Made by a program: the position numbers and the translations under genes. Positions 1 through 64,000 of a stretch of 64,000 nt of DNA are shown piece by piece. Within the stretch, counting starts at the first letter, position 1. Each line of letters begins with the position of its first letter. The notes below the pieces were generated by a model. That model was not told where the DNA came from, ran no database searches, and was given only the letters and a program-made list of their open reading frames with translations. The stretch spans positions 62,001 to 126,000 of the forward strand of contig DAIDGQ010000012.1 in NCBI GenBank assembly GCA_027452215.1. The letters are read 5' to 3'. This DNA comes from Granulicella sp. Its GTDB lineage: Bacteria > Acidobacteriota > Terriglobia > Terriglobales > Acidobacteriaceae.

Positions 1-1419
1 GAACGCAGCGACCGTGCGCTTGCCGCCCTTGAACTGTGCGACCTGCGCCGGATTTGCCGCGATGACCTCGTCGATCATCGCTTCAATCGCCGACGAATCC
101 GAGATCTGTTGCGGCTTATCGCGGTCATAGACGAACGCAAAATCGCGCCCTTCTGCGAAGCACGTATCCAGCAGCTGCTTCAGCTGCTTCGAGCTGATCT
201 CGCCAGCCTCCGCAAGATCCGCAGCGACGACGATGCCATCCAGCGTGACCGGCGATTGTTCGAACTCGATGCCCGCCGCGCGCAGCCGCATCGTAATCTC
301 GCTGAGCAAAATCGAGGCAACCCGTTTGGCCGACTTTGCCAACTTCGCGGCCAGCTCGAAGCGATCCCCCAGTGCCCTGTCCGTGGTCAACGTAGCCGCG
401 TCCTGCGCAGAGAGCCCGTACTCGGCGGCCAGCCGCGCGCGCCGTGCTTCCGGCAGCTCGGGCAGCGCCGTGAGAATCTGCCTCTGCCACTCCGCGCCAA
501 CGACCAGAGGAGGAAGATCCGGCTCGGGGAAGTAGCGGTAGTCGTGCGCCTGCTCTTTGCTGCGCATCGAATACGTGCGACCCTCGGCGTTGTTCCACAG
601 CCGCGACTCCTGCACCACGCGCCCGCCGTCTTCAATCACGCCAATCTGCCGCTCGATCTCATACTCCAGCGCAGCGCGAATATAGCGGAAGCTGTTGACG
701 TTCTTAACCTCAGCCTTGGTGCCATAAGCCGCCGCTCCGCGCGCCGCGAAATCCGATTTCAACATCACACTCACATTCGCATCACAGCGCAGCGAGCCCT
801 CTTCCATATTGCAGTCAGACACGCCCGTATACAGCAGAATCTCTTTCAACTTGGTGAGGTATTCAAAAGCCTCGTCCGGAGTGCGAAGGTCAGGTTCCGA
901 GACGATCTCCACCAGCGGTGTTCCGCAGCGGTTCAGGTCAATGTACGTCCGTGTCGCCGAGTCCGCATAGCCGTCGTGCAAGCTCTTTCCCGCGTCCTCT
1001 TCCATGTGCAGCCGCGTGATGCCGATGCGCTTGTCGTTGCCCTCCGCATCAGGAATAACGAGGACGCCATGCTCCGCAATGGGCTTATCGAACTGCGAAA
1101 TCTGATAGCCCTTCGGTGAGTCCGGATAAAAATAATTCTTGCGCGAAAAGATGCTGGTCTCGCGAATCTCACAGCCGATCGCCTTCGCCGCAAGCACCGC
1201 AAACTCCACCGCCTGCTTATTCAGCACCGGCAGCGCTCCGGGCAGTCCCAGGCAGACCGGGCAGACATGCGTATTTGGCTCGCCGCCGTATTCGTTCTTA
1301 CAGCCGCAAAAGGCTTTGGAGCGAGTGAGCAGCTGAACGTGGACCTCAAGCCCGATTACGGGCTGATACTTGGCAAGGACTTCCGGCGAAAGTGCAAGGG
1401 CTGCGGACATTGTGTCCAT
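1..1419 (-). CDS. gatB: Aspartyl/glutamyl-tRNA(Asn/Gln) amidotransferase subunit B (3' end cut by the window edge)
   Basis: GatB is the tRNA-binding and kinase subunit of the GatCAB complex, which turns misacylated Asp-tRNA(Asn) or Glu-tRNA(Gln) into the correct amidated form. The minus-strand translation opens with VIGLEVHVQL, then CGCKNEYGG and HVCPVCLGLPG with Cys pairs typical of the zinc site, and carries FSRKNYFYPDSPKGYQISQ, all hallmark GatB segments. The C-terminal part is a YqeY-like tail whose last visible residues (EVIAANPAQV) are the usual end motif, so only a short stretch is missing beyond base 1. Start chosen at ATG 1419; an in-frame ATG at 1410 is equally possible. It is divergent from the FNT-family gene at 1492. 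No gatA or gatC is in the window. Confidence 0.95.
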   Translation of the reverse strand, partial: MDTMSAALALSPEVLAKYQPVIGLEVHVQLLTRSKAFCGCKNEYGGEPNTHVCPVCLGLPGALPVLNKQAVEFAVLAAKAIGCEIRETSIFSRKNYFYPDSPKGYQISQFDKPIAEHGVLVIPDAEGNDKRIGITRLHMEEDAGKSLHDGYADSATRTYIDLNRCGTPLVEIVSEPDLRTPDEAFEYLTKLKEILLYTGVSDCNMEEGSLRCDANVSVMLKSDFAARGAAAYGTKAEVKNVNSFRYIRAALEYEIERQIGVIEDGGRVVQESRLWNNAEGRTYSMRSKEQAHDYRYFPEPDLPPLVVGAEWQRQILTALPELPEARRARLAAEYGLSAQDAATLTTDRALGDRFELAAKLAKSAKRVASILLSEITMRLRAAGIEFEQSPVTLDGIVVAADLAEAGEISSKQLKQLLDTCFAEGRDFAFVYDRDKPQQISDSSAIEAMIDEVIAANPAQVAQFKGGKRTVAAF

Positions 1420-1491
1420 TTTATCAACGTGGCTCGCGGTTCCTGCGAGAAAGCCTGCATCTCATATTCCAAGAACTCCAAAAGGATGGGC

Positions 1492-2409
1492 ATGGCAGAC
1501 GAGACTAGAACCGCAGTCGATGAAGAAAAGGCCGAAAGTGGATGGACGTCGGCCGAGGAGCCCGCGGCCCCCGCGCCGTCCGGCGAGGCCGACGGATCCG
1601 CCTCCCACCAGAAAAATCTCTCCCGCCCCAGCGCCCACGAGATTTATCAGCAGGTCGCAAAAAACGCTAAAGAGGAGTTGAAGCGATCCAGCATCTCGCT
1701 CGCTCTCTCTGGCTTTACCGGGGGCATCTTCATGGGTCTCTCGGCGCTCGGCGTGGGCATCATCCTTGCCAAACTCGGCACCGGCCCGCATGCCTTCATC
1801 ATCTCGCGCATGTTTTATCCTCTCGGCTTTATTGTCGTGATTCTTGGGCGCTCGCAGCTCTTCACAGAGAACACGCTCTACCCCGTCGCACTCGTTCTCA
1901 CCGAGCCCAGGCAGATCTGGAACACGCTGCGCTTGTGGGCAACCGTCCTTCCCTCGAACATGCTCGGAGCACTCACCTTCGCCGCGCTCGCGGCGCTAAC
2001 TCGCTCCATGCCCGCGGACGTTGTGCAGGCTATCGCCGGCCTCGGCCTGGCCGCCGTACATCAGCCCGTGGCCGCCATCTTCTGGAGCGGAGTCGTCGGC
2101 GGCTGGATCATCGCGACCGCGGCCTGGCTGGTCTCCGGTTCGCACTCCATCACCGGCTCGGTCATGATCATCTGGGCACTCACCTTCGTCGTCGGCCTCG
2201 GCAACTTCGCCCACTGCATTGCCACCTCCGGCGAAATCCTCACCGCTGTCCTTCTGCATCAACTTCCCTGGGAGGCCTATCTTCAGTGGTTCGGCCCCGC
2301 GGTCGCTGGCAACATCTGCGGAGGAGTCGTCATGGTGACGCTACTCGAATACGGGCAGGCAGTTTTGAGCCGAAGCAGCGAGGACGATCTCGACAGCGTG
2401 CAAGTCTAG
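1492..2409 (+). CDS. Formate/nitrite transporter (FNT) family channel, YfdC-like
   Basis: About 305 residues. A polar, Ala/Glu/Ser-rich N-terminal tail of about 60 residues is followed by a six-helix membrane domain with the FNT pattern: LSGFTGGIFMGLSALGVG in the first helix, then GRSQLFTENTLYPV, a loop motif of the YfdC-type branch. Members move small monovalent anions across the inner membrane; the substrate cannot be told from sequence. Start: the frame is open from 1267 inside gatB, but AAAGGA at 1481-1486 is well spaced from ATG 1492 (ATG 1486 is the alternative). The stop lies 25 bp before mfd in the same direction, so the two may be cotranscribed. Confidence 0.85.
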   Translation: MADETRTAVDEEKAESGWTSAEEPAAPAPSGEADGSASHQKNLSRPSAHEIYQQVAKNAKEELKRSSISLALSGFTGGIFMGLSALGVGIILAKLGTGPHAFIISRMFYPLGFIVVILGRSQLFTENTLYPVALVLTEPRQIWNTLRLWATVLPSNMLGALTFAALAALTRSMPADVVQAIAGLGLAAVHQPVAAIFWSGVVGGWIIATAAWLVSGSHSITGSVMIIWALTFVVGLGNFAHCIATSGEILTAVLLHQLPWEAYLQWFGPAVAGNICGGVVMVTLLEYGQAVLSRSSEDDLDSVQV

Positions 2410-2434
2410 CGCACATTGATAGACTGATATCTGC

Positions 2435-5400
2435 ATGATTCTTCCCTTCGTCCGCGAACTCGTTGCGGACCTGGAGCACTCCGCCGCCTTCGAGCGTGCA
2501 CGTCGCCATCTCGCGGCCGGCACGGGTCGGAGACGTGTGTCCGGACTCACCGCGACCGCGCGAGCCCTCTATCTTCCCTACTTCGTCCGCGCCGCGCAGG
2601 CCCCAGCCCTCGTCCTCGTCTCCGATAACAAGGCAGCCGAGGCCCTCCATACCGCCGTCCTCGCCGCCTGCGAGCTGACCGGTGTCCTCGACGCCGACCA
2701 GGTCCTCCGCCTCCCCGCGCACGACGTCCTTCCCTTTGAAAATCTCTCCCCTCACGGAGAGATTCAGGAGCAGCGCGCCGCCGCATTATGGAAGCTCGCG
2801 AGCGGAGCTGCCAAACTCGTGATCGCGCCCGTCGAAGCCGCGTGCATGAAACTCTTCCATCGCGACTACTACGCCGCGCTCGCTCTGCGCCTCCGCCAGG
2901 GCGAAGAGCATCTTCCCGACATGCTCGTGGAGCATCTCCTCTCGGTCGGCTACACGCGAGTCGATGTCGTCGAGATGCCCGGTCAGGTCACCATCCGCGG
3001 TGGCATCCTCGACGTCTACGGCCCCGAGATGGAGCGGCCCGTGCGTATCGATTTCTTCGGCGATGAGATCGAGTCCATGCGCCGCTTCGATCCCGATACC
3101 CAGCGCTCCAGCTCCGCCGTCGACGAGGTCCTTCTCCTCCCCCTCACCGAAACTCCCGCCACCGAAGCCCTGCTCAGCGCCATCAACGCCCGGCTCACTC
3201 GCAGCGGAACTGCCGGAGCCGAACTCGAAGGAGGAGAGACTCCCGCCGAGTTGGTGAACCACGTCACCCATGCCGCCTCCCGGTCCGGAGAAGCGACCAT
3301 CTTTCCCGGCTGGGAGTTCTACGCCGCCGTGGCTGGAGCCAAGTCGTCGCTGCTGGAGTTGATGGGAGCCAAGACACGCGTCTTCGTCGAAGAGCCCTCC
3401 ATGGTCGAGAACCAGGGAGAGCGCTGGTGGAACAAGATCGAGCAGCGCCACGAACGTTCGGGCATCGGTTCCCTCGTCCGCGCCGAAGATCTCTACCTCT
3501 CGCCGTGGGAGCTGCAGGACCATATCCGCGCCTACTCCGGCTTCGAACTCGATCAGCTCGGTGCCGTCGACGTACTCGATGGCGACCGCAGCGACGCCAG
3601 CGCAATCGAATTCGCGACTCGCCCAACTATGCGCTTTCACGGCTCGATTCCAGCGCTCATCGACCAGCTCAAATTACTCACCGAGGCCGAGGCCCGCATC
3701 CTGATCGCCGCTCCCAATCAGGGCGAAGTCGAGCGGCTCGCCGGCCTCATGCAGGAGTACGGAGTCGCCTACCGCATCGGCTCGCGAGTCGAACACGGCA
3801 GCTCCGCATCGGTCTATTCGGAGTCCAGCTATCTGGCCGGCGACCTCAGCACGCCGGTGATCGTGCGAGCCGCCATCGCGAACGGCGTTCAGGTGCAGGA
3901 CCTCGATCGGAAGACCGCCCGACAGGTCATCGTCATTGGCGCGAACGACATCAACGACGACGCCGATGTGATGGCGCGCCCCGCCCGTCGCAAGTCGAAG
4001 ACCTCCGCGTTCGTCTCAGATTTTCGCGACCTTGCCGTCGGCGATTACGTCGTCCATGTCGAACACGGTATCGCGCGCTACGATGGCCTGCGCTCCATCG
4101 AGCAGCCCGACGGCTCATCGCTCGAGCTGATGATTCTTACCTTCGCCGAAGAGGCGAAGCTCTATGTCCCCCTCACGCGCCTCGACCTCATTCAAAAATA
4201 TCGCTCGACCGAAACTGGTCCCGCGCCCCAGCTCAACCGCCTCGGAAATCCTGCGTGGGCCAAGACCAAAGCGCGCGTCAAGAAGGCCATGCAGGACATG
4301 GCCGAAGAGCTGCTCAAGCTCTACGCTCAGCGCAAAGCCGCCGTAGGCACGGCCTTTTCGCCTGACAATAACATGCAGCGCGAGTTCGAAGACGCCTTTG
4401 ACTTCAACGAGACCGACGATCAGCTGGCCGCCATCGCCGACATCAAATCCGACATGGAATCGACCCAGCCCATGGACCGCCTGCTCTGCGGCGACGTCGG
4501 TTACGGCAAGACCGAGGTCGCCATGCGAGCCGCATTCAAGGCCGTCCAGGACGGCAAGCAGGTCGCCGTCCTCACGCCCACCACCGTTCTCTGCTTCCAG
4601 CATTTCGAAAGCTTCAAACGCCGCTTCAGCAAGTTCCCCGTCGTCATCGAAATGCTCTCTCGCTTCCGCACCGCCAAGGAGAAAAAGGACGTCCTCGAGC
4701 GCGTCGAGCAGGGTAAGGTCGACATCCTCATCGGCACCCATGCTCTGCTCTCGCAGGGCCTCAAGTTCCAGGACCTCGGCCTCCTCGTAGTCGATGAAGA
4801 GCAGCGTTTCGGTGTCCGCCACAAAGAGCGCCTCAAGCAGATGCGAGCGGCCATCGACGTCCTCAGCATGTCCGCCACGCCCATCCCGCGCACGCTGCAC
4901 ATGTCGCTCGTCGGCCTGCGAGACATGAGCGTGATCGAGACGCCGCCCAAGGACCGCATGGCGATCCAGACCATCGTCGCAAAGTTCGACGAGAAGCTGA
5001 TTCGCACCGCCGTCGAAGTCGAACTCGAGCGAGGAGGCCAGGTCTACTTCGTCCACAACCGCGTCGAAACAATCTACGAACTAGCCTCGAATATTCGCGA
5101 GCTGGTACCGCAGGCGCGCGTCGTCGTGGGTCACGGCCAGCTCCCTGAGGCCGAGCTAGAACGCACCATGCTCGCCTTCATGGACGGCGAATACGACGTA
5201 CTCTGCGCAACCTCGATCATCGAAAACGGCCTCGACATACCTCGCGCAAATACGATCATCATCAACCGTGCCGACCGCCACGGTCTCAGCGAGCTCTATC
5301 AGCTCCGCGGCCGCGTCGGACGCTCCAATCGCCGCGCCTACGCCTATCTTTTGATCCCACCCGAGCAGCAGCTCACCGAGATTGCTCGCCGTCGGCTCGC

Positions 5401-6355
5401 CGCACTCAAAGAGTTTTCCGACCTTGGCGCGGGCTTCAAAATCGCAGCGCTCGACCTCGAACTGCGAGGTGCCGGCAACATGCTCGGAGGCGAACAGTCC
5501 GGGCACATCGAGGCCATCGGCTTCGAGATGTACACGACCATGCTCGAAGAAGCCGTGAGCCGCCTCAAGGGCGAAGGCCGCGAGGAGCGCCCCCAGGTCA
5601 CCGTCAACCTCGGCATCTCGCTGCGCATCGACGACACCTACATCCCCGAAGAAGGCCAGCGCCTTCGCATGTACAAACGCATCGCCGGCGCCGAGTCGAT
5701 GGCCGTCCTCACCGAGGTCCGCGCCGAACTCGAAGACCGCTACGGCAAGCCGCCCGAGAGCGTCCTGCATCTGCTCATCGCCGGAGAGATTCGCCTCACC
5801 TGCGAGACGCTCGGCATCGCGCAGATCGAGCGCAAGCGAACAGCAATCGAAGAGCCGAAGAAGCCCGCGCCCCCTCCGCCCCCGGTCAGGCCAAACATCC
5901 AGCGCCCGGGCTTCGGAAGCTGGTCGACCGCACAGCCTGTACGACCACCCCTTGCAGGCCGCTACGGTCAGGCTCCGCAGACCGCCAACCTGCAGTTCTC
6001 AACGCGCGCCGCAGCGAACCGCCCTGTAACCAACGCCACCGTCGCTCTGCGCGAGACCGCCGCCGTGCGCCCTGCGAACGCTCCCGCAGCCCAGGCTGGG
6101 AAGCTCAAGCCGATGCGAGAGATGCTCTACGTCACCTTCAGCGAAAAGCTGCACGCCGCTCCCGCCGATGAGAGCAAAGGCCTCAACGTCGGAGCACTGA
6201 TGAAGCTCGTCGCACGCAACGCAAAGAACGGAGCGCAGCTCACGCCGCAGGGCACGCTGCGTTGGCCGCTCTCCAGCGCGAAGGCGGATGTCGTCCTGGC
6301 TGAGACCCGCGAGCTACTCGAGATGCTCCGCCCCAAGGACGGCGTAGCCTCGTAG
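2435..6355 (+). CDS. mfd: Transcription-repair coupling factor Mfd
   Basis: A 1306-residue SF2 translocase that removes RNA polymerase stalled at DNA damage and recruits UvrA. Seen in order: a UvrB-like N-terminal module (VRIDFFGDEIESMRRFDP), the RNAP-interaction domain (DYVVHVEHGIARYDGL), the RecG-like motor with Walker A GDVGYGKTEVA near residue 685 and DEEQRFGV near 787, the second RecA lobe (ENGLDIPRANT, QLRGRVGRS), and the C-terminal TRCF domain. Odd: between the TRCF domain and the last 60 or so residues lies a Pro/Ala/Arg-rich stretch (about residues 1135-1225, with APPPPPVRP) that makes the protein longer than the usual 1150 or so residues. It lies just downstream of the FNT gene. Confidence 0.96.
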   Translation: MILPFVRELVADLEHSAAFERARRHLAAGTGRRRVSGLTATARALYLPYFVRAAQAPALVLVSDNKAAEALHTAVLAACELTGVLDADQVLRLPAHDVLPFENLSPHGEIQEQRAAALWKLASGAAKLVIAPVEAACMKLFHRDYYAALALRLRQGEEHLPDMLVEHLLSVGYTRVDVVEMPGQVTIRGGILDVYGPEMERPVRIDFFGDEIESMRRFDPDTQRSSSAVDEVLLLPLTETPATEALLSAINARLTRSGTAGAELEGGETPAELVNHVTHAASRSGEATIFPGWEFYAAVAGAKSSLLELMGAKTRVFVEEPSMVENQGERWWNKIEQRHERSGIGSLVRAEDLYLSPWELQDHIRAYSGFELDQLGAVDVLDGDRSDASAIEFATRPTMRFHGSIPALIDQLKLLTEAEARILIAAPNQGEVERLAGLMQEYGVAYRIGSRVEHGSSASVYSESSYLAGDLSTPVIVRAAIANGVQVQDLDRKTARQVIVIGANDINDDADVMARPARRKSKTSAFVSDFRDLAVGDYVVHVEHGIARYDGLRSIEQPDGSSLELMILTFAEEAKLYVPLTRLDLIQKYRSTETGPAPQLNRLGNPAWAKTKARVKKAMQDMAEELLKLYAQRKAAVGTAFSPDNNMQREFEDAFDFNETDDQLAAIADIKSDMESTQPMDRLLCGDVGYGKTEVAMRAAFKAVQDGKQVAVLTPTTVLCFQHFESFKRRFSKFPVVIEMLSRFRTAKEKKDVLERVEQGKVDILIGTHALLSQGLKFQDLGLLVVDEEQRFGVRHKERLKQMRAAIDVLSMSATPIPRTLHMSLVGLRDMSVIETPPKDRMAIQTIVAKFDEKLIRTAVEVELERGGQVYFVHNRVETIYELASNIRELVPQARVVVGHGQLPEAELERTMLAFMDGEYDVLCATSIIENGLDIPRANTIIINRADRHGLSELYQLRGRVGRSNRRAYAYLLIPPEQQLTEIARRRLAALKEFSDLGAGFKIAALDLELRGAGNMLGGEQSGHIEAIGFEMYTTMLEEAVSRLKGEGREERPQVTVNLGISLRIDDTYIPEEGQRLRMYKRIAGAESMAVLTEVRAELEDRYGKPPESVLHLLIAGEIRLTCETLGIAQIERKRTAIEEPKKPAPPPPPVRPNIQRPGFGSWSTAQPVRPPLAGRYGQAPQTANLQFSTRAAANRPVTNATVALRETAAVRPANAPAAQAGKLKPMREMLYVTFSEKLHAAPADESKGLNVGALMKLVARNAKNGAQLTPQGTLRWPLSSAKADVVLAETRELLEMLRPKDGVAS

Positions 6356-6422
6356 CGCGTCGCCCCCTTCTCCGCGGTCGAGCCATCAAATCAGCCGCGA
6401 TTTGCGCTACACTTTGCGCACC

Positions 6423-8198
6423 ATGATATTCCGTCGTCTCCTCACTCTCCCGCTCCTTGGCAGCCTCATGATGATCCCTCCAGCGATGGCGCAGCGGCTC
6501 TCTGCCGACGGCGCCAACCAGACCTTCAGCTTCCTGAGCGATCAGTATTTCGACCAGGTGTACTTCAAGTTTTCGCCAACGACGGGAACGGCCGCGGGGC
6601 TGCACCAATACGATCCGCAGCTCGAAGACTACTCAGCCGCCGGAGTCCAGCGTGAAGTCACGGCCCTGCACGAATTCGACAAAAAGTTGTCAGCCATCGA
6701 TCCCAAAGCGCTCGATGCCGAGCCCGCCGCAGACTATCAAATTCTCCTCAACAGCATTCGCGGCCAACTCCTGCAGCTCGAGGTCATTCGCGGCTGGGAG
6801 AAGAATCCGGACAGCTACTCCAGCGGTATAACAAACTCGATCTTCGTCATCATGGAACGCCCGTATGCTCCCGTGAATATGCGGCTGCGAGCAGCAGTGG
6901 AGCGCGAGCGCCTGATCCCGCAGGTCTTCGTTGAAGCGCGCAAGAACCTCAAAAATCCTCCGCACATCTACACCGAAATTGCACTCGAACAGATCGACGG
7001 CCTAGTCAGCTTCTTCCAGAATGACGTGCCCAGCGCCTTCTCAGCCGCAGACGATGCCGAGGCCAAGGGAGACTTTGCTAAGTCGAACGCAGCAGTGATC
7101 GAAGCTCTCAAGAGCTACGGCGCATGGATGAAGTCCGACCTCCTTCCCCGCTCCAACGGGGACTTCCGCTACGGCGCCGAAACCTTCTCCAAGGCCCTCG
7201 CAGACAACGAAATGGTAGACATTCCGCTCGACCACCTGCTGCAGATTGGGTATGCTGACCTGCACAAAAATCAGGCCGAGTTTGCAAAAATCTCGAAGGA
7301 GATAGATCCCTCCAAGACGCCGCAGCAGGAGCTCGCCGAGCTTGCGACGATGCACCCCGCGCCCGACAAACTGCTGCAGTCCTTCCACGACCGCTTCGAT
7401 TCCGAGATCGGCTTCATCCGCTCGCACCACATCATCACCATCCCGAGCGACGTGCAGCCAACCCTCGAAGAAACGCCGCCCTTCATGCGAGCCACCACGC
7501 AAGCTTCGATGGACCCTCCCGGACCCTTTGAGACGCACTCCACCAAGGCCTACTTCAACGTCACGCTGCCCGACCCCACCTGGTCCGCGCAGCGTACCTC
7601 GGAGTACATGGCCGCCTTCAACACCGGCACCATCGTCTCGACCAGCGTCCACGAAGCCTACCCCGGCCACTACGTTCAGTTCTTATGGACACCACAATTT
7701 CCCTCAACAATTCGCAAGCTGATCGGCGCAAACACCAACATCGAGGGTTGGGCTCACTACTGCGAACAGATGATGCTCGAAGAAGGCTATGGGCAGCCCG
7801 GCTTCGGTGCCTCTACTGAGCGCGAAGCCAAGCTCATCCGCCTCGGACAATTGCAGGACGCGCTTCTCCGCGATGCACGCTTCGTCGTCGGCATCCGCAT
7901 GCACACCGGCATCGGCGGCCCCCTCACCATCCCTCAAGCTGAAGATTTCTTCGTCAACGAGGGCTACCAGGCGCGTCCCATCGCCGAGGTCGAGACCAAG
8001 CGAGGCACCTCCGATGCGCTCTATCTTTACTACACGCTCGGCAAGCTCGAAATCCTGAAGCTCCGCGAGGACGTAAAGAAAAAAGAAGGCGCGGCCTTCA
8101 ACCTGCAGCAGTTTCACGATGCCTTCATGCGCCAGGGCTTCGCTCCCATCAAGGTCATTCGCAAGACTATGCTGCGTGACGATAGCCCCGTCCTATAA
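6423..8198 (+). CDS. DUF885 family secreted (metallo)peptidase-like protein
   Basis: About 591 residues with an N-terminal signal peptide (FRRLLTLPLLGSLMMIPPAMA, then QR), so probably periplasmic. The family signature HEAYPGHY is present near residue 410 and TNIEGWAHYCEQMMLEEGYG follows; DUF885 proteins resemble zinc peptidases, with HExxxxH-type ligands and a downstream Glu supplied by these motifs. Substrate unknown. The frame is open from TTG 6402, but ATG 6423 begins a clean signal sequence and was chosen. The last 6 bp overlap the convergent aldo/keto reductase gene. Confidence 0.85.
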   Translation: MIFRRLLTLPLLGSLMMIPPAMAQRLSADGANQTFSFLSDQYFDQVYFKFSPTTGTAAGLHQYDPQLEDYSAAGVQREVTALHEFDKKLSAIDPKALDAEPAADYQILLNSIRGQLLQLEVIRGWEKNPDSYSSGITNSIFVIMERPYAPVNMRLRAAVERERLIPQVFVEARKNLKNPPHIYTEIALEQIDGLVSFFQNDVPSAFSAADDAEAKGDFAKSNAAVIEALKSYGAWMKSDLLPRSNGDFRYGAETFSKALADNEMVDIPLDHLLQIGYADLHKNQAEFAKISKEIDPSKTPQQELAELATMHPAPDKLLQSFHDRFDSEIGFIRSHHIITIPSDVQPTLEETPPFMRATTQASMDPPGPFETHSTKAYFNVTLPDPTWSAQRTSEYMAAFNTGTIVSTSVHEAYPGHYVQFLWTPQFPSTIRKLIGANTNIEGWAHYCEQMMLEEGYGQPGFGASTEREAKLIRLGQLQDALLRDARFVVGIRMHTGIGGPLTIPQAEDFFVNEGYQARPIAEVETKRGTSDALYLYYTLGKLEILKLREDVKKKEGAAFNLQQFHDAFMRQGFAPIKVIRKTMLRDDSPVL

Positions 8199-9185
8199 CG
8201 CGATTTCGCTGCCGTGCGGCGGTCGGGTCCTCCCGATCGCCTCGCGCAGCCAATGCAGCTCTCCACTGCTGAATCGGCTGCGTTCGATCGCCGCAACATT
8301 CGCGCGAACATGCTTCACCTGCAGCATCGACGGAACCACAACCTGGATGCCCGTGTCCCGCGTAATCATGTTCAGCACCACGTCCGCGAGTGCCTCGTCA
8401 TCGACCACACGCAGCTTCTCGCGCAGCCACGCAGGAGCACTCTGCTCCTGCGAGAGCGCGGTCAGCAAAGCCTTACTTTCAGCAATCCTCCCCCCTCCCC
8501 CAAACGGGTGGTTTGCAATGACCACGATGTCTCCGCCAGCCTCCAATCTCTGCGCCATGCCAAGCTCGAACACATTGCACGGAAACTGAATCGTCCGCAT
8601 CCCGGAGGCCACAGCGGCCTCCACCACCGCAGGCTCAGACGCGATCCCGAAGCGCCGCACCTTGCCCTCGGCAACGACCCGCTCCAGCGCGGCAAACAAG
8701 TCTTCCTGCTGCATCACGCTCACCGGAGGCTCGTGCAGAAACAGCAGGTCAACATAATCCGTGCGCAGAGCGCGAAGGCTCGCCTCAAGGCTCTGTCGCA
8801 AAGCAGCGACGCTAAAATTCCCCGCAGAAAATTGCGCCGCAATCTGCTTCTGCATCATCCTGCGAGCGCCCGGCGTCAGCTTCAGCAGCCCTCGCACCGC
8901 TGGCATAAGCGCCCGCTTGAGCCGCGAAGTGCGAGTCGGAAGAATACCGAATTTTGTGGAAATCACAACAGATTCTCGTCGTCCCCGCAGGAACTCCCCA
9001 AGCACCCCCTCGGACTCGCCATAGCCATAGGACCGCGCGGTATCGTACAACTTGATGCCAGCGTCATACGCCGCCGCCAGCGCCGCCAGCGACGCCTTCC
9101 GTCCCACCCGCCCCATCACCGCCGAGCAGCCAAAGCCCAGTACCGACGAGCTCATCCCGTCCTCCCCCAGCGCTATTCGCCGCAT
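8193..9185 (-). CDS. Aldo/keto reductase
   Basis: A 330-residue (beta/alpha)8 NAD(P)H oxidoreductase. The catalytic tetrad is readable as Asp48 and Tyr53 in LYDTARSYGYGESE, Lys78 in VISTKFG and His151 in LFLHEPP. An inserted, basic helical region (about residues 86-115) lies where this subgroup has a variable loop. Substrate cannot be predicted. The gene points toward the DUF885 gene and overlaps it by 6 bp at the 3' ends. About 200 bp separate its start from galU, which runs the other way. Confidence 0.85.
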   Translation of the reverse strand: MRRIALGEDGMSSSVLGFGCSAVMGRVGRKASLAALAAAYDAGIKLYDTARSYGYGESEGVLGEFLRGRRESVVISTKFGILPTRTSRLKRALMPAVRGLLKLTPGARRMMQKQIAAQFSAGNFSVAALRQSLEASLRALRTDYVDLLFLHEPPVSVMQQEDLFAALERVVAEGKVRRFGIASEPAVVEAAVASGMRTIQFPCNVFELGMAQRLEAGGDIVVIANHPFGGGGRIAESKALLTALSQEQSAPAWLREKLRVVDDEALADVVLNMITRDTGIQVVVPSMLQVKHVRANVAAIERSRFSSGELHWLREAIGRTRPPHGSEIAL

Positions 9186-9386
9186 CCGCCTCCGTCTTGC
9201 GCGCAGCGCGGCAACCTGACAGAATCAATTGGCCATCTCAGCAACGACATACCGTGCTCCTTTAGTTCCCCTGATCCTTCCTCTGGGTTTTATCATGAAA
9301 GTTCTGTACATCTCTGTCGGCTATCCCGTCACGATCTCGACCACGCGATAGCGAAGAGATACAACAGTAGAGAGACATTCAAAGAC

Positions 9387-10265
9387 ATGATTCAGCAGAA
9401 AATTCGCAAGGCCGTTATTCCTGCCGCAGGGTTCGGAACCAGATTTCTTCCCGCCACCAAGGCTACGCCCAAGGAGATGCTTCCGCTCGTCGATAAGCCT
9501 CTAATCCAGTACGGCGTTGAAGAGGCCGTCGCCGCCGGCTGCACCGACATCATCATCGTCACCGGTCGCGGCAAGACCACCATGGAAGATCACTTCGACC
9601 GCTCTCCAGAGCTCGAAGCCGCCCTCACATCGCGCGGCAAAACCGAGCTCCTGAGCATCGCCTACTCGGTCACCAAACTCGCTCGCATCAGCTACGTGCG
9701 GCAGCCTGAGGCGCTTGGCCTCGGCCACGCCGTCCTCATGGCCAAGGAGCTCGTCGGCAACGAACCCTTCGCCGTCATCCTCCCCGACGACATCGTCGAT
9801 GGCGAGGTCGCCTGCCTCAAGCAAATGGTCGAGGCCTTCGACCAAACCCAGTCCACGATCCTCGGTTCGGAGGTCGTCGAAGGCGACGCCATCTCCATGT
9901 ACGGCTGCCTCGATTGCGTCCCCGATCCCGACAATGCCCGCCTGCTCGATGTCAGCAACCTCGTCGAAAAGCCGAAGCCCCAGGACGCCCCCAGCCAGAA
10001 CGCCATCATCGGCCGCTACATCCTCACGCCGCGCATCTTCGAATTGCTCGAACAGGTCAAGCCCGGCTCAGGAGGCGAGATTCAGCTCACCGACGCCATC
10101 AAAGCTCTGCTGCAATTTGAGAAAGTCTACGGCTTCCACTACATCGGCAAGCGCTACGACGCTGGCGATAAGCTGGGCTTCCTCAAAGCCACCGTCGAGC
10201 TCGCGCTCAAGCACAAAGGCCTCGGCCCCGCCTTTCGTGATTGGCTACAGAAACAAACCTTCTAG
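9387..10265 (+). CDS. galU: UTP--glucose-1-phosphate uridylyltransferase
   Basis: A 292-residue nucleotidyltransferase making UDP-glucose for envelope polysaccharides and galactose metabolism. The protein opens with IRKAVIPAAGFGTRFLPATK, the GalU nucleotide-binding loop, followed by KEMLPLVDKPLIQY, then ILPDDIV for the metal-binding Asp, LVEKPKP and GGEIQLTDAI. Length is normal. The frame is open far upstream (from 8214), but that part is the antisense of the aldo/keto reductase; ATG 9387 matches the family N-terminus. Followed after 122 bp by fhs on the same strand. Confidence 0.95.
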   Translation: MIQQKIRKAVIPAAGFGTRFLPATKATPKEMLPLVDKPLIQYGVEEAVAAGCTDIIIVTGRGKTTMEDHFDRSPELEAALTSRGKTELLSIAYSVTKLARISYVRQPEALGLGHAVLMAKELVGNEPFAVILPDDIVDGEVACLKQMVEAFDQTQSTILGSEVVEGDAISMYGCLDCVPDPDNARLLDVSNLVEKPKPQDAPSQNAIIGRYILTPRIFELLEQVKPGSGGEIQLTDAIKALLQFEKVYGFHYIGKRYDAGDKLGFLKATVELALKHKGLGPAFRDWLQKQTF

Positions 10266-10387
10266 GTTTCGTTCATCCGCTACGCTTCCTGCAAATCCCT
10301 TCCTCTTCCCAGAGATATTCTGGAAGGAGTCGAAACCCTGCGTCCGCTCTCGGCGTTCGCAATCGTACAGATCGCCCTGAGGACGTC

Positions 10388-12019
10388 TTGAAGAAGAATC
10401 TGCTGCCCATCGAAGTCATCGCCGCCAAGCTCAACCTGCCCGACACCCTCTATGAACGACGCAGCACCATCAGCGCCAAGCTCAGCCTCGACCTCCTCAA
10501 CACCGACCTTCGCAGCGGCCGTCGCGGCAAGCTGATTCTCGTCACCGCCACCACGCCCACCGTCTCCGGCGAGGGCAAAACCGTCACCTCCATCGGCCTC
10601 GTTCAGGGTCTTGAAAAGATCGGCAAGAGCGCTATCATCACCTCGCGCGAGCCCTCGCTCGGCCCCGTCTTCGGCATGAAGGGAGGAGCCGCCGGCGGTG
10701 GACTCTCGCAGATCGAGCCTGCCGAAAAGATCAACCTGCACTTCCATGGCGACTTCCACGCCATCACCTCGGCGCACAATCTCCTCTCTGCGTTGATCGA
10801 CTCGCACCTCTTCCACGGCAACGATCTCGACCTCGATCCTTCCGCCGTCACCTGGCCGCGCACCCTGGACATGAACGACCGCGCCCTCCGCAACATCATC
10901 GTGAGCGTCACCGCCCCCGACAAGCGGCAGCGCGACGGCAGCAACCGGCCCGCCGGTTTTCTCATCACCGCGGCCAGCGAAATCATGGCGATCCTCGCGC
11001 TCGCCACCGGCCGCGCCGACCTCCGCCGCCGCATCGCTCGCATCATCATCGCCCAGAATCGCAAAGGTGAGCCCGTCACCGCCGGCGATCTTCGCGCCAC
11101 CGGCCCCATGCTCGCGCTGCTCAGCGAAGCCCTTCTCCCCAACCTCGTTCAGACCACCGAAGGAACTCCCGCAATGGTGCACTGCGGCCCCTTCGGCAAC
11201 ATCGCCCACGGCACCAGCTCCGTCGTCTCGCAACAAATCGGCCTGCGCCTCGCCGACTATGTCATCAACGAAACCGGCTTCGCCTCCGACCTCGGCTTCG
11301 AAAAATACATGGACCTCGTCATGCCCTCCTCCGGCATCGAGCCCTCCGCGGCTGTCCTCGTCACCACCGTCCAAAGCGTCCGCAATCAGGGGGAAGGTGA
11401 CCTCGAACGAGGCTTCGCCAATCTAGAAAAACACATCGCCATCGTCCGCGGATTTCACCTTCCCGTGATCGTCGCGATTAATCGTTTCCCCAACGACAGC
11501 GAAGCCGAGCTCCAGATCCTCAAAGAATTCTGCGAAGGCCACGGAGCCTCCTTCGCCCTCTCCGAGGCCTTCGCCAAAGGCTCCGAAGGAGCCATCGCCC
11601 TCGCGCACAAGCTCGTCGAGGTCATCGACGCCAACCCGCATGTCGAGCCGCGATCCACCTACTCCCCCGAAGATTCCGTCACCGAGAAGATCACCAAAGT
11701 CGCCCGCTCCATCTACGGTGCCGACGCCATCGAACTCAGTGACCTCGCCCGGCACAACCTCGCTCGCTTCGAGCGCTGGGGCTTCGGGCATCTCCCCGTA
11801 TGCATCGCAAAGACGCAGTACTCGCTCTCCGACAATCCCAAACTCATGGGAGCTCCCACCGGCTGGACGCTCCACGTCACCGACGTCGCGCTCTCCGCCG
11901 GAGCAGGCTTCCTCGTCGTCATCTCCGGCGCCATGATGCTCATGCCCGGCCTCCCCAAGGCCTCCCGCGCGCTCGACATCGATGTCGATGACGAAGGTGA
12001 AATCATCGGCATGTCCTGA
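10388..12019 (+). CDS. fhs: Formate--tetrahydrofolate ligase
   Basis: About 543 residues; makes 10-formyl-THF from formate, ATP and THF, feeding purine synthesis and fMet. Visible: the ATP loop TPTVSGEGKT (residues 56-65), REPSLGPVFGMKGGAAGGG, NLHFHGDFHAI and EPSAAVLVTTVQS, all FTHFS landmarks. Start: the frame is open from ATG 10241 inside galU, which would add about 49 unrelated residues. TTG 10388 is preceded by TGAGGA four bases upstream and starts where the family's conserved sequence starts, so it was chosen. A terminator-like hairpin follows. The neighbouring formaldehyde dehydrogenase could supply formate (inference). Confidence 0.93.
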   Translation: MKKNLLPIEVIAAKLNLPDTLYERRSTISAKLSLDLLNTDLRSGRRGKLILVTATTPTVSGEGKTVTSIGLVQGLEKIGKSAIITSREPSLGPVFGMKGGAAGGGLSQIEPAEKINLHFHGDFHAITSAHNLLSALIDSHLFHGNDLDLDPSAVTWPRTLDMNDRALRNIIVSVTAPDKRQRDGSNRPAGFLITAASEIMAILALATGRADLRRRIARIIIAQNRKGEPVTAGDLRATGPMLALLSEALLPNLVQTTEGTPAMVHCGPFGNIAHGTSSVVSQQIGLRLADYVINETGFASDLGFEKYMDLVMPSSGIEPSAAVLVTTVQSVRNQGEGDLERGFANLEKHIAIVRGFHLPVIVAINRFPNDSEAELQILKEFCEGHGASFALSEAFAKGSEGAIALAHKLVEVIDANPHVEPRSTYSPEDSVTEKITKVARSIYGADAIELSDLARHNLARFERWGFGHLPVCIAKTQYSLSDNPKLMGAPTGWTLHVTDVALSAGAGFLVVISGAMMLMPGLPKASRALDIDVDDEGEIIGMS

Positions 12020-12022
12020 CGA

Positions 12023-12064
12023 CGAACCGGGCCCTGCCGCGACCCGGTTCGCCTGCCTGCTTTT
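12023..12064 (+). terminator. Terminator-like hairpin after fhs
   Basis: Just after the fhs stop, CGAACCGGG (12023-12031) and CCCGGTTCG (12043-12051) form a perfect 9-bp stem with an 11-nt loop. A short T run (12061-12064) comes 9 nt later. It is the right place and shape for an intrinsic terminator, but the T tract is short and displaced. Confidence 0.45.
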
Positions 12065-12084
12065 CAGCATGAAGCTACTTCACC

Positions 12085-12150
12085 CAACGCCGCACGAGTG
12101 AAGTCCCAACGCCGCACGAGCGAAGTCCCTATGCCGCACGAGCGAAATCA
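12085..12150. repeat. Three 22-bp direct repeats at the 3' end of the formaldehyde dehydrogenase gene
   Basis: Units at 12085-12106, 12107-12128 and 12129-12150 share the core GCCGCACGAG followed by YGAA. Units 1 and 2 differ at one base; unit 3 has four more differences. Unit 3 is exactly the stop codon and last codons of the dehydrogenase gene on the minus strand, so units 1-2 look like slippage copies of the gene end. Confidence 0.85.
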
Positions 12151-13298
12151 TTCGGATGAAGCACAACCTTCGTCCAGCCCGGATCGCGCTGATCAAAGTG
12201 TTTATAAGCTGAGGGAGCTTCATCCAGCGGCAACTCGTGCGAGATGATCATCGACGGATTCGCCTTCCCCTGGTGGATCAGGTCACGGAGCCTGCGGTTA
12301 TACGTCTTCACATTGCACTGGCCCGTCCCCATCTTCTGTCCTTTGAACCAGAACTTGCCCATGTCGAACGCGATCTCGCCCTTCTTCGCCAGGCGGTCTT
12401 CCGCTCCCGGATCCTTAGGGACGAAGACCCCGACCACACCGAGCGTGCCCGTAGCCTTCACCGCATCCACCAGCGAGTTCATCACCAGATTCGGCACCTC
12501 TTTGCCCGCCGAATTATGGCATTGATAGCCCACGCACTCCGCTCCGCAATCGGCGCCCCAGCCTCCAGTCAACTCGCGAATCTGATCGCCAACGTCACCA
12601 TTCTTGTTGTCAATCGCGGTCGCCCCAATCTCCCTCGCCAGCGACAGGCGATCCTCCTGCCCATCCACAACAAAGATCTGGCTCGCTCCCTGGATGCGAG
12701 CCGACATCGCAGCCATCAGCCCGACCGGCCCCGCACCATAGATCACAATCGATTCGCCCGGCTGAAGATTCGCCAGCCGCGTCGCATGCCATCCCGTCGG
12801 AAAGATGTCCGACAGCATCACGTAATCGGTCTCCTTCTCCGTCGCATCCGGAGGAAGCTGCAGGCAGTTGTAGTCCGCATACGGCACACGAAGGTACTGC
12901 GCCTGCCCACCGGCGTACGGGCCCATCCCTGCAAAGCCGTACGCCGCGCCAGCCATTCCCGGCATCACCGATTGGTCAGCGCACGTCAGGCAGAATCCCG
13001 AAAGTCCGCGCTCGCAATTCGCGCAGAAGCCGCACCCTATGTTGAACGGAAGCACGACCTTATCGCCCTTCTTCACCGTGTCCACCGCCTTGCCAACCTC
13101 AACCACTTCGCCTAGGTTTTCGTGGCCCAGAATCTTTCCTTTCTCCACATCCGTGCGGCCCTCATACATATGCAGATCTGAACCACAAATGTTCGTGGTC
13201 GTCAGTTTCACCACCACATCGGTATACTTTTCAATCTTTGCGTCGGGGACGTTGTCCACCGAAACTTTCCTCGCTCCGTGATACACCAAAGCCTTCAT
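12129..13298 (-). CDS. fdhA: Zinc-dependent alcohol dehydrogenase, glutathione-independent formaldehyde dehydrogenase type
   Basis: A 389-residue medium-chain dehydrogenase. Catalytic zinc ligands are Cys38 (ICGSDLHMYEG) and His59-Glu60 (GHENLGEV); structural zinc cysteines are 89, 92, 95 and 103. The NAD-binding site is VIYGAGPVGLMAA. CGAECVGYQCHNSAGKE and MGTGQCNVKTYNR are typical of the Pseudomonas-type formaldehyde dehydrogenase branch, which oxidises formaldehyde (and some aldehydes or alcohols) with NAD. Start: the frame opens at 13511, but ATG 13298 has AGGAG seven bases upstream and begins the family N-terminus MKALVYHGARKV. Faces fhs tail to tail. The specific substrate is inferred. 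Confidence 0.82.
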   Translation of the reverse strand: MKALVYHGARKVSVDNVPDAKIEKYTDVVVKLTTTNICGSDLHMYEGRTDVEKGKILGHENLGEVVEVGKAVDTVKKGDKVVLPFNIGCGFCANCERGLSGFCLTCADQSVMPGMAGAAYGFAGMGPYAGGQAQYLRVPYADYNCLQLPPDATEKETDYVMLSDIFPTGWHATRLANLQPGESIVIYGAGPVGLMAAMSARIQGASQIFVVDGQEDRLSLAREIGATAIDNKNGDVGDQIRELTGGWGADCGAECVGYQCHNSAGKEVPNLVMNSLVDAVKATGTLGVVGVFVPKDPGAEDRLAKKGEIAFDMGKFWFKGQKMGTGQCNVKTYNRRLRDLIHQGKANPSMIISHELPLDEAPSAYKHFDQRDPGWTKVVLHPNDFARAA

Positions 13299-13579
13299 GG
13301 GATTACTCCTGATAGCGTCACAATCGTTCAGATAACGCGGTTCTCGTGCGGGGATCAAGTCGGCTGAGTCTTCCTCCAGCCGAGTGCGCGCAGGGTCGTT
13401 CCAAACGTCGTCCACGTCGTTTCGTCCAGGCCCACGGCCCATCGACTCGAAATGTGATGCACCCGCAAACCACTGAGTGGCCTTAATCCCAACATGCCCC
13501 GCCACGCCCAACTCTCTGGGGTTGCCTCGCGAAACTCTCCCAATGCGAGGAAGCGCAACTTGGAGTTTAATGGGGAACG

Positions 13580-14614
13580 ATGATGCCGACCTTGAGATCG
13601 ATCAGCTTCCTTGCCGCCACCTTCGCGATGGCAGTCTCCATCGCCTCCCCCGCACAGGACCGCCAGCCATTGAACGCTCCCGCGCAAGCGCCATCATCCC
13701 CTCAGAGAACCCGCCTCTTCCTCAAGGACGGAACCTACCAGCTCGTCTTCAGCTATAAAGTGATCGGCAGCGTCGTTCGCTATCGCAGCGCCGAGCGCAA
13801 CGGCGAGTCCGAAGACGTGCCCCTCAATCTCGTCGATCTTCCCGCAACCGAGCGTTGGCAGCGCGAGCACACCGCCGCGCAGGCCGCGCCGCGCCCCGTC
13901 CTCAGCCCCGAGCTCGAAAGGGAAGAGGCCGCACGCCGCGCCCTTACTCCCGAGATCGTTCCCAACCTCCATCTCCCGGAGGAAGACAGCATGCTCGCGC
14001 TCGACACCTACCGCGCCACCCCCGAGCTCGTGCCTCTGCCGCAAGAGGGAAGCGACCTCAACAAGGAGACCGCCCACGTCGAGCTCAAGTCGGTGATCAA
14101 CCCCGCCTCCGTCGCGCACCGTATCCTCAGCATCCCCGGCGCCGCCTCCGATATCCAGCTGCACGTCGCCTCTCCCGTCTTCTACCTCCGAATCGGCGAG
14201 GACGACAGCCAGGTCGACACCGCAGCCTTCACCGTCGACACCCACGGCGCCACCGGACGCCCCACTCCCTCCGGAGGTGCCGCAGCCAACAGCTACGTCA
14301 TCGAGCATCTCGATGTCCGCGAAGACACCCGCATCGTCAACAGCTTTCGTATCGCATCGCTCGGCACCGGCCATCCCCAGCCAGACATCATCGAGACCAC
14401 CAAGGAAATATTGCCCGGTGGCCGCTGGATGAAGCTCACCCCCACGCAGCCGCTCGACGCCGGAGAGTACGCTCTCGTCGAGATCCTCTCCGACCACGAA
14501 GTCAACCTCGACGTATGGGACTTTGGCATGCACCCCGGAGCCAAGGAGAACGTCGAGTCCATCCGCCCCGAGCAGGAAAAGCCCGCCACCCTCGAGCGCC
14601 GCGGTCCCTCCTAA
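13580..14614 (+). CDS. Secreted protein of unknown function
   Basis: A 344-residue product with a signal peptide (RSISFLAATFAMAVSIASPAQ), so exported. After a Pro/Gln linker comes TRLFLKDGTYQLVFSYKVIGSVVRYRSAERN, which resembles the 'dislikes a property, converts to SPOR-like' small beta modules seen near the start of several acidobacterial secreted proteins; this resemblance is weak. The second half (about 150-310) is beta-rich and ends with LDAGEYALVEILSDHEVNLDVWDFG. I recognise no catalytic motif. GGGGAA lies just before the tandem ATG codons. It stands alone, between the dehydrogenase and the convergent GGDEF gene. Confidence 0.7.
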   Translation: MMPTLRSISFLAATFAMAVSIASPAQDRQPLNAPAQAPSSPQRTRLFLKDGTYQLVFSYKVIGSVVRYRSAERNGESEDVPLNLVDLPATERWQREHTAAQAAPRPVLSPELEREEAARRALTPEIVPNLHLPEEDSMLALDTYRATPELVPLPQEGSDLNKETAHVELKSVINPASVAHRILSIPGAASDIQLHVASPVFYLRIGEDDSQVDTAAFTVDTHGATGRPTPSGGAAANSYVIEHLDVREDTRIVNSFRIASLGTGHPQPDIIETTKEILPGGRWMKLTPTQPLDAGEYALVEILSDHEVNLDVWDFGMHPGAKENVESIRPEQEKPATLERRGPS

Positions 14615-14649
14615 CCCCGCTCTTCAACCCGCTTCTCACCCCAGCCCGC

Positions 14650-15783
14650 TCAGCCGTGCCGCGACGCGCTCGGTGCCGGATGAATCGCCGGAGCGTTGCT
14701 GTTGGCCACCACCAGTTGATTGCGTCCACCCTCTTTCGCCGCGTACATCATCGTATCGGCAGACCGAATCAGATCATGCAGCGAGGCTCCGTCCTGCGGA
14801 AACGTAGCGAGTCCAAGGCTCGCCGTCAACGAAAGATTCAGCCCTTCACCCGACAGAAAACCGGTCTGCGAAATTCTTTCAAGCACCTTCTGCGACAGCT
14901 CCACCGCCGCCGGCTTGTCCAGCCCCCGCAGCAGCGCCACAAACTCGTCGCCGCCATACCGGAACGCTGCGTGGCTCGGTCCCAATGTCCGCTTTAACTC
15001 GTTCCCCACCTCAGCCAGCAACCGCGAGCCCACCAGGTGGCCATGCCGGTCATTCACGCTCTTGAAGCGGTCAAGGTCCAGAAACAGCAGGCTGAAGTGC
15101 GGAGGTACGATCGTCACCACTCGCGACGCCGTCGCCGCAATGTGCTGCACAATTTCCTGCTCCAGCAGCGTGTACAGATGCCGCGCGTTGAACAGCCCCG
15201 TGCAGTCGTCCGTGATGCTCAGGTGCTGAATCAGTTTCACGTGCCGGGCATTTTCCAGCGCAATCGCAGCATAATCACACAGCACCCGCAGCAGAGCAAT
15301 CGACGACTCCGGCAACAGATCCAGTTCGCTGTTATTCAGCTGCAGAATCCCCAGCGTCCTATTGCCGTGGCGGATCGGAAGGCAAGCAATCGACCGTAGA
15401 TTCAGCTCCGGATGAGCTCTCGCATACCTCGACCAGTCTGGGTCCGCGCTGATATCCGGTACCACCAGCGGAATCCCCGTCGTCGCCACATACCCCGCAA
15501 TTCCTTCGCCCGGCCCCAGCCGCAGATCCCTCAGCAGCGTCTCATCCAGCCCCGCCGACAGAGCGTAATACAGCTCCGACGTCTCTTCATCGAACATCAG
15601 CAGTGACCAATGCTCCGGCCCGAAAAACTCCTCCATCTTCGTCATGATGGAGCGCAGCAGAGAGTCCAGCTCAAGGTTCGACGTCAGCGCACGAGCCACC
15701 TCGTGAAACACGCGCAGTGTCTCCATCTGCCGCGAATCTACCGGAACCAGTTGGCGACGATCGGTCTTGCGTCGATCCCTCAT
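14650..15783 (-). CDS. Diguanylate cyclase with N-terminal GAF domain
   Basis: A 377-residue soluble protein. A GAF sensor (about residues 20-185, with LGPGEGIAGYVATTGIPLVVPD) is followed by a GGDEF domain: SITDDCTGLFNARHL at its start, DLDRFKSVNDRHGH for metal and GTP, and an intact active site RYGGDEFV (GGDEF at 277-281), so it should make c-di-GMP. The five-residues-upstream RxxD product-inhibition site is absent (GPSH occupies the place). No membrane segment. The ligand of the GAF domain is unknown. Convergent with the secreted unknown gene; no effector or phosphodiesterase is nearby. Confidence 0.9.
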   Translation of the reverse strand: MRDRRKTDRRQLVPVDSRQMETLRVFHEVARALTSNLELDSLLRSIMTKMEEFFGPEHWSLLMFDEETSELYYALSAGLDETLLRDLRLGPGEGIAGYVATTGIPLVVPDISADPDWSRYARAHPELNLRSIACLPIRHGNRTLGILQLNNSELDLLPESSIALLRVLCDYAAIALENARHVKLIQHLSITDDCTGLFNARHLYTLLEQEIVQHIAATASRVVTIVPPHFSLLFLDLDRFKSVNDRHGHLVGSRLLAEVGNELKRTLGPSHAAFRYGGDEFVALLRGLDKPAAVELSQKVLERISQTGFLSGEGLNLSLTASLGLATFPQDGASLHDLIRSADTMMYAAKEGGRNQLVVANSNAPAIHPAPSASRHG

Positions 15784-15982
15784 GATGTGCGGCGGTACTG
15801 ACCGCTCCCCTTCCGCTTGATTCTGTTTCAGCCGCTACTACGTGCGTTCGTTCTGCCGGTGCGACCCTCTATGATTCGGATGGTGACACTCAGCATAGCT
15901 GAAAAATCAGGCACACATCCGTGCCCCCTACCAGTGTGCTCTAGTCTGCTCTCTTAAGTGCAACGCAGTGTTACGAGGGAGT

Positions 15983-17053
15983 TTAGCCCCCGATGTGAAC
16001 CATGCTCCGCGAAGGTTTCAGAAAACCAGGCTCTCCAATATGGTGGCGCGCTTCTTTGTGCTGGACGATTTGCCGGATCCAGCTACTCATCTCATCGTCA
16101 CTTGCGCCCCGATACATTAGCCCGATCAGATCATGATCCGATTGCGAAAATAAACACGTCCGCAATTTGCCATCCGACGTCAGCCGAACCCGGCTGCAGT
16201 GACCGCAAAACGGCTCCGAGACCGGAGCAATAATGCCAATCTCCCCCAACCCATCGTCAAACGTGAATCGTCTCGCCGTCTCCGACACATGATTCGGAGC
16301 CAGCGCCACCAGCGGCCGCACCCTATTCAGCCGCTCCACAATCTCCTTCATCGGAACCACCGTCTCCGGAGACCAGGTGCGGTCCTCCTCCAACGGCATG
16401 AACTCGATGAACCGCACAATCACCTGCTCCCTCCGCGAAAACTCCGCGAACGCCTCAATCTGCGTATCGTTGAATCCGCGCAGCAGCACGCAATTGATCT
16501 TCACTGGTCCCAGCCCGGCATCCTGCGCCGCCCGAATACCGTCCCGAACCTTCTGAAACCCTCCCGGAACCCGCGTAATCCGCGTAAACGTCTCCGGATC
16601 GACCGCATCCATGCTGATCGTGATCCGCGAAAGCCCCGCCTCTTTCAACGGCTTCGCCAGGCCCGCCAGCAAATGCCCGTTCGTCGTAATCGCAATGTCC
16701 AGAGGCTCGCTCGAAAACGCCGGCCGCAGCTTCGCCGTCTCCCTCACCAGATCCAGCAGCCCGTTCCGCAGCAGAGGCTCTCCCCCCGTCAGCCGGATCT
16801 TCTCAATCCCCAACGACACAAACACCCGCAGGATTCGCGCATAGTCCTCAATCGGAAGCTCCGAGAACTGCGCCCCGTCATTGCCCGTCCGGCAGTAAAC
16901 GCATTTATAGTTGCATCGGTCCGTTACCGACAGACGAAGGTCCGTCAGCGCGCGCATGTGTCCGTCGCGCAAACGCAATTCACCAGCTAGGTCGCCGTCC
17001 TGCGGCACTGCAGGTTTTCCGGTCTCGAGTAGTGGGAGCAACGAAGAGGCCAT
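15983..17053 (-). CDS. moaA: GTP 3',8-cyclase MoaA (molybdenum cofactor biosynthesis)
   Basis: A radical-SAM enzyme for the first step of molybdopterin synthesis. The SAM cluster motif is CNYKCVYC (Cys47, 51, 54 from this start); GEPLLR and TISMDAVDPETF follow. The C-terminal second cluster is CGHCSRVRLTSDGKLRTCLF, and the chain ends in the catalytic Gly-Gly. The open frame begins at 17143, 30 residues earlier, but conservation starts at the later Met, so ATG 17053 was chosen; neither start has a strong ribosome-binding site. No other moa or moe gene is in the window. Confidence 0.94.
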   Translation of the reverse strand: MASSLLPLLETGKPAVPQDGDLAGELRLRDGHMRALTDLRLSVTDRCNYKCVYCRTGNDGAQFSELPIEDYARILRVFVSLGIEKIRLTGGEPLLRNGLLDLVRETAKLRPAFSSEPLDIAITTNGHLLAGLAKPLKEAGLSRITISMDAVDPETFTRITRVPGGFQKVRDGIRAAQDAGLGPVKINCVLLRGFNDTQIEAFAEFSRREQVIVRFIEFMPLEEDRTWSPETVVPMKEIVERLNRVRPLVALAPNHVSETARRFTFDDGLGEIGIIAPVSEPFCGHCSRVRLTSDGKLRTCLFSQSDHDLIGLMYRGASDDEMSSWIRQIVQHKEARHHIGEPGFLKPSRSMVHIGG

Positions 17054-17226
17054 ATCCAACCATACAACCGTTGACCGCTGATAGCATCGGAATCGCTCAC
17101 GATGTTCGTCAGCTACCGCAATTTGCACGCAGTTATTCGCCAAAGCCTAAGCGTCATCTGTCGCTTTTATCGCCGGACCAACCCCGCGTGCATCCTTCGT
17201 CCAGCGCATTTGCCCAGCAAAGAAGC

Positions 17227-17490
17227 CTAAATCCCCACGCCAAACTCAACATCCTGCGCCTGATCGCCCGAATGGGCGTAAAAGTCGTACGGCGTCCGCC
17301 GGTTGAACTTGTAGCGCTGCCGAAGTTCGCGCCCAATCACCACACCCAGCGCCAGCACCGTAATACCAGCCGATACCAGGCCAACATTGCGCAGCAAGGT
17401 GCTTCCGTTGTGCGTAGCATGATCGACCGAATCTTCGATCTGTTCGCCGAGTTTGCGGAGTGAGCGAGAGAGCTTCATGGCTTGCATCAT
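17227..17490 (-). CDS. Small single-pass membrane protein, unknown function
   Basis: An 87-residue product. A basic amphipathic N-terminus (MKLSRSLRKLGEQIEDSVDHA) precedes one membrane helix (about 35-53, NVGLVSAGITVLALGVVIG), then a basic and aromatic tail with RRTPYDFYAH. Three possible starts (17490, 17487 and 17478) are not resolved. I do not recognise the family. It sits about 170 bp upstream of moaA on the same strand. Confidence 0.6.
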   Translation of the reverse strand: MMQAMKLSRSLRKLGEQIEDSVDHATHNGSTLLRNVGLVSAGITVLALGVVIGRELRQRYKFNRRTPYDFYAHSGDQAQDVEFGVGI

Positions 17491-17593
17491 AACGTAGTCC
17501 GGTGAAGATTGTGTATCAGGGAGGTCAACCCATTAACCCTCCAGCCCGATTCCGGAACCTGTCCCAAACCTGGCCGCCGCTCCTCCCCCGCCC

Positions 17594-17995
17594 TCAGTCC
17601 TTCGCCGCCGCTGCCGCAGGAGCCGCCGTGGGCGCCGCACTCGGAGTCGCCACCACCTTCGCACTGTCCCCCGAACTTCCCCCGTCGCTCGACCCCGATC
17701 CCCCGGCCCCAGCCTCTGCCGACCCCGACGCAGACCCTGATCCCGACCCCGAGCCAGCGCTCGAAGTCGCCCCATCACCCCCGCTCGACTCCCCGCCTCC
17801 CGACGCCCCCGGCTTCACCGACGAGTACCCGTCCTTATACCAACCGCCTCCCTTAAACGAGATCGCCGCAGCCGTAATCGTCCGCTCCAGCCTCCCGCCA
17901 CACTGCGGGCAGACCGTCAGGTCCGCGTCAGAAAACTTCTGGATCTTCTCGATCCGGCGATGGCACCCCGTGCACTCATACTCGTAAAGCGGCAT
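17594..17995 (-). CDS. FmdB-family zinc ribbon protein with Gly/Ser-rich tail
   Basis: A 133-residue protein. The N-terminus MPLYEYECTGCHRRIEK and VCPQCGGRLERTI give the FmdB CxxC...CxxC zinc ribbon (Cys8, 11, 29, 32). The family is often called a putative regulatory protein; its real role is unknown. Residues 60-133 are a low-complexity Gly/Ser/Ala tail, common in acidobacterial and actinobacterial members. The gene is divergent from the GH79-like gene; a perfect hairpin sequence (18106-18131) lies between them. Confidence 0.85.
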   Translation of the reverse strand: MPLYEYECTGCHRRIEKIQKFSDADLTVCPQCGGRLERTITAAAISFKGGGWYKDGYSSVKPGASGGGESSGGDGATSSAGSGSGSGSASGSAEAGAGGSGSSDGGSSGDSAKVVATPSAAPTAAPAAAAAKD

Positions 17996-18105
17996 AACAG
18001 GTCCTTTGGCCCTCTCTCAAGAGTGAAATCTGCCTTCCCCCAGAATACAGATACCCCGCCCCGCCTGGCGAATACCCTCCCCCAACCAAGCCCCTCCCAT
18101 CCCTC

Positions 18106-18131
18106 TAAACATTAGAGAAATCTAATGTTTA
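18106..18131. promoter_or_regulatory. Perfect AT-rich inverted repeat between divergent genes
   Basis: TAAACATTAGA and TCTAATGTTTA form an 11-bp perfect inverted repeat around GAAA. It is strikingly AT-rich in its GC-rich setting. Both flanking genes point away from it, so it is not a terminator; an operator or an RNA leader hairpin is more likely. Function is inferred from position only. Confidence 0.4.
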
Positions 18132-18270
18132 TGCCCAATTCTGCTACACACCTCTTGGCAGGTTAGAGGTTACCCAAGATTGCGCTCCAATCTCTAGAAT
18201 TTCCTCAGTAACCGAGCCGCGACTCTGTGAGACTCCACAGCTTCAGGCTCCGCAGCTTCACCCAAATCCT

Positions 18271-19896
18271 ATGAGCTACCCTCCCTCCCTCTCTCGCCGC
18301 CATCTCCTCCAGGGCTTTGCCGCCGTCGCCGCCAGCTCCGTCCTCTCTGGCTGCGGAGCCTCCCGCTTCACCACGCTCAGCTCCTCCAACAGCAAGCTCA
18401 CCACCCCGCGCCCCTCGCCCACCCTACCCGCGCCCTTCTTCCCCACACCGGCCGCCCCTCCCGCTCCTACTGCTCCTCCTGCTCCGGTCACGCCCGCCCC
18501 CACGCCGCAGCCTCTCCCCATCGGAGCCATCACCGCCGCCTCACTCACCGTCACCGGCACCACCGCAGGAACCCTCGGCCCCGGCTTCCTCGGCCTCGCC
18601 TACCAGAAGCAGACCCTCTCCACCCCACTCTTCACCGGCTCCAACGCCGAGCTCATCGGCCTCTTCAAGCGCCTCGGCACCGGAGTCCTTCGCCTCGGAG
18701 GAACCTCCGTCGACCAGACCGTCTGGACTCCGCAGGGCCCCGGCCAGACCTCCGGCCAGATCGCGCCCTCGGACGTAGCGGCGCTCGCATCCTTCCTCCG
18801 GGCCACCGGCTGGACCTGCATCTACGGCATCAACCTCGGAGGCTCGGCCACTGGGGCGACCACCTCCGCCCTCGCTGCCGCCGAGGTCGCCTACGTCTCC
18901 CAGCAGCTCGGCTCCTCACTCATCGCCGTCGAACTCGGCAACGAGTGTGAAACCTACGGCGACCCCTCCAGCTTCTACCCCTACGCCTGGACCCTCCAGC
19001 AGTTCGAGTCCCTCTGGCTCCAGTATCGCGACGCCATCGTCGCCGCAACCCCCTCCGCGCCGCTCGCCGGCCCAGCCGCCGCCAGCAGCGTCTACAGCTG
19101 GACCCTCCCCTTCGGCGAGTACGTCACCCGCAGCCAGATCGACCTCCTCACCCAGCACTACAACCGCGACTCCGCCACCTCCGCCACACCCGGCGACCTG
19201 CTCTCCCCCGACCCCGCCCTCGCCACCCTCCTCCAGCAGCTCACCTACGGAGCACAATCCATCGACGTCCCCTTCCGTCTCACCGGCTGCACCTCCAGCG
19301 CCGACGGAGGAACGCCCGGCGTCACCAACGCCTTCGCCTCCTCCCTCTGGGCCATCGACACCGTCTTCAGCGCCGCTCTCGGAGGAGCCTCCGGCCTGAA
19401 CTTCAACGCCGGCAACAATCCCGGCAACAACCCCGGCAACAACGCAATCGACACGCCCATCGCCGACACCCTCGGCACCGTCACCGCCGTCCAGCCCCTC
19501 TACTACGGTCTCCTCCTGGCCGCGCTCGCGGGGCAGGGAAGCCTGCTCTCCACGCAGCTCGCTGCCTCCTCGCTCAACGTCACCAGCTACGCCCTCCGCA
19601 ACGCCGACGGAGGCTTCAGCCTCATCGTCGTCAACAAGGACGCCACCCAGAATCTCGACCTCAGCATCACGCTGCCCGCCGCCATGACCTCCGCCACGCT
19701 CCAGGCGCTAACGCAGCTCTCCCCCGGAGCCACCACGCCCAGCCTCACCGCCCTCTCCGGAGTCACCCTCCAGGGAGCATCGGTCGCCCTCGACGGCACC
19801 TTCACCCCCAACACCGCCTACGACCTCACCGTCACCGGCGAGCAGCTCTCCTGCTACGTCCCAACCCTCAGCGCCGTGCTCATCCAGCTCTCCTAA
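18271..19896 (+). CDS. Tat-exported lipoprotein resembling GH79 beta-glucuronidase/heparanase, probably lacking the nucleophile
   Basis: A 541-residue product. The N-terminus has a twin-arginine motif (SRRHLLQGF) followed by a lipobox LSGC (Cys28), then a Pro/Thr-rich linker to about residue 82. The remaining domain resembles GH79: LGTGVLRLGGTSVDQTVW, the acid/base segment VELGNE (Glu225), and PGVTNAFASSLWAIDTVF. In GH79 enzymes the nucleophile Glu sits in the RLTE-type segment just before this; here it reads RLTGC (Gly339), so activity is doubtful. A three-unit 12-bp repeat (19411-19446) codes GNNP repeats. The C-terminal beta domain (470-541) fits the family. Followed by GH27 alpha-galactosidase. 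Confidence 0.7.
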   Translation: MSYPPSLSRRHLLQGFAAVAASSVLSGCGASRFTTLSSSNSKLTTPRPSPTLPAPFFPTPAAPPAPTAPPAPVTPAPTPQPLPIGAITAASLTVTGTTAGTLGPGFLGLAYQKQTLSTPLFTGSNAELIGLFKRLGTGVLRLGGTSVDQTVWTPQGPGQTSGQIAPSDVAALASFLRATGWTCIYGINLGGSATGATTSALAAAEVAYVSQQLGSSLIAVELGNECETYGDPSSFYPYAWTLQQFESLWLQYRDAIVAATPSAPLAGPAAASSVYSWTLPFGEYVTRSQIDLLTQHYNRDSATSATPGDLLSPDPALATLLQQLTYGAQSIDVPFRLTGCTSSADGGTPGVTNAFASSLWAIDTVFSAALGGASGLNFNAGNNPGNNPGNNAIDTPIADTLGTVTAVQPLYYGLLLAALAGQGSLLSTQLAASSLNVTSYALRNADGGFSLIVVNKDATQNLDLSITLPAAMTSATLQALTQLSPGATTPSLTALSGVTLQGASVALDGTFTPNTAYDLTVTGEQLSCYVPTLSAVLIQLS

Positions 19897-19953
19897 TCTC
19901 CGCGCACCCCGCGCCCGCATGCAAACGCAACCCGCAGAATGATATCGTTCGCC

Positions 19954-21369
19954 ATGAGATTTTTCATGCGTTCGATCGCGGCAGCAGGCTTGGTTTCAAT
20001 GATGGCAGCAGCACAGCAACCCAATGTAGCCCCCACTCCGCCCATGGGCTGGAACAGCTGGGACTCCTACGGCCTCACCATCACCGAGCCCGCCTTCCGC
20101 GCCAACGTCGACGTCCTCAAACACAAGCTCCTCCCCTTCGGCTGGAACTACGCCGTCATCGACGAAGGCTGGTTCTTCGAGAACCCCAACGACCGCGAAA
20201 AGCCCGACACCCTCCGCTACGCCCTCGACTCCTACGGACGCTACGTCCCCGTCCCCGCGAGATTCCCCTCCGCCGTCTCCCCCTCCGCTCCGCCTCCCGT
20301 AAGCAGCCCCGCCACGGCCTCCATCAAGCTCCCCGCCACCATCGAAGACACCAGCTTCACCGCTCTCGGTGCCTGGGTCCACGCGCAGGGCCTCAAGTTC
20401 GGAATCCACATCGTCCGAGGAATTCCCAGGGCCTCCGTCGAGCGCAATCTCCCCATACAGGGCAGCAGCTTCCACGCCGAAGACGCAGCCGACCAGGCCG
20501 ACGCCTGTCCCTGGGACCCCACCAACTGGGGAGTCAAAGACAACGCCGCCGGCCAGGCCTGGTACGACTCCCTCCTCCGTCAGTACGCCGCCTGGGGAGT
20601 CGACCTCCTCAAAGTCGACTGCATCTCCGACCACCCCTACAAGCTCACTGAAATCCAGATGATTCGCCGCGCCATCGACAAGACCGGCCGCCCCATCGTC
20701 CTCAGCCTCTCCCCCGGCCCCACCTCCCTCGCCCACGCCGCCGAGGTCAGCGCCCTCTCCAACATGTGGCGCATCGCCGACGACCACTGGGACATCTGGG
20801 ACTCCAACGGCAAGCCCTTCCCGCAGGGAACCAAAGACCAGTTCGCCCGCCTCAACGCCTGGAATCCCTACGCCAAACCCGGCACCTGGCCTGACGCCGA
20901 CATGCTGCCCATCGGCCACCTCGGCCCCCAGCCCGGCTGGGGCAAAGATCGCGCCTCCATGCTCACGCGCGACGAAGTCAAAACCGAGCTCACCCTCTGG
21001 TCCATCGCCCGCAGCCCCATGATCCTCGGAGCAAACCTCACCCAGCTCGACGCCCCCACCCTCGCTCTCCTCACCAACTCCGACTGGATCGCCGTCAGCA
21101 AGAAGTCCACCGAAAGCTCCCAGATCCTGCACGACAACAACCTCATCGTCTGGAAGGCCACCCTCCCCGAAGGCAAGATCGCCCTCGCCCTCTTCAACAT
21201 CGGAGACACGCCCCTCAAGCTCGACCGCACCTTCGCAGACCTCAGCCCAGCCCTCGCAGCCCATGCCTGGACCGTCCGCGACATCTGGGAATCGAAGTCC
21301 CTCGGCAAGCGCAAAAACATCTCCACCGAACTAGCTCCCCACGCCTGCACGCTCCTCCTCTTGCAGTAG
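19954..21369 (+). CDS. Secreted GH27 alpha-galactosidase
   Basis: About 471 residues with a signal peptide (MRSIAAAGLVSMMAAAQQ). The GH27 start PTPPMGWNSWDSYG is followed by YAVIDEGWF, then the nucleophile segment VDLLKVDC (Asp222) and the acid/base segment MWRIADDHWD (Asp276), then SPMILGANL. A C-terminal beta-sandwich follows. It should hydrolyse alpha-galactosides in the periplasm or outside the cell. The open frame starts at 19939; ATG 19954 gives a better signal peptide, though neither has a clear ribosome-binding site. It lies 57 bp after the GH79-like gene in the same direction and may be cotranscribed with it. Confidence 0.88.
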   Translation: MRFFMRSIAAAGLVSMMAAAQQPNVAPTPPMGWNSWDSYGLTITEPAFRANVDVLKHKLLPFGWNYAVIDEGWFFENPNDREKPDTLRYALDSYGRYVPVPARFPSAVSPSAPPPVSSPATASIKLPATIEDTSFTALGAWVHAQGLKFGIHIVRGIPRASVERNLPIQGSSFHAEDAADQADACPWDPTNWGVKDNAAGQAWYDSLLRQYAAWGVDLLKVDCISDHPYKLTEIQMIRRAIDKTGRPIVLSLSPGPTSLAHAAEVSALSNMWRIADDHWDIWDSNGKPFPQGTKDQFARLNAWNPYAKPGTWPDADMLPIGHLGPQPGWGKDRASMLTRDEVKTELTLWSIARSPMILGANLTQLDAPTLALLTNSDWIAVSKKSTESSQILHDNNLIVWKATLPEGKIALALFNIGDTPLKLDRTFADLSPALAAHAWTVRDIWESKSLGKRKNISTELAPHACTLLLLQ

Positions 21370-21462
21370 CGCTGCAGCTTGCAGCCGCGGCGCAGCGAGC
21401 GCGGTGACGTCAAACACAAGCCCTCCCAGCCCGCTATGCGATCATGAAGCTGGAACTGCCTA

Positions 21463-21861
21463 ATGCTGCGACGCCTGTTCTCCATCCTGCTGTTCGGGGC
21501 CACGCTCCTCCCCCTGATCGCGCCCCTGCTCACCACCGGAGCCCTGGCGCAATCGACGCTGCCCGCCTGCTGTCGCCGCACCGGAGCCCATCACTGCACC
21601 ATGTCCGCGGCAGCCCGCGCAATGATGACGGGAGCCGCGCCCGACAGCGCCCCAGGCATCAGCGCCCCACCCCAGCAATGTCCCTACCGTCAGCACTCGC
21701 TCGCCGCGTCCCACCTCCAGGTCTTCACACCCCCATCCGCCACGACGCACACCACCTTCCTTCTGCGAGCACCCTCCGCCGCAGCTCAGGCCGAGTGCCT
21801 CCGCCGCATCTCGTTCGACCGCTCGCGACAAAAGCGCGGCCCTCCCTCCCTCCTCAGCTAA
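21463..21861 (+). CDS. Small secreted Cys/His-rich protein next to a TonB receptor
   Basis: A 132-residue product. The signal peptide (LRRLFSILLFGATLLPLIAPLLTTGALAQ) is followed by LPACCRRTGAHHC, a compact Cys/His group, and a later lone Cys at about 74 and 112. The rest is low-complexity. The Cys-Cys...His-His-Cys group suggests metal or thiol chemistry, but no family is recognised with certainty. The TonB receptor begins 125 bp downstream on the same strand, so a shared role in uptake is plausible (inference). Confidence 0.6.
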   Translation: MLRRLFSILLFGATLLPLIAPLLTTGALAQSTLPACCRRTGAHHCTMSAAARAMMTGAAPDSAPGISAPPQQCPYRQHSLAASHLQVFTPPSATTHTTFLLRAPSAAAQAECLRRISFDRSRQKRGPPSLLS

Positions 21862-21986
21862 CTCCATCGCACGTTTGATTCCTCCTGCACCCGTGCAGCG
21901 GTGAATCCGTGCCGTCCTCCGCCCGCATCCCCCGGGCACCTCAACACCACGCTCGACACCACGCTCAACGACGCACCCGAGGCCTC

Positions 21987-24338
21987 ATGCATCCCCCCAT
22001 CTCCCCGCGACCAGCGGCACTCTTCCGTCGCACTCTTATCGCTCTAGCGGCGCTCTTCCTCTCCGCCTCCATCGCCAGCGCCTCCATCTTCGGAACAGTG
22101 CAGGGCATCGTCCACGACGCGCAGCACCGCCCCATCCCCGACGCCACCATCGAGCTCCGAGCCGCCACCTCCGACCTCGTTCTCCGCACCACCAGCCATC
22201 AGGACGGCTCCTTCTCCATCCCCTCCGTCCCCCTCGGCGACTACCTCATCCTCATCGCCAAAGACGGCTTCGAGCCTCAGCAGCAGACCCTCACCCTCGC
22301 CTCCGATACCTCTCCCATCCTGCACTTCGAGATGCTCATCGGCACCGTCAAGCAATCCGTCACCGTCGACGGCGTCGCCCCCACCGTCAACCCCAACAGC
22401 GTCACCCCCACCACCCTCGTCAACCGTCAGGACATCGCCCAGACCCCCGGCGCCGACCGCACTAACAGCCTCGCCATGATCACCGACTTCACCCCCGGAG
22501 CCTACATGACCCACGACATGCTCCACATGCGAGGGGGCCATCAACTCGACTGGCAGATCGACGGAGTCGAGATCCCCAACACCAACATCGGCAGCAACCT
22601 CGCCGCCCAGATCGACCCTAAGGACATCGACTACATCGAGATCCAGCGTGGTAGCTACACCGCCGACGTCGGCGACCGAACCTACGGCGTCTTCAACGTC
22701 GTTCCCCGCAGCGGCTTCGAGCGAAACCGCGAAGCCGAGCTCGTCCTCAACGCCGGAAACTTCCTCCAGACCAACGACCAGCTCAACCTCGGCGACCACA
22801 CTGAAAAGTTCGCCTACTACGCCAGCATCAACGCCAACCGCAGCGACTACGGCCTCGCCCCGCCCATCGAGCAGGTCGTCCACGACGCCGACAACGGCTA
22901 CGGAGCCTTCGCTTCGCTCATCTACAACCGCACCCCCAAAGACCAGCTCCGCCTCCTCTCCATGGCCCGCGCAGACTACTTCCAGATTCCCTACGACCCC
23001 AACCCCAACGACTTCGAAAGCCAGCAGTACAACTCCAGCGGCCTCCGCGACGGCCAGCATGAAGCCGACCTCGCCGAAGCCTTCTCCTACCTCCACTCCT
23101 TCAACACCTCCACCACCCTGCAGCTCTCGCCCTTCTTCCACTACAACCGCGTCGACTATCAATCGAACCCCAACGACACGCCCGTCGCCACCACCTACAA
23201 TCGCGCCTCCACCTACGCCGGAGCCCAGGCCTCCATCAACACCGTCGTCGCACGCAACAGCATTCAGGCTGGCCTCTACTCCTTCGCCCAGCACGACCAC
23301 GACCTCTACGGCCTCCTCTCCAACGACGCCAGCGGAGCCCTCCCCATCAGCGAATCCGACTCCATCAACGCCGGCATCATCGAGCAGTACGTCTCCGACA
23401 ACTACAAGCCCACCTCCTGGCTCACCCTCATCGCCGGCCTCCGAGCCACGCAGTTCCACTCCTCTTTCACCGAGAACCAACTCGACCCTCGCTTCGGCAT
23501 CGCCCTCCGCATCCCCAAACTCAACTGGGTCTTCCGTGGCTTCTACGGCCGCTTCTATCAGCCACCGCCGCTCGTCACCGTAGCCTGCGCCACCGCCGCA
23601 ACCTCACCCACCACTGGCTGCAGCATCCTGACCGTCGCCCAGAGCAGCGGCACCACCTTCTCTCCTCTCCACGGCGAGCGCGACGAAGAGCATCAGTTCG
23701 GAGTCCAGATCCCTCTCCGCGGCTGGCTCCTCGACGTCGACACCTTCAAAAATCGCGTCAACAACTTCCTCGACCACTCCAACATCGGAGCCTCCAGCAT
23801 CTACTTCCCCATCTCCATCGATGGCGCTCTGGTCCGCGCCTGGGAGCTCTCCATCCGCTCCCCGCGCCTCTGGAAGTTCGGCCAGGCCCACCTCGCCTAC
23901 TCCAACCAGATCGCCGAGCAGCGAGGCAACATCACCGGCGGCCTCATCTGCTACGACCCCACCAACGCAGGCTCATGCAACAGCGCCGGCTTCGCCTACG
24001 TGCCCGTCGACCACGATCAGCGCAACACCCTCAACGCAGGCTTCACCGCCACGCTCCCATCCAACTCCTACATCTCCACCAACGCCTACTACGGCTCCGG
24101 CTTCCACAACGGCTCGCCCGATCCGGCAACCCCGTACCCCAACCAATACCTCCCCTACAACACCAGCTTCGACCTCGCCCTCGGCAAGACCTTCACCCCC
24201 AAACTCAGCGCCTCCATCACCGCCACCAACCTGCAGAACCGTCGCACTCTGCTCGACAACAGCCTTACCTTCGGAGGCTTCCACTACAACGACCCCCGCC
24301 AGATCTTCGCCGAACTACGCTACCGCTTCAAGTTCTGA
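21987..24338 (+). CDS. TonB-dependent outer-membrane receptor with carboxypeptidase-regulatory-like domain
   Basis: About 783 residues. The signal peptide (LIALAALFLSASIASAS) is followed by a CarboxypepD_reg-like beta-sandwich (about 32-115: GTVQGIVHDAQHRPIPDATIEL and GDYLILIAKDGFEP), a plug domain (about 125-240, with DIDYIEIQRGSYTADVGDR and VFNVVPRSGF) and a 22-strand barrel ending in a terminal Phe (ELRYRFKF). It is shorter than the large oligosaccharide-type acidobacterial receptors, closer to metal or cofactor receptors. Start: ATG 21987 precedes the signal peptide; the frame is open from 21909. The 3' end overlaps the convergent sulfatase-like gene by 19 bp. Confidence 0.88.
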   Translation: MHPPISPRPAALFRRTLIALAALFLSASIASASIFGTVQGIVHDAQHRPIPDATIELRAATSDLVLRTTSHQDGSFSIPSVPLGDYLILIAKDGFEPQQQTLTLASDTSPILHFEMLIGTVKQSVTVDGVAPTVNPNSVTPTTLVNRQDIAQTPGADRTNSLAMITDFTPGAYMTHDMLHMRGGHQLDWQIDGVEIPNTNIGSNLAAQIDPKDIDYIEIQRGSYTADVGDRTYGVFNVVPRSGFERNREAELVLNAGNFLQTNDQLNLGDHTEKFAYYASINANRSDYGLAPPIEQVVHDADNGYGAFASLIYNRTPKDQLRLLSMARADYFQIPYDPNPNDFESQQYNSSGLRDGQHEADLAEAFSYLHSFNTSTTLQLSPFFHYNRVDYQSNPNDTPVATTYNRASTYAGAQASINTVVARNSIQAGLYSFAQHDHDLYGLLSNDASGALPISESDSINAGIIEQYVSDNYKPTSWLTLIAGLRATQFHSSFTENQLDPRFGIALRIPKLNWVFRGFYGRFYQPPPLVTVACATAATSPTTGCSILTVAQSSGTTFSPLHGERDEEHQFGVQIPLRGWLLDVDTFKNRVNNFLDHSNIGASSIYFPISIDGALVRAWELSIRSPRLWKFGQAHLAYSNQIAEQRGNITGGLICYDPTNAGSCNSAGFAYVPVDHDQRNTLNAGFTATLPSNSYISTNAYYGSGFHNGSPDPATPYPNQYLPYNTSFDLALGKTFTPKLSASITATNLQNRRTLLDNSLTFGGFHYNDPRQIFAELRYRFKF

Positions 24339-25852
24339 TCCCCATCGTGCGCAGCCCCACCGCGCACCACCTGCTCCACCACCGCATGCACCTTCAGCAG
24401 CGACCACGGAGCAGCCTCCACCTTCGCGCTCGTCTGCCCGGCCGCATGCACCATCACCGCCGGCCGGGCATCGAACCCTCCCCGCGCCGCTGCTTCATCC
24501 TCAGCCGTCCACGCCGGCCCATCCTTCCACAAATACGCGCGCCACGAGTGGTCTCCCTGCACCACCACCGTCGTCTCCTTCCATCGCGGCGAGCTCCGCA
24601 GTATCTCCATCACGTTCCCCAACTCCCGTTCCGCCAGCGCCAGCCCATCCAGATACGACCCCCCGCACTCCTGCGAATACTCACTCCGCGCACGGCTCCA
24701 GATATTCGGACTGTGCGGCACCGGAAGATGCAGCAAAACAAAATCCTCCTGATCGCTCCGCAGCACCTGCGCCGCATGTTGCTCCAGGTCGACATACGTC
24801 TTCGTGCGCTGCCGCACGTCATAGCGGCACACCTCGCGCCGTGCCTCCGCAGGCTCCACAACCTCGTCCACCATCTGCTTCAGCGGAGCATACGCATTCC
24901 GCCAGAAGCTCTCATCCTGCGCCATCGGCCCGCCGGTCATATCGCGATTCACCCAATAGCAGTCGTCGATTGCGCCGCTATAGATCGTGCAATACGGGTT
25001 GTACCAACCCACCGCCGCCGTCCGCCAACCCTCCCTCTGCGCATCGGCAAACACCGTCCCCGCACCGTCCAGTTGGTGAAATCCCTTCTTCCCCGCATCC
25101 CGCACCATCAGCCGATTGTCAAACGTATACCGATACCCCTCCACCCTGCGCCCGCTCAGCAGCGAAGGCATCACCTTCACCGTCTTATCCCCCACCGGCT
25201 GCACGTCGCTGTACACCGTGCTCTCCTCCCGCAACGCATCGAAGTTCGGCAGCGCCAGGCCACTCGCCCGATGCCCAAACACCTGCTCATACGACAGCTC
25301 ATCGAATACCACCCACACCACCAGCGGATGCTGCCGTCGTGCCTGCGCCGCCCCCTCCCACGCCGCCCGATGCTCCTGCGCCCCCGGCTTCCACCGAGTC
25401 ACGTACAGCAACTGCACCACGCTGCAACACGCAAACACCGCCAGAAAAACTCCAGCGAAATCTCCCACCCGCATCAGCCGCCGATACCCGCTCGTCCACC
25501 TCAAACGCATCCCCAAAACCATCGCCGCCCACACCACCACCAGCAGCCACATCCATCCGCCCCCCAGCCGAAAGGGAAGCAGCGCGCGCATCCGTTCCAT
25601 CAGGATCGGAGGCACCGCGATCGCCACAAACATCTGCATCCACGGATACATTCGCGTGCGCCACAGTCCGCCGATCACCGCAAACAGCCCCAGCCCCAGC
25701 AGCACAATATCCGCTATCTGCGCATACACAATCCCGTTCAGCGCATACGGCACATGCATCCGAACGCTACCCCCGCCACCCAGCAGCTCCCCGTAATTCA
25801 TCACCAGCATCAGCGACGCGAGACCGATGCACTGGCAAAGTTTCTTCAGCAT
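24320..25852 (-). CDS. Membrane-anchored sulfatase/alkaline-phosphatase-superfamily protein
   Basis: A 510-residue product. Four hydrophobic segments lie in the first 150 residues, followed by a sulfatase-fold catalytic domain facing the periplasm. Visible: VVWVVFDELS (metal Asp184), KTVKVMPSLLSG where the superfamily keeps its Thr/Ser/Cys nucleophile, LLHLPVPHSPN, and the metal motif VVQGDHSWR near the end. This is the layout of phosphoethanolamine or phosphoglycerol transferases and related sulfatases; the real substrate is unknown. It is the last gene of a leftward operon with the methyltransferase fusion (30 bp away) and the small YVDPGSG protein. Confidence 0.75.
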   Translation of the reverse strand: MLKKLCQCIGLASLMLVMNYGELLGGGGSVRMHVPYALNGIVYAQIADIVLLGLGLFAVIGGLWRTRMYPWMQMFVAIAVPPILMERMRALLPFRLGGGWMWLLVVVWAAMVLGMRLRWTSGYRRLMRVGDFAGVFLAVFACCSVVQLLYVTRWKPGAQEHRAAWEGAAQARRQHPLVVWVVFDELSYEQVFGHRASGLALPNFDALREESTVYSDVQPVGDKTVKVMPSLLSGRRVEGYRYTFDNRLMVRDAGKKGFHQLDGAGTVFADAQREGWRTAAVGWYNPYCTIYSGAIDDCYWVNRDMTGGPMAQDESFWRNAYAPLKQMVDEVVEPAEARREVCRYDVRQRTKTYVDLEQHAAQVLRSDQEDFVLLHLPVPHSPNIWSRARSEYSQECGGSYLDGLALAERELGNVMEILRSSPRWKETTVVVQGDHSWRAYLWKDGPAWTAEDEAAARGGFDARPAVMVHAAGQTSAKVEAAPWSLLKVHAVVEQVVRGGAAHDGDQNLKR

Positions 25853-25882
25853 CGAATCCTCTCCACCGGCACTCTCGTTCCG

Positions 25883-27271
25883 CTAGTCTTTCGCAAACAG
25901 AAACAGCACGCGCCCATTCTCCAACGGCTGTCGCCGCAGCGTATGGAAGCGTCCCACGCAAGCCGCCAGCAGGTCCTCCTCCGTCAGCGACCCGTACAGT
26001 TCATCGCGTCCTCGCATCAAACTCTGGAACATCGGATCGCTAACCGGAACCCACTCCACCACCACATACCGCCACGTCAGCCGGTACACCAGATCCAGAA
26101 TCTCTCCGATCGGAATCTGCTCCATCAAAATCAAATGATGAATCACCGCCAGCATCAGCACCATGTCTGACTGCGCCTCCAGCCGGTGCAGCAGCGTGCT
26201 CGTCTCGCCGTTCTCCCAGCCCACCGCAGGAGTCGGCCGAGCCAGGTCCGCATGGATCGTCTGTATCGAAAGCCTGCTCTTCCGGCTCATCCGGTACAGG
26301 CTCTCCGCGGCCGCTGCATCGCGTTCCAGCGCCACCACCCTCGCTCCACACTCCGCCGCCAGCGCGCTGAACACCCCCGTATTCGCTCCGATATCCAGCA
26401 CCCGTTCCGGCCGCAAATCCTCCAGCACCTTGCGAACCCAGTCCAGCTTCTGCTGGCTCTCCTGCGCCGTATAGTGCTGCAGCGTCGCCGCATAGTTCGT
26501 CCACTCCGAACCCGTATGTTCCGGCATCGCTCGCCGCGTCCTCATCCGCAGATCCGCCAGCGTCTTCTTCATCAAATGAATCGCCACCACCGGCCGATGA
26601 TGCTGCACCTTCTGACGCTGCGCCCCCACCGCTCCCGCACCCTCCAGCTTCGTCGGCAGCGTCACCGGCCAGAACGCCGCGCGAGACAGCCGCTGCCTCC
26701 AGCTCAGAACTTTGTACAACTCCGCCGGCTCATATCCATCGCGCTTGAACAGCGAAAGCTCCAGCGGCCAGCCCGACAACTTGTTCATCAGCAGAGGCAG
26801 CAGAAACGTCCGAACGTACTGCCCATACGCCATCCAGATATGCGATGCATGGTCCTTCGGCGTCGGATTCCAGGGCTCAAACGACAGCACATCCACCAGC
26901 ACCGGTCGCGATCCCACAAACAGAATATTCAGCGGCGTCGCATCCTTCAGCACCCACCCGTCGTTCAGCGCCTCCGCGCACAGCGCCAGCGTCAACTGCG
27001 CCGCCGCCAGCCACTGCGACGGAGTCCACTCCCACGGATACGTCGGCACCGGAACCTTCGGATGCAGCAACTGCAGACCCGCCGGAGTATTCCGCAGCGT
27101 AATCGCAACCATGTCCCCGCGCTCCTGCAGCTTGCTGCAAAATTGCGAGGTCACAAACTCCATCACCTGGTCGCGAGCCGCCGGATGAATCGTGCGCACA
27201 GCAAAATCATCTTCAAGGCTCAGTGAGCCCGAGGGGTCGCGAAAGGTAGCAGTAGGCGTTCCTGTGGTCAT
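25883..27271 (-). CDS. Kinase-like / SAM-dependent methyltransferase fusion protein
   Basis: A 462-residue soluble protein. The N-terminal part (about 70-140) has LKDATPLNILF followed by PVLVDVLSFEPW, which echoes the catalytic loop and metal loop of small kinase-fold phosphotransferases. The C-terminal part (about 270-462) is a class I methyltransferase with VLDIGANTG, VVALERD and MLAVIHHLILMEQIP. Such proteins accompany sulfatase-fold membrane enzymes in several phyla (recalled, not searched). Acceptor unknown; an envelope lipid or glycan is a reasonable guess. Its start overlaps the stop of the preceding small gene by 4 bp (ATGA), which indicates translational coupling. Confidence 0.75.
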   Translation of the reverse strand: MTTGTPTATFRDPSGSLSLEDDFAVRTIHPAARDQVMEFVTSQFCSKLQERGDMVAITLRNTPAGLQLLHPKVPVPTYPWEWTPSQWLAAAQLTLALCAEALNDGWVLKDATPLNILFVGSRPVLVDVLSFEPWNPTPKDHASHIWMAYGQYVRTFLLPLLMNKLSGWPLELSLFKRDGYEPAELYKVLSWRQRLSRAAFWPVTLPTKLEGAGAVGAQRQKVQHHRPVVAIHLMKKTLADLRMRTRRAMPEHTGSEWTNYAATLQHYTAQESQQKLDWVRKVLEDLRPERVLDIGANTGVFSALAAECGARVVALERDAAAAESLYRMSRKSRLSIQTIHADLARPTPAVGWENGETSTLLHRLEAQSDMVLMLAVIHHLILMEQIPIGEILDLVYRLTWRYVVVEWVPVSDPMFQSLMRGRDELYGSLTEEDLLAACVGRFHTLRRQPLENGRVLFLFAKD

Positions 27272-27522
27272 GCTGCGTTGCGTGTGTCTTCTTTCCGCAC
27301 CGTTACCGGCGTAGCGACGTTAGCCTGAGGCTTGTTGCGTGTGAACAACCCCATAATACGCCGCCGCAGGCAAAACACCGCCGCCGCCATCACCGACGCA
27401 AACGACTGCAGCGCCAGCAGCCCCGACCCCGGATCCACATACGCCATCGCCCTCCGCTCCATCGCAAACAGCAGGCAAACACCCATCACCAACGCACTAC
27501 CCAACGACATCACACGCTTCAT
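27268..27522 (-). CDS. Small YVDPGSG-type membrane protein
   Basis: An 84-residue product. An N-terminal hydrophobic helix (SALVMGVCLLFAMERRAMA, possibly a signal peptide) leads to AYVDPGSGLLALQSFASVMAAAVF, a motif and second helix shared by many tiny membrane proteins found beside envelope-modification genes. A basic tail follows. First gene of the leftward three-gene operon; stop and next start share ATGA. The 269 bp upstream (27523-27791) presumably hold the promoter, but I could not pick one. Confidence 0.65.
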   Translation of the reverse strand: MKRVMSLGSALVMGVCLLFAMERRAMAYVDPGSGLLALQSFASVMAAAVFCLRRRIMGLFTRNKPQANVATPVTVRKEDTRNAA

Positions 27523-27791
27523 CTAGAGTTTCTTTCCGCCTCCGGCATCAGTCCCGGACGGCCTCACACGAATCTTCCTCAATCGCCGCAGCCTCACAGC
27601 AACCACCTCTTCACAAACCACTCGCCGAAATACCTGTTCCAGCATCGACACGCAACCGCAAAACAAGTTGCGTCCATCCCGGAAAATCATGACAGAACAG
27701 TAATCCTGCCATCAGGACGCATCAAGCCCACGCCAGGACGCAAGGCGCGATAAGTTTTCTCCCTCGCGCCACGGCCGTCCCGCCTCGGCTC

Positions 27792-28847
27792 TCACGGCTC
27801 CGCATAGTATCCCGTGTTGGTATGCGCCGTCAGTCCCGGCCGATCCACCTTCACCTCCAGCCGGTGATACACATCCCGGTGCTCCACCGGAGGAGGCTCA
27901 AACGTAATCTCGTAGTACGCCCCCGTATCCGCCGCGCACTGCGTCAGCGACGCCGCGATATCGGTGCTGCTCACCACCTGCCCCCCGGTCTGTGTCGCCA
28001 GCACCTGCAGCGCCAGGTTTCCCATCGCGTCCTCCCCGGGCTTCGTTATGCCTTTCAAATACTCCATATACATAAACGTTCTCCCCGGCCCTTCATCCAC
28101 CCCCAGAGGATTCACGTTGTCGATCGTAATCTGCGCCTCGCGCAGCTCCGTCGAGAACCACGTAATATCGCTGAACACTCCCTCCTGCTGCATATAGCTC
28201 AGGTTGATGTTTGGCCCTGACAACAGCGGCCATCCCGGCGACACCCACAGAATCAGCTTTCGGTGTGGCCGCCCAAGCTCATACGCCACCAGCGTCTTCA
28301 GCGCCTTCAGCGAGTCATCCAGCTCCTCCGCCGCTCCCTCCACCCCCGCCGACCGATTCACAATTCTCAGGCTCGAGTCATACTTGTCCAACGCATCCGC
28401 CAGAGCATTGCCATCATAGCTATACGCTCCCTGCGTCTCCATCCCTCGATCCGTCAACACCGCCAGCGCCGTCGGGTGCGTCAGCTTGCCCCCGTTGGCC
28501 CGCAGAAACTTCTCAATCCCAATCCGCTCCTGCGCCACTATCTCGAACCCGCTATTCACGTTGTCCATCAGCACGATCATCTCGATCGGCTCCTTCTGCC
28601 CGTCATGCTCCTTGAACGACGTAATCGGCTGCACAGCCTTGTTGTCCACTACCGTGAAGTCCTTCTCCTCCAGCCCTCCCACCGGAACGCCTGACTTCGA
28701 AGTCACCACCACATTCAGATGAATCGTTCGCACCGGAGGCCCCTGCCTCGTCCGCAGCTTGGACGCGTCCGAGCCCTGTCCCGCAGCTCCCGCCACCAAC
28801 ATCCCGCATCCCAGCAGGGTCATACAAACGTGTGCAGTCAAACGCAT
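27792..28847 (-). CDS. VWFA-related acidobacterial protein (downstream paralogue)
   Basis: A 351-residue secreted product with a signal peptide (MTLLGCGMLVAGAAGQ). VRTIHLNVVVTSKSGVPVGGLEEKDFTVVDNK is the standard opening of the acidobacterial VWFA-related family, followed by IEMIVLMDNVNSGFE where a metal-dependent adhesion site would be, [14 protein letters not shown], and the end motif YYEITFEPPP...YHRLEVKVDRPGLTAHTNTGYY. The MIDAS-like segment is DNVNS rather than DxSxS, so metal binding is uncertain. It is a paralogue of the gene 70 bp upstream on the same strand. Function of the family is unknown. Confidence 0.85.
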   Translation of the reverse strand: MRLTAHVCMTLLGCGMLVAGAAGQGSDASKLRTRQGPPVRTIHLNVVVTSKSGVPVGGLEEKDFTVVDNKAVQPITSFKEHDGQKEPIEMIVLMDNVNSGFEIVAQERIGIEKFLRANGGKLTHPTALAVLTDRGMETQGAYSYDGNALADALDKYDSSLRIVNRSAGVEGAAEELDDSLKALKTLVAYELGRPHRKLILWVSPGWPLLSGPNINLSYMQQEGVFSDITWFSTELREAQITIDNVNPLGVDEGPGRTFMYMEYLKGITKPGEDAMGNLALQVLATQTGGQVVSSTDIAASLTQCAADTGAYYEITFEPPPVEHRDVYHRLEVKVDRPGLTAHTNTGYYAEP

Positions 28848-28917
28848 CGTGGCTACCCGGTCCCCTCATCCAAACGTACGCCAACTATAGTCGGCTGGTT
28901 CAATCTCGTCTCCCTCC

Positions 28918-29994
28918 TCACGGAGCCGTGTAGTATCCCATCTGCGTCCTCGCCGTCAGCCCATGCTCTCCCACCTTCACCTCAATGGAGTGATACTCAT
29001 TCTTCGCTCGCGGAGCCGGAGGGTCATACGTCAGCGTGTAATACGACCCCGCCTCCGTCATGCACCGCTCCAGCATCCCCGCGATGTCGCTGCTCCCGGT
29101 CAACACCAGCCCGCCACTCTGCGTCGCGATCACCTGCAGCCCCAGGTTCCCCAGGTTGCTGTCAAGCGGCTTCTTGACGCCCTTCATGAAATCCAGATAG
29201 TTGAACGTGTCTTCCACCCCTTCGCCCGGCCCCAGCGGATTGATATCGTAGATCGTCGTCTGCGCTTGCCGCAGCAACCCGGAGATCGAAACAAGCTGGT
29301 CAAATATCTGCCTCTGCTGCGATCCCTGCAGGAATCCCTGCGTCCCCGCAAGCAGCGGCCAGCCCGGTGACACCCACAGAATCGCCTTCTTCCCCGGCCG
29401 CGTCGCCTCATACGTCAACAACTGCCGCAGCGCGTTTACCGAAATGTCCGCTCGCTCCCCCGCGCCATAGAAACCCGTCTCGCGCGTAATCTCCCGCAGC
29501 CCGATCGTCTCCTTATCCAGCTCCGCTGCGATCGCGTTCCCGTCCGTCGTATTCCCCGGCTGTTTCTTCACCCCGCGGTCCGTCAGGATCGCCAGCGTCA
29601 TCGGCTGGCCCAGCTTTCCTCCATTCGCGCTCAGAAATTTGTCGATCTCCGTTCGCTCATACGCCACATGCCGAAACGACGTATTCACGCTGTCCACCAG
29701 TAGGATCACCTCCACCGGCTCCGGGCTCCCCTCATACACATGGAACGACGTCAACGGCTGCGCCACCTTGTTATCCAGCACCACAAAATCATGCGCATGC
29801 AGCCCCGCAACCGGAGCTCCAGACTTCGGAGTCACCACCACATCCAGCTGCATCCCTCCCGCTCCCGCCGCAACTCCCAACGCCGCAGGAGCACCCGCAG
29901 CCTGTCCCGCAGGGCTCGCCTGCTGCCCCCTCGCGGCTTCTCCAAACACCAGCAGCAGCGCCACGCAAACACCCAGCCCCGTGCATCTCCTCAT
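28918..29994 (-). CDS. VWFA-related acidobacterial protein (upstream paralogue)
   Basis: About 358 residues, secreted (signal [21 protein letters not shown]). It matches its neighbour along the whole length: [43 protein letters not shown] in place of a canonical [21 protein letters not shown], and [38 protein letters not shown]. Start: the frame opens at 30060, but ATG 29994 is preceded by GGAGG and begins the signal peptide. The pair presumably arose by tandem duplication and may be cotranscribed. Confidence 0.85.
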
Positions 29995-30401
29995 CCATCC
30001 TCCGTCGTGCCATTCCGTCTGGAACTCTCTGCACACGCCATTGCCCCGGTGAGCCAGCAACTTCGTCTCACCGCGACATCAACTTTCCGGCACTGCGCTT
30101 AGCCGCAGTAAATATCGGCCATCTACACAGAGTTTCCCTGTCAGCTACAGTACTGCTTCCACGCCCTTTGTTCTACCTAAGTTTCTCGATTCCCTCAGGA
30201 ACCTCCGGCCCCGTCCTCGCCCTCCACGGCAGCGACGTTCGCCTCACCCTCGCTCCCGCCCTCTCCATGCGGCTTTCGCCGCTCACAGCCTACCCAAGCC
30301 CCCTTCACCGGGCCCCTGCCTCTCTTCGCGTCCCACCAAAGATACGCCCGAATTTGTTGACTGATTGCTTCAAACCCGGCTTCGCCTTATCCTCGCCTCA
30401 G
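29995..30401. other. Intergenic region between divergent VWFA and ruvB genes
   Basis: About 400 bp separate the two divergent starts. The ruvB frame stays open through the right half (from 30168), but the encoded residues do not resemble the RuvB family and no ribosome-binding site supports an earlier start. I see no RNA gene, clear promoter or repeat here. Confidence 0.5.
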
Positions 30402-31475
30402 ATGGACTTCGAGCAAAAACGCAAGATCGGCCTCAGCAGCGCCGCCCCTAAAACCCCCGAAGCCGAGCGCCTCGTCTCCGCCGGCCGCGTCGACGACGAC
30501 GACGCCGTCGAGCTCAAACTCCGCCCCAAACGCCTCGCCGAATTCATCGGCCAAACCAAGGCCAAAGAGCAGCTGGCCATCGCCCTCGAAGCCGCCAAAT
30601 CCCGCGGCGAAGCCCTCGACCACGTCCTCCTCTTCGGCCCTCCCGGCCTCGGCAAAACCACCCTCGCCACCATCATCGCCAACGAGCTCGACGTAGCCTT
30701 CCAGCAGACCTCCGGCCCCGCCCTCCAGGTCCAGGGAGACATGGCCGCCATCCTCACCAACCTCAAGGCCCGCCAGGTCCTCTTCCTCGACGAGATCCAC
30801 CGCCTCCAGCCCGTCATGGAAGAAAAACTTTACACCGCACTCGAGGACTATCAGCTCGATATCATGATCGGCACCGGCCCCTCGGCCCGCACCCACGTCA
30901 TGCGCATCGACCCCTTCACCTTCGTCGCTGCCACAACGCGTCCAGGGTTGTTGTCGTCCCCATTACGCTCCCGCTTCGGCATCCTCCTCCGCCTCGAGTT
31001 CTACACCGACGACGAGCTCCGCTGGGTAGTCGAACGTTCCGCCGAAGTCCTCGGAGTCCCCATCGATCGCGACGGCGCCGCCGAAATCGCCATGCGTTCC
31101 CGCGGCACACCCCGCATCGCCAACCGCCTCCTCCGCCGCGTCCGCGACTTCGCCGAAGTCCGCGCCCAGGGAAAGATCGACCGCCCCACCGCCATGGCCG
31201 CCCTCGAAATGCTAGAAGTCGACGCCCACGGCTTCGACGAACTCGACCGCCGCCTCCTCCGCACCATCATCGAGAAATATGATGGAGGCCCCGTCGGCCT
31301 CAACACCCTCGCCGCCGCCCTCGCCGAAGAGCAGGACGCCCTCGAAGAGGTCTACGAACCCTTCCTCATCCAGATCGGATTCCTGGACCGCACCCCCCGC
31401 GGCCGCGTAGCCACCCGCCTCGCCTACGAGCACCTGGGCATAGAGATGCCCCGCAAACCCACCCTCTTCACCTAG
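30402..31475 (+). CDS. ruvB: Holliday junction branch migration helicase RuvB
   Basis: A 357-residue AAA+ motor that drives branch migration with RuvA. Visible: [19 protein letters not shown], Walker [10 protein letters not shown] (79-87), Walker B LFLDEIHR (DEIH 130-133), IGTGPSART, sensor [20 protein letters not shown], arginine finger region and the C-terminal winged helix with [13 protein letters not shown]. The chosen ATG begins the family N-terminus; the longer frame from 30168 is rejected. ruvA and ruvC are not adjacent. Convergent with the LOG-family gene across a short CCCTAAT-type repeat. Confidence 0.96.
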
Positions 31476-31482
31476 CTCCCAA

Positions 31483-31540
31483 CCCCTAATCCCTGTTCCC
31501 TAATCCCTAATCCCTGCCCTTAACCTAATCCCTGCTCTTA
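31483..31540. repeat. CCCTAATCCCTG-type short repeats between ruvB and the LOG gene
   Basis: Four to five imperfect copies of CCCTAATCCCTG/CCCTAA fill the gap between the convergent genes and touch the stop codon of the LOG gene. On the other strand they read GGGATTAGGG. A related GGGGTTAGGG set occurs at 58437-58468. Confidence 0.7.
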
Positions 31541-32536
31541 GCTCTTTCTCCCCGGCCGAGTCTCCGCAATATCCGGCCCCAGCAGCTCCTGCGCGCTCAC
31601 CTCCGGCTCATCCGGAATCGGTGCCTCTGTCCGTGGACGAGCCATCTCAGGAGCAAGGTGGTTCCGCGTCAGTCCCTCTTTAATAATCGCGAATGCCTCT
31701 TCCGGAGTGTCCGCAAACTTGAACAGGTCCAGGTCCTTCACCGCGATCGCGCCCTTCTCCGCCAGCAACTCCAGGTCAATCACGTTCTTCCAGTAGCTCG
31801 ACCCATAGATCACAATCGTGATCGGCTTCGACAGCTTGTGCGTCTGGTCCAGTGTCAGCAGCTCAAACATCTCATCCAGCGTTCCAAACCCACCAGGAAA
31901 TACCACCAGCGCCTTCGCCAGGTACGCAAACCAGTACTTGCGCATAAAAAAATAGTGGAAGTTCAAATTCAGCGCCGGGGTAATGTACGGATTCGGAAGC
32001 TGCTCAAACGGCAGCATAATGTTCAGCCCAATCGTCTTCCCGCCAGCCTCATGCGCCCCGCGGTTCGCCGCCTCCATAATGCCCGGCCCACCCCCCGACG
32101 TAATCACAAACCGATGCCTCCGCCCCGGCAGCGTCTTCGACCACTCCGTCAGCATCCGTGCCAGCGTCCTCGCATCCTCGTAGTACCTCGCCATCTCCAC
32201 CGCGGCCTCGGCGCGGCTGTGCCGCAGCTCCGACGTCTCCGCCTCACCCGCCCTCGCCGGCTGTTCTTCCTCCGGTGCCGGTTGCGCCGATCCCGTATTA
32301 TCCAGCAGCTCCAGCTCGTGGCTCGCCACATCCAGCGCCCGAAACCGAGCCGACCCGAAGAACACGATCGTGTCCTGAATACGTTCCCTCCGGAACCTCG
32401 TCATCGGCTCCGTATACTCCGCCATAATGCGAAGCATCCGCCCATCCGGTGAGTTCAAAAACTCCGGATTCTCATAAGCCAGTGGAGCTGTCTCCAGCGG
32501 ATTCGGCATCTTCTTCATCGCCTCGTTCTCAGCCAT
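31538..32536 (-). CDS. LOG family (TIGR00730-type) nucleotide 5'-monophosphate phosphoribohydrolase
   Basis: A 332-residue Rossmann-fold protein. The LOG signature is complete: GGGPGIMEAANRGAHEAGGKTIG and FPGGFGTLDEMFE (PGGxGTxxE). Such enzymes release the base from nucleoside monophosphates; in plants and some bacteria this makes cytokinins, in others it is a nucleotide salvage or stress step. A long N-terminal extension with a Glu/Ala-rich insert (about 75-105) is unusual. Its start is 5 bp from the stop of the upstream small membrane gene, so the two probably form an operon. Confidence 0.85.
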   Translation of the reverse strand: MAENEAMKKMPNPLETAPLAYENPEFLNSPDGRMLRIMAEYTEPMTRFRRERIQDTIVFFGSARFRALDVASHELELLDNTGSAQPAPEEEQPARAGEAETSELRHSRAEAAVEMARYYEDARTLARMLTEWSKTLPGRRHRFVITSGGGPGIMEAANRGAHEAGGKTIGLNIMLPFEQLPNPYITPALNLNFHYFFMRKYWFAYLAKALVVFPGGFGTLDEMFELLTLDQTHKLSKPITIVIYGSSYWKNVIDLELLAEKGAIAVKDLDLFKFADTPEEAFAIIKEGLTRNHLAPEMARPRTEAPIPDEPEVSAQELLGPDIAETRPGRKS

Positions 32537-32541
32537 GCACG

Positions 32542-32868
32542 CTATCCCCGAAAATCTCTATAGTTCAGCAGCTCGCTGATCCCGATCCACACATCCAGCA
32601 GCCCAATCCCCGACACCAGGCCCCGCACCCACCCCATCCCCAGGATCGTCTGCAGCGTCGGATGCGCCAGCAGCCACGCATTGTGGTCCCAATACCGCGG
32701 AGACCAAGGCAGGACCGCCACCAGCCCCCCAATATAAAAACAGAACAACACCAGCACCAGCAGGCTCATTCGCTGCAGCCACACCGGCGCCGGAGAAGGT
32801 CCGTCATGCGAGGGCTCGCCTCGAGGCGATTGCGCTTCCATCAATATGAGCTCACTCTGCGCTTCCAT
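32542..32868 (-). CDS. Small membrane protein upstream of the LOG gene
   Basis: A 108-residue product with two membrane helices (about 35-53, LLVLVLFCFYIGGLVAVLP, and 78-98). I do not recognise the family. The N-terminus repeats itself (MEAQSELIL then MEAQSPRG), giving two candidate starts; ATG 32868 has AAGGA just upstream and was chosen over 32841. It sits 5 bp ahead of the LOG-family gene on the same strand. Confidence 0.6.
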   Translation of the reverse strand: MEAQSELILMEAQSPRGEPSHDGPSPAPVWLQRMSLLVLVLFCFYIGGLVAVLPWSPRYWDHNAWLLAHPTLQTILGMGWVRGLVSGIGLLDVWIGISELLNYRDFRG

Positions 32869-32943
32869 CGTCCTTCAACGTTAGCAGGGCACCCCTCCCC
32901 ATGTCTCGCCCACCGCGCCCAACGCATCCTCAACCGCACCGCC

Positions 32944-34650
32944 TCACCGGTACTGATTCTGCCTCCGCAAAAAGCTCTGCGCCTTCATATCCGCCAACAT
33001 CTGCTGAGGAGTCTCATCCTTCCCATGCATCGCGAATCCCACGTCGAAGTTCCCATGGCTTCCACTGATCTCAATCGGAATATCCGCGCCCTTGCCATCC
33101 TTCTGCAGCATGCCATCAAATGGCTTCATCAGCATCGACTTCCATCCCGTCAGCATCTGCGACGCCGTCGCCTCCGTCGCCACATGCCCCCGAAAATCAA
33201 ACGCATAGCCATCCAGCGGATACACCCCCACCAGGTTCACCGTCGCCCCCGGAATCTTGTACTCCAGCGACTGCACCATCAGCATCGCGTGCGCCATCGT
33301 AAACGTCACCGCCATCTCTGACGCCACGCCCGCGTCTCCCGCCGCCGCTGCCTTCGCCTCTCCGGGCTTCCCCTGCGCCCTCTTGCTCAGCGAATCCACC
33401 TGTCCTTGCAGCTTCGAGCTCGTAAACTCCACCCTCTGCATCCGCATCGTTCCCGCCAGCTCCAGCTTCTCCGACACCCTCTCCTCCCCCGGTGGAATAT
33501 GCACCTTCGCCTGCAGCGCCATCCCTCCCCGCATCAACGCCGGAGACGTCTTCATAACCAGCCGCAGGATGTCCTCGATCCTCCCCTGCGGCATCCCCAC
33601 CGTCAGCGCAATATCGTGCCCCTTTCCCGCAATCCGCTCAATCTTCCCCGAGCACTTAAACTTCGACTGCCCCAGCTGCGCCTCCACCGAGTTCAGCGTC
33701 GTGTCCCCCGTCGTCCCATCCACAAACGCCTCAAACTTCGTCTCCAGTGGCATCGGATGATCGCTCACATCCAGCGAAAAATCGGGTGTGCTCGTCGTCC
33801 CATCCACCGTCAAATGCCCCAGCCTCCCCGCAAACTCACCCGCCGACGACAGCGTCCCTCCCAGCCCCTTGATCGAATTCAAATCCACATGCTCATACGT
33901 ATACCGCCCCTCCAGCGCCGTCGCCCGGGGATCATCCCCCTGCCACGGCCCAAAGTGTCCCGTCGCCCGCACATCCCCCACCGGCTTCGGATTCACCACA
34001 TCGGCCACATACAGCAGCGGCTGGTCCGGCCCCTGCTCCGTCAGCTCCAGGTTCCGTATGTCGAATCGCAGCGGCTCCTTGCCCGCCACCGACGTCTCAA
34101 TCACCAGCTTCACATTCCTGCAATAAATCTTCGCCACCGTCAGTTTGATCCGCGACGCAGGGGGCTTCTCTCGTGGAACCCGCCGCCCATTCCGAGGAGG
34201 AATCCGCAGCTCCATCCCATCCACATCCACCCTCGCAATATTCGCTCGCAGATGCAGCAGATCATTCAGCGTCGTCCGGAACGTAAACTCGTTCACGCTC
34301 AGCATCGGAGGAGCCGCCCGCCCCTGCCGCTCCGCCACATCGGGCTGCGTCGGCCCTGCAAGATACAGAATCCGCAGCCCCCGCCCATGCACCTGCAGCC
34401 CCTTCGCCACGGAGATATCCAGCGAGTCCAGCTCTACCGGAGAGTGAAACCGCGAGCTCAGCGTCTCCACTACACTGCTCCGCAGCAGCGGCCCCGCATT
34501 GCGCGCCACATACTCCACCGTAATTCCCAGCGCCACCAGCGCCACACCCAGCACCGCTCCAACCGCAATCAGCCAGCGGTTGCGAGTGCGATGCCTCCGC
34601 TCCCCAACCACCCCCTTCGCCGCCTCATGTGTAGTCTCCGTCTGCGCCAC
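32944..34650 (-). CDS. AsmA-like inner-membrane-anchored protein
   Basis: About 568 residues. One N-terminal membrane helix (RWLIAVGAVLGVALVALGITV) is followed by a large periplasmic, beta-rich region. Family-like segments are LLRSSVVETLSSRFHSPVELDSLDIS at the start, GHFGPWQGDDPRATALEGRYTYEHVDLNSIKGLGGTLSSAGEF in the middle and GAKVHIPP-like LQAKVHIPPGEERVSEKL later, as in AsmA/DUF748 proteins linked to lipid transport and outer-membrane assembly. No ATG fits: GTG 34650, with GGAG nine bases upstream, was chosen; the longer open frame is the antisense of the ABC-F gene. Divergent from that gene. Confidence 0.75.
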   Translation of the reverse strand: MAQTETTHEAAKGVVGERRHRTRNRWLIAVGAVLGVALVALGITVEYVARNAGPLLRSSVVETLSSRFHSPVELDSLDISVAKGLQVHGRGLRILYLAGPTQPDVAERQGRAAPPMLSVNEFTFRTTLNDLLHLRANIARVDVDGMELRIPPRNGRRVPREKPPASRIKLTVAKIYCRNVKLVIETSVAGKEPLRFDIRNLELTEQGPDQPLLYVADVVNPKPVGDVRATGHFGPWQGDDPRATALEGRYTYEHVDLNSIKGLGGTLSSAGEFAGRLGHLTVDGTTSTPDFSLDVSDHPMPLETKFEAFVDGTTGDTTLNSVEAQLGQSKFKCSGKIERIAGKGHDIALTVGMPQGRIEDILRLVMKTSPALMRGGMALQAKVHIPPGEERVSEKLELAGTMRMQRVEFTSSKLQGQVDSLSKRAQGKPGEAKAAAAGDAGVASEMAVTFTMAHAMLMVQSLEYKIPGATVNLVGVYPLDGYAFDFRGHVATEATASQMLTGWKSMLMKPFDGMLQKDGKGADIPIEISGSHGNFDVGFAMHGKDETPQQMLADMKAQSFLRRQNQYR

Positions 34651-34725
34651 AATTCCCGCTCCAATCTCTGTTTCGATGCGTCCCCCCGGACAAACGTCAC
34701 ACGTCTTACCCCCGGCAATGAGAAA

Positions 34726-36798
34726 ATGGGAGAGATGCTTCAACTCTCCGGCGCCGGCAAACGATACGGCCACAAACTCCTCTTCGAAGACGTCAACTGG
34801 CTGGTCACTCCCAACGAGCGAACCGGCCTGGTCGGCGGCAATGGCACGGGCAAATCCACGCTGCTCAAAATCCTCGCTGGCATGGAAGGCCTCGACTACG
34901 GCCAGCGAACCCACATCAAGGGCATGACCCTCGGCTACCTCCCCCAGGACGGCCTCGCCCTCTCCGGCCGCACCGTATTCGACGAGTGCCTCTCCGTCTT
35001 CGACGAGCTCCGCGAGATGGAGCATGAGCAGGAACAGCTCACCCACATCCTCAGCGACGCCGACCCCAAATCCCGCGAGTACGCTGCCGCCGCCGACCGC
35101 TACTCCGAGATCGCCGACGTCCTCCACGCCCACGACATCTACACCCTCGACTCCCAGGTAGGAGCCGTCCTCGGTGGCCTCGGCTTCAGCAAAGAAGACT
35201 GGCTCCGCCGCACCGAAGAGTTCTCCGGAGGCTGGCAGATGCGAATCGCCCTCGCCAAACTCCTCCTCCAAAAGCCCTCCCTCCTCCTCCTCGACGAGCC
35301 CACCAACCATCTCGACCTCGAGTCCCGCAACTGGCTCGAAGACTACCTCCACAACTACGAGAACGCCTTCATCCTCATCTCCCACGACCGCTACTTCCTC
35401 GACGTCACGGTCAACAAGACCGTCGAAGTCTGGAACAAGCGAATGCACGTCTACCACGGCAACTACGAAAAATATCAGGTCCTCAAAGAAGAGCGCCGCA
35501 CCCAGCTCATGAGCGCCTACAAAAATCAGCGCGACCGCATCGAAGCCCTCGAGACCTTCATCAACCGCTTCCGCGCCCAGGCCACCAAGGCCAAACAAGT
35601 CCAGTCCCGCATCAAGGAGCTCGAAAAAATCGAGCGCATCGAAGTCCCCGAAGAGGAAGCCACCATCCACTTCAGCTTCCCTCAGCCCCCCGCCAGCGGC
35701 CGCACCGTCATTGAGGTTTCGAACCTCACCAAGGTCTATCCGTCGCCCACCGGCGGTGTCAAACACGTACTCGACGACGTCAGCTTCACCATCGAGCGAG
35801 GCGACCGCATCGCTCTCGTCGGTGCCAACGGCGCCGGCAAATCCACCATGATCCGCATGCTCAGCGGCCTCGAATCCCCCACCTCCGGCAAGATCCGTCT
35901 CGGCCACAACGTCCTCGCCGACTACTTCGCGCAGGACCAGTACAAAGTCCTCGACGGCTCCGCCCAGATGCTCGACGACATCACCGGCTCCAACCCCAAA
36001 GTCGACGTCGTCACCCTCCGCTCCCTCCTCGGCTGCTTCATGTTCACCGGAGACGACGTCTTCAAAACCCTCGGCGTCCTCTCCGGAGGCGAGCGCAACC
36101 GCTACGCCATGGCCAAGATGCTCGTCTCCCCCGCCAACTTCCTCCTCCTCGACGAGCCCACCAACCATCTCGACATGCGAGCCAAGGACGTCCTCCTCGA
36201 CGCCATCCGCAACTTCAGCGGCACCGTCCTCTTCGTCTCCCACGACCGCTACTTCATCGACGGCCTCGCCACCCGCGTCTTCGAGGTCGAAGACCGCCGC
36301 GTCCACATCTACCCCGGCAACTACGAGGACTACCTCTTCCGCAAGCAGGGAGGAGTCGAAAAAATCGCCTCCGTCGCCGCCGCCAACCCCCACATCGACC
36401 ACGCCACCGGCATGTTCAAACCCAGCAAGCAGGTAGGCTCCACCGACACCACCACCCCTCCCGTCTCCGACTCGTCCTCGCGATCAGAGGCCGAAGTCCG
36501 CGGCGAAGTCGCCCCCGTTTTGGCTGCTCCCGCCGAGCCCAAACCGCCCGTCAAGCGCCTCAATCCCATCAAGCTCAAGCACCTCGAAGACCGCGTCAAC
36601 GCCCTCGAAGACGAGCTCCCCAGCCTCGAAGCCCGTATCCTCGCAGCAGAGCAGCAACAGGCCTACTTCACCACCGCCGAAGCCGCACAAGCCCTTGCCG
36701 CCGAGCTCGACGCCCTCCGGGACCAGCACGCCGCCCGCACCGCCGAGTGGGAAGACCTCGCCATGCAACTGGAAGAACAAAGCATCGCCTCAAGTTAA
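34726..36798 (+). CDS. ABC-F family ATPase (Uup/YdiF-like)
   Basis: About 690 residues with two fused ABC cassettes and no membrane domain, so a ribosome-associated ABC-F factor. Cassette 1: Walker A GGNGTGKST (near residue 36), signature FSGGWQMR and LLDEPTNHLDLESRNWLE. Cassette 2: GANGAGKST (near 365), LSGGERNR and LLDEPTNHLDMRAKD. The linker (ERRTQLMSAYKNQRDRIEALETF) is the P-site tRNA interaction motif region, and the C-terminus (LKHLEDRVNALEDELPSLEARI) is a coiled coil as in Uup. ATG 34735 is an alternative start. PanE-like gene follows at 18 bp spacing. Confidence 0.92.
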   Translation: MGEMLQLSGAGKRYGHKLLFEDVNWLVTPNERTGLVGGNGTGKSTLLKILAGMEGLDYGQRTHIKGMTLGYLPQDGLALSGRTVFDECLSVFDELREMEHEQEQLTHILSDADPKSREYAAAADRYSEIADVLHAHDIYTLDSQVGAVLGGLGFSKEDWLRRTEEFSGGWQMRIALAKLLLQKPSLLLLDEPTNHLDLESRNWLEDYLHNYENAFILISHDRYFLDVTVNKTVEVWNKRMHVYHGNYEKYQVLKEERRTQLMSAYKNQRDRIEALETFINRFRAQATKAKQVQSRIKELEKIERIEVPEEEATIHFSFPQPPASGRTVIEVSNLTKVYPSPTGGVKHVLDDVSFTIERGDRIALVGANGAGKSTMIRMLSGLESPTSGKIRLGHNVLADYFAQDQYKVLDGSAQMLDDITGSNPKVDVVTLRSLLGCFMFTGDDVFKTLGVLSGGERNRYAMAKMLVSPANFLLLDEPTNHLDMRAKDVLLDAIRNFSGTVLFVSHDRYFIDGLATRVFEVEDRRVHIYPGNYEDYLFRKQGGVEKIASVAAANPHIDHATGMFKPSKQVGSTDTTTPPVSDSSSRSEAEVRGEVAPVLAAPAEPKPPVKRLNPIKLKHLEDRVNALEDELPSLEARILAAEQQQAYFTTAEAAQALAAELDALRDQHAARTAEWEDLAMQLEEQSIASS

Positions 36799-36815
36799 AT
36801 AAATCAGGAGTCAGC

Positions 36816-37745
36816 ATGAAGATCCTCGTCATCGGAGCAGGAGCAGTCGGAGGCTACTTCGGAGGCCAGCTAGCCTCCGCCGGCCGCGACGTCACCTTCC
36901 TCGTTCGCCCCGCGAGAGCCGCCCAACTGCAGCGCACCGGCCTCCAGATCGTCGATCCCTACGGCGACAAAACCGTCCACCCCAAGCTCCTCACCGCCGC
37001 CGATCTCAAGTCGAACCCCACGCCCTTCGACCTCATCCTCATCAGCACCAAAGCCTACTCACTCGACGCCGCCATCGAAGACTTCGCCCCCGCCGTCGGC
37101 CCCGAAACCCTCCTCCTCCCGCTCCTCAACGGCATGCGCCACCTCGACACCCTCGACGCCCGCTTCGGCTCCCACCGCGTCCTCGGAGGCTCCGTCCAGA
37201 TCATCGGCGACATGGACGCCGAAGGCCGCATCCACTCCCTCGGCAAGCTCCACGACCTCAACTTCGGCGAGCGCGACAAGTCCCTCACCCCCCGCATCCA
37301 GGCCCTCGACGAAACCTTCCGCAACGCCGGCTTCGAGTCCAACCTCAAGCCCGACATCCTCGCCTTCATGTGGCAGAAGTGGACGCTCCTCGCCGCCATG
37401 GGAGCCATCACCTGCCTCCTCCGCGGCTCCATCGGCGAGGTCGAAGCCGCTCCCGGTGGCCTCCAAACCGCCCAAGCCATCGCCGCCGAATGCGTCGCCA
37501 TCGCCACCGCCAACGGCTATCCCCCCGACGAAAAATTCCACGCCATTATGATCAAGCGCCTCACCGAACCCGGCTCCCCGCTCACCGCCTCCATGTACCG
37601 CGACCTCCAGAAGCACGCCCCCGTAGAGGCGGACCACATCCTCGGCGACCTCCTCACCCGCGGTCGCGCCCACCACCTCGAAGCCCCGCTCGTCCAGGCC
37701 GCCTTCGCCCAACTCTCCATCTACTCCCACTCCCTCAAGGCTTAA
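36816..37745 (+). CDS. Ketopantoate reductase family protein (PanE/ApbA)
   Basis: A 309-residue NADPH-dependent reductase. The N-terminal dinucleotide site is MKILVIGAGAVGGYFGG; LLLPLLNGMRHLDTL, LRGSIGEVEAAP and AIMIKRLTEPGSPLTASMYRDLQ follow, matching the ApbA C-terminal domain. True PanE makes pantoate for CoA; Acidobacteria often carry several homologues, so the exact role is open. Start is firm: CAGGAG (36805-36810) precedes ATG 36816. It follows the ABC-F gene closely and in the same direction. Confidence 0.82.
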   Translation: MKILVIGAGAVGGYFGGQLASAGRDVTFLVRPARAAQLQRTGLQIVDPYGDKTVHPKLLTAADLKSNPTPFDLILISTKAYSLDAAIEDFAPAVGPETLLLPLLNGMRHLDTLDARFGSHRVLGGSVQIIGDMDAEGRIHSLGKLHDLNFGERDKSLTPRIQALDETFRNAGFESNLKPDILAFMWQKWTLLAAMGAITCLLRGSIGEVEAAPGGLQTAQAIAAECVAIATANGYPPDEKFHAIMIKRLTEPGSPLTASMYRDLQKHAPVEADHILGDLLTRGRAHHLEAPLVQAAFAQLSIYSHSLKA

Positions 37746-37766
37746 TCCAAAAAACAAAATAAGCCC

Positions 37767-37808
37767 TTGCGCGTTGTCCCTCGCAAGAATATATTGCGAC
37801 ATAGCAAC
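37767..37808 (+). promoter_or_regulatory. Candidate promoter and operator for the HTH/membrane-protein operon
   Basis: TTGCGC (37767-37772) and TATATT (37790-37795) are separated by exactly 17 bp, as -35 and -10 boxes would be. Overlapping the -10 and extending past it is TTGC-GACATA-GCAA (37794-37807), a small inverted repeat, with two ACAT-ending half-sites. An HTH regulator starts at 37821, so autoregulation is plausible. Read by eye only. Confidence 0.4.
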
Positions 37809-37820
37809 ATTACGTAGCCT

Positions 37821-38123
37821 ATGTCCAACGATCTATACAACCGCATCGCAGTCCTCCGAGCCGAGCGTAACCTCTCCCGCCAGGATCTCGCCGACGCCCT
37901 CGGCATCAACTACCAGACCGTAGGCTTCCTCGAGCGAGGAGACTACAACCCCTCCCTCACCCTCGCCCTCGATCTCAGCGCCTACTTCGGCCTCCCCGTC
38001 GAAGCCATCTTCTCGCGCAAACCCCTGCGCCCCTTGAGCGAAGCCCTCTACGCCGACCGCAGCGTCTCCATCGAAGCCGCCTCTCACTCAAAACTCTCCT
38101 CCACCAAAAGGACCTCCCGATGA
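37821..38123 (+). CDS. XRE/Cro-type helix-turn-helix regulator
   Basis: A 100-residue DNA-binding protein. Residues 7-60 are a Cro/C1-type HTH: LRAERNLSRQDLADALGINYQTVGFLERGDYNPSLTLALDLSAYFGLPVEAIF, of the short YgzD-like kind commonly found in front of small membrane-protein genes. The C-terminal 30 residues are low-complexity. Its stop overlaps the start of the next gene (ATGA at 38120-38123), so it is translationally coupled to the first of two related membrane proteins. Probably a repressor of its own operon (inference). Confidence 0.88.
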   Translation: MSNDLYNRIAVLRAERNLSRQDLADALGINYQTVGFLERGDYNPSLTLALDLSAYFGLPVEAIFSRKPLRPLSEALYADRSVSIEAASHSKLSSTKRTSR

Positions 38124-38707
38124 CCGCCACCACCTACAAACTTCTCGGCATCCCCATGCAGCGCCAGGCCTCCCGCCGCAAACTCGTCGTCGTCACCTAC
38201 GCCGTACTCGCCACCCTCTGCGGCTCCACCTTCGTCCTCCATCTTCTCCATGGCCAGGACGCACTCCTGCCCTACAGCCTCGCCATCTACGGGTCGATGG
38301 TAGTGGGCATCTTCGTCTTCGGCGGCCAGGCCGGATTCGGAGGCCGGTGGGGACTTCTCAAGCCGTTCTCAAACAAGCCGCCACGCCCCGAGCCCTCCAT
38401 GGTCACGCTCGTCAAGCTGCAGCTCCAGCCAGAGTCGCTCTTCCAGTCCGACGACGCCCCCTGGAGGAACGACGAACGAGAGTTAGCTCGCCGCGACCGC
38501 GCACATTACACCGCCTATCAAGCAGTCAACGTCGGCGTGATGGTGCTTCTGCTGCTGGCCTTCTGGAGCGTAAAGCCCCTGTCCGTAATCCCTGCGGCCG
38601 TCGTGCAAAACCTCCTGCTCATCGTGGCCCTCGCGACCACCGTCCTCGCCATCACGCTACCCTCCGCCATCATCCTCTGGACCGAGCCCGACATCGACTT
38701 AAGTTAA
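38120..38707 (+). CDS. Membrane protein, first of a paralogous pair
   Basis: A 195-residue product with four membrane helices in two hairpins (about 24-43, 50-67, 137-155 and 162-187). Between the hairpins is a cytoplasmic or periplasmic loop ending in NDERELARRDRAHYTAYQAVN. The same DERE...RRD/RDxAHYTAY motif and the end motif ILWTEP recur in the next gene, so the two are paralogues. AAAGGA lies seven bases before the ATG. I do not recognise a named family; the context (small XRE regulator upstream) resembles the regulator-plus-DUF2178-like membrane protein arrangement. Confidence 0.72.
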   Translation: MTATTYKLLGIPMQRQASRRKLVVVTYAVLATLCGSTFVLHLLHGQDALLPYSLAIYGSMVVGIFVFGGQAGFGGRWGLLKPFSNKPPRPEPSMVTLVKLQLQPESLFQSDDAPWRNDERELARRDRAHYTAYQAVNVGVMVLLLLAFWSVKPLSVIPAAVVQNLLLIVALATTVLAITLPSAIILWTEPDIDLS

Positions 38708-38745
38708 TAGCCCCGCCTATACCCACACCCCTGAAAGGACACAAT

Positions 38746-39315
38746 ATGGTCGACCAAACAAGCTTCCTCGGGATGCCTCTCCGCACCCAACGCCAGCGCC
38801 GCCTCCTGGTCGTGCTCTATTACGCTGTGCTCGTCGGCTTTGCCGCGATCGGCCTCTGGATGGACAAGAAGGGTTGGGGCTCACTGGTGGCACAGACTTT
38901 TACCTTTGGCGGACTGCTGGGCGGCATACGGATGGGTGGGCCGGTAAAGGCGTATGACCAGCCCGACTTTCCCCTGGACAGGGACACCAGCATTCACACG
39001 CTGAACATCGAAGGCCGAAAGCCCTTCGATACCTCGCTGCCAGAGGCGTGGGTGCCGCTGGACGAACGCGAGCGAACCCAGCGCGACATGGCCCATTACA
39101 CCGCCTACCGCATCCTGCGCTGGAGCTTCGGCCTGTTCGTTCTGGTCTACTTCGTGGTGACGCTGTGGGACGCTGCCTGGCTTGCGGACAGAACCCTCTT
39201 TCTTCTCTGGTTGTTCCTGTTGTACGTCCTCTCCCTCCCCCAATCCGTAGTCCTCTGGACCGAACCGCAGCCCCCCGCCGAAGAGCTCGCCGAGGTTCCA
39301 GCCCCAGCCCGCTAG
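38746..39315 (+). CDS. Membrane protein, second of a paralogous pair
   Basis: About 189 residues, again with two helix hairpins (about 20-38, 46-64, 127-145 and 151-170). It shares LGMPLRTQRQRRLLVVLYYAVL (compare LGIPMQRQASRRKLVVVTYAVL upstream), DERERTQRDMAHYTAYRI and VLWTEP with its neighbour. AAAGGA at 38734-38739 supports ATG 38746; the frame is open from 38347 but that part overlaps the paralogue. The 38-bp gap suggests one transcript with the HTH gene. Confidence 0.72.
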   Translation: MVDQTSFLGMPLRTQRQRRLLVVLYYAVLVGFAAIGLWMDKKGWGSLVAQTFTFGGLLGGIRMGGPVKAYDQPDFPLDRDTSIHTLNIEGRKPFDTSLPEAWVPLDERERTQRDMAHYTAYRILRWSFGLFVLVYFVVTLWDAAWLADRTLFLLWLFLLYVLSLPQSVVLWTEPQPPAEELAEVPAPAR

Positions 39316-39392
39316 ATCCCAGAGCCCCAGCCCGCTAGCGCCTCACGCCCCACCCCATTAGAGCCGCACCCCACTCTGGGCGATAATCACCT

Positions 39393-42248
39393 ATGCCCTC
39401 TCTTTGGACACCGACCCGTTGGTCTGATCGACTTGAAGAACTTGAAGCCCGCTCCGGTGAGCGCAAGGAAGCACCCCTTCGCCGCGACATCCGTTCGCTC
39501 GGCACCCTGCTCGGCCAGGTCCTCCGCGAGCAGGCCGGCAACTCTCTCTTCGACACCGTAGAAGACCTTCGCCGCACCGCCATCGCCCGCCGCGAAGCCG
39601 ACGCCCGCGGCGATCTCCCCGCCGGCCTCACGCATCTCCATCAGGCGCAGTCCGTCACGCACAACATCTCCGCCCACCCCCAGACCGCCTTCTTCCTCGC
39701 CCGAGCCTTCGCGTTTTACTTCGAGCTCATCAATCTCGCCGAGACCAATCACCGCAAGCGCCGCCGCCGTTCCGCGCTGCTCGACGCCTCCGCCGCGCCC
39801 CAGCGGGGCAGCCTTCGAGGCACCCTCCGCCGCCTCCGCGCCGCCGGAGTCTCCCGCCACGACGCTCTCGCCCTGCTCACCCGCATCTGCATCACCCCCG
39901 TCTTCACCGCGCATCCCACCGAGGTCGCGCGTCGCAGCGTCATGTTCAAGCGCCGCAGCATCTCCGACCTCCTCGAGCAGCTCGACGCCATCCCCGTCCC
40001 CGCCACCCAGCTCGAATCCATCGAAGCCTCTCTCCTCGCCGAGATCACCGCCCTCTGGCAAACCGACGACGTCCGCCACGCCCGCCCCACCGTCCGCGAC
40101 GAAGTCCGCATGGCCCTCGACTACTACGAAGCCTCGCTCTTCCAGACCATCCCCGTCCTCTACGCCGAAATCGCCAGCGCCCTCGACGCCGAGTACTCGA
40201 CCCCCTCGCCCACCCAGCTCGCAGCGCTCCCCATCGTCGTCCGCTTCGGCTCCTGGATCGGCGGAGACCGCGACGGCAACCCCTTCGTCACCGCCGAAAC
40301 CACCGCCGAATCCCTCGCCATGTCCCGCGAGCTTCTCCTCGACTACTACCTCACCCAGCTCAAAGATTTATTCGAGCAGCTAGCCACCTCCACCCGCCAG
40401 GCCGCAATCTCTCCCGCCCTGCGCAACCGCCTTGACACCTACCTCACCCAGCTCCGTTCCTCCGGCCACGCCACGCCCTTCGCCGACCGCTTCCCAACCG
40501 AAGCCGTCCGCCTCCAGCTAGCCTGCATCACCCTCCGTCTCGGCGGCGTTCCACCCTCCACCATGCACCGCAACCTCGCTCTCGCGACCACCGCCACGCT
40601 CCCTCACTACACCACGCAGGCAGCCCTCCTCGACGACCTTCTCCTCCTCCGCGAATCCCTCGCCGCCAACCACGGCGAGCGCCTGGCCGAGCTCTTCCTC
40701 GACCCCATGCTCCTCACCGTCCGCACCTTCGGCCTGCACCTCCAAACCCTCGACATCCGCCAGCACGCCAAGGTCCACGCCGCCGCCCTCGCCGACCTCG
40801 CCGCCGGAACCGAGTCCGACCAGACCCGCGAAGTCCTCGAAACCTTCCGCGCCATCGCCACCCTCAAGCGAAGCCTCCCCGGAGCCATCACCCAGTACGT
40901 CGTCTCCGGTGCCAGCGTCATGGACGACGCCCTCAACGTCATCACCCTCGCCCGCCACGAAGGAGTCGCCGTCGAAGGTGGAACGAGTGCCACCGGAGAG
41001 CACGACCCCGGCCTCCAGCCCGTCCTCCTCTTCGAGTCCATCGAAGACCTCCGCAACGCCCCCGCCGTCTGCCGCCACCTCTGGTCCAGCGACGCCTACA
41101 AGCCTCTCCTCGCCGCCTGGGACGGCAAGCAGGAGATGATGCTCGGCTACTCCGACTCCAACAAGGATGGCGGCATGATCGCCAGCACCTGGGAGATCTG
41201 GAAGGCCCACCGCGCTCTCCACGAAGTAGCCCGCGAATGCGGTGTCACCCTCCGCCTCTTCCACGGCCGCGGTGGCACCGTCGGCCGCGGAGGTGGCCCC
41301 ACCCATCGCGCCATCTTCGCTCAACCCCTTGACAGCTTCACCGGAGAACTCCGCCTCACCGAGCAGGGCGAAGTCCTCAACTGGAAGTACTCCGACGTCG
41401 TCCTCGCCGAGTGGAATCTCGAGCTCATGATCGCCGCCTCACTCGACGCTCTCGCCCGCCCCGACGTCGCCGCCCATCTCGCCGCCGACGCCAGCGCCGT
41501 CCCACAGCTCACCGGCGAAATCCTCCCTCGCTGGGAGGCCGCCCTCGACGAACTCTCCTCCACCTCCTTCGCCTTCTACACCACCAACCTCGTCGACGAC
41601 CCCGACGTCTTCACCTACTTCGAACAGGCCACCCCGGTAGCCGAGCTCGAGCACGCCCGCATCGGCTCCCGCCCCGCCAAGCGTGCCGACGCCAGCGCCT
41701 CCGGCAAGCCCGCCGCCCGTCGCAGCATGGCCGATCTCCGCGCCATCCCCTGGGTCTTCGGCTGGATGCAGTCCCGCCACGTCGTGCCCGCCTACTTCGG
41801 CGTCGGCTACGCCCTCGAGCACTTCGCCAGCACCCATCCCGACGGCCTCGAGCTCCTTCAGGAGATGGCCCGAGGCTTCCCCCTCTTCATCGACATCATC
41901 CGCAACGTAGAGATGGCGCTCGCCAAAGCCGACTTCGGCATCGCCCGCCTCTACGCCTCGCTCGTCGAAGACGCCGCCCTCCGCGATCGCGTCTTCACCA
42001 CCCTCGAAACCGAGTTCACCCGAACTCAGAAGATGGTCCTCGCCGTAACCCAGCAGACCGAGCTCCTCGAAAAAAATCAGGTCCTCGCCAACTCCATCCG
42101 CCTGCGCAATCCCTACGTCGATCCCATGAGCCTCCTGCAGCTCGAGCTCCTCCGCCGCAAGCGGGGAGGGGAGAGCAGCGAAGAGCTCGACCGCGCCATC
42201 ACCGCCACCATCAACGGCATCAGCGCCGGCCTCCGCAACACCGGCTGA
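39393..42248 (+). CDS. ppc: Phosphoenolpyruvate carboxylase
   Basis: A 951-residue enzyme that forms oxaloacetate from PEP and bicarbonate to refill the TCA cycle. Catalytic His174 is in VFTAHPTEVARRS; GSWIGGDRDGNPFVT, LMLGYSDSNKDGG (near 585), FHGRGGTVGRGGGPTH (near 623) and SRHVVPAYFG follow. The chain ends in the invariant GLRNTG, so it is complete. An N-terminal region of about 90 residues matches usual length. It stands alone, 77 bp after the membrane pair and convergent with the next gene. Confidence 0.96.
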   Translation: MPSLWTPTRWSDRLEELEARSGERKEAPLRRDIRSLGTLLGQVLREQAGNSLFDTVEDLRRTAIARREADARGDLPAGLTHLHQAQSVTHNISAHPQTAFFLARAFAFYFELINLAETNHRKRRRRSALLDASAAPQRGSLRGTLRRLRAAGVSRHDALALLTRICITPVFTAHPTEVARRSVMFKRRSISDLLEQLDAIPVPATQLESIEASLLAEITALWQTDDVRHARPTVRDEVRMALDYYEASLFQTIPVLYAEIASALDAEYSTPSPTQLAALPIVVRFGSWIGGDRDGNPFVTAETTAESLAMSRELLLDYYLTQLKDLFEQLATSTRQAAISPALRNRLDTYLTQLRSSGHATPFADRFPTEAVRLQLACITLRLGGVPPSTMHRNLALATTATLPHYTTQAALLDDLLLLRESLAANHGERLAELFLDPMLLTVRTFGLHLQTLDIRQHAKVHAAALADLAAGTESDQTREVLETFRAIATLKRSLPGAITQYVVSGASVMDDALNVITLARHEGVAVEGGTSATGEHDPGLQPVLLFESIEDLRNAPAVCRHLWSSDAYKPLLAAWDGKQEMMLGYSDSNKDGGMIASTWEIWKAHRALHEVARECGVTLRLFHGRGGTVGRGGGPTHRAIFAQPLDSFTGELRLTEQGEVLNWKYSDVVLAEWNLELMIAASLDALARPDVAAHLAADASAVPQLTGEILPRWEAALDELSSTSFAFYTTNLVDDPDVFTYFEQATPVAELEHARIGSRPAKRADASASGKPAARRSMADLRAIPWVFGWMQSRHVVPAYFGVGYALEHFASTHPDGLELLQEMARGFPLFIDIIRNVEMALAKADFGIARLYASLVEDAALRDRVFTTLETEFTRTQKMVLAVTQQTELLEKNQVLANSIRLRNPYVDPMSLLQLELLRRKRGGESSEELDRAITATINGISAGLRNTG

Positions 42249-42294
42249 TCGCGACAGCCCACCGGCGTATCGCCCCACAACCCGCAGAGCCGCG

Positions 42295-42921
42295 TTACTT
42301 CAGCGCTTCGTCATACGTATCGACCGTCCCTCGAGCCACATCGCGCAGCCCACCCAGGTCGGCAAGCGCGTGCCGTATAAACGGCTGCACTGCTTTCAGA
42401 TCTTCATCGCTCAACTGCGCAGGCTTCTTCGTCGCCGAAAAAGACTCCATATCCAGGTAGGCCTCGATCGCCCGGTCTTCCAATCGCTCGAACTCGGCCT
42501 GCTGCTTGTAGCACTCCGCATACTTCTCCGCGGTCCCATAGTCCATGTACGCCACCGCGCCTGTCGCAGAAGCCGTCCGCCACGCCGCGTCCTTCAACGG
42601 CCCCTCAGAGTACTGCACGCGCAGCTTGCTCGCGTCCGTCGGCTGGTGCGCCAGCCGCGCATCGATGAACGTGAGCACGTTCACCAGGTCTTCCATCTCT
42701 TCCTGCAGCGTCCCTTGCATCTTCACTACGTCCGCGCGGTTGTCCTTGATCTCCTGGCGGATCGTCGCTTCTGCCTGCTCCCTCTGGTGCCGATGATGCA
42801 CCGCCTCCACCCCCGCCTCCAGACCCAGCGCAATCAGCAATCCGATCGTGATCGTAAACAGGTGAAGAAAGAAATCGCGAACGCCATGGATTTGGTGCTC
42901 CGGCGCATGAACGTCGATCAT
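42295..42921 (-). CDS. Membrane-anchored protein of unknown function (DVHAPE-type)
   Basis: A 208-residue product. The N-terminus DVHAPEHQIHGVRDFFLHLFTITIGLLIALGLEAGVEAVHHRHQ is one membrane helix flanked by a conserved pattern that recurs in many bacterial small membrane proteins of unknown role. The remainder (50-208) is helical and charged, with a coiled-coil-like section (EATIRQEIKDNRADVVKMQGTLQEEMEDL). GAGGAG six bases before ATG 42921 fixes the start. It faces ppc tail to tail and is divergent from the esterase gene. Confidence 0.7.
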   Translation of the reverse strand: MIDVHAPEHQIHGVRDFFLHLFTITIGLLIALGLEAGVEAVHHRHQREQAEATIRQEIKDNRADVVKMQGTLQEEMEDLVNVLTFIDARLAHQPTDASKLRVQYSEGPLKDAAWRTASATGAVAYMDYGTAEKYAECYKQQAEFERLEDRAIEAYLDMESFSATKKPAQLSDEDLKAVQPFIRHALADLGGLRDVARGTVDTYDEALK

Positions 42922-43016
42922 GGTTGACTCCTCGGTGCGGATGGCTGACGTTCCGCTAGATTAGCAGTTGGCCGCAGGGATGCAAGCCGTTACATCCGTG
43001 CGATACACTTTGCCGC

Positions 43017-44195
43017 ATGTCCAGATCTCTCGTTCTCACCGCGCTACTTCTCTCCCTCGGTGTCGCCGCGCAGCCTCTCAGCGCGTCCGCGCAGGCCGCG
43101 CCTCCGCCTCTCGCCTTTCAGAGTCACCAGGTAAATCCTGACAACACCCTCACCTTCCGCTACTCTGCTCCCACCGCAAAATCCGTCCAGGTCGGCATCG
43201 ACGCCTACCTCAAGCCGCTCCCCATGACCAAAGACGCGAACGGCCTCTGGACCCTCACCACGCCCGTCCTCCCTCCCGAAATCTATCAGTACAGCTTCAT
43301 CGAAGACGGCGTCACCAAACTCGATCCACTCAACGACGACACAGTCAAAAACCTCGTCTCTCTCGGCGACATGGTCCTCCTCCCAGCCCCCACGCCCGCC
43401 CCCTGGGAGCTCACCGCCGTCCCCCACGGCCGCGTCGACCACCACCTCTACACCACCCACGTCGCCAAAAATCTCGCCAACAATCAGGAGGGCTACATCG
43501 TCTACACTCCTCCCGGCTACGACGAAAAACTTAAAGGTGGCTACCCCGTCCTCTACCTCCTCCACGGCTGGTCCGACACCGAGGACGCCTGGGACAACGA
43601 CGGTCGCGCCAACCTCGTCCTCGACCGCATGTTAGCCGAGCAGAAAATCGTTCCCATGATCGTCGTCATGCCCCAGGGCTACGGCGACCTCAACTTCGTA
43701 CAGCACGGCTGGGGAGTCTGGAGCGACCCCGCGCAGATCTCCGAAAACCTCGGCCTCTACTCCAAAATGCTCCTCACCGAAATCCTCCCCGCCATCGACC
43801 ACGAGTACAACGTAGCTCCCGGCCGCCAGAACCGCGCCATCGCCGGCCTCTCCATGGGAGGCCTCGAAGGCCTCACCATCGGCCTCAATCACACCGACGA
43901 CTTCGCCTACGTCGCTGGCATGAGCTCCGCCATCTTCGGCAGCAAAGACGAAGGCAACGAGCCCACCTTCGAGCGCGACATCCCCAACCTCGACGCGAAG
44001 AAGGCCAACCTCAAGCTCCTCTGGGTCGGCTGCGGCAAAACCGACGGCCTCATCAAGGCCAACCGCGACTTCGTAGCCTGGACCAAAGCCAAAGGCTTCA
44101 ACACCGTAGCCGTAGAAACCGAAGGAGCCCACACCTGGCTCACCTGGAGAGTCAACCTCCAGCAGCTAGCCCCCCTCCTCTTCCGCAACGACTAG
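43017..44195 (+). CDS. Secreted esterase (CE1/enterochelin-esterase-like) with N-terminal CBM48-like domain
   Basis: A 392-residue product with a signal peptide (LTALLLSLGVAAQPLSASAQ). Residues about 30-125 look like an early-set/CBM48 beta-sandwich (VNPDNTLTFRYSAPTAKSVQVGID...IYQYSFIEDG). The catalytic alpha/beta hydrolase follows: GGYPVLYLLHGWSD, nucleophile Ser in IAGLSMGGLEGL (near 278), and His in EGAHTWLTWR. Acidobacterial homologues are annotated as feruloyl/acetyl esterases or xylanase Z-like; likely acts on plant-wall esters, but the substrate is inferred. Confidence 0.83.
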   Translation: MSRSLVLTALLLSLGVAAQPLSASAQAAPPPLAFQSHQVNPDNTLTFRYSAPTAKSVQVGIDAYLKPLPMTKDANGLWTLTTPVLPPEIYQYSFIEDGVTKLDPLNDDTVKNLVSLGDMVLLPAPTPAPWELTAVPHGRVDHHLYTTHVAKNLANNQEGYIVYTPPGYDEKLKGGYPVLYLLHGWSDTEDAWDNDGRANLVLDRMLAEQKIVPMIVVMPQGYGDLNFVQHGWGVWSDPAQISENLGLYSKMLLTEILPAIDHEYNVAPGRQNRAIAGLSMGGLEGLTIGLNHTDDFAYVAGMSSAIFGSKDEGNEPTFERDIPNLDAKKANLKLLWVGCGKTDGLIKANRDFVAWTKAKGFNTVAVETEGAHTWLTWRVNLQQLAPLLFRND

Positions 44196-44332
44196 CCCCT
44201 CCACCGACGCAACCACCAACCAACGGTGGCCGTTTTCTTCGTTACATGAAAACGGCCACCAATTCCTCCTCCCCTCGCACCCGCCTCCCCCGCAAAACCC
44301 TCTACGCTGGTACACGAACCACAGAGGACTCC

Positions 44333-45316
44333 ATGACCTGCCAGCCACTCTCTCGCCGCAAATTTCTAGCCACCACCTTCGCCGCCTCCGCCTATTGCCT
44401 CGGCCCCCGCAGCCTCTTCGGGCAGTCTTCCGCCGCCGTCCCCGCCGTCCCCGCCGTCCCCGCCGTCCCCGCCGTCCTCGCCGAAGGCCGCGCCACCGCC
44501 GCCAAAGCCAGGATCACCACCCAGCCCTTGCGCGGCAACGTCTCCGCTCTCCTCGGCTCCGGAGGCAACATCGCCGTCCTTCCCGGCAAAGACGGCAAGC
44601 TCCTCATCGACTCCGGCTACGCCACCTCGCAGCCCCAGCTCACCGCCGCTCTCGCCGCTCTCTCCTCCGACCCCATCCACCACCTCATCAACACCCACTG
44701 GCACTTCGACCACACCGACGGCAACGACTGGGTCCACTCCGCCGGAGCCACCATCCTCGCCCAGGTCAACACCAAAACCCGCCTCTCCACCACCCAGACC
44801 ATCGCCGCCTTCGACGCCACCATCCCCCCATCCCCCGCCGGAGCCATCCCCACCGAAACCTTCACCGACACCAGGACCCTCCACCTCAACGGCACCACCC
44901 TCCACCTCGCCTACTACGGCCCCGCCCACACCGACACCGACATCTCCATCCACTTCCCCGACGCCGATGTCCTCCACGTCGGCGACACCTGGTTCAACGG
45001 CTTCTATCCCTTCATCGACTACTCCACCGGAGGCAGCATCAACGGCATGATCCGCGCCACCGAAAAGAATCTCGCCGCCGTCGGCCCCAACACCATCATC
45101 ATCCCCGGCCACGGCCCCATCGGCAACAAGGCCCAGCTCACCGAATACCACACCGTCCTCGTCTTCGCGCGAGACAAAGTCGCCGCTCTCAAGCAGCAGG
45201 GCAAGACCCTCCCCGAAGTCGTCGCCGCTCGCCCCACCGCCATCTACGATGAAAAGTGGGGAGGGGGAGCCAAAGGAGCCGCCGCCTTCATCGGCTACGT
45301 CTACCAGGGCGTCTAA
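44333..45316 (+). CDS. Secreted MBL-fold metallo-hydrolase
   Basis: About 327 residues. A twin-arginine-like leader (SRRKFLATTFAASAY) is followed by an AVP tripeptide repeat made by five 9-bp DNA repeats, then a metallo-beta-lactamase fold: zinc motif NTHWHFDHTDG (His122, His124, Asp126, His127), a third ligand in YYGPAHTDTD, Asp in VLHVGDTWFNGFYPFID, and His in IIPGHGPIG. Such periplasmic MBL proteins include quinone- and thioester-type hydrolases; the substrate is unknown. AGAGGA (44323-44328) fixes ATG 44333. The frame is open from 44246. Confidence 0.82.
   Translation: MTCQPLSRRKFLATTFAASAYCLGPRSLFGQSSAAVPAVPAVPAVPAVLAEGRATAAKARITTQPLRGNVSALLGSGGNIAVLPGKDGKLLIDSGYATSQPQLTAALAALSSDPIHHLINTHWHFDHTDGNDWVHSAGATILAQVNTKTRLSTTQTIAAFDATIPPSPAGAIPTETFTDTRTLHLNGTTLHLAYYGPAHTDTDISIHFPDADVLHVGDTWFNGFYPFIDYSTGGSINGMIRATEKNLAAVGPNTIIIPGHGPIGNKAQLTEYHTVLVFARDKVAALKQQGKTLPEVVAARPTAIYDEKWGGGAKGAAAFIGYVYQGV
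44435..44479 (+). repeat. Five 9-bp tandem repeats coding Ala-Val-Pro
   Basis: GCCGTCCCC is repeated four times exactly, then once as GCCGTCCTC, within the region just after the export signal of the MBL-fold gene. In-frame length change would only alter the linker. Confidence 0.9.
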
Positions 45317-45389
45317 CCCTCACCCCAAACACCAAACCCGGCCAGCCGCCTCCTCGAGCAGCATCCCTCTCTGTCCTGCGCCCCGCCCC

Positions 45390-45414
45390 ATATCGGACAA
45401 AATCCGTCGGATAT
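45390..45414 (+). promoter_or_regulatory. IscR type-1-like operator upstream of the HscA-type gene
   Basis: The 25-bp sequence reads ATA-TCG-GAC-AAAATCC-GTC-GGA-TAT. All four fixed trinucleotides of the known IscR type-1 consensus (ATA, GAC, GTC, TAT) are present at the exact spacing 3-3-3-7-3-3-3, and the arms pair with one mismatch each way. It ends 73 bp before the chosen start of the HscA-type Hsp70, an Fe-S assembly gene. Recognised by an Rrf2-family regulator (inference); no iscR lies in the window. Confidence 0.65.
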
Positions 45415-45428
45415 AGGACAATAGTCCT
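45415..45428 (+). promoter_or_regulatory. Second palindrome abutting the IscR-like site
   Basis: AGGAC-AATA-GTCCT is a perfect 5-bp inverted repeat with a 4-bp centre, directly after the 25-bp IscR-like site. It repeats the GGAC/GTCC theme, so it may be a second regulator half-site or overlap the promoter. Confidence 0.4.
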
Positions 45429-45487
45429 TGGCGCGCATGTTTCACCTCCAACGGCCCCCGGCCCGCGCCCACGAAAGCAGAGGATCC

Positions 45488-47545
<2,058 letters not shown>

Positions 47546-47657
47546 CCCTTCCGAGCTATGTTTCGGGAGACTTTCATTGAAAAAAGATTCGGCACTGATT
47601 CGGTAACCGCTTTTAATGCGGTATGAAGCAGTCGCAGTTCGTCAAAGCAAATCAGTT

Positions 47658-48869
47658 CTACCCATTTCGAAGAGCCTGCCGAACTCGGTCACGCCAACTG
47701 TCGGTATGGAAGATTCTTGTAACTTGCCTTTGATACTCCATACGGATCTCTGCTTTGGTATGCGATATCATTTGCTTCCAATCCCCAGATAGAACATAGG
47801 TCGCGTTCTTTTCTATGGGTGACTCCAATATAACGCGGCTAGAGTTCGTAAATTCGTAAACTGCATAGCCCAGCCAGCCCTTCTTGCCCATATATGTGAG
47901 CTTAGGATTCAGCGACAGCATGTTTTCCAGTCTGCGCGGGTCGAATTGCGGTCGCGCCATACTCCTGGATGGCCGTGAGCGCCTCCAAATATGTTCAAAC
48001 TCATCTAAGAAGGCTCCATGGTCCGGGGGAAGTAGTTCGAACGGAAAGTTTATGAGGGGCGACCATGCTGTTCTTGCATCTTCAACCTTAGAATGGAGTA
48101 CGCTCAAATGCCTTTCCATATCAGGTAGCGGCAGTAGCACACAGCAGAATCTACAAGAAACCAAATTCTTGATCTTAGCTTCCAGTTTGGATTCTTTATC
48201 CGGGCTGATCTTGACGAATTTGCCGACCGTTGATTTTGTTTGCTTTTTTTCCCGTAGCTTTTGCTTTTTGCTGAGTTTTAGAGAGACGGGTTCCGTTGCC
48301 TTGTTCGTATGCGCCGGCTGCACAGATACTGCTCGATTCTGCCTCTCAAAGGGCATCTTGCAAAGTGAACAGGCAAACGTTTTAGGCGTTGGCCTGTTGC
48401 GGACTCGAAGCTGAAAGCTGTCTAAAAAGATCGGTAATTTCCGGCGATCGACGCTGCGATGGCATCCCGGGCAAATCACATGCTGTTTCTTCTCACGCTC
48501 ACCAGGAGCGAATGCGGCATTGGTTGATTCAATCTGGCCAGAACTGGCCACCCCCGAATCCCCAGAAACTCTCCCCCTCGACGAAACTATCGTTCCATGA
48601 TCTACGAATGCCTTCGGAATCAATCGACGTTTACGACTAGTGTCGAGCACCGAAAGATCGATCGATCTCTCTGGCAGGAACCTGCGTCCAACTAGGGACG
48701 TCCCATCTCGGCGTTGCCCAACTGCTTGTCCAAGGACCTTCGCCGCCGCCTCTTCGCCCAAAGACGATGGATGGGCCCTCCCAGCGGCCATTCCAACTAA
48801 TTTGTCATGCATCTGCCGAGATCTTCCGCCCGTTTCGGGTGCGAAATCGTTGGTTCTCGAACCGTTCAC
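47658..48869 (-). CDS. Unknown protein with zinc-finger-like Cys/His motifs, atypical base composition
   Basis: About 403 residues, no known family recognised. Seen: an N-terminal segment (LVGMAAGRAHPSSLGEEAAAKVLGQAVG), a CPGC...CSLC cysteine set (about 130-170), a Lys-rich stretch (SKKQKLREKKQTKS), and CRFCCVLLPLPDMERHLSVLH, a C2H2-finger-like motif. The C-terminal half is mixed alpha/beta. The DNA is clearly less GC-rich than its neighbours, with T runs, and it runs against the hscA-fdx direction, which points to acquisition by transfer. GTG 48869 with GAGG upstream was chosen; TTG 48872 and an internal ATG 48812 are alternatives. A DNA-binding or nuclease role is possible but unproven. Confidence 0.6.
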   Translation of the reverse strand: MNGSRTNDFAPETGGRSRQMHDKLVGMAAGRAHPSSLGEEAAAKVLGQAVGQRRDGTSLVGRRFLPERSIDLSVLDTSRKRRLIPKAFVDHGTIVSSRGRVSGDSGVASSGQIESTNAAFAPGEREKKQHVICPGCHRSVDRRKLPIFLDSFQLRVRNRPTPKTFACSLCKMPFERQNRAVSVQPAHTNKATEPVSLKLSKKQKLREKKQTKSTVGKFVKISPDKESKLEAKIKNLVSCRFCCVLLPLPDMERHLSVLHSKVEDARTAWSPLINFPFELLPPDHGAFLDEFEHIWRRSRPSRSMARPQFDPRRLENMLSLNPKLTYMGKKGWLGYAVYEFTNSSRVILESPIEKNATYVLSGDWKQMISHTKAEIRMEYQRQVTRIFHTDSWRDRVRQALRNG

Positions 48870-49053
48870 CAAGAAGCCTCATGTAAGCAGTAATTGCTTC
48901 ACTATATGCTCATTGGTTCTGAGGCGAAGGTCGACTCATTTTGCCGAGCGATCCCGGACGGGAGAATAGCTGTATGGTTGTTGAACCTAAGGTTGGCGAC
49001 TTACTCCGCCACGTCGCACTCTTCACCAGGATCCCGCGATCCACCCGCAAGCA

Positions 49054-49113
49054 CTAAACTGGAAGAGCTATGTCAGACAACGAAACCCCTCGCCCCTGAA
49101 TCGACTTCTCCAA
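49054..49113 (+). pseudogene. Truncated duplicate of the ferredoxin gene 5' end
   Basis: Bases 49068-49113 align base for base with 49632-49677, the real start of the ferredoxin gene: the first 23 bp are identical and 18 of the next 23 match. Looser similarity continues upstream to 49054. The copy has its own ATG (49070) and GGAAGAG ribosome-binding site but stops after nine codons (MSDNETPRP). It is a relic of fdx left upstream of the DUF4160-DUF2442 cassette. Confidence 0.85.
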
Positions 49114-49147
49114 CGGGGTCCAAAACTGAAGCCATAGAAGGTACAGC

Positions 49148-49384
49148 ATGCCAGTTGTCTTGCGAGTCGGCCCCTACGCTTTCTTATTCTTCAGCAATGA
49201 AAGTAACGAGCCCCCGCATATCCACGTCGAGCGAGATGACAATATGGCAAAGTTCTGGCTCGATCCCGTCCGAAATGCGGCAAATCATGGCTTCCGGAAC
49301 CACGAACTTAACGTCATACTGAACTTGGTGAAAGAAAATCGAGATCTGTTTCTGGAGCGTTGGGATGCATACTTCAATGGTTGA
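49148..49384 (+). CDS. DUF4160 family protein
   Basis: A 78-residue product: PVVLRVGPYAFLFFSNESNEPPHIHVERDD and AKFWLDPV...NHGFRNHELNVILNLVKENRDLFLERWDAYF are the DUF4160 core. Genes of this family are nearly always followed by a DUF2442 gene, as here, and the pair is usually listed as a toxin-antitoxin-like module; activity is not established. GAAGG precedes ATG 49148. It overlaps the next gene by up to 20 bp. It sits between a relic copy and the intact copy of the fdx start. Confidence 0.88.
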   Translation: MPVVLRVGPYAFLFFSNESNEPPHIHVERDDNMAKFWLDPVRNAANHGFRNHELNVILNLVKENRDLFLERWDAYFNG

Positions 49385-49607
49385 GCTGGATGCAAGCGCC
49401 GTAGACGTGAGCACCGATGAGCAAACTCTCCGGGTCGTCCTGGCCGACGGACGTGAACTCAGCGCCCCGCTCATGTGGTTTCCTCGCCTGTTTTCAGCCA
49501 CCGCCGAACAACGTTCCAAGTGGCGTCTCATGGGACATGGCATAGGAATCGCCTGGGATGAACTGGATGAACATCTATCCGTAGCCGGTCTCCTTCGGCA
49601 ACACTGA
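49365..49607 (+). CDS. DUF2442 family protein
   Basis: An 80-residue product: VDVSTDEQTLRVVLADGRELSAPLMWFPRL...RSKWRLMGHGIGIAWDELDEHLSVAGLL is the DUF2442 fold, often the partner of DUF4160 and related to antitoxin-like NE0471 N-domains. ATG 49365 (GGAG seven bases upstream) overlaps the DUF4160 gene by 20 bp; ATG 49377, overlapping by 8 bp, is the alternative. Both show tight coupling. Its stop is 27 bp before fdx. Confidence 0.85.
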   Translation: MHTSMVELDASAVDVSTDEQTLRVVLADGRELSAPLMWFPRLFSATAEQRSKWRLMGHGIGIAWDELDEHLSVAGLLRQH

Positions 49608-49633
49608 CTCTCTGCCCTAGAATAGAAGTTGCT

Positions 49634-50065
49634 ATGTCAGACAACGAAACCCCTCTCCCCGAAGTCGACCTCTCCAAGCCCCCCGCCCCAAACATGGTCC
49701 GCGTTACCTTTGAGCCCGAAAACAAAACCGTCGAGTTCCCCTTCGACACCCTCCCCTATGACGGCCACGGCCAGCCCATGTCCTTCCTTGACGTCGCCGA
49801 AAACTACGGCATCTTCCTCGATCACGCCTGCGGTGGCGTCGCCGCCTGCACCACCTGCCACATCTTCCTCAAGAAGGGCGCCGAAGGAGTCTCCGAACCC
49901 GAGGACCTCGAGCTCGATCGCCTCGAACTCTCCCCCGGCCTCCAGCTCAACTCCCGCCTCGGCTGCCAGTGCGTCATCGAGAAGCCCGGAACCTACGTAG
50001 CCGAGATCCCCGCCTGGAACAAAAACTACGTCCAGGAAGGCAAGCCCGCCGCCATCAAAAAGTAG
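49634..50065 (+). CDS. fdx: [2Fe-2S] ferredoxin of the ISC type
   Basis: A 143-residue electron carrier. The cluster motif is Cys66-x5-Cys72-x2-Cys75...Cys111 (HACGGVAACTTC and RLGCQC), the adrenodoxin/Isc-Fdx spacing. It should supply electrons for Fe-S assembly with HscA, whose gene would normally be next to it but lies 2.1 kb upstream. An N-terminal extension of about 20 residues and a C-terminal tail with EIPAWNKNYVQEG are family features of acidobacterial forms. The ribosome-binding site (TAGAAG) is weaker than that of the relic copy upstream. Confidence 0.92.
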   Translation: MSDNETPLPEVDLSKPPAPNMVRVTFEPENKTVEFPFDTLPYDGHGQPMSFLDVAENYGIFLDHACGGVAACTTCHIFLKKGAEGVSEPEDLELDRLELSPGLQLNSRLGCQCVIEKPGTYVAEIPAWNKNYVQEGKPAAIKK

Positions 50066-50148
50066 CCACCGTCCGGCCAACCTGCCGGGCCCATTTTGGG
50101 ATGTCCATCCCGCACCGGCGTCAAATCCGGCGTCTCAGACCCCGCGTG

Positions 50149-50188
50149 TCCCGAACCTTCCCTCAGTCACGCGGCTTGCAACCCAAGA
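50149..50188 (+). repeat. 40-bp inverted repeat, left copy
   Basis: This 40-bp stretch downstream of fdx is identical to the reverse complement of 55545-55584. Neither copy is a hairpin by itself. Together they flank 5.4 kb that hold the sigma operon, the RNase H fusion and the TolC-type gene. Confidence 0.95.
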
Positions 50189-50226
50189 TCCTGCTGAACA
50201 CGAACAATTTCACTCATTTTCGCTGG

Positions 50227-51258
50227 TCACGCCGCCATCGGCTGACTGCAGCGAATCTCCGGCCACTCCAGCTCGGAGTGCCGTTTCGCCTCTGGAATCA
50301 ACGTGATGGTCTGCTCATGCTTGTCCCGTAGCACCGTCAGCACCACCCCACGCCCTCTACCCGCATGCAACCGCTTTACCCAGTCCGCAGTCGACCTAAC
50401 CACAATAGAATCAACACGTAAGACCACATCCCCGGCGCGAATTCCAGCCCCAGCCCCCGGACTATTCGCCACCACCGTCTCCACCAGCAACCCCCCACCC
50501 GTCGACGACCCGAAAAACTCCGCCAACTGAGGCTCCATCGCCTCCAGTCCGATCCCGGTAAATGGCGTATTATGTATCATTTGCAACAAGAATCCAGGCC
50601 CCTTGGAAGACCCGCCCCCAGCCCCTGGCGGCACGTCATATCCCTCCACCGCCGCACCCACCACGGGATCCCCCTCATCCGTCAGCCGATCCGGCTCCGC
50701 CATCCTCGCCAGAGCCTCCCTCTCCACCTCCCCGCGGTACGCAAGTTGTGCGTTTACAGTAACTTGCTTGCCTCCCCGTATCACTGCCAGGGTGACCGCC
50801 GTCCCCACTCCAGCGTCATGAATCATCCGCCGCAGCCCATCCGCGCTGCTGATCATCTGCCCATTCAAACTCACAATCACATCATGCGTCCGCAGCCCCG
50901 CCTTCCCCGCCGGTCCGTCATGATCCACCATCATCACCTCAACCCCGCGTCCACCCGCTAAGTGAAGAGAAGAAACCTGCTTATCGCTCAAATCCTGAAA
51001 CAGAATCCCGAGATACCCATGCGCATGAGGAGGAATCCCCCGAGGCGATGCCAGATGCGATCCACCACTCGACAGGCTCTCACTTTGTTTTGCAGTCTTG
51101 TGATCAACCCCCTCTGCCCGCCCCGTCCGCACAATCAGAAACAGCGCCAACCCGCACGCAAGTCCAACATTCCATAGAGTGAATGCTCCCGCACGCCGCC
51201 CCCCTGCCGCCCCACCGAATTCGTTCGTATGTCTCATCACCATTCGAAGCATGCCCAT
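50227..51258 (-). CDS. Periplasmic protein with two PDZ domains
   Basis: A 343-residue product with one N-terminal membrane anchor (LWNVGLACGLALFLIVRTGRA). PDZ 1 (about 80-170): GYLGILFQDLS, MMVDHDGPAGKAGLRTHDVIVSLNGQ. PDZ 2 (about 235-325): GGGLLVETVVANSPGAGAGIRAGDVVLRVDS. No protease domain is present, so it is probably a sensor or scaffold rather than a Deg protease. Its ATG shares a base with the stop of the anti-sigma gene (TAATG), which indicates coupling to that operon. Confidence 0.85.
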   Translation of the reverse strand: MGMLRMVMRHTNEFGGAAGGRRAGAFTLWNVGLACGLALFLIVRTGRAEGVDHKTAKQSESLSSGGSHLASPRGIPPHAHGYLGILFQDLSDKQVSSLHLAGGRGVEVMMVDHDGPAGKAGLRTHDVIVSLNGQMISSADGLRRMIHDAGVGTAVTLAVIRGGKQVTVNAQLAYRGEVEREALARMAEPDRLTDEGDPVVGAAVEGYDVPPGAGGGSSKGPGFLLQMIHNTPFTGIGLEAMEPQLAEFFGSSTGGGLLVETVVANSPGAGAGIRAGDVVLRVDSIVVRSTADWVKRLHAGRGRGVVLTVLRDKHEQTITLIPEAKRHSELEWPEIRCSQPMAA

Positions 51259-52223
51259 TACTGGATGTCGGCCGATCCCTGCAGCACCTGGTACGACGCA
51301 TTCCGTATCGCAGGGTTCGCATCCTGCGAAGAAACCGTCCGCAATACTTGCCGCACACTGGAGTCTGCCTCCACCGGAGTCAGCATCGAAATCGCCTGCG
51401 TCCGCACATCCGCACTCTTGTCGTGCATCAGCGCATCCAGCACAGCATCACGCACATGTTCGTCCTGTCCCACATACGGTTGCAGCCCGCTAAGGGCCTT
51501 CAGACGCACCTCGGGGCTCTTGTCATAGCGAAGCGACGACACCAGAATGGAGCGAATCTCATTGGCCCCGCCGCCGCTGGTGTCACAGCTATGTCCTGCG
51601 CGGCACTCGTTCGCAAGCAGCGCCACCGAGTCCGCATGCACGTCTGTGCTGGTCGCAAGCTTTGTACCCAACAACAGCAGTTGGCGAATCTGAGGATCGT
51701 CCAGCGAACCCTGCACCGTCTCCGGCACCAGACGGTTGTACTTCACCTGCACCAGGCTTGAGTTTGGCGTCTGCACAATGCCGGAAACGCTCGCGATGGC
51801 ACCGTTTGCCGTATTCGAAAGAATGACCGGCCGAGGAATCTGCGGAACATGCGCGGCCTGGTATCGGGCAATCACATTTCCCCCGAGAAAGCCCACCCCC
51901 AGCAGCAGTGTCGCCAATGCCGGCGCGCCCTGCAGGAATCCAAGCCAACGAAAGGCGTTGCCAAAGAAGCGCTGCGAAATCGAGCGAGGGGGCATCGAAT
52001 CAAGCGCCTCATCGAGCCGCATCCGAGATGCAGCCAGCAGGTTCGGCGAGGGCTCGACCATCGGCATCAATGCCAGCTCTTCGTTGAGCGCCATCAGCGC
52101 ATTCCACTCGCGGCGGCAATCCTCGCACTCCCCGAGATGCTGCTCCAGCGGAAATTGCAACTCGTCCGGAAGCTCTCCATACTGCGCCAGGATAATGTTT
52201 TGTTGAGCGTCTTCACACTTCAT
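51258..52223 (-). CDS. Anti-sigma factor with zinc-finger domain and periplasmic HEAT repeats
   Basis: About 321 residues. The N-terminus has a zinc-finger anti-sigma (ZAS) pattern, EQHLGECEDCRREW (HxxxCxxC). One membrane helix (PALATLLLGVGFLGGNVIA) follows, then a periplasmic part with HEAT-like repeats: KSPEVRLKALSGLQPYV, KSADVRTQAISMLTPV, NPAIRNASYQVLQ. It should hold the adjacent ECF sigma factor inactive until an envelope signal arrives. Start ATG 52223 has GAGG upstream; an earlier frame start at 52262 adds 13 residues. Lies between the sigma and PDZ genes. Confidence 0.85.
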   Translation of the reverse strand: MKCEDAQQNIILAQYGELPDELQFPLEQHLGECEDCRREWNALMALNEELALMPMVEPSPNLLAASRMRLDEALDSMPPRSISQRFFGNAFRWLGFLQGAPALATLLLGVGFLGGNVIARYQAAHVPQIPRPVILSNTANGAIASVSGIVQTPNSSLVQVKYNRLVPETVQGSLDDPQIRQLLLLGTKLATSTDVHADSVALLANECRAGHSCDTSGGGANEIRSILVSSLRYDKSPEVRLKALSGLQPYVGQDEHVRDAVLDALMHDKSADVRTQAISMLTPVEADSSVRQVLRTVSSQDANPAIRNASYQVLQGSADIQ

Positions 52224-52326
52224 GTTGCGTACCTCTACGGCCTCTGAATTGTCGTAAAACACCTGCAGCCTTACGCGGGTCTATAGCCTCACTTGCCCAC
52301 TCATGGCCCAAATCAAACCTCAATCC

Positions 52327-53094
52327 CTACCTTGCGTCCGCGAGCTTTGCCCGCAGCTTTCTGGTTGCACGAAACAGCGTGTTCTTGGCTGTCTCTTCGG
52401 TCGTCGAAAGCATCTCACCGATCGTCCTCAGCTTCAATCCCTGGTAGTGCTTGAGCTCGAATACGGTGCGTTCCCGCGGTGTCAGCTCATTCAATGCGTC
52501 GTGAATCGCAGCGTTCATCGTCTTGCGCTCTAACTCCCGGGCCGGGTTCGCACTTGCGCGGCCGTCGGTCAAATTCGCCAGCAGATCCATCTCTTCGCCG
52601 GATGCATCGAGTGCTGTCGACGGATCCTCTCGCCGGCTCTTGCGCCTGCGCAGTTGGTCCAGGCAAAGGTTCGTCACAATCCGATACAGCCACGTGTAGA
52701 ACGAGCACTCAAAGCGGAAGCTCGACAGATGGCGATACGCCTTGAGGAACGCCTCCTGATGCACATCCTGCGCGTCCTGCTCGTTGCCCAGCACATGCAG
52801 GGCAAGGCGCAGCACGCTACGGTCGTAACGTCGTACCAGGGCATCGAACGACTCTCGATCACCCTTCTGCGCCGCGCGAATGAGTTCGTCATCTTCGGCG
52901 CGCTGCTGCTGCCGCGCTTCCATCTGCTCGGTCGTTAGCTTGGTGCGAGTTCCGGGTTGGGCGGTAGCGTTGGGCATCGCTACCGTTGATTTTACTGCCG
53001 CACCGCCTGCCACGGTCTCACGTAGACCTAGCGCGAATGGACTGGGACGCCGGCGGCCTTCGCCAACGAGAACGATTGCGTCGCTGCTGCTCAT
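52327..53094 (-). CDS. ECF-type RNA polymerase sigma factor
   Basis: About 255 residues. Region 2 (DELIRAAQKGDRESFDALVRRYDRSVLRLALHVLGNEQDAQDVHQEAFLKAYRHL...SFYTWLYRIVTNLCLDQLRRRK) and region 4 (LNELTPRERTVFELKHYQGLKLRTIGEMLSTTEETAKNTLFRATRKLR) are complete; region 3 is absent, as in ECF factors. A 60-residue N-terminal tail of low complexity precedes it; ATG 53094 (GGAG upstream) or a Met near 52979 could be the true start. It heads an operon with its anti-sigma factor and a PDZ protein. Confidence 0.92.
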   Translation of the reverse strand: MSSSDAIVLVGEGRRRPSPFALGLRETVAGGAAVKSTVAMPNATAQPGTRTKLTTEQMEARQQQRAEDDELIRAAQKGDRESFDALVRRYDRSVLRLALHVLGNEQDAQDVHQEAFLKAYRHLSSFRFECSFYTWLYRIVTNLCLDQLRRRKSRREDPSTALDASGEEMDLLANLTDGRASANPARELERKTMNAAIHDALNELTPRERTVFELKHYQGLKLRTIGEMLSTTEETAKNTLFRATRKLRAKLADAR

Positions 53095-53205
53095 GCTGTT
53101 TCTGACTCCGGAGTCAGGGTAACTACACCTCGATAGACGAAGCCCTCCTTGCAAACGTAAGCGTCTCGCCGCGAAAGTTTCGCGTCTCGCAGTAAACTTG
53201 GGTGG

Positions 53206-53853
53206 ATGCCCCGTCCTTCCTCTACCCTCTTTCCTGACGATACGAACTCCAGCACCCAGGCCGGCTGGGTCTCTGCCCACTGCGATGGAGGTGCCCGCGG
53301 CAACCCCGGACCCGCCGGGTATGGCGCTGTCCTGCAAGATGAGGCAGGCGTGGTGCTGGCAGAGCTCTCTGAGTTTTTAGGCAATCGGACCAACAACTAC
53401 GCCGAGTATTCGGGGCTGCTCGGCTGCCTCCAGTGGGCTCTAGATCATGGCCATCGCCGCCTTCGCGTCGTCTCCGACTCGGAGTTGATGGTCAAGCAGA
53501 TTCAGGGCAAATATAAGGTGAATTCCCCCGATTTACGGCCACTCTGGGAGGAGGCGCGACGTCGCATTGCACTGCTCGATCGGTTTGAGATCAGCCACGC
53601 CCTGCGCCACAAGAACAAGGCCGCCGACCAACTCGCGAATCAGGCCATGGACCGGGGCACAAACCGGCAGCGGCCGGCCGCCGAGGCACCCGTACCGTTG
53701 CGCGCAACCCCCTCTCCTGCTGGGCCGCCGTCAGCGAACCGGGTCGAAAAACCAGCGACGATGCTGCGTGGATTTACTCGGAATGGCACGATTCACCTGC
53801 TCGGAGGGGCCACCCTCCCCGACGGCGTCTTCGTCAAGATCATCCCGGAATAA
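53206..53853 (+). CDS. rnhA: Ribonuclease HI with extra C-terminal beta domain
   Basis: A 215-residue product. The RNase HI core (about 20-150) has the catalytic carboxylates in HCDGGARGNPGPAG, NNYAEYSGL and SDSELMVKQ, and a last Asp in KAADQLANQAMD, so it should cut RNA in RNA-DNA hybrids. After a Pro-rich linker, the C-terminus (LRGFTRNGTIHLLGGATLPDG and VFVKIIPE) looks like the small DUF104/AF2212-type beta domain, which usually occurs as a free-standing antitoxin. That fusion is unusual. Divergent from the sigma factor gene. Confidence 0.83.
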   Translation: MPRPSSTLFPDDTNSSTQAGWVSAHCDGGARGNPGPAGYGAVLQDEAGVVLAELSEFLGNRTNNYAEYSGLLGCLQWALDHGHRRLRVVSDSELMVKQIQGKYKVNSPDLRPLWEEARRRIALLDRFEISHALRHKNKAADQLANQAMDRGTNRQRPAAEAPVPLRATPSPAGPPSANRVEKPATMLRGFTRNGTIHLLGGATLPDGVFVKIIPE

Positions 53854-53982
53854 GGGGTCTTTTACAGGCATTTGCTGGGATTTGTTCCTATTTACAAGGC
53901 ATGCTAGGGCCCGATGTTCGGTTTTCGATCTGCATGGAAGGATTTCGCATCCCCTTGCCCCCCATGGCAATCTAAGAGGAAC

Positions 53983-55518
53983 GTGACGACGCCTTCAGAC
54001 AACTTGAACTATCTCAACTACGCGGCGAAAGCCCTTTGGGTGGCTGTGGCGACGGCTGGACTGTCGGCGAGCGCGCAGCAGCCTCTTCCGAGCGCCCCGA
54101 GCGCCGTTCTTGCCGCACAGAATGAGTCACTTACAAAGCCCGCGGGTTCGGGGTTTGTCTTCACCCCGGCAGGAACGCAGCCTGGCCCCGGAGGGCTTCC
54201 AATTGATCTGGCCAAGGACGCCGCGCTTCCAATTTCGCTGGATGATGCTGTATCCATTGGACTTGAGAGAAATGTTCGACTAAAGTACGACCGCGCGAAC
54301 GAACGCGCAGTCAAGGGCGACACGCTCGGGGTTCTCGATGCGCTGATCCCGAATCTGAGCCTCAATGCTCAAAGTAGTGCGCAGGAGCTCAACCTTGCTG
54401 CGATGGGATTCAAGCCATCGTTCCTCGCGGGGTTTGCGAGCACGGGGCTGATTCCGCCGGGATATACGTTCTCTGAGATCGTGAAGGTGAATACGACGCA
54501 GGCGTCGGTTCATTTGGATCAGGTGCTGTTCAATCTGCCTGATTATGAGTTATATCGTGGAACGACTAATGAGACGAAAGTCGTTAGCCTCAATACACTT
54601 ACGGACCGCGGCGACCTTGTTCTGACGATTGGAATGGCCTACCTGCAGGTGCTCGCAGACCAGGCAAACCTGGCCAATGCCACGGCACAGCAGAGGGCAG
54701 CGAAGACGCTGTTCGATCAGGCGACCCAGAAGCATACGGCTGGCGTGGGGACCAATCTCGACGCGCTGCGGGGGCAGGTCGAGTATCAGCAACGCGAACA
54801 GGCAGTGTTTGCAGCCCAATCGACGTTGGATAAGGACACCATCCAGCTAGCCCGCATTCTTGGGCTTCCTGCGGGTCAGAAGCTGCAACTGACTGATTCT
54901 GCTCCGTTTGAGCAGCTTGCCGAGATGGACCTGGAGGCCGCGAAGATTACGGCATTTGAACATCGCAAGGATTTCCTCAGTCTGGAAGAGCAGATTGCCC
55001 TGACCGTTCGCGAGCAGAAGGCGGTTAAGTACCAGCGTTTGCCTACACTTGCATTCAACGGGTACTACGGGGTGATTGGCCTGACAGAGGGTCCGTACCA
55101 TGGCAATTTCAGTGCGGTGGGGTCGCTGAAGTTCCCTATCTTCCGCGAGGGGGGGCAGCGGGGGGAGATGGATGTTGTTAATGCGGAGTTGTTGGGGTTG
55201 CGGCAGCGGGAGGCGGATTTGCGGGTGGCGATCGACTCTCAGATTCGGGCGTCGATGCTGGATGTGAACGCAGCAAACGAGTTAGTGAAGGTTTCGCAGA
55301 GCAATGTGGAGCTGGCGGAGCAGGAATTGGGGGATGAACGGGAGAGGTTTACGGCTGGGGTGGACGATAACCTGGCGGTGGTGGATGCAGAGGCGGCGGT
55401 GGCGAATGCGCAGTCGGAGCTGGTTAAGTCGTTGTATCAGTACAATGTAGCGAAGCTGCAACTGGCGCGTAATACGGGGGTGGTGGAGACGCGGTACAGG
55501 GCGTATCTGGGCAAATAG
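53983..55518 (+). CDS. TolC-family outer-membrane efflux protein
   Basis: About 511 residues. Signal peptide (ALWVAVATAGLSASAQQ), then two repeats of the OEP domain with helical hairpins: ISLDDAVSIGLERN...LGVLDALIPNLSLNA, LANATAQQRAAKTLFDQATQKHTAGVGTNLDALRGQVEYQ, and AANELVKVSQSNVELAEQELGDERERFTAGVDDNLAVVDAE. Exports drugs or other molecules with an inner-membrane pump and periplasmic adaptor, neither in the window. Start: the frame opens at ATG 53914, but GTG 53983 has AGAGG upstream and precedes the signal peptide directly. The strand composition changes within the gene. Confidence 0.85.
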   Translation: MTTPSDNLNYLNYAAKALWVAVATAGLSASAQQPLPSAPSAVLAAQNESLTKPAGSGFVFTPAGTQPGPGGLPIDLAKDAALPISLDDAVSIGLERNVRLKYDRANERAVKGDTLGVLDALIPNLSLNAQSSAQELNLAAMGFKPSFLAGFASTGLIPPGYTFSEIVKVNTTQASVHLDQVLFNLPDYELYRGTTNETKVVSLNTLTDRGDLVLTIGMAYLQVLADQANLANATAQQRAAKTLFDQATQKHTAGVGTNLDALRGQVEYQQREQAVFAAQSTLDKDTIQLARILGLPAGQKLQLTDSAPFEQLAEMDLEAAKITAFEHRKDFLSLEEQIALTVREQKAVKYQRLPTLAFNGYYGVIGLTEGPYHGNFSAVGSLKFPIFREGGQRGEMDVVNAELLGLRQREADLRVAIDSQIRASMLDVNAANELVKVSQSNVELAEQELGDERERFTAGVDDNLAVVDAEAAVANAQSELVKSLYQYNVAKLQLARNTGVVETRYRAYLGK

Positions 55519-55544
55519 TGTGCTTTCGGGCTGACTCGGCTCGG

Positions 55545-55584
55545 TCTTGGGTTGCAAGCCGCGTGACTGAGGGAAGGTTCGGGA
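55545..55584 (-). repeat. 40-bp inverted repeat, right copy
   Basis: Exact reverse complement of 50149-50188. It lies between the TolC-type gene and the ATP-pyrophosphatase gene. Four of the six flanking bases on one side (CGCG) also match. Confidence 0.95.
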
Positions 55585-55609
55585 TGCGCGCGAGGATTTG
55601 GAGGCATTT

Positions 55610-56323
55610 GTGACCCGAAAACCGATCCTGCTGAGCTGGTCCGGAGGCAAGGACAGCGCCTGGGCGCTGCATCTTCTGCGCAACAGTCCGGAGTATCGCT
55701 CGGAGTTTGAGGTCGTCGGGTTGCTGACGACCGTGAACCAGCATTTCGGTCGGGTGGCGATGCATGGGTTCCGGGAGGAGTTGCTGGACCGGCAGGGGGA
55801 GGCGGCGGGGCTGCCGCTGTGGAAGGTGCCGCTGCCGTGGCCCTGCTCGAACGAGGTGTACGAACAGCTGATGGCCGGGGTGTGCGCGAAGGCGGTGGCC
55901 GAGGGGCTGCATGGGATCGCGTTTGGGGATCTATTTCTGGAGGACATTCGGGAGTACCGCGTGGCGAAGATGGCGGGGACCGGGCTCGAGCCGATCTTTC
56001 CGTGCTGGATGATTCCTACCGACGAGCTGGCGCGGTCGATGATTGCGGCGGGGATACGGGCTCACCTGGTGTGCGTGGATCCCCGGAAGCTGGATAAGCG
56101 GTTTGCGGGGAGGGTGCTGGATGAGGCGCTGCTGGCGGAGCTGCCGGAGACGGTGGACCCTTGCGGCGAGCGAGGGGAGTTCCACACGTTTGTGAGCGCC
56201 GGGCCGTGCTTTTTGAACCCGGGCGGGGCGTCTTCGGGCGGCAAGTCCGGTAGCATTGACGTGTCGGTCGGCGAAATCGTCGAGCGCGACAACTTTGTCT
56301 ATGCGGACTTACTTACTGCCTGA
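55610..56323 (+). CDS. Diphthine--ammonia ligase-like ATP-pyrophosphatase (DUF71)
   Basis: A 237-residue HUP-fold enzyme. The PP-loop is LLSWSGGKDSAWAL (SGGKDS 11-16); VVGLLTTVN, AFGDLFLEDIREYR, PIFPCW and FAGRVLD follow, and the end motif CGERGEFHTFV is a hallmark of the MJ0570/diphthine-ammonia-ligase group. Bacteria have no diphthamide, so the bacterial members must amidate or thiolate something else. GTG 55610 has GGAGG five bases upstream; TTG 55598 is the alternative. Its last 23 bp overlap the next gene. Confidence 0.85.
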   Translation: MTRKPILLSWSGGKDSAWALHLLRNSPEYRSEFEVVGLLTTVNQHFGRVAMHGFREELLDRQGEAAGLPLWKVPLPWPCSNEVYEQLMAGVCAKAVAEGLHGIAFGDLFLEDIREYRVAKMAGTGLEPIFPCWMIPTDELARSMIAAGIRAHLVCVDPRKLDKRFAGRVLDEALLAELPETVDPCGERGEFHTFVSAGPCFLNPGGASSGGKSGSIDVSVGEIVERDNFVYADLLTA

Positions 56324-57905
56324 GTGGCGACCTACATTTCTTAGCGCAGCGCTGCTGTTAGGGAGCCTGGGGCTGCTTTGCGTGACCGGGCCGGGGGCGG
56401 CGCGGGGACAGGTACTGGCGCAGAGGAACTGGGCGGGGTCGGGTGTGTCGGTGGAGCCGTGGTGGCGGCGCGGGGTGTTCTACAGGATTAATCCGGTGAC
56501 GTTTCAGGACTCGGATGGCGATGGAAAGGGCGACCTGGCGGGGGTGGGGCAGCGGCTGGATTACCTGCAGGGGCTGGGCGTGGACGCGCTGATCTTGACG
56601 GGATTGTCGCCTTCGGCCGCGGGGTTCGATGACCTGACGAGAGCCGCGGTGGGGAGCCATCTGCGGGTGATTGTGGAGATGGGAGCTCCGGCGTCGCAGG
56701 GCGATGATGCGAACTATGTGGCGGCGGCGCGGGGGTGGTTGAACCAGGGGGCGGCGGGGATTTATGTTCCGACCGGAGCTCTGCAGAAGGTGGATGGAGC
56801 GGGGCATATTGCGCTGCTGCTGCACCAGCTGCGGGTGCTGACGGATAGTTTCCCGGGAGGACGGGTGTTGTTGGCCGATGCTCCGGCTACGGCGGACGAG
56901 GACGTGATCAAGGCTCTGGCGAAGGAGACGCAGCTGACGGCGAGCGCGGCGATGGGGAGGGCTGCGGACGGGGTGGTGACGGCGGCGGGATTGCGGGCGC
57001 AGTTGATGACGGCGCTGGGAGCGGCGGGTGTGGTGCCTGCGGCGGCGGGGACTGCTGCGCCGGGGCCTGCTGCGAGTGCTCCGACGGCTCGCGGGAGGCG
57101 TGGACGGCGGGGGCAGAGTCATGCGGGGGCTGCGGCGGGGAGTAATCCGCTGCTGGTGGCGGTGCGGGTTCCGGCGGAGATGGAGGCGGCGAGGAAGGAG
57201 GGGTTGGAGAGGACGCTGGCGGTGATGCTGCTGGCGTCGAGGGGTGCGGTGCTGCTGGAGTATGGGCAGGAGCTGGGGCTGGATGCGGCGGGGACGGATG
57301 GGCCGCTGATGCAGTGGACTCCGGGGAATGTGACGCGGAAGCCGGAGCCTCCGCCAAAGCCTGTGGCGGTGAAGCCGGTGGAGACTCGCCAGGGGTATGA
57401 GGGGTTTCAGGCGTATATTCCTCCTCTGCGGAAGGACCTGTTTCCTCCACCGAAGATGCCGCTGGTGGTGGAGTCGGATGAGGTGGTTCCGGTGGCGGTG
57501 GATCCGAATACGCTGCCGGGTTTTACGGCGGGAACGCTGGACGCGGCGCGCGTGGCGGCCAATGGAGCGACGGCGAATGTGGCGGTGGAGCAGGCCGATC
57601 CGAAGTCGCTGCTGCAGCTTTATAAGCAGCTGATTGAGCTGCACCATGACAATGCGACGGTGCGGCAGGGAGCGGAGACGGTGATGGACTTCGATGCGCT
57701 GGGGGCGGTGGTGTGGATGCGGAGAGCTCCGGCGGACTCGCGGACGTCGGCAAATGTGGTGGTGGGGTGTAATTTGTCGGATAAGCCGGTGGAGTTGGGG
57801 GAGGTGGGTGGTCGGCGGGGGCTGCGGTCGTTGTTGAGCCCGGAGCCGGCGGGGGATTTGTTGACGGTGGCGCCGGGGGCGGTGATGGTGGGCGAGGTGC
57901 GGTGA
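56301..57905 (+). CDS. Secreted GH13 alpha-amylase-like protein, apparently degenerate
   Basis: A 534-residue product with a signal peptide (FLSAALLLGSLGLLCVTGPGAARGQ). The start of a GH13 barrel is plain: WWRRGVFYRINPVTFQDSDGDGKGDLAGVGQRLDYLQGLGVDALIL. Later EYGQELGL and a C-terminal beta domain (SLLQLYKQLIELHHDNATV) match the family too. Between these, the DGFRID-type segment with the Asp nucleophile reads GAAGIYVPTGAL, the Glu acid/base segment is not visible, and a Gly/Ala-rich insert (about 240-285) replaces normal structure. It is probably inactive or repurposed. Overlaps the preceding gene by 23 bp. Confidence 0.7.
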   Translation: MRTYLLPEWRPTFLSAALLLGSLGLLCVTGPGAARGQVLAQRNWAGSGVSVEPWWRRGVFYRINPVTFQDSDGDGKGDLAGVGQRLDYLQGLGVDALILTGLSPSAAGFDDLTRAAVGSHLRVIVEMGAPASQGDDANYVAAARGWLNQGAAGIYVPTGALQKVDGAGHIALLLHQLRVLTDSFPGGRVLLADAPATADEDVIKALAKETQLTASAAMGRAADGVVTAAGLRAQLMTALGAAGVVPAAAGTAAPGPAASAPTARGRRGRRGQSHAGAAAGSNPLLVAVRVPAEMEAARKEGLERTLAVMLLASRGAVLLEYGQELGLDAAGTDGPLMQWTPGNVTRKPEPPPKPVAVKPVETRQGYEGFQAYIPPLRKDLFPPPKMPLVVESDEVVPVAVDPNTLPGFTAGTLDAARVAANGATANVAVEQADPKSLLQLYKQLIELHHDNATVRQGAETVMDFDALGAVVWMRRAPADSRTSANVVVGCNLSDKPVELGEVGGRRGLRSLLSPEPAGDLLTVAPGAVMVGEVR

Positions 57906-57940
57906 GGGTGGTGGGGGGTTTTCTGATTGGGGGTGCTGGC

Positions 57941-57975
57941 TTTTAGCTTTTAGCTTCTAGCTTCTAGCTTCTAGC
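57941..57975. repeat. Five 7-bp tandem repeats TTYTAGC
   Basis: Two TTTTAGC units are followed by three TTCTAGC units. Located between the GH13-like gene stop and the hexamer array. Confidence 0.95.
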
Positions 57976-58040
57976 TCAGGCAAGAACGGGCGCTCGCTGC
58001 GCGAGCGAGAAGCAGATTCCCTTCGGGAATGACAGAAAGA

Positions 58041-58217
58041 AAGGCAAGAGCAACGGCAAGGGCAAGGGCAACGGCAACGGCAAAAGCAGAGGCAAAAGCA
58101 GAGGCAACAGCAGAGGCAACAGCAGAGGCAACAGCAGAGGCAACAGCAGAGGCAACAGCAGAGGCAACAGCAACAGCAGAGGCAACAGCAGAGGCAACAG
58201 CAACGGCAACGGCCAAT
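58041..58217. repeat. Hexamer tandem-repeat array (GGCAAC/AGCAGA)
   Basis: About 170 bp of hexamers, mainly GGCAAC, GGCAAG, AGCAGA and AGCAAC. In the central part AGCAGAGGCAAC repeats about ten times with little change. The plus strand is almost free of T. A second, shorter block at 58257-58308 has GGCAAG units. Confidence 0.95.
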
Positions 58218-58256
58218 ACGGGGGTCCTTCGCTTCGCTCTAGGATGACGGCGAAAA

Positions 58257-58308
58257 ACAGGCAACGGCAAGGGCAAGGGCAAGGGCAAGGGCAACCGCAA
58301 GGGCCAAT
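58257..58308. repeat. Second hexamer block (GGCAAG)
   Basis: About eight GGCAAC/GGCAAG hexamers, separated from the main array by about 40 bp containing a GGATGACGG end shared with nearby direct repeats. Confidence 0.9.
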
Positions 58309-58335
58309 AGGGGGTCTCTCCGCTATGCCGTGCAA

Positions 58336-58406
58336 GGGACGCGCGGCTTCGGTTGAGATGACAGAGTTTGGGGGATACGGGGACGCGTGGCTTCGGTCGA
58401 GATGAC
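58336..58406. repeat. Pair of 27-bp direct repeats
   Basis: Units 58336-58362 and 58380-58406 differ at two of 27 bases and end in GAGATGAC. A related, shorter sequence ending in GGATGACGG lies at 58221-58250. They look like members of an interspersed intergenic repeat family. Confidence 0.85.
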
Positions 58407-58436
58407 GATGGGGTGGGGGTATCAGGCGGGAGCTAT

Positions 58437-58468
58437 GGGGTTAGGGCCAGGGGTTAGGGGGTTAGGGC
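58437..58468. repeat. GGGGTTAGGG short repeats at the murQ 3' end
   Basis: Three GGGGTTAGGG-like units run into the last codons of murQ on the other strand. Similar to the reverse-strand reading of the repeats at 31483-31540. Confidence 0.75.
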
Positions 58469-59374
58469 TTTGCGGAGGATGCCGTGGGTGGCGGCGAGGC
58501 GCTGTTCGGCTTCGGGGCGGGTGAGGTTGCGGATGGCCATGAGGATGGCGGCTTTGACGTTGTTGCCGGAGTCGGTGAGGAGGCGGGCGGCGGTGGCGGG
58601 GTCGCAGCCGGTGGCGGCGGCGATGATGCGGTGGGCTCGGTCGACGAGCTTGGCGTTGGTGGGGCGGACGTTGACCATGAGGTTGCCGAAGGTGGCCCCG
58701 GTGCGGACCATGACTCCGGTGGAGAGCATGTTGAGGACGAGCTTGGTGGCGGTGCCGGCCTTCATGCGGGTGCTTCCGGTGAGGACTTCGGGGCCGGTGA
58801 TGGGGGTGATGGCGATGTCGGAGGCGAGGGCGAGGGCGGAGTTGGGGACGCAGCTGAGGCCGATGGTGAGGGCGTTGCGGGCGTTGGCGTAGTCGATGGC
58901 GCCGAGGACGTAGGGGGTGCGGCCGCTTGCGGCGATGCCGACGAGGGTGTCGGGCTGGGAGTTGGAGGCGAAGCCGGCGGCGGCGAGGTCGGCGGCGCCT
59001 TCGTCGCGGGAGTCTTCGGAGTGCTCGCTGGAGAGGCGGAGGGCTCGGTCACCCCCGGCTATGAGGCCGTGGACGAGGGTGAGGGGGACGGAGAAGGTGG
59101 GGGGACACTCGCTGGCGTCGAGGACGCCGAGACGGCCGCTGGTGCCGGCTCCGGTGTAGAAGAGGCGGCCGCCGCGGGTGAAGCGGTCGGCGATGGCGTC
59201 GACGGCGTGGGCGATGCTGGGGAGGACGGCGTGGACGGCGGAGGCGACGGTGGCGTCTTCGGCGTTGATGAGGGTGAGGAGATCGAGGGTGGAGAGCTGG
59301 TCGAGATGCTCGCTGGCGGGGTTGCGGGCTTCGGTGAGGAGGGCGGCGAGGGTTTCGCGGTCGGGTGGGGGCAT
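58454..59374 (-). CDS. murQ: N-acetylmuramic acid 6-phosphate etherase
   Basis: A 306-residue SIS-domain enzyme that splits MurNAc-6-P into GlcNAc-6-P and lactate during cell-wall recycling. Visible: LTEARNPASEHLDQLSTLDLL at the start, LFYTGAGTSGRLGVLDASECPPTF, LVGIAASGRTPYVLGA, EVLTGSTRMKAGTATKLVLNMLST and the C-terminal UBA-like end (LLTDSGNNVKAAILMAIRNLTRPEA). ATG 59374 has GGAG six bases upstream; the frame opens at 59482. Divergent from the MFS gene, with 85 bp between the starts. Confidence 0.95.
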   Translation of the reverse strand: MPPPDRETLAALLTEARNPASEHLDQLSTLDLLTLINAEDATVASAVHAVLPSIAHAVDAIADRFTRGGRLFYTGAGTSGRLGVLDASECPPTFSVPLTLVHGLIAGGDRALRLSSEHSEDSRDEGAADLAAAGFASNSQPDTLVGIAASGRTPYVLGAIDYANARNALTIGLSCVPNSALALASDIAITPITGPEVLTGSTRMKAGTATKLVLNMLSTGVMVRTGATFGNLMVNVRPTNAKLVDRAHRIIAAATGCDPATAARLLTDSGNNVKAAILMAIRNLTRPEAEQRLAATHGILRKALTP

Positions 59375-59459
59375 GGGCGTCTCCGTTGGGTTAAGGATAA
59401 CGCTGTGGGGGTGAAGATGCGTCGCTGGGGAGGGGGTAAGTGTGGGAGCATGGTAGGAC

Positions 59460-60782
59460 ATGAATGAGGCGGAGCAGACCAAACCAAGGGCTACGATTGC
59501 ATGGCAGTCACGAGACTTTCGCTTCTATTCGGCGGCGCGGCTGGTGGGGATTATGGGGGCGGAGGCGCAGTCGGTGGGGGTGGCGTGGCAGGTGTACCAG
59601 ATTACGCACTCGGCGCTGGCGCTGGGATATACGGGGCTGGCGCTGTTTGCTCCGGGACTATTTTTTGTGCTTCCGGCGGGGCATGTGGCGGACCGGTATG
59701 ACCGGCGGACGATTATTCTGACCTGCTACGCGGTGCAGGCGATTGCGACCGCGGCGCTGCTGGCGCTGGCGCTGCATGGGGCTCGGAATATCTGGGTGAT
59801 CTACGCGATTCTGTTTGTGATTGGGACGGGGCGATGCTTTAGCGGGCCGGCGTCGAGTGCGCTGGTTCCTACGCTGGTGCCGAAGGAACATTTTGTGAAT
59901 GCGGTGACGTGGGGGGCGACGATCTTCCAGATTGCGAATGCAACGGGGCCGATGCTGGGAGGGCTGCTGTTTACCGTGTCGCTGGCGAAGGTGTTTGGGG
60001 GACGGTTTGCGGAGCTGAATGGGGCTCCTCTGGTGTACTGCTTTACGCTGCTGGGGCTGGTGATGTTTCTGGGATTTCTGAGCGTGGTGAGGCCTCGGGG
60101 AGGTGGGGAGAAGAAGGGCTTTACGGTGGAGACGATGCTGGCGGGGCTGCGGTATGTGATCGGGACGCGGCTGCTGCTGGGGTCGATTTCGCTGGATTTG
60201 TTTGCGGTGCTGCTGGGGGGAGCGGCGTCGCTGATGCCGATCTTTGCGGTGGATGTGCTGCACTCGGGGGCGAATGGGCTGGGGCTGCTGCGGGCGATGC
60301 CGTCGCTGGGTGCGCTGGCGGTGTCTCTGACGCTGCTGGCGATGCCGATCAGGCGGCGCGCGGGAAAGACGATGCTGACGTGCGTGGGGCTGTTTGGTGC
60401 GGCGACGGTGGTGTTCGGGCTGAGCCGGAATATTCTGCTGAGCTGTGCGGCGCTGGTGGTGATTGGAGCGACGGATATGATCTCGGTGGTGGTGCGGTCG
60501 AGCATTCTGCAGCTGGCGACTCCTCCGGCGATGCGGGGGAGGGTGTCGAGTATCAATTGGCTGTTTCTGGGTGCGTCGAATGAGCTGGGCGAGTATGAGA
60601 GCGGGCTGACGGCGCACTGGTGGGGAGCGGTGCGGGCGGTGGTGATTGGAGGGATTGCGAGCATGACCGTGACGGGGATGTGGAGCGTATTCTTCCCTGC
60701 GCTGCGGCATGCGGATACGTTGACGGCGGAGAGCCTGGTGGCGTTGGAGAAGCAGTTCAGCGGGATGGAGCCGGTGGATTGA
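59460..60782 (+). CDS. MFS transporter, EntS-like
   Basis: A 440-residue, twelve-helix major facilitator. WQSRDFRFYSAARLVGIMGAEAQSVGVAWQVYQIT at the start, the loop motif AGHVADRYDRRTIIL (the GxxxDRxxRR signature) and INWLFLGASNELGEYESG near the end match the EntS-type exporters of siderophores or drugs. Substrate unknown. The stop codon abuts the stop of the convergent amidohydrolase with no spacer base. Shares a divergent promoter region with murQ, so an exchange of recycled sugar or peptide is conceivable but unsupported. Confidence 0.85.
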   Translation: MNEAEQTKPRATIAWQSRDFRFYSAARLVGIMGAEAQSVGVAWQVYQITHSALALGYTGLALFAPGLFFVLPAGHVADRYDRRTIILTCYAVQAIATAALLALALHGARNIWVIYAILFVIGTGRCFSGPASSALVPTLVPKEHFVNAVTWGATIFQIANATGPMLGGLLFTVSLAKVFGGRFAELNGAPLVYCFTLLGLVMFLGFLSVVRPRGGGEKKGFTVETMLAGLRYVIGTRLLLGSISLDLFAVLLGGAASLMPIFAVDVLHSGANGLGLLRAMPSLGALAVSLTLLAMPIRRRAGKTMLTCVGLFGAATVVFGLSRNILLSCAALVVIGATDMISVVVRSSILQLATPPAMRGRVSSINWLFLGASNELGEYESGLTAHWWGAVRAVVIGGIASMTVTGMWSVFFPALRHADTLTAESLVALEKQFSGMEPVD

Positions 60783-62267
60783 TTAGTACTGGCCGTAGCG
60801 GCCGAGGGTGGAGTCGAGGAGTTTTTTGGAGTCGTAGCCTACTCCGTCTTTGAAGATGATTTCGGTGTTTTCTATGTCGGTGATGTGCTGGGTGGGGTCT
60901 CCGTTGACTACGACGAGGTCGGCGTTTTTGCCGGGGGCGATGCTGCCGATGGTGGCGGCCTTGCCCAGGTAGATGGCTCCGTTGAGGGTGGCGATGCGGA
61001 GGGCTTCGAGGGGCGTGAATCCGGCTTCGACGAGGAGCTCTACTTCGCGCTGATCTCCGAAGCCGGGGAGGACTCCACCGTCTCCAGTGGGGTCGGGGCC
61101 GGCGAGGAGGAGGCCTCCTGCGGCGACGAACTCTCGCTCAAGGGCCATGCCGTTCTTGAACATCTGAGCACGCTTCGCGGTGGCTTCGGGGTTGGCGGCG
61201 GCTCGCGTGAGTTCGAGGTTGCGGGTGTAGAGGTAGGCCGTGCGCGAGGGTGCGGACATGGTGTCGAGGACTCGCGGCTGGAGGTGGACGTGGGAGGGGT
61301 CGTAGGACTCGAAGACGGGGAGCGTGGAGGTGACGGCGACGTGATGGGCGATGAGGAGATCGATGAGGGATTTGGCTTCGGGAGAGCCTGCGGTCATGGT
61401 CGCGAGGGTGGGGTTGCCGACGGTGGAGGGGCAGGTGTCAGGGGACTTGCCGGGGTCGAGCTGGGTGTTGACGAAGAAGCCGTGCTCGAGGTCGTCGATG
61501 CCTAGCTCGGCGGCTTCGGGATAGGTGACGGAGCAGAGGTGGCCGGTGATTTTGAGGCCGTGCTTGTGGGCTTCGTCGATGGCGGCCTTGAGTTCGGCGC
61601 GGGTGATGTACATGTAGGCCTTGAAGCTGGTGACGCCCTGGGCGGCCCAGAAGGCGACGGTGGAGCGGGCGTCGTCGGCGTCGCGGAGCTGGTGCATCTG
61701 CATAAAAGGGGAGCCGGTGCCTTCGAGGTAGGGGCCGGTGACGTCGAGGTGCGGGCCGGGGATGCGGCCGGTGTCGATTTGCTGGCGGAGGTTGAGGTCG
61801 GTGTAGGGCTCGACGGAGCCGGTGGTGCGGAGGGTGGTGACTCCGGCGCCGAGGTAGAGATGCGGCGAGGAGAAGGGGAGCTCGGGGACGATGAGGGGAG
61901 GCTCGGAGTTGCCCTTGGCGTCGAGGTTGGGGCGGGCGATGTAGTACATGTGGTCGTGCATGCCGACGAGGCCGGGGAAGACGGTGCGGCCGGTGAGATC
62001 GAGGAGGATGGCGCTGGGGAGAGCTTCGATTTTGGGGGAGGGGCCGATGGAGTCGATCTTGCCGTTGTGGAGGATGAGGTCGGTGTTGTCGATGGCGGGA
62101 GCACCGGTTCCGTCGATGACGCGGACGTGGCGGAGGACGGTCCACTCGGCGGCGGGGACCTTGATGTAGCGGGTGACGGCTGGCGAGGGCGTGGCGGGCG
62201 AGGGCGTTTGCTGGGCGTGGAGGGTGAGCGCGAGAGGAGCGAGGAGGAGGGTGCGGCGGAGTCGCAT
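60783..62267 (-). CDS. Secreted amidohydrolase
   Basis: A 494-residue product with a signal peptide (RLRRTLLLAPLALTLHAQQ). TIM-barrel metal sites are GLVGMHDHMYY (HxH), a Lys in VTSFKAYMYI, His in LKITGHLCSV and DDLEHGFF, and Asp in LLAGPDPTG. SIAPGKNADLVVVNGDP is the usual beta-sandwich end of imidazolonepropionase/prolidase-like amidohydrolases. Acts in the periplasm; likely on peptides or cyclic amides, not determined. Tail to tail with the MFS gene. Confidence 0.88.
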   Translation of the reverse strand: MRLRRTLLLAPLALTLHAQQTPSPATPSPAVTRYIKVPAAEWTVLRHVRVIDGTGAPAIDNTDLILHNGKIDSIGPSPKIEALPSAILLDLTGRTVFPGLVGMHDHMYYIARPNLDAKGNSEPPLIVPELPFSSPHLYLGAGVTTLRTTGSVEPYTDLNLRQQIDTGRIPGPHLDVTGPYLEGTGSPFMQMHQLRDADDARSTVAFWAAQGVTSFKAYMYITRAELKAAIDEAHKHGLKITGHLCSVTYPEAAELGIDDLEHGFFVNTQLDPGKSPDTCPSTVGNPTLATMTAGSPEAKSLIDLLIAHHVAVTSTLPVFESYDPSHVHLQPRVLDTMSAPSRTAYLYTRNLELTRAAANPEATAKRAQMFKNGMALEREFVAAGGLLLAGPDPTGDGGVLPGFGDQREVELLVEAGFTPLEALRIATLNGAIYLGKAATIGSIAPGKNADLVVVNGDPTQHITDIENTEIIFKDGVGYDSKKLLDSTLGRYGQY

Positions 62268-62379
62268 GAGGGGAGACCTCGGGAGATGATGTTCGCCGAT
62301 GATAGCGTACGGAGGATTTTCGCGGATAGGGCTCGCAACCTTTTTAGGATCAGGCTACTCTCTTTGAACGGAGGGTTTT

Positions 62380-63126
62380 ATGCAAAAGGGACCGAAGGTA
62401 GCGCTTGCGTCGGCGGGTGTGTTTGTACTGGTGGTGGCGGGGTTGATTGGAAACCAGTACAGGAAGAATCACGAGGACATGCCGGTGGCGAAGAACCCGT
62501 ACGCGGATGTGAAGGTGGACCCGGATGCGCTGGTGTTTCTGAAGAAGGAACGGCCGGACTCGATTGCGAATGAGCGGGCGCTGATTGGGAAGACGGTGTG
62601 GGTGAGCGCGGGCGGACAGATGGACTACTACGTGGATGAAGGCAAGCATGTGAACTATGCTCATCCGGTGGGGACGCTGCTGGGGGCGACTCCTCTGCTG
62701 ATCAAGGATGTGTTTGAGCAGAAGGCTCCGGCGACGGGGCGGGCGGTGCTGCGGATACCGGCGGGAGAGCGGCAGGTGCTGCTGGCGTTCACGATGCCGA
62801 ACTCGAGCGACCCGAAGAAAGAGTATGCGACACCGGTGGGTAACTACTCGAATGGCTTGTATACGCTGGTGAATGATGAGGTGTTCTTCTATGACGATCC
62901 TCATGTGCTGTACAAACATTGGGGAGCGGAGACGTGGGCTCACATCGACAAGCATGAGGTGGTGCCGGGGATGAGCGAGAACCAGGCGATGATGGCGCTG
63001 GGTCAGGTGATGACGCCGAGCTCGGATTCGATGGGCGACCGCTATGTCACGTACGACAATGACGGGCACCCGGTGGTGGTGCAGTTTGAGAAGAACAAGG
63101 CGGTGAAGGTGACTCCGCAGAAGTAA
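62380..63126 (+). CDS. Membrane-anchored protein of unknown function
   Basis: A 248-residue product. One N-terminal helix (ALASAGVFVLVVAGLIGNQY) anchors it; the rest is probably periplasmic. ERALIGKTVWVSAGGQMDYYV opens a beta-rich domain; HEVVPGMSENQAMMALGQVMTPSSDSMGDRYVTYDNDGHPVVVQFEKNKAVKV at the end is like SmpA/OmlA-type (BamE-like) folds, in which a GMxxxxVxxxLG motif is typical. GGAGGG precedes the ATG. No clear operon partner. Confidence 0.7.
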   Translation: MQKGPKVALASAGVFVLVVAGLIGNQYRKNHEDMPVAKNPYADVKVDPDALVFLKKERPDSIANERALIGKTVWVSAGGQMDYYVDEGKHVNYAHPVGTLLGATPLLIKDVFEQKAPATGRAVLRIPAGERQVLLAFTMPNSSDPKKEYATPVGNYSNGLYTLVNDEVFFYDDPHVLYKHWGAETWAHIDKHEVVPGMSENQAMMALGQVMTPSSDSMGDRYVTYDNDGHPVVVQFEKNKAVKVTPQK

Positions 63127-63145
63127 GGGCTGGATGCAAGGATGT

Positions 63146-63187
63146 CCCAGTCTGCCGCGCGTTTGCGGATGTAGGCTGGGGCGTTTT
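63146..63187 (+). terminator. Possible terminator after the membrane-anchored unknown
   Basis: CCCAG...CTGGG with inner CCGC...GCGG pairing forms an interrupted stem, followed by GCGTTTT. Position fits an intrinsic terminator; stem quality is only moderate. Confidence 0.35.
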
Positions 63188-63210
63188 GTGTTGGGGTGAG
63201 GCGGAGATTT

Positions 63211-64000
63211 TTAGTGGGGCGGGAGGGCGGAGGGGCGGAGGATGCCGATGCGGCCGTGGGGGCCTACGACGTAGGGGAGGGAGAGGGCGTTCCAGTTGCG
63301 GTCGGCGTCGGGGGAGTCGTCTTTGGAGGGGGTGAGGGGGCGCCAGTTGCGGCCGTCGTCGGTGGAGATGTCGGTGCCGTTGGGGCCTACGGTGATCCAG
63401 GTGTTGGTAGTGGAGTCGTAGGCTACCGCGGAGCGGTAGCCGTGGGGTGGGGTGGTGGATGCGTGCCAGCGGTTACCGTAGTTGGTGGAGAACGCGGCAG
63501 ATGCACGTCCATCGTCAGGGAGTTCGTAATCGCCGCCCACGGCAACGACGTTCTTCCTTACGAAGCATGGTTTCAATGTTCGCGGGCAGATGAACCTGGC
63601 GAACCCGAGGCTAAAGATGCCGGACGAATCCTTGCCGTCGCCGATAGGCACTTTTGTGCTTCCATAGCCGCTACCTGCGAATGAGTTCGTGGCGAAAACG
63701 CGAGCGCCGGAACGGCCGCCAACTCCGAACCAGAATGCGCCTGTGGGGTTGAAAAGTCCGAAGTCGCCGTTATAGACGACTAGTGAAGAGTTACTCGCGG
63801 CGAATACGGTTTGCCCCGGATGGGATCGGGGCAACGCGATTAAGGGCCTCGCGACCTTGTTCGGTGCGGCGAAGGGTCGTATCGACCAAACGATGAAGTG
63901 TCCCTTCACTGGATCTCCTAGAAGAACCAGCCGCTTTTTTCCATGAGAGGGAGGGGACTCCGGAATCTGGAGTGCGTCAAAGAAGCCGGTTTTGTCGGGG
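63211..64000 (-). CDS. BNR/Ycf48-like repeat protein (5' end cut by the window edge)
   Basis: Only the C-terminal 262 residues are visible; the reading frame continues off the right end. Aromatic beta-propeller repeats of the Ycf48/sialidase type are seen: GFFDALQIPES...RLVLLGDPVKGHFIVWS, AFSTNYGNRWHASTTPPHGYRSAVAYDSTTNTWITVGPNGTDISTDDGRNWRPL. In Acidobacteriota such proteins are usually secreted and annotated as oxidoreductase or glycosyl-hydrolase-like without known activity. The stop (63211) follows ALPPH. ATG 63909 is internal and not the real start. Confidence 0.75.
   Translation of the reverse strand, partial: PDKTGFFDALQIPESPPSHGKKRLVLLGDPVKGHFIVWSIRPFAAPNKVARPLIALPRSHPGQTVFAASNSSLVVYNGDFGLFNPTGAFWFGVGGRSGARVFATNSFAGSGYGSTKVPIGDGKDSSGIFSLGFARFICPRTLKPCFVRKNVVAVGGDYELPDDGRASAAFSTNYGNRWHASTTPPHGYRSAVAYDSTTNTWITVGPNGTDISTDDGRNWRPLTPSKDDSPDADRNWNALSLPYVVGPHGRIGILRPSALPPH

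What the first reader, a model, noticed from the sequence alone, without database searches (positions are those of the whole stretch)
49054..49677. Broken duplicate of the fdx start brackets a DUF4160-DUF2442 cassette
Bases 49068-49113 and 49632-49677 align without gaps: 23 identical bases and then 18 of 23. The left copy has the better ribosome-binding site but stops after nine codons; the right copy is the intact ferredoxin gene. Between them lies only the DUF4160-DUF2442 pair. The simplest reading is that the pair entered within the fdx 5' end and carried or caused a partial copy that rebuilt the gene. This would be an insertion route that keeps an essential gene intact, with the cassette placed in its operon. 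Family names are known; the mechanism is inference.
Basis: partly seen in the sequence, partly recalled or inferred. Interest (0 to 1): 0.75.

Follow-up and report, generated by a model that had tools for sequence, protein, structure and literature searches.

The report
Ferredoxin-gene stub beside a toxin-antitoxin pair
A broken copy of the start of a ferredoxin gene sits just before a small toxin-antitoxin-like gene pair, and comparison with related bacteria suggests it is the scar of an ordinary unequal exchange of DNA between neighbouring genes rather than a special way of inserting genes.

Summary
The window is from a Granulicella genome. The closest relative, UBA5172, has the same arrangement and a similar joint, so an assembly artefact is unlikely. 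[quoted passage not shown] The pair is an old resident of the hscA-fdx interval: it directly follows hscA, with no fdx copy, in two other genomes of the genus and (hscA tail read by eye) in one of another genus. After fdx codon 14 the UBA5172 stub runs into NAVED-stop, 18 nt before DUF4160; hscA tails before such pairs read S(T/V)ED-stop, 17-19 nt before it. None of 69 other DUF4160 sites shows this, though an unanchored test was not significant. A joint from fdx start to hscA end is what tandem duplication or unequal exchange leaves, not what insertion with copying predicts. Stub and intact gene carry different upstream types, favouring exchange between two haplotypes. Gene-derived repeats flank the pair at 3 of 71 sites (two related fdx sites, one groEL), so this is no property of the cassette. 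Real, explicable, modest interest.

The parts
45428..47545 (+). hscA-like Hsp70 gene; its 3' end reads N-S-T-E-D-stop
   Evidence: ORF and Pfam HSP70 654 bits; sequence
47658..48872 (-). 404-aa antisense ORF of unknown family between hscA and the stub
   Evidence: ORF; no Pfam, PADLOC or NCBIfam match; no tblastn match at E <= 1e-4 in the loci held other than the window's own
49035..49069 (+). upstream of the stub, with TAAACT at 49055-49060; resembles the upstream of the single fdx of G020 and G001
   Evidence: blastn 49035-49113 to L113 79.5%, 49046-49113 to L114 74.6%
49070..49111 (+). fdx stub: codons 1-14 of fdx, frame closed by TGA at 49097
49112..49147 (+). joint and spacer: decayed hscA-tail-like end (stop at 49127-49129) and 18 nt before DUF4160
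   Evidence: comparison with L033, L034, L044, L211 and 69 other sites; the hscA origin is inference
49148..49384 (+). DUF4160, DhiT-like putative toxin
   Evidence: Pfam PF13711; NCBIfam toxin_DhiT only 15.7 bits of 100 needed
49365..49607 (+). DUF2442, DhiA-like putative antitoxin, overlapping DUF4160 by 20 nt
   Evidence: Pfam PF10387
49608..49633 (+). upstream of intact fdx with -10-like TAGAAT (49618-49623); resembles the G014 upstream
   Evidence: the promoter scan finds this one site where 1.7 are expected by chance
49634..50065 (+). intact fdx, [2Fe-2S] ferredoxin
   Evidence: Pfam Fer2; TIGR02007 fdx_isc 72.1 bits, below its 132.1-bit cut-off

Best explanation
The stub is the novel joint of an unequal exchange. 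The DUF4160-DUF2442 pair, a DhiTA-like toxin-antitoxin operon, already lived between hscA and fdx. A segment consisting of the hscA tail, the pair and the fdx start (about 0.56 kb) was joined behind codon 14 of an fdx start, either by tandem duplication in one chromosome or, more likely, by recombination of incoming hscA-pair-fdx DNA with a resident fdx, perhaps at the shared CCAA. The resident fdx start stayed as a stub; the intact fdx came with, or was completed by, the segment. Later the stub and the fdx start were homogenised in part, the pair was swapped for another allele in one lineage, and the stub decayed in the window. Shown: duplication, shared arrangement in UBA5172, hscA-linked pairs without stub, two upstream types. 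Inferred: the hscA-tail origin of the joint, the direction of exchange, the conversion and the swap.
For: Same stub and similar joint in UBA5172. Pair directly after hscA without fdx copy in G025 and G015 and after an hscA-like tail in G414 (by eye); G015 is an hscA-pair-fdx haplotype without stub, with 151 nt between pair and fdx. Joint: stop 18 nt before DUF4160 preceded by V-E-D in L033; hscA-linked pairs have a stop at 17-19 nt preceded by (T/V)-E-D; 0 of 69 other sites. DUF2442 of the window, G013, G025 and G015 form a clade, support 99, but G013's pair groups with G015's (99 for DUF4160, 100 for DUF2442), not with the window's: alleles appear to be exchanged. Stub upstream matches G020 and G001; the intact gene aligns with G014 contiguously through the end of DUF2442. 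Within-genome copies (39/45, 43/45) are closer than the two stubs (37/45). G349 shows a groEL-end stub inside an evident tandem duplication (four blocks in order, spacing 530-579).
Against: No remnant of a second pair is detectable left of the stub in the window or L033, which counts against in-place tandem duplication. An unanchored test of the joint against the hscA tail was not significant (p 0.04-0.30), and the window's flank as a whole is not distinctive (10, 3 and 37 of 69 null sites score as high; for L033 1, 7 and 0 of 69); the case rests on L033 and on an anchored motif chosen after seeing it. G013's hscA is not on its contig. The upstream p values (0.002-0.008) are uncorrected for 13 comparisons each, L033's stub upstream also matches G014 at p 0.0175, and L033's intact-fdx upstream matches nothing. 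No genome seen has hscA, the pair and the 23-26 nt pair-fdx spacing together without a stub. G025's pair-linked hscA is a fragment at a contig end, and that assembly has another full hscA.
Confidence: 0.58

Rival explanations
1. One reading: the pair inserted into the fdx 5' end and brought or caused a copy of the start that rebuilt the gene.
For: Stub keeps one fdx upstream type, seen at single fdx genes, and the intact fdx has another; the duplication covers just the start.
Against: The pair sits beside hscA without any fdx copy in relatives; hscA-like tail in the joint; no recurrence at most DUF4160 sites scored; no integrase or transposase among the six genes of 45428-51258 tested.
Confidence: 0.17
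2. Pure tandem duplication in one chromosome of hscA tail-pair-fdx start, then loss of the left pair. This is the less likely form of the best explanation, and its odds are part of those given there.
For: Predicts the joint seen; G349's groEL locus is a clear tandem duplication.
Against: No left pair remnant detectable; stub upstream is not the DUF2442-adjacent type.
Confidence: 0.15
3. The stub is a kept leader: a borrowed fdx promoter and start that drives the toxin-antitoxin pair by translational coupling.
For: In L033 the stub is an open 19-codon frame ending 18 nt before DUF4160; a -10-like TAAACT precedes it.
Against: In the window the frame is cut at codon 10 and has drifted; the promoter scan finds no match there. 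It does not explain origin.
Confidence: 0.08

Closest known systems
DhiTA type II toxin-antitoxin (DUF4160 toxin, DUF2442 antitoxin), Dickeya dadantii; PMC8198452, passages read
   Same: Same two Pfam domains, same unusual order with the toxin first, overlapping genes
   Different: NCBIfam DhiT model gives 15.7 bits of the 100 needed; activity untested here; overlap 20 nt against 3
Persistence Enhancing Module of Thermus plasmids (DUF4160/DUF2442); PMC12724237, passages read
   Same: Same domain pair and order; with the second gene deleted no transformants were obtained there
   Different: Plasmid-borne and tested; here chromosomal, between iron-sulphur genes
Homology-facilitated illegitimate recombination; PMC6382021, passages read
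   Same: One end joined by homology, the other at a few shared bases, would give stub plus intact gene
   Different: No direct evidence of uptake here; the short CCAA is only inferred
Integrative elements that rebuild a gene end, such as SXT in prfC (recalled, not looked up)
   Same: Leave one broken and one intact copy of a gene end
   Different: Need an integrase and a defined attachment site; none seen here among the genes tested

Membership tests
DhiTA-like type II toxin-antitoxin | DUF4160 and DUF2442 domains | tested here: met
   Pfam 64 and 70.7 bits, both above cut-off
DhiTA-like type II toxin-antitoxin | toxin gene first, overlapping or adjacent antitoxin gene | tested here: met
   49148-49384 then 49365-49607
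DhiTA-like type II toxin-antitoxin | NCBIfam equivalog toxin_DhiT NF048015 | tested here: not met
   15.7 bits against a cut-off of 100: not shown to be the Dickeya equivalog, so the claim here is DhiTA-like, not DhiTA
DhiTA-like type II toxin-antitoxin | toxicity neutralised by partner, autoregulation | not testable with these tools
   needs expression
Unequal exchange / tandem duplication joint | joint from the downstream gene's start to the upstream gene's end | tested here: inconclusive
   anchored test 0 of 69; unanchored p 0.04-0.30
Unequal exchange / tandem duplication joint | second copy of the segment, or pair-less partner haplotype | tested here: inconclusive
   no second pair; G020 and G001, without a pair at fdx, share the stub's upstream
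Integrase-type element rebuilding a gene end | recombinase gene with the element | tested here: not met
   only the two DUF genes lie between the repeats; the antisense ORF beside the stub has no family match
Cassette-specific insertion with gene-start copying | gene-fragment repeats at independent DUF4160-DUF2442 sites | tested here: not met
   3 of 71 scored sites, two of them the related fdx sites

The most novel reading that the evidence does not exclude
DhiTA-like pairs in Acidobacteria settle beside essential chaperone and iron-sulphur genes and are bordered by copies of those genes' ends, which serve RecA as sites for swapping pair alleles or for clean removal, so that an addiction module and an essential gene are exchanged as a unit between species.
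Probability: 0.1. Interest if true: 0.6.

Novelty: new member of a known kind. Interest (0 to 1): 0.32.

Why it matters
It shows how a toxin-antitoxin pair can be moved and swapped next to a housekeeping gene without breaking it, leaving a readable scar. If the haplotype-exchange reading holds, gene-end stubs become markers for tracing recombination of toxin-antitoxin alleles between species. It also corrects a tempting reading, that the cassette carries its own gene-rebuilding insertion route.

Tried and rejected
Cassette-specific insertion: scored at 71 distinct DUF4160 sites (of 77 rows, 3 had too little flank and 3 were repeats of the same site; one of the 71 has no detected DUF2442). With 600-nt flanks six reach 48: window, L033, L122, L124, L131, L133. 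By reading the sequences, L122 is a decayed tandem copy of DUF2442, and L124 and L133 look like dispersed intergenic repeats; only fdx and groEL are gene ends. With 1.3-kb flanks L236 (59) and L251 (56) also pass; I did not identify those repeats. The sites are the best-scoring ones plus 20 more that I picked, not all matches. Controls: random positions 5 of 729, HicA sites 1 of 30 (two placements each), DUF4160 sites of the phylum search 1 of 30 (gene starts placed approximately).

Joint by unanchored alignment to the hscA tail: not significant; replaced by the anchored comparison, whose motifs were chosen after seeing the sequences. Left-over second pair: none detectable. RNA family at the site: none. 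tRNA near the fdx site: none. Defence-library match of the pair: none. Solved relatives: none for DUF4160; for DUF2442 two weak ones (2x8n, E 0.006; 3k8r, E 0.035). Sister relation of window and UBA5172: the fdx tree does not resolve it (support 70-71); it rests on protein identity (fdx 95%, PDZ neighbour 71%). Papers: no paper of the library held DUF4160 with fdx, or Granulicella with hscA; the 8 papers listed of 419 were not relevant by title.

Full report
Check of the observation. In the own assembly, 59% complete, the stub query matches only itself and fdx. Across the pair the local score is 74, against a mean of 21.5 and a maximum of 27 in 20 shuffles; 5 of 729 control positions reach 48. 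The gene names hold: Hsp70, DUF4160, DUF2442, Fer2. The antisense ORF at 47658-48872 matches no Pfam, NCBIfam or PADLOC family.

Setting. In one search, 26 of 28 genomes of the genus (own included) have this fdx. In 9 of the 25 relatives with fdx, hscA ends 12-111 bp before fdx. In others the interval is open: 640 bp in G015, 1.6 kb in G027, 2.8 kb in G007, about 4 kb in G025, G008, G004 and G003, 8 kb in G012, 11.4 kb in G001; in G020 the two genes lie about 30 kb apart on one contig. For G013, G014, G017, G018, G019 and G023 I saw no linked hscA. In the compact genomes L011, L012 and L014 the hscA stop codon is part of a -10-like TAAAAT or TAGAAT before fdx, so fdx may have its own promoter and tolerate inserts; this is inference.

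The pair in this interval. It is present in the window, UBA5172 (G013), G025 and G015, with a DUF2442 remnant in G014: 5 of 26 genomes; the whole-genome search places the other DUF4160 matches of the genus elsewhere. In G025 and G015 it directly follows an hscA stop and no fdx copy is found; in G025 that hscA is a fragment at a contig end and another full copy exists. In G414, of another genus, the pair follows a tail that I read as hscA. DUF2442 of the four genomes forms a clade (support 99) with G414 next (98); within it G013 pairs with G015 (100, and 99 in the DUF4160 tree) and not with the window. The DUF4160 tree does not resolve the window's place (nodes of 23 and 57), and short pieces stand for G013's DUF2442 (46 aa) and G025's DUF4160 (49 aa). 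Yet window and UBA5172 share the stub, a similar joint and 77% identity over 49039-49269. The pair alleles have probably been exchanged. The pair is damaged in relatives: the DUF2442 match is split between frames in L033, the DUF4160 match in L034; these are metagenome assemblies, so sequencing error is possible.

The joint. After fdx codon 14 the stub of L033 reads N-A-V-E-D-stop and the window, read in the frame of the stop at 49127, N-G-V-Q-N-stop; both stops lie 18 nt before DUF4160. The hscA-linked pairs of L034, L044 and L211 have (T/V)-E-D-stop at 19, 17 and 17 nt. Of 69 other DUF4160 sites, 6 have a stop at 17-19 nt and none ends in E-D; the anchored nine-base match is 9 in L033, 7 in the window, and at most 7 (one site) in the 69. 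Against this, the unanchored test gave p 0.04-0.30, and the whole flank of the window is equalled by 10, 3 and 37 of 69 sites against L034, L044 and L211, that of L033 by 1, 7 and 0. If the joint is fdx start to hscA end, it is the joint that unequal exchange makes. The window's own hscA end contains CCAAC and fdx contains CCAAG at the join, a possible four-base overlap.

Two haplotypes. The stub and its upstream align with the single fdx of G020 (79.5% over 83 columns) and G001 (74.6% over 71); the intact fdx aligns with G014 without a break through the end of DUF2442 (74.7% over 221). Upstream-only scores agree (p 0.007, 0.002, 0.008, uncorrected), but L033's right copy matches nothing and L033's left copy also matches G014 at 0.0175. 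G014 and G020 are sisters (91 in fdx, 99 in hscA), so both upstream types occur within one sister pair. The coding starts are closer within a genome (39/45, 43/45) than between the stubs (37/45), which one conversion event could explain. I therefore prefer recombination between a pair-bearing and a pair-less haplotype over in-place duplication, which should have left a second pair; none is detectable.

Generality. Of 71 distinct DUF4160 sites scored, 6 have flanking repeats of score 48 or more within 600 nt, and 3 of these are copies of a neighbouring gene: the two fdx sites and groEL in G208. In the genus of G208 (45 genomes searched), groEL-end stubs also bracket a 94-aa ORF (L304), a 119-aa ORF (L306, G208's own second site) and a tRNA-Gly gene (L305). 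In L305 four blocks repeat in the same order with spacings of 530-579 nt, with two tRNA-Gly genes: a tandem duplication. Gene-end stubs can thus be scars of duplication or exchange with quite different cargo.

What the pair does. [quoted passage not shown] coli (PMC8198452, passages) and to make Thermus plasmids persist (PMC12724237, passages); a survey lists the same domain pair as toxin-antitoxin in a marine genome (PMC12654330, passage). The window pair has the same domains and order but is far from the DhiT model (15.7 of 100 bits); function here is inferred. Verdict: a real scar beside a member of a known kind of toxin-antitoxin pair; modest interest.

Noticed in passing
L304 121-1250, L305 900-2400, L306 1415-2587, L310 2248-3549: Partial copies of the groEL 3' end bracket different small cargo downstream of groEL in one acidobacterial genus: an ORF of 94 aa, tRNA-Gly, an ORF of 119 aa, and a DUF4160-DUF2442 pair.
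   Followed up: partly
L308 1535-1993 (G222): Between groEL and DUF2442 a tRNA-Gly gene stands where DUF4160 lies in G208; no DUF4160 match is found there.
   Followed up: no
window 47658-48872, minus strand: 404-aa ORF with CxxC-like motifs (by eye) and no family match, between hscA and the stub; no match in the other loci held.
   Followed up: no
L049, just after hscA (gap before fdx 1589 bp): The last bases of hscA are repeated in inverted order directly behind its stop, an 18-nt arm that would form a hairpin (by eye).
   Followed up: no
L114 4363-15778, L115 485-3312, L119 3860-5448, L043 966-5000: The hscA-fdx interval of several relatives holds similar antisense genes with an RCYACHS (c-type cytochrome-like) motif or its near relative, so part of the interval's content is shared rather than freshly inserted (by eye).
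   Followed up: no
L011, L012, L014 upstream of fdx: In compact genomes the hscA stop codon overlaps a -10-like TAAAAT or TAGAAT placed before fdx.
   Followed up: no
L236 and L251: Flanking direct repeats of score 59 and 56 around DUF4160-DUF2442 pairs appear when 1.3-kb flanks are used; their nature was not determined.
   Followed up: no
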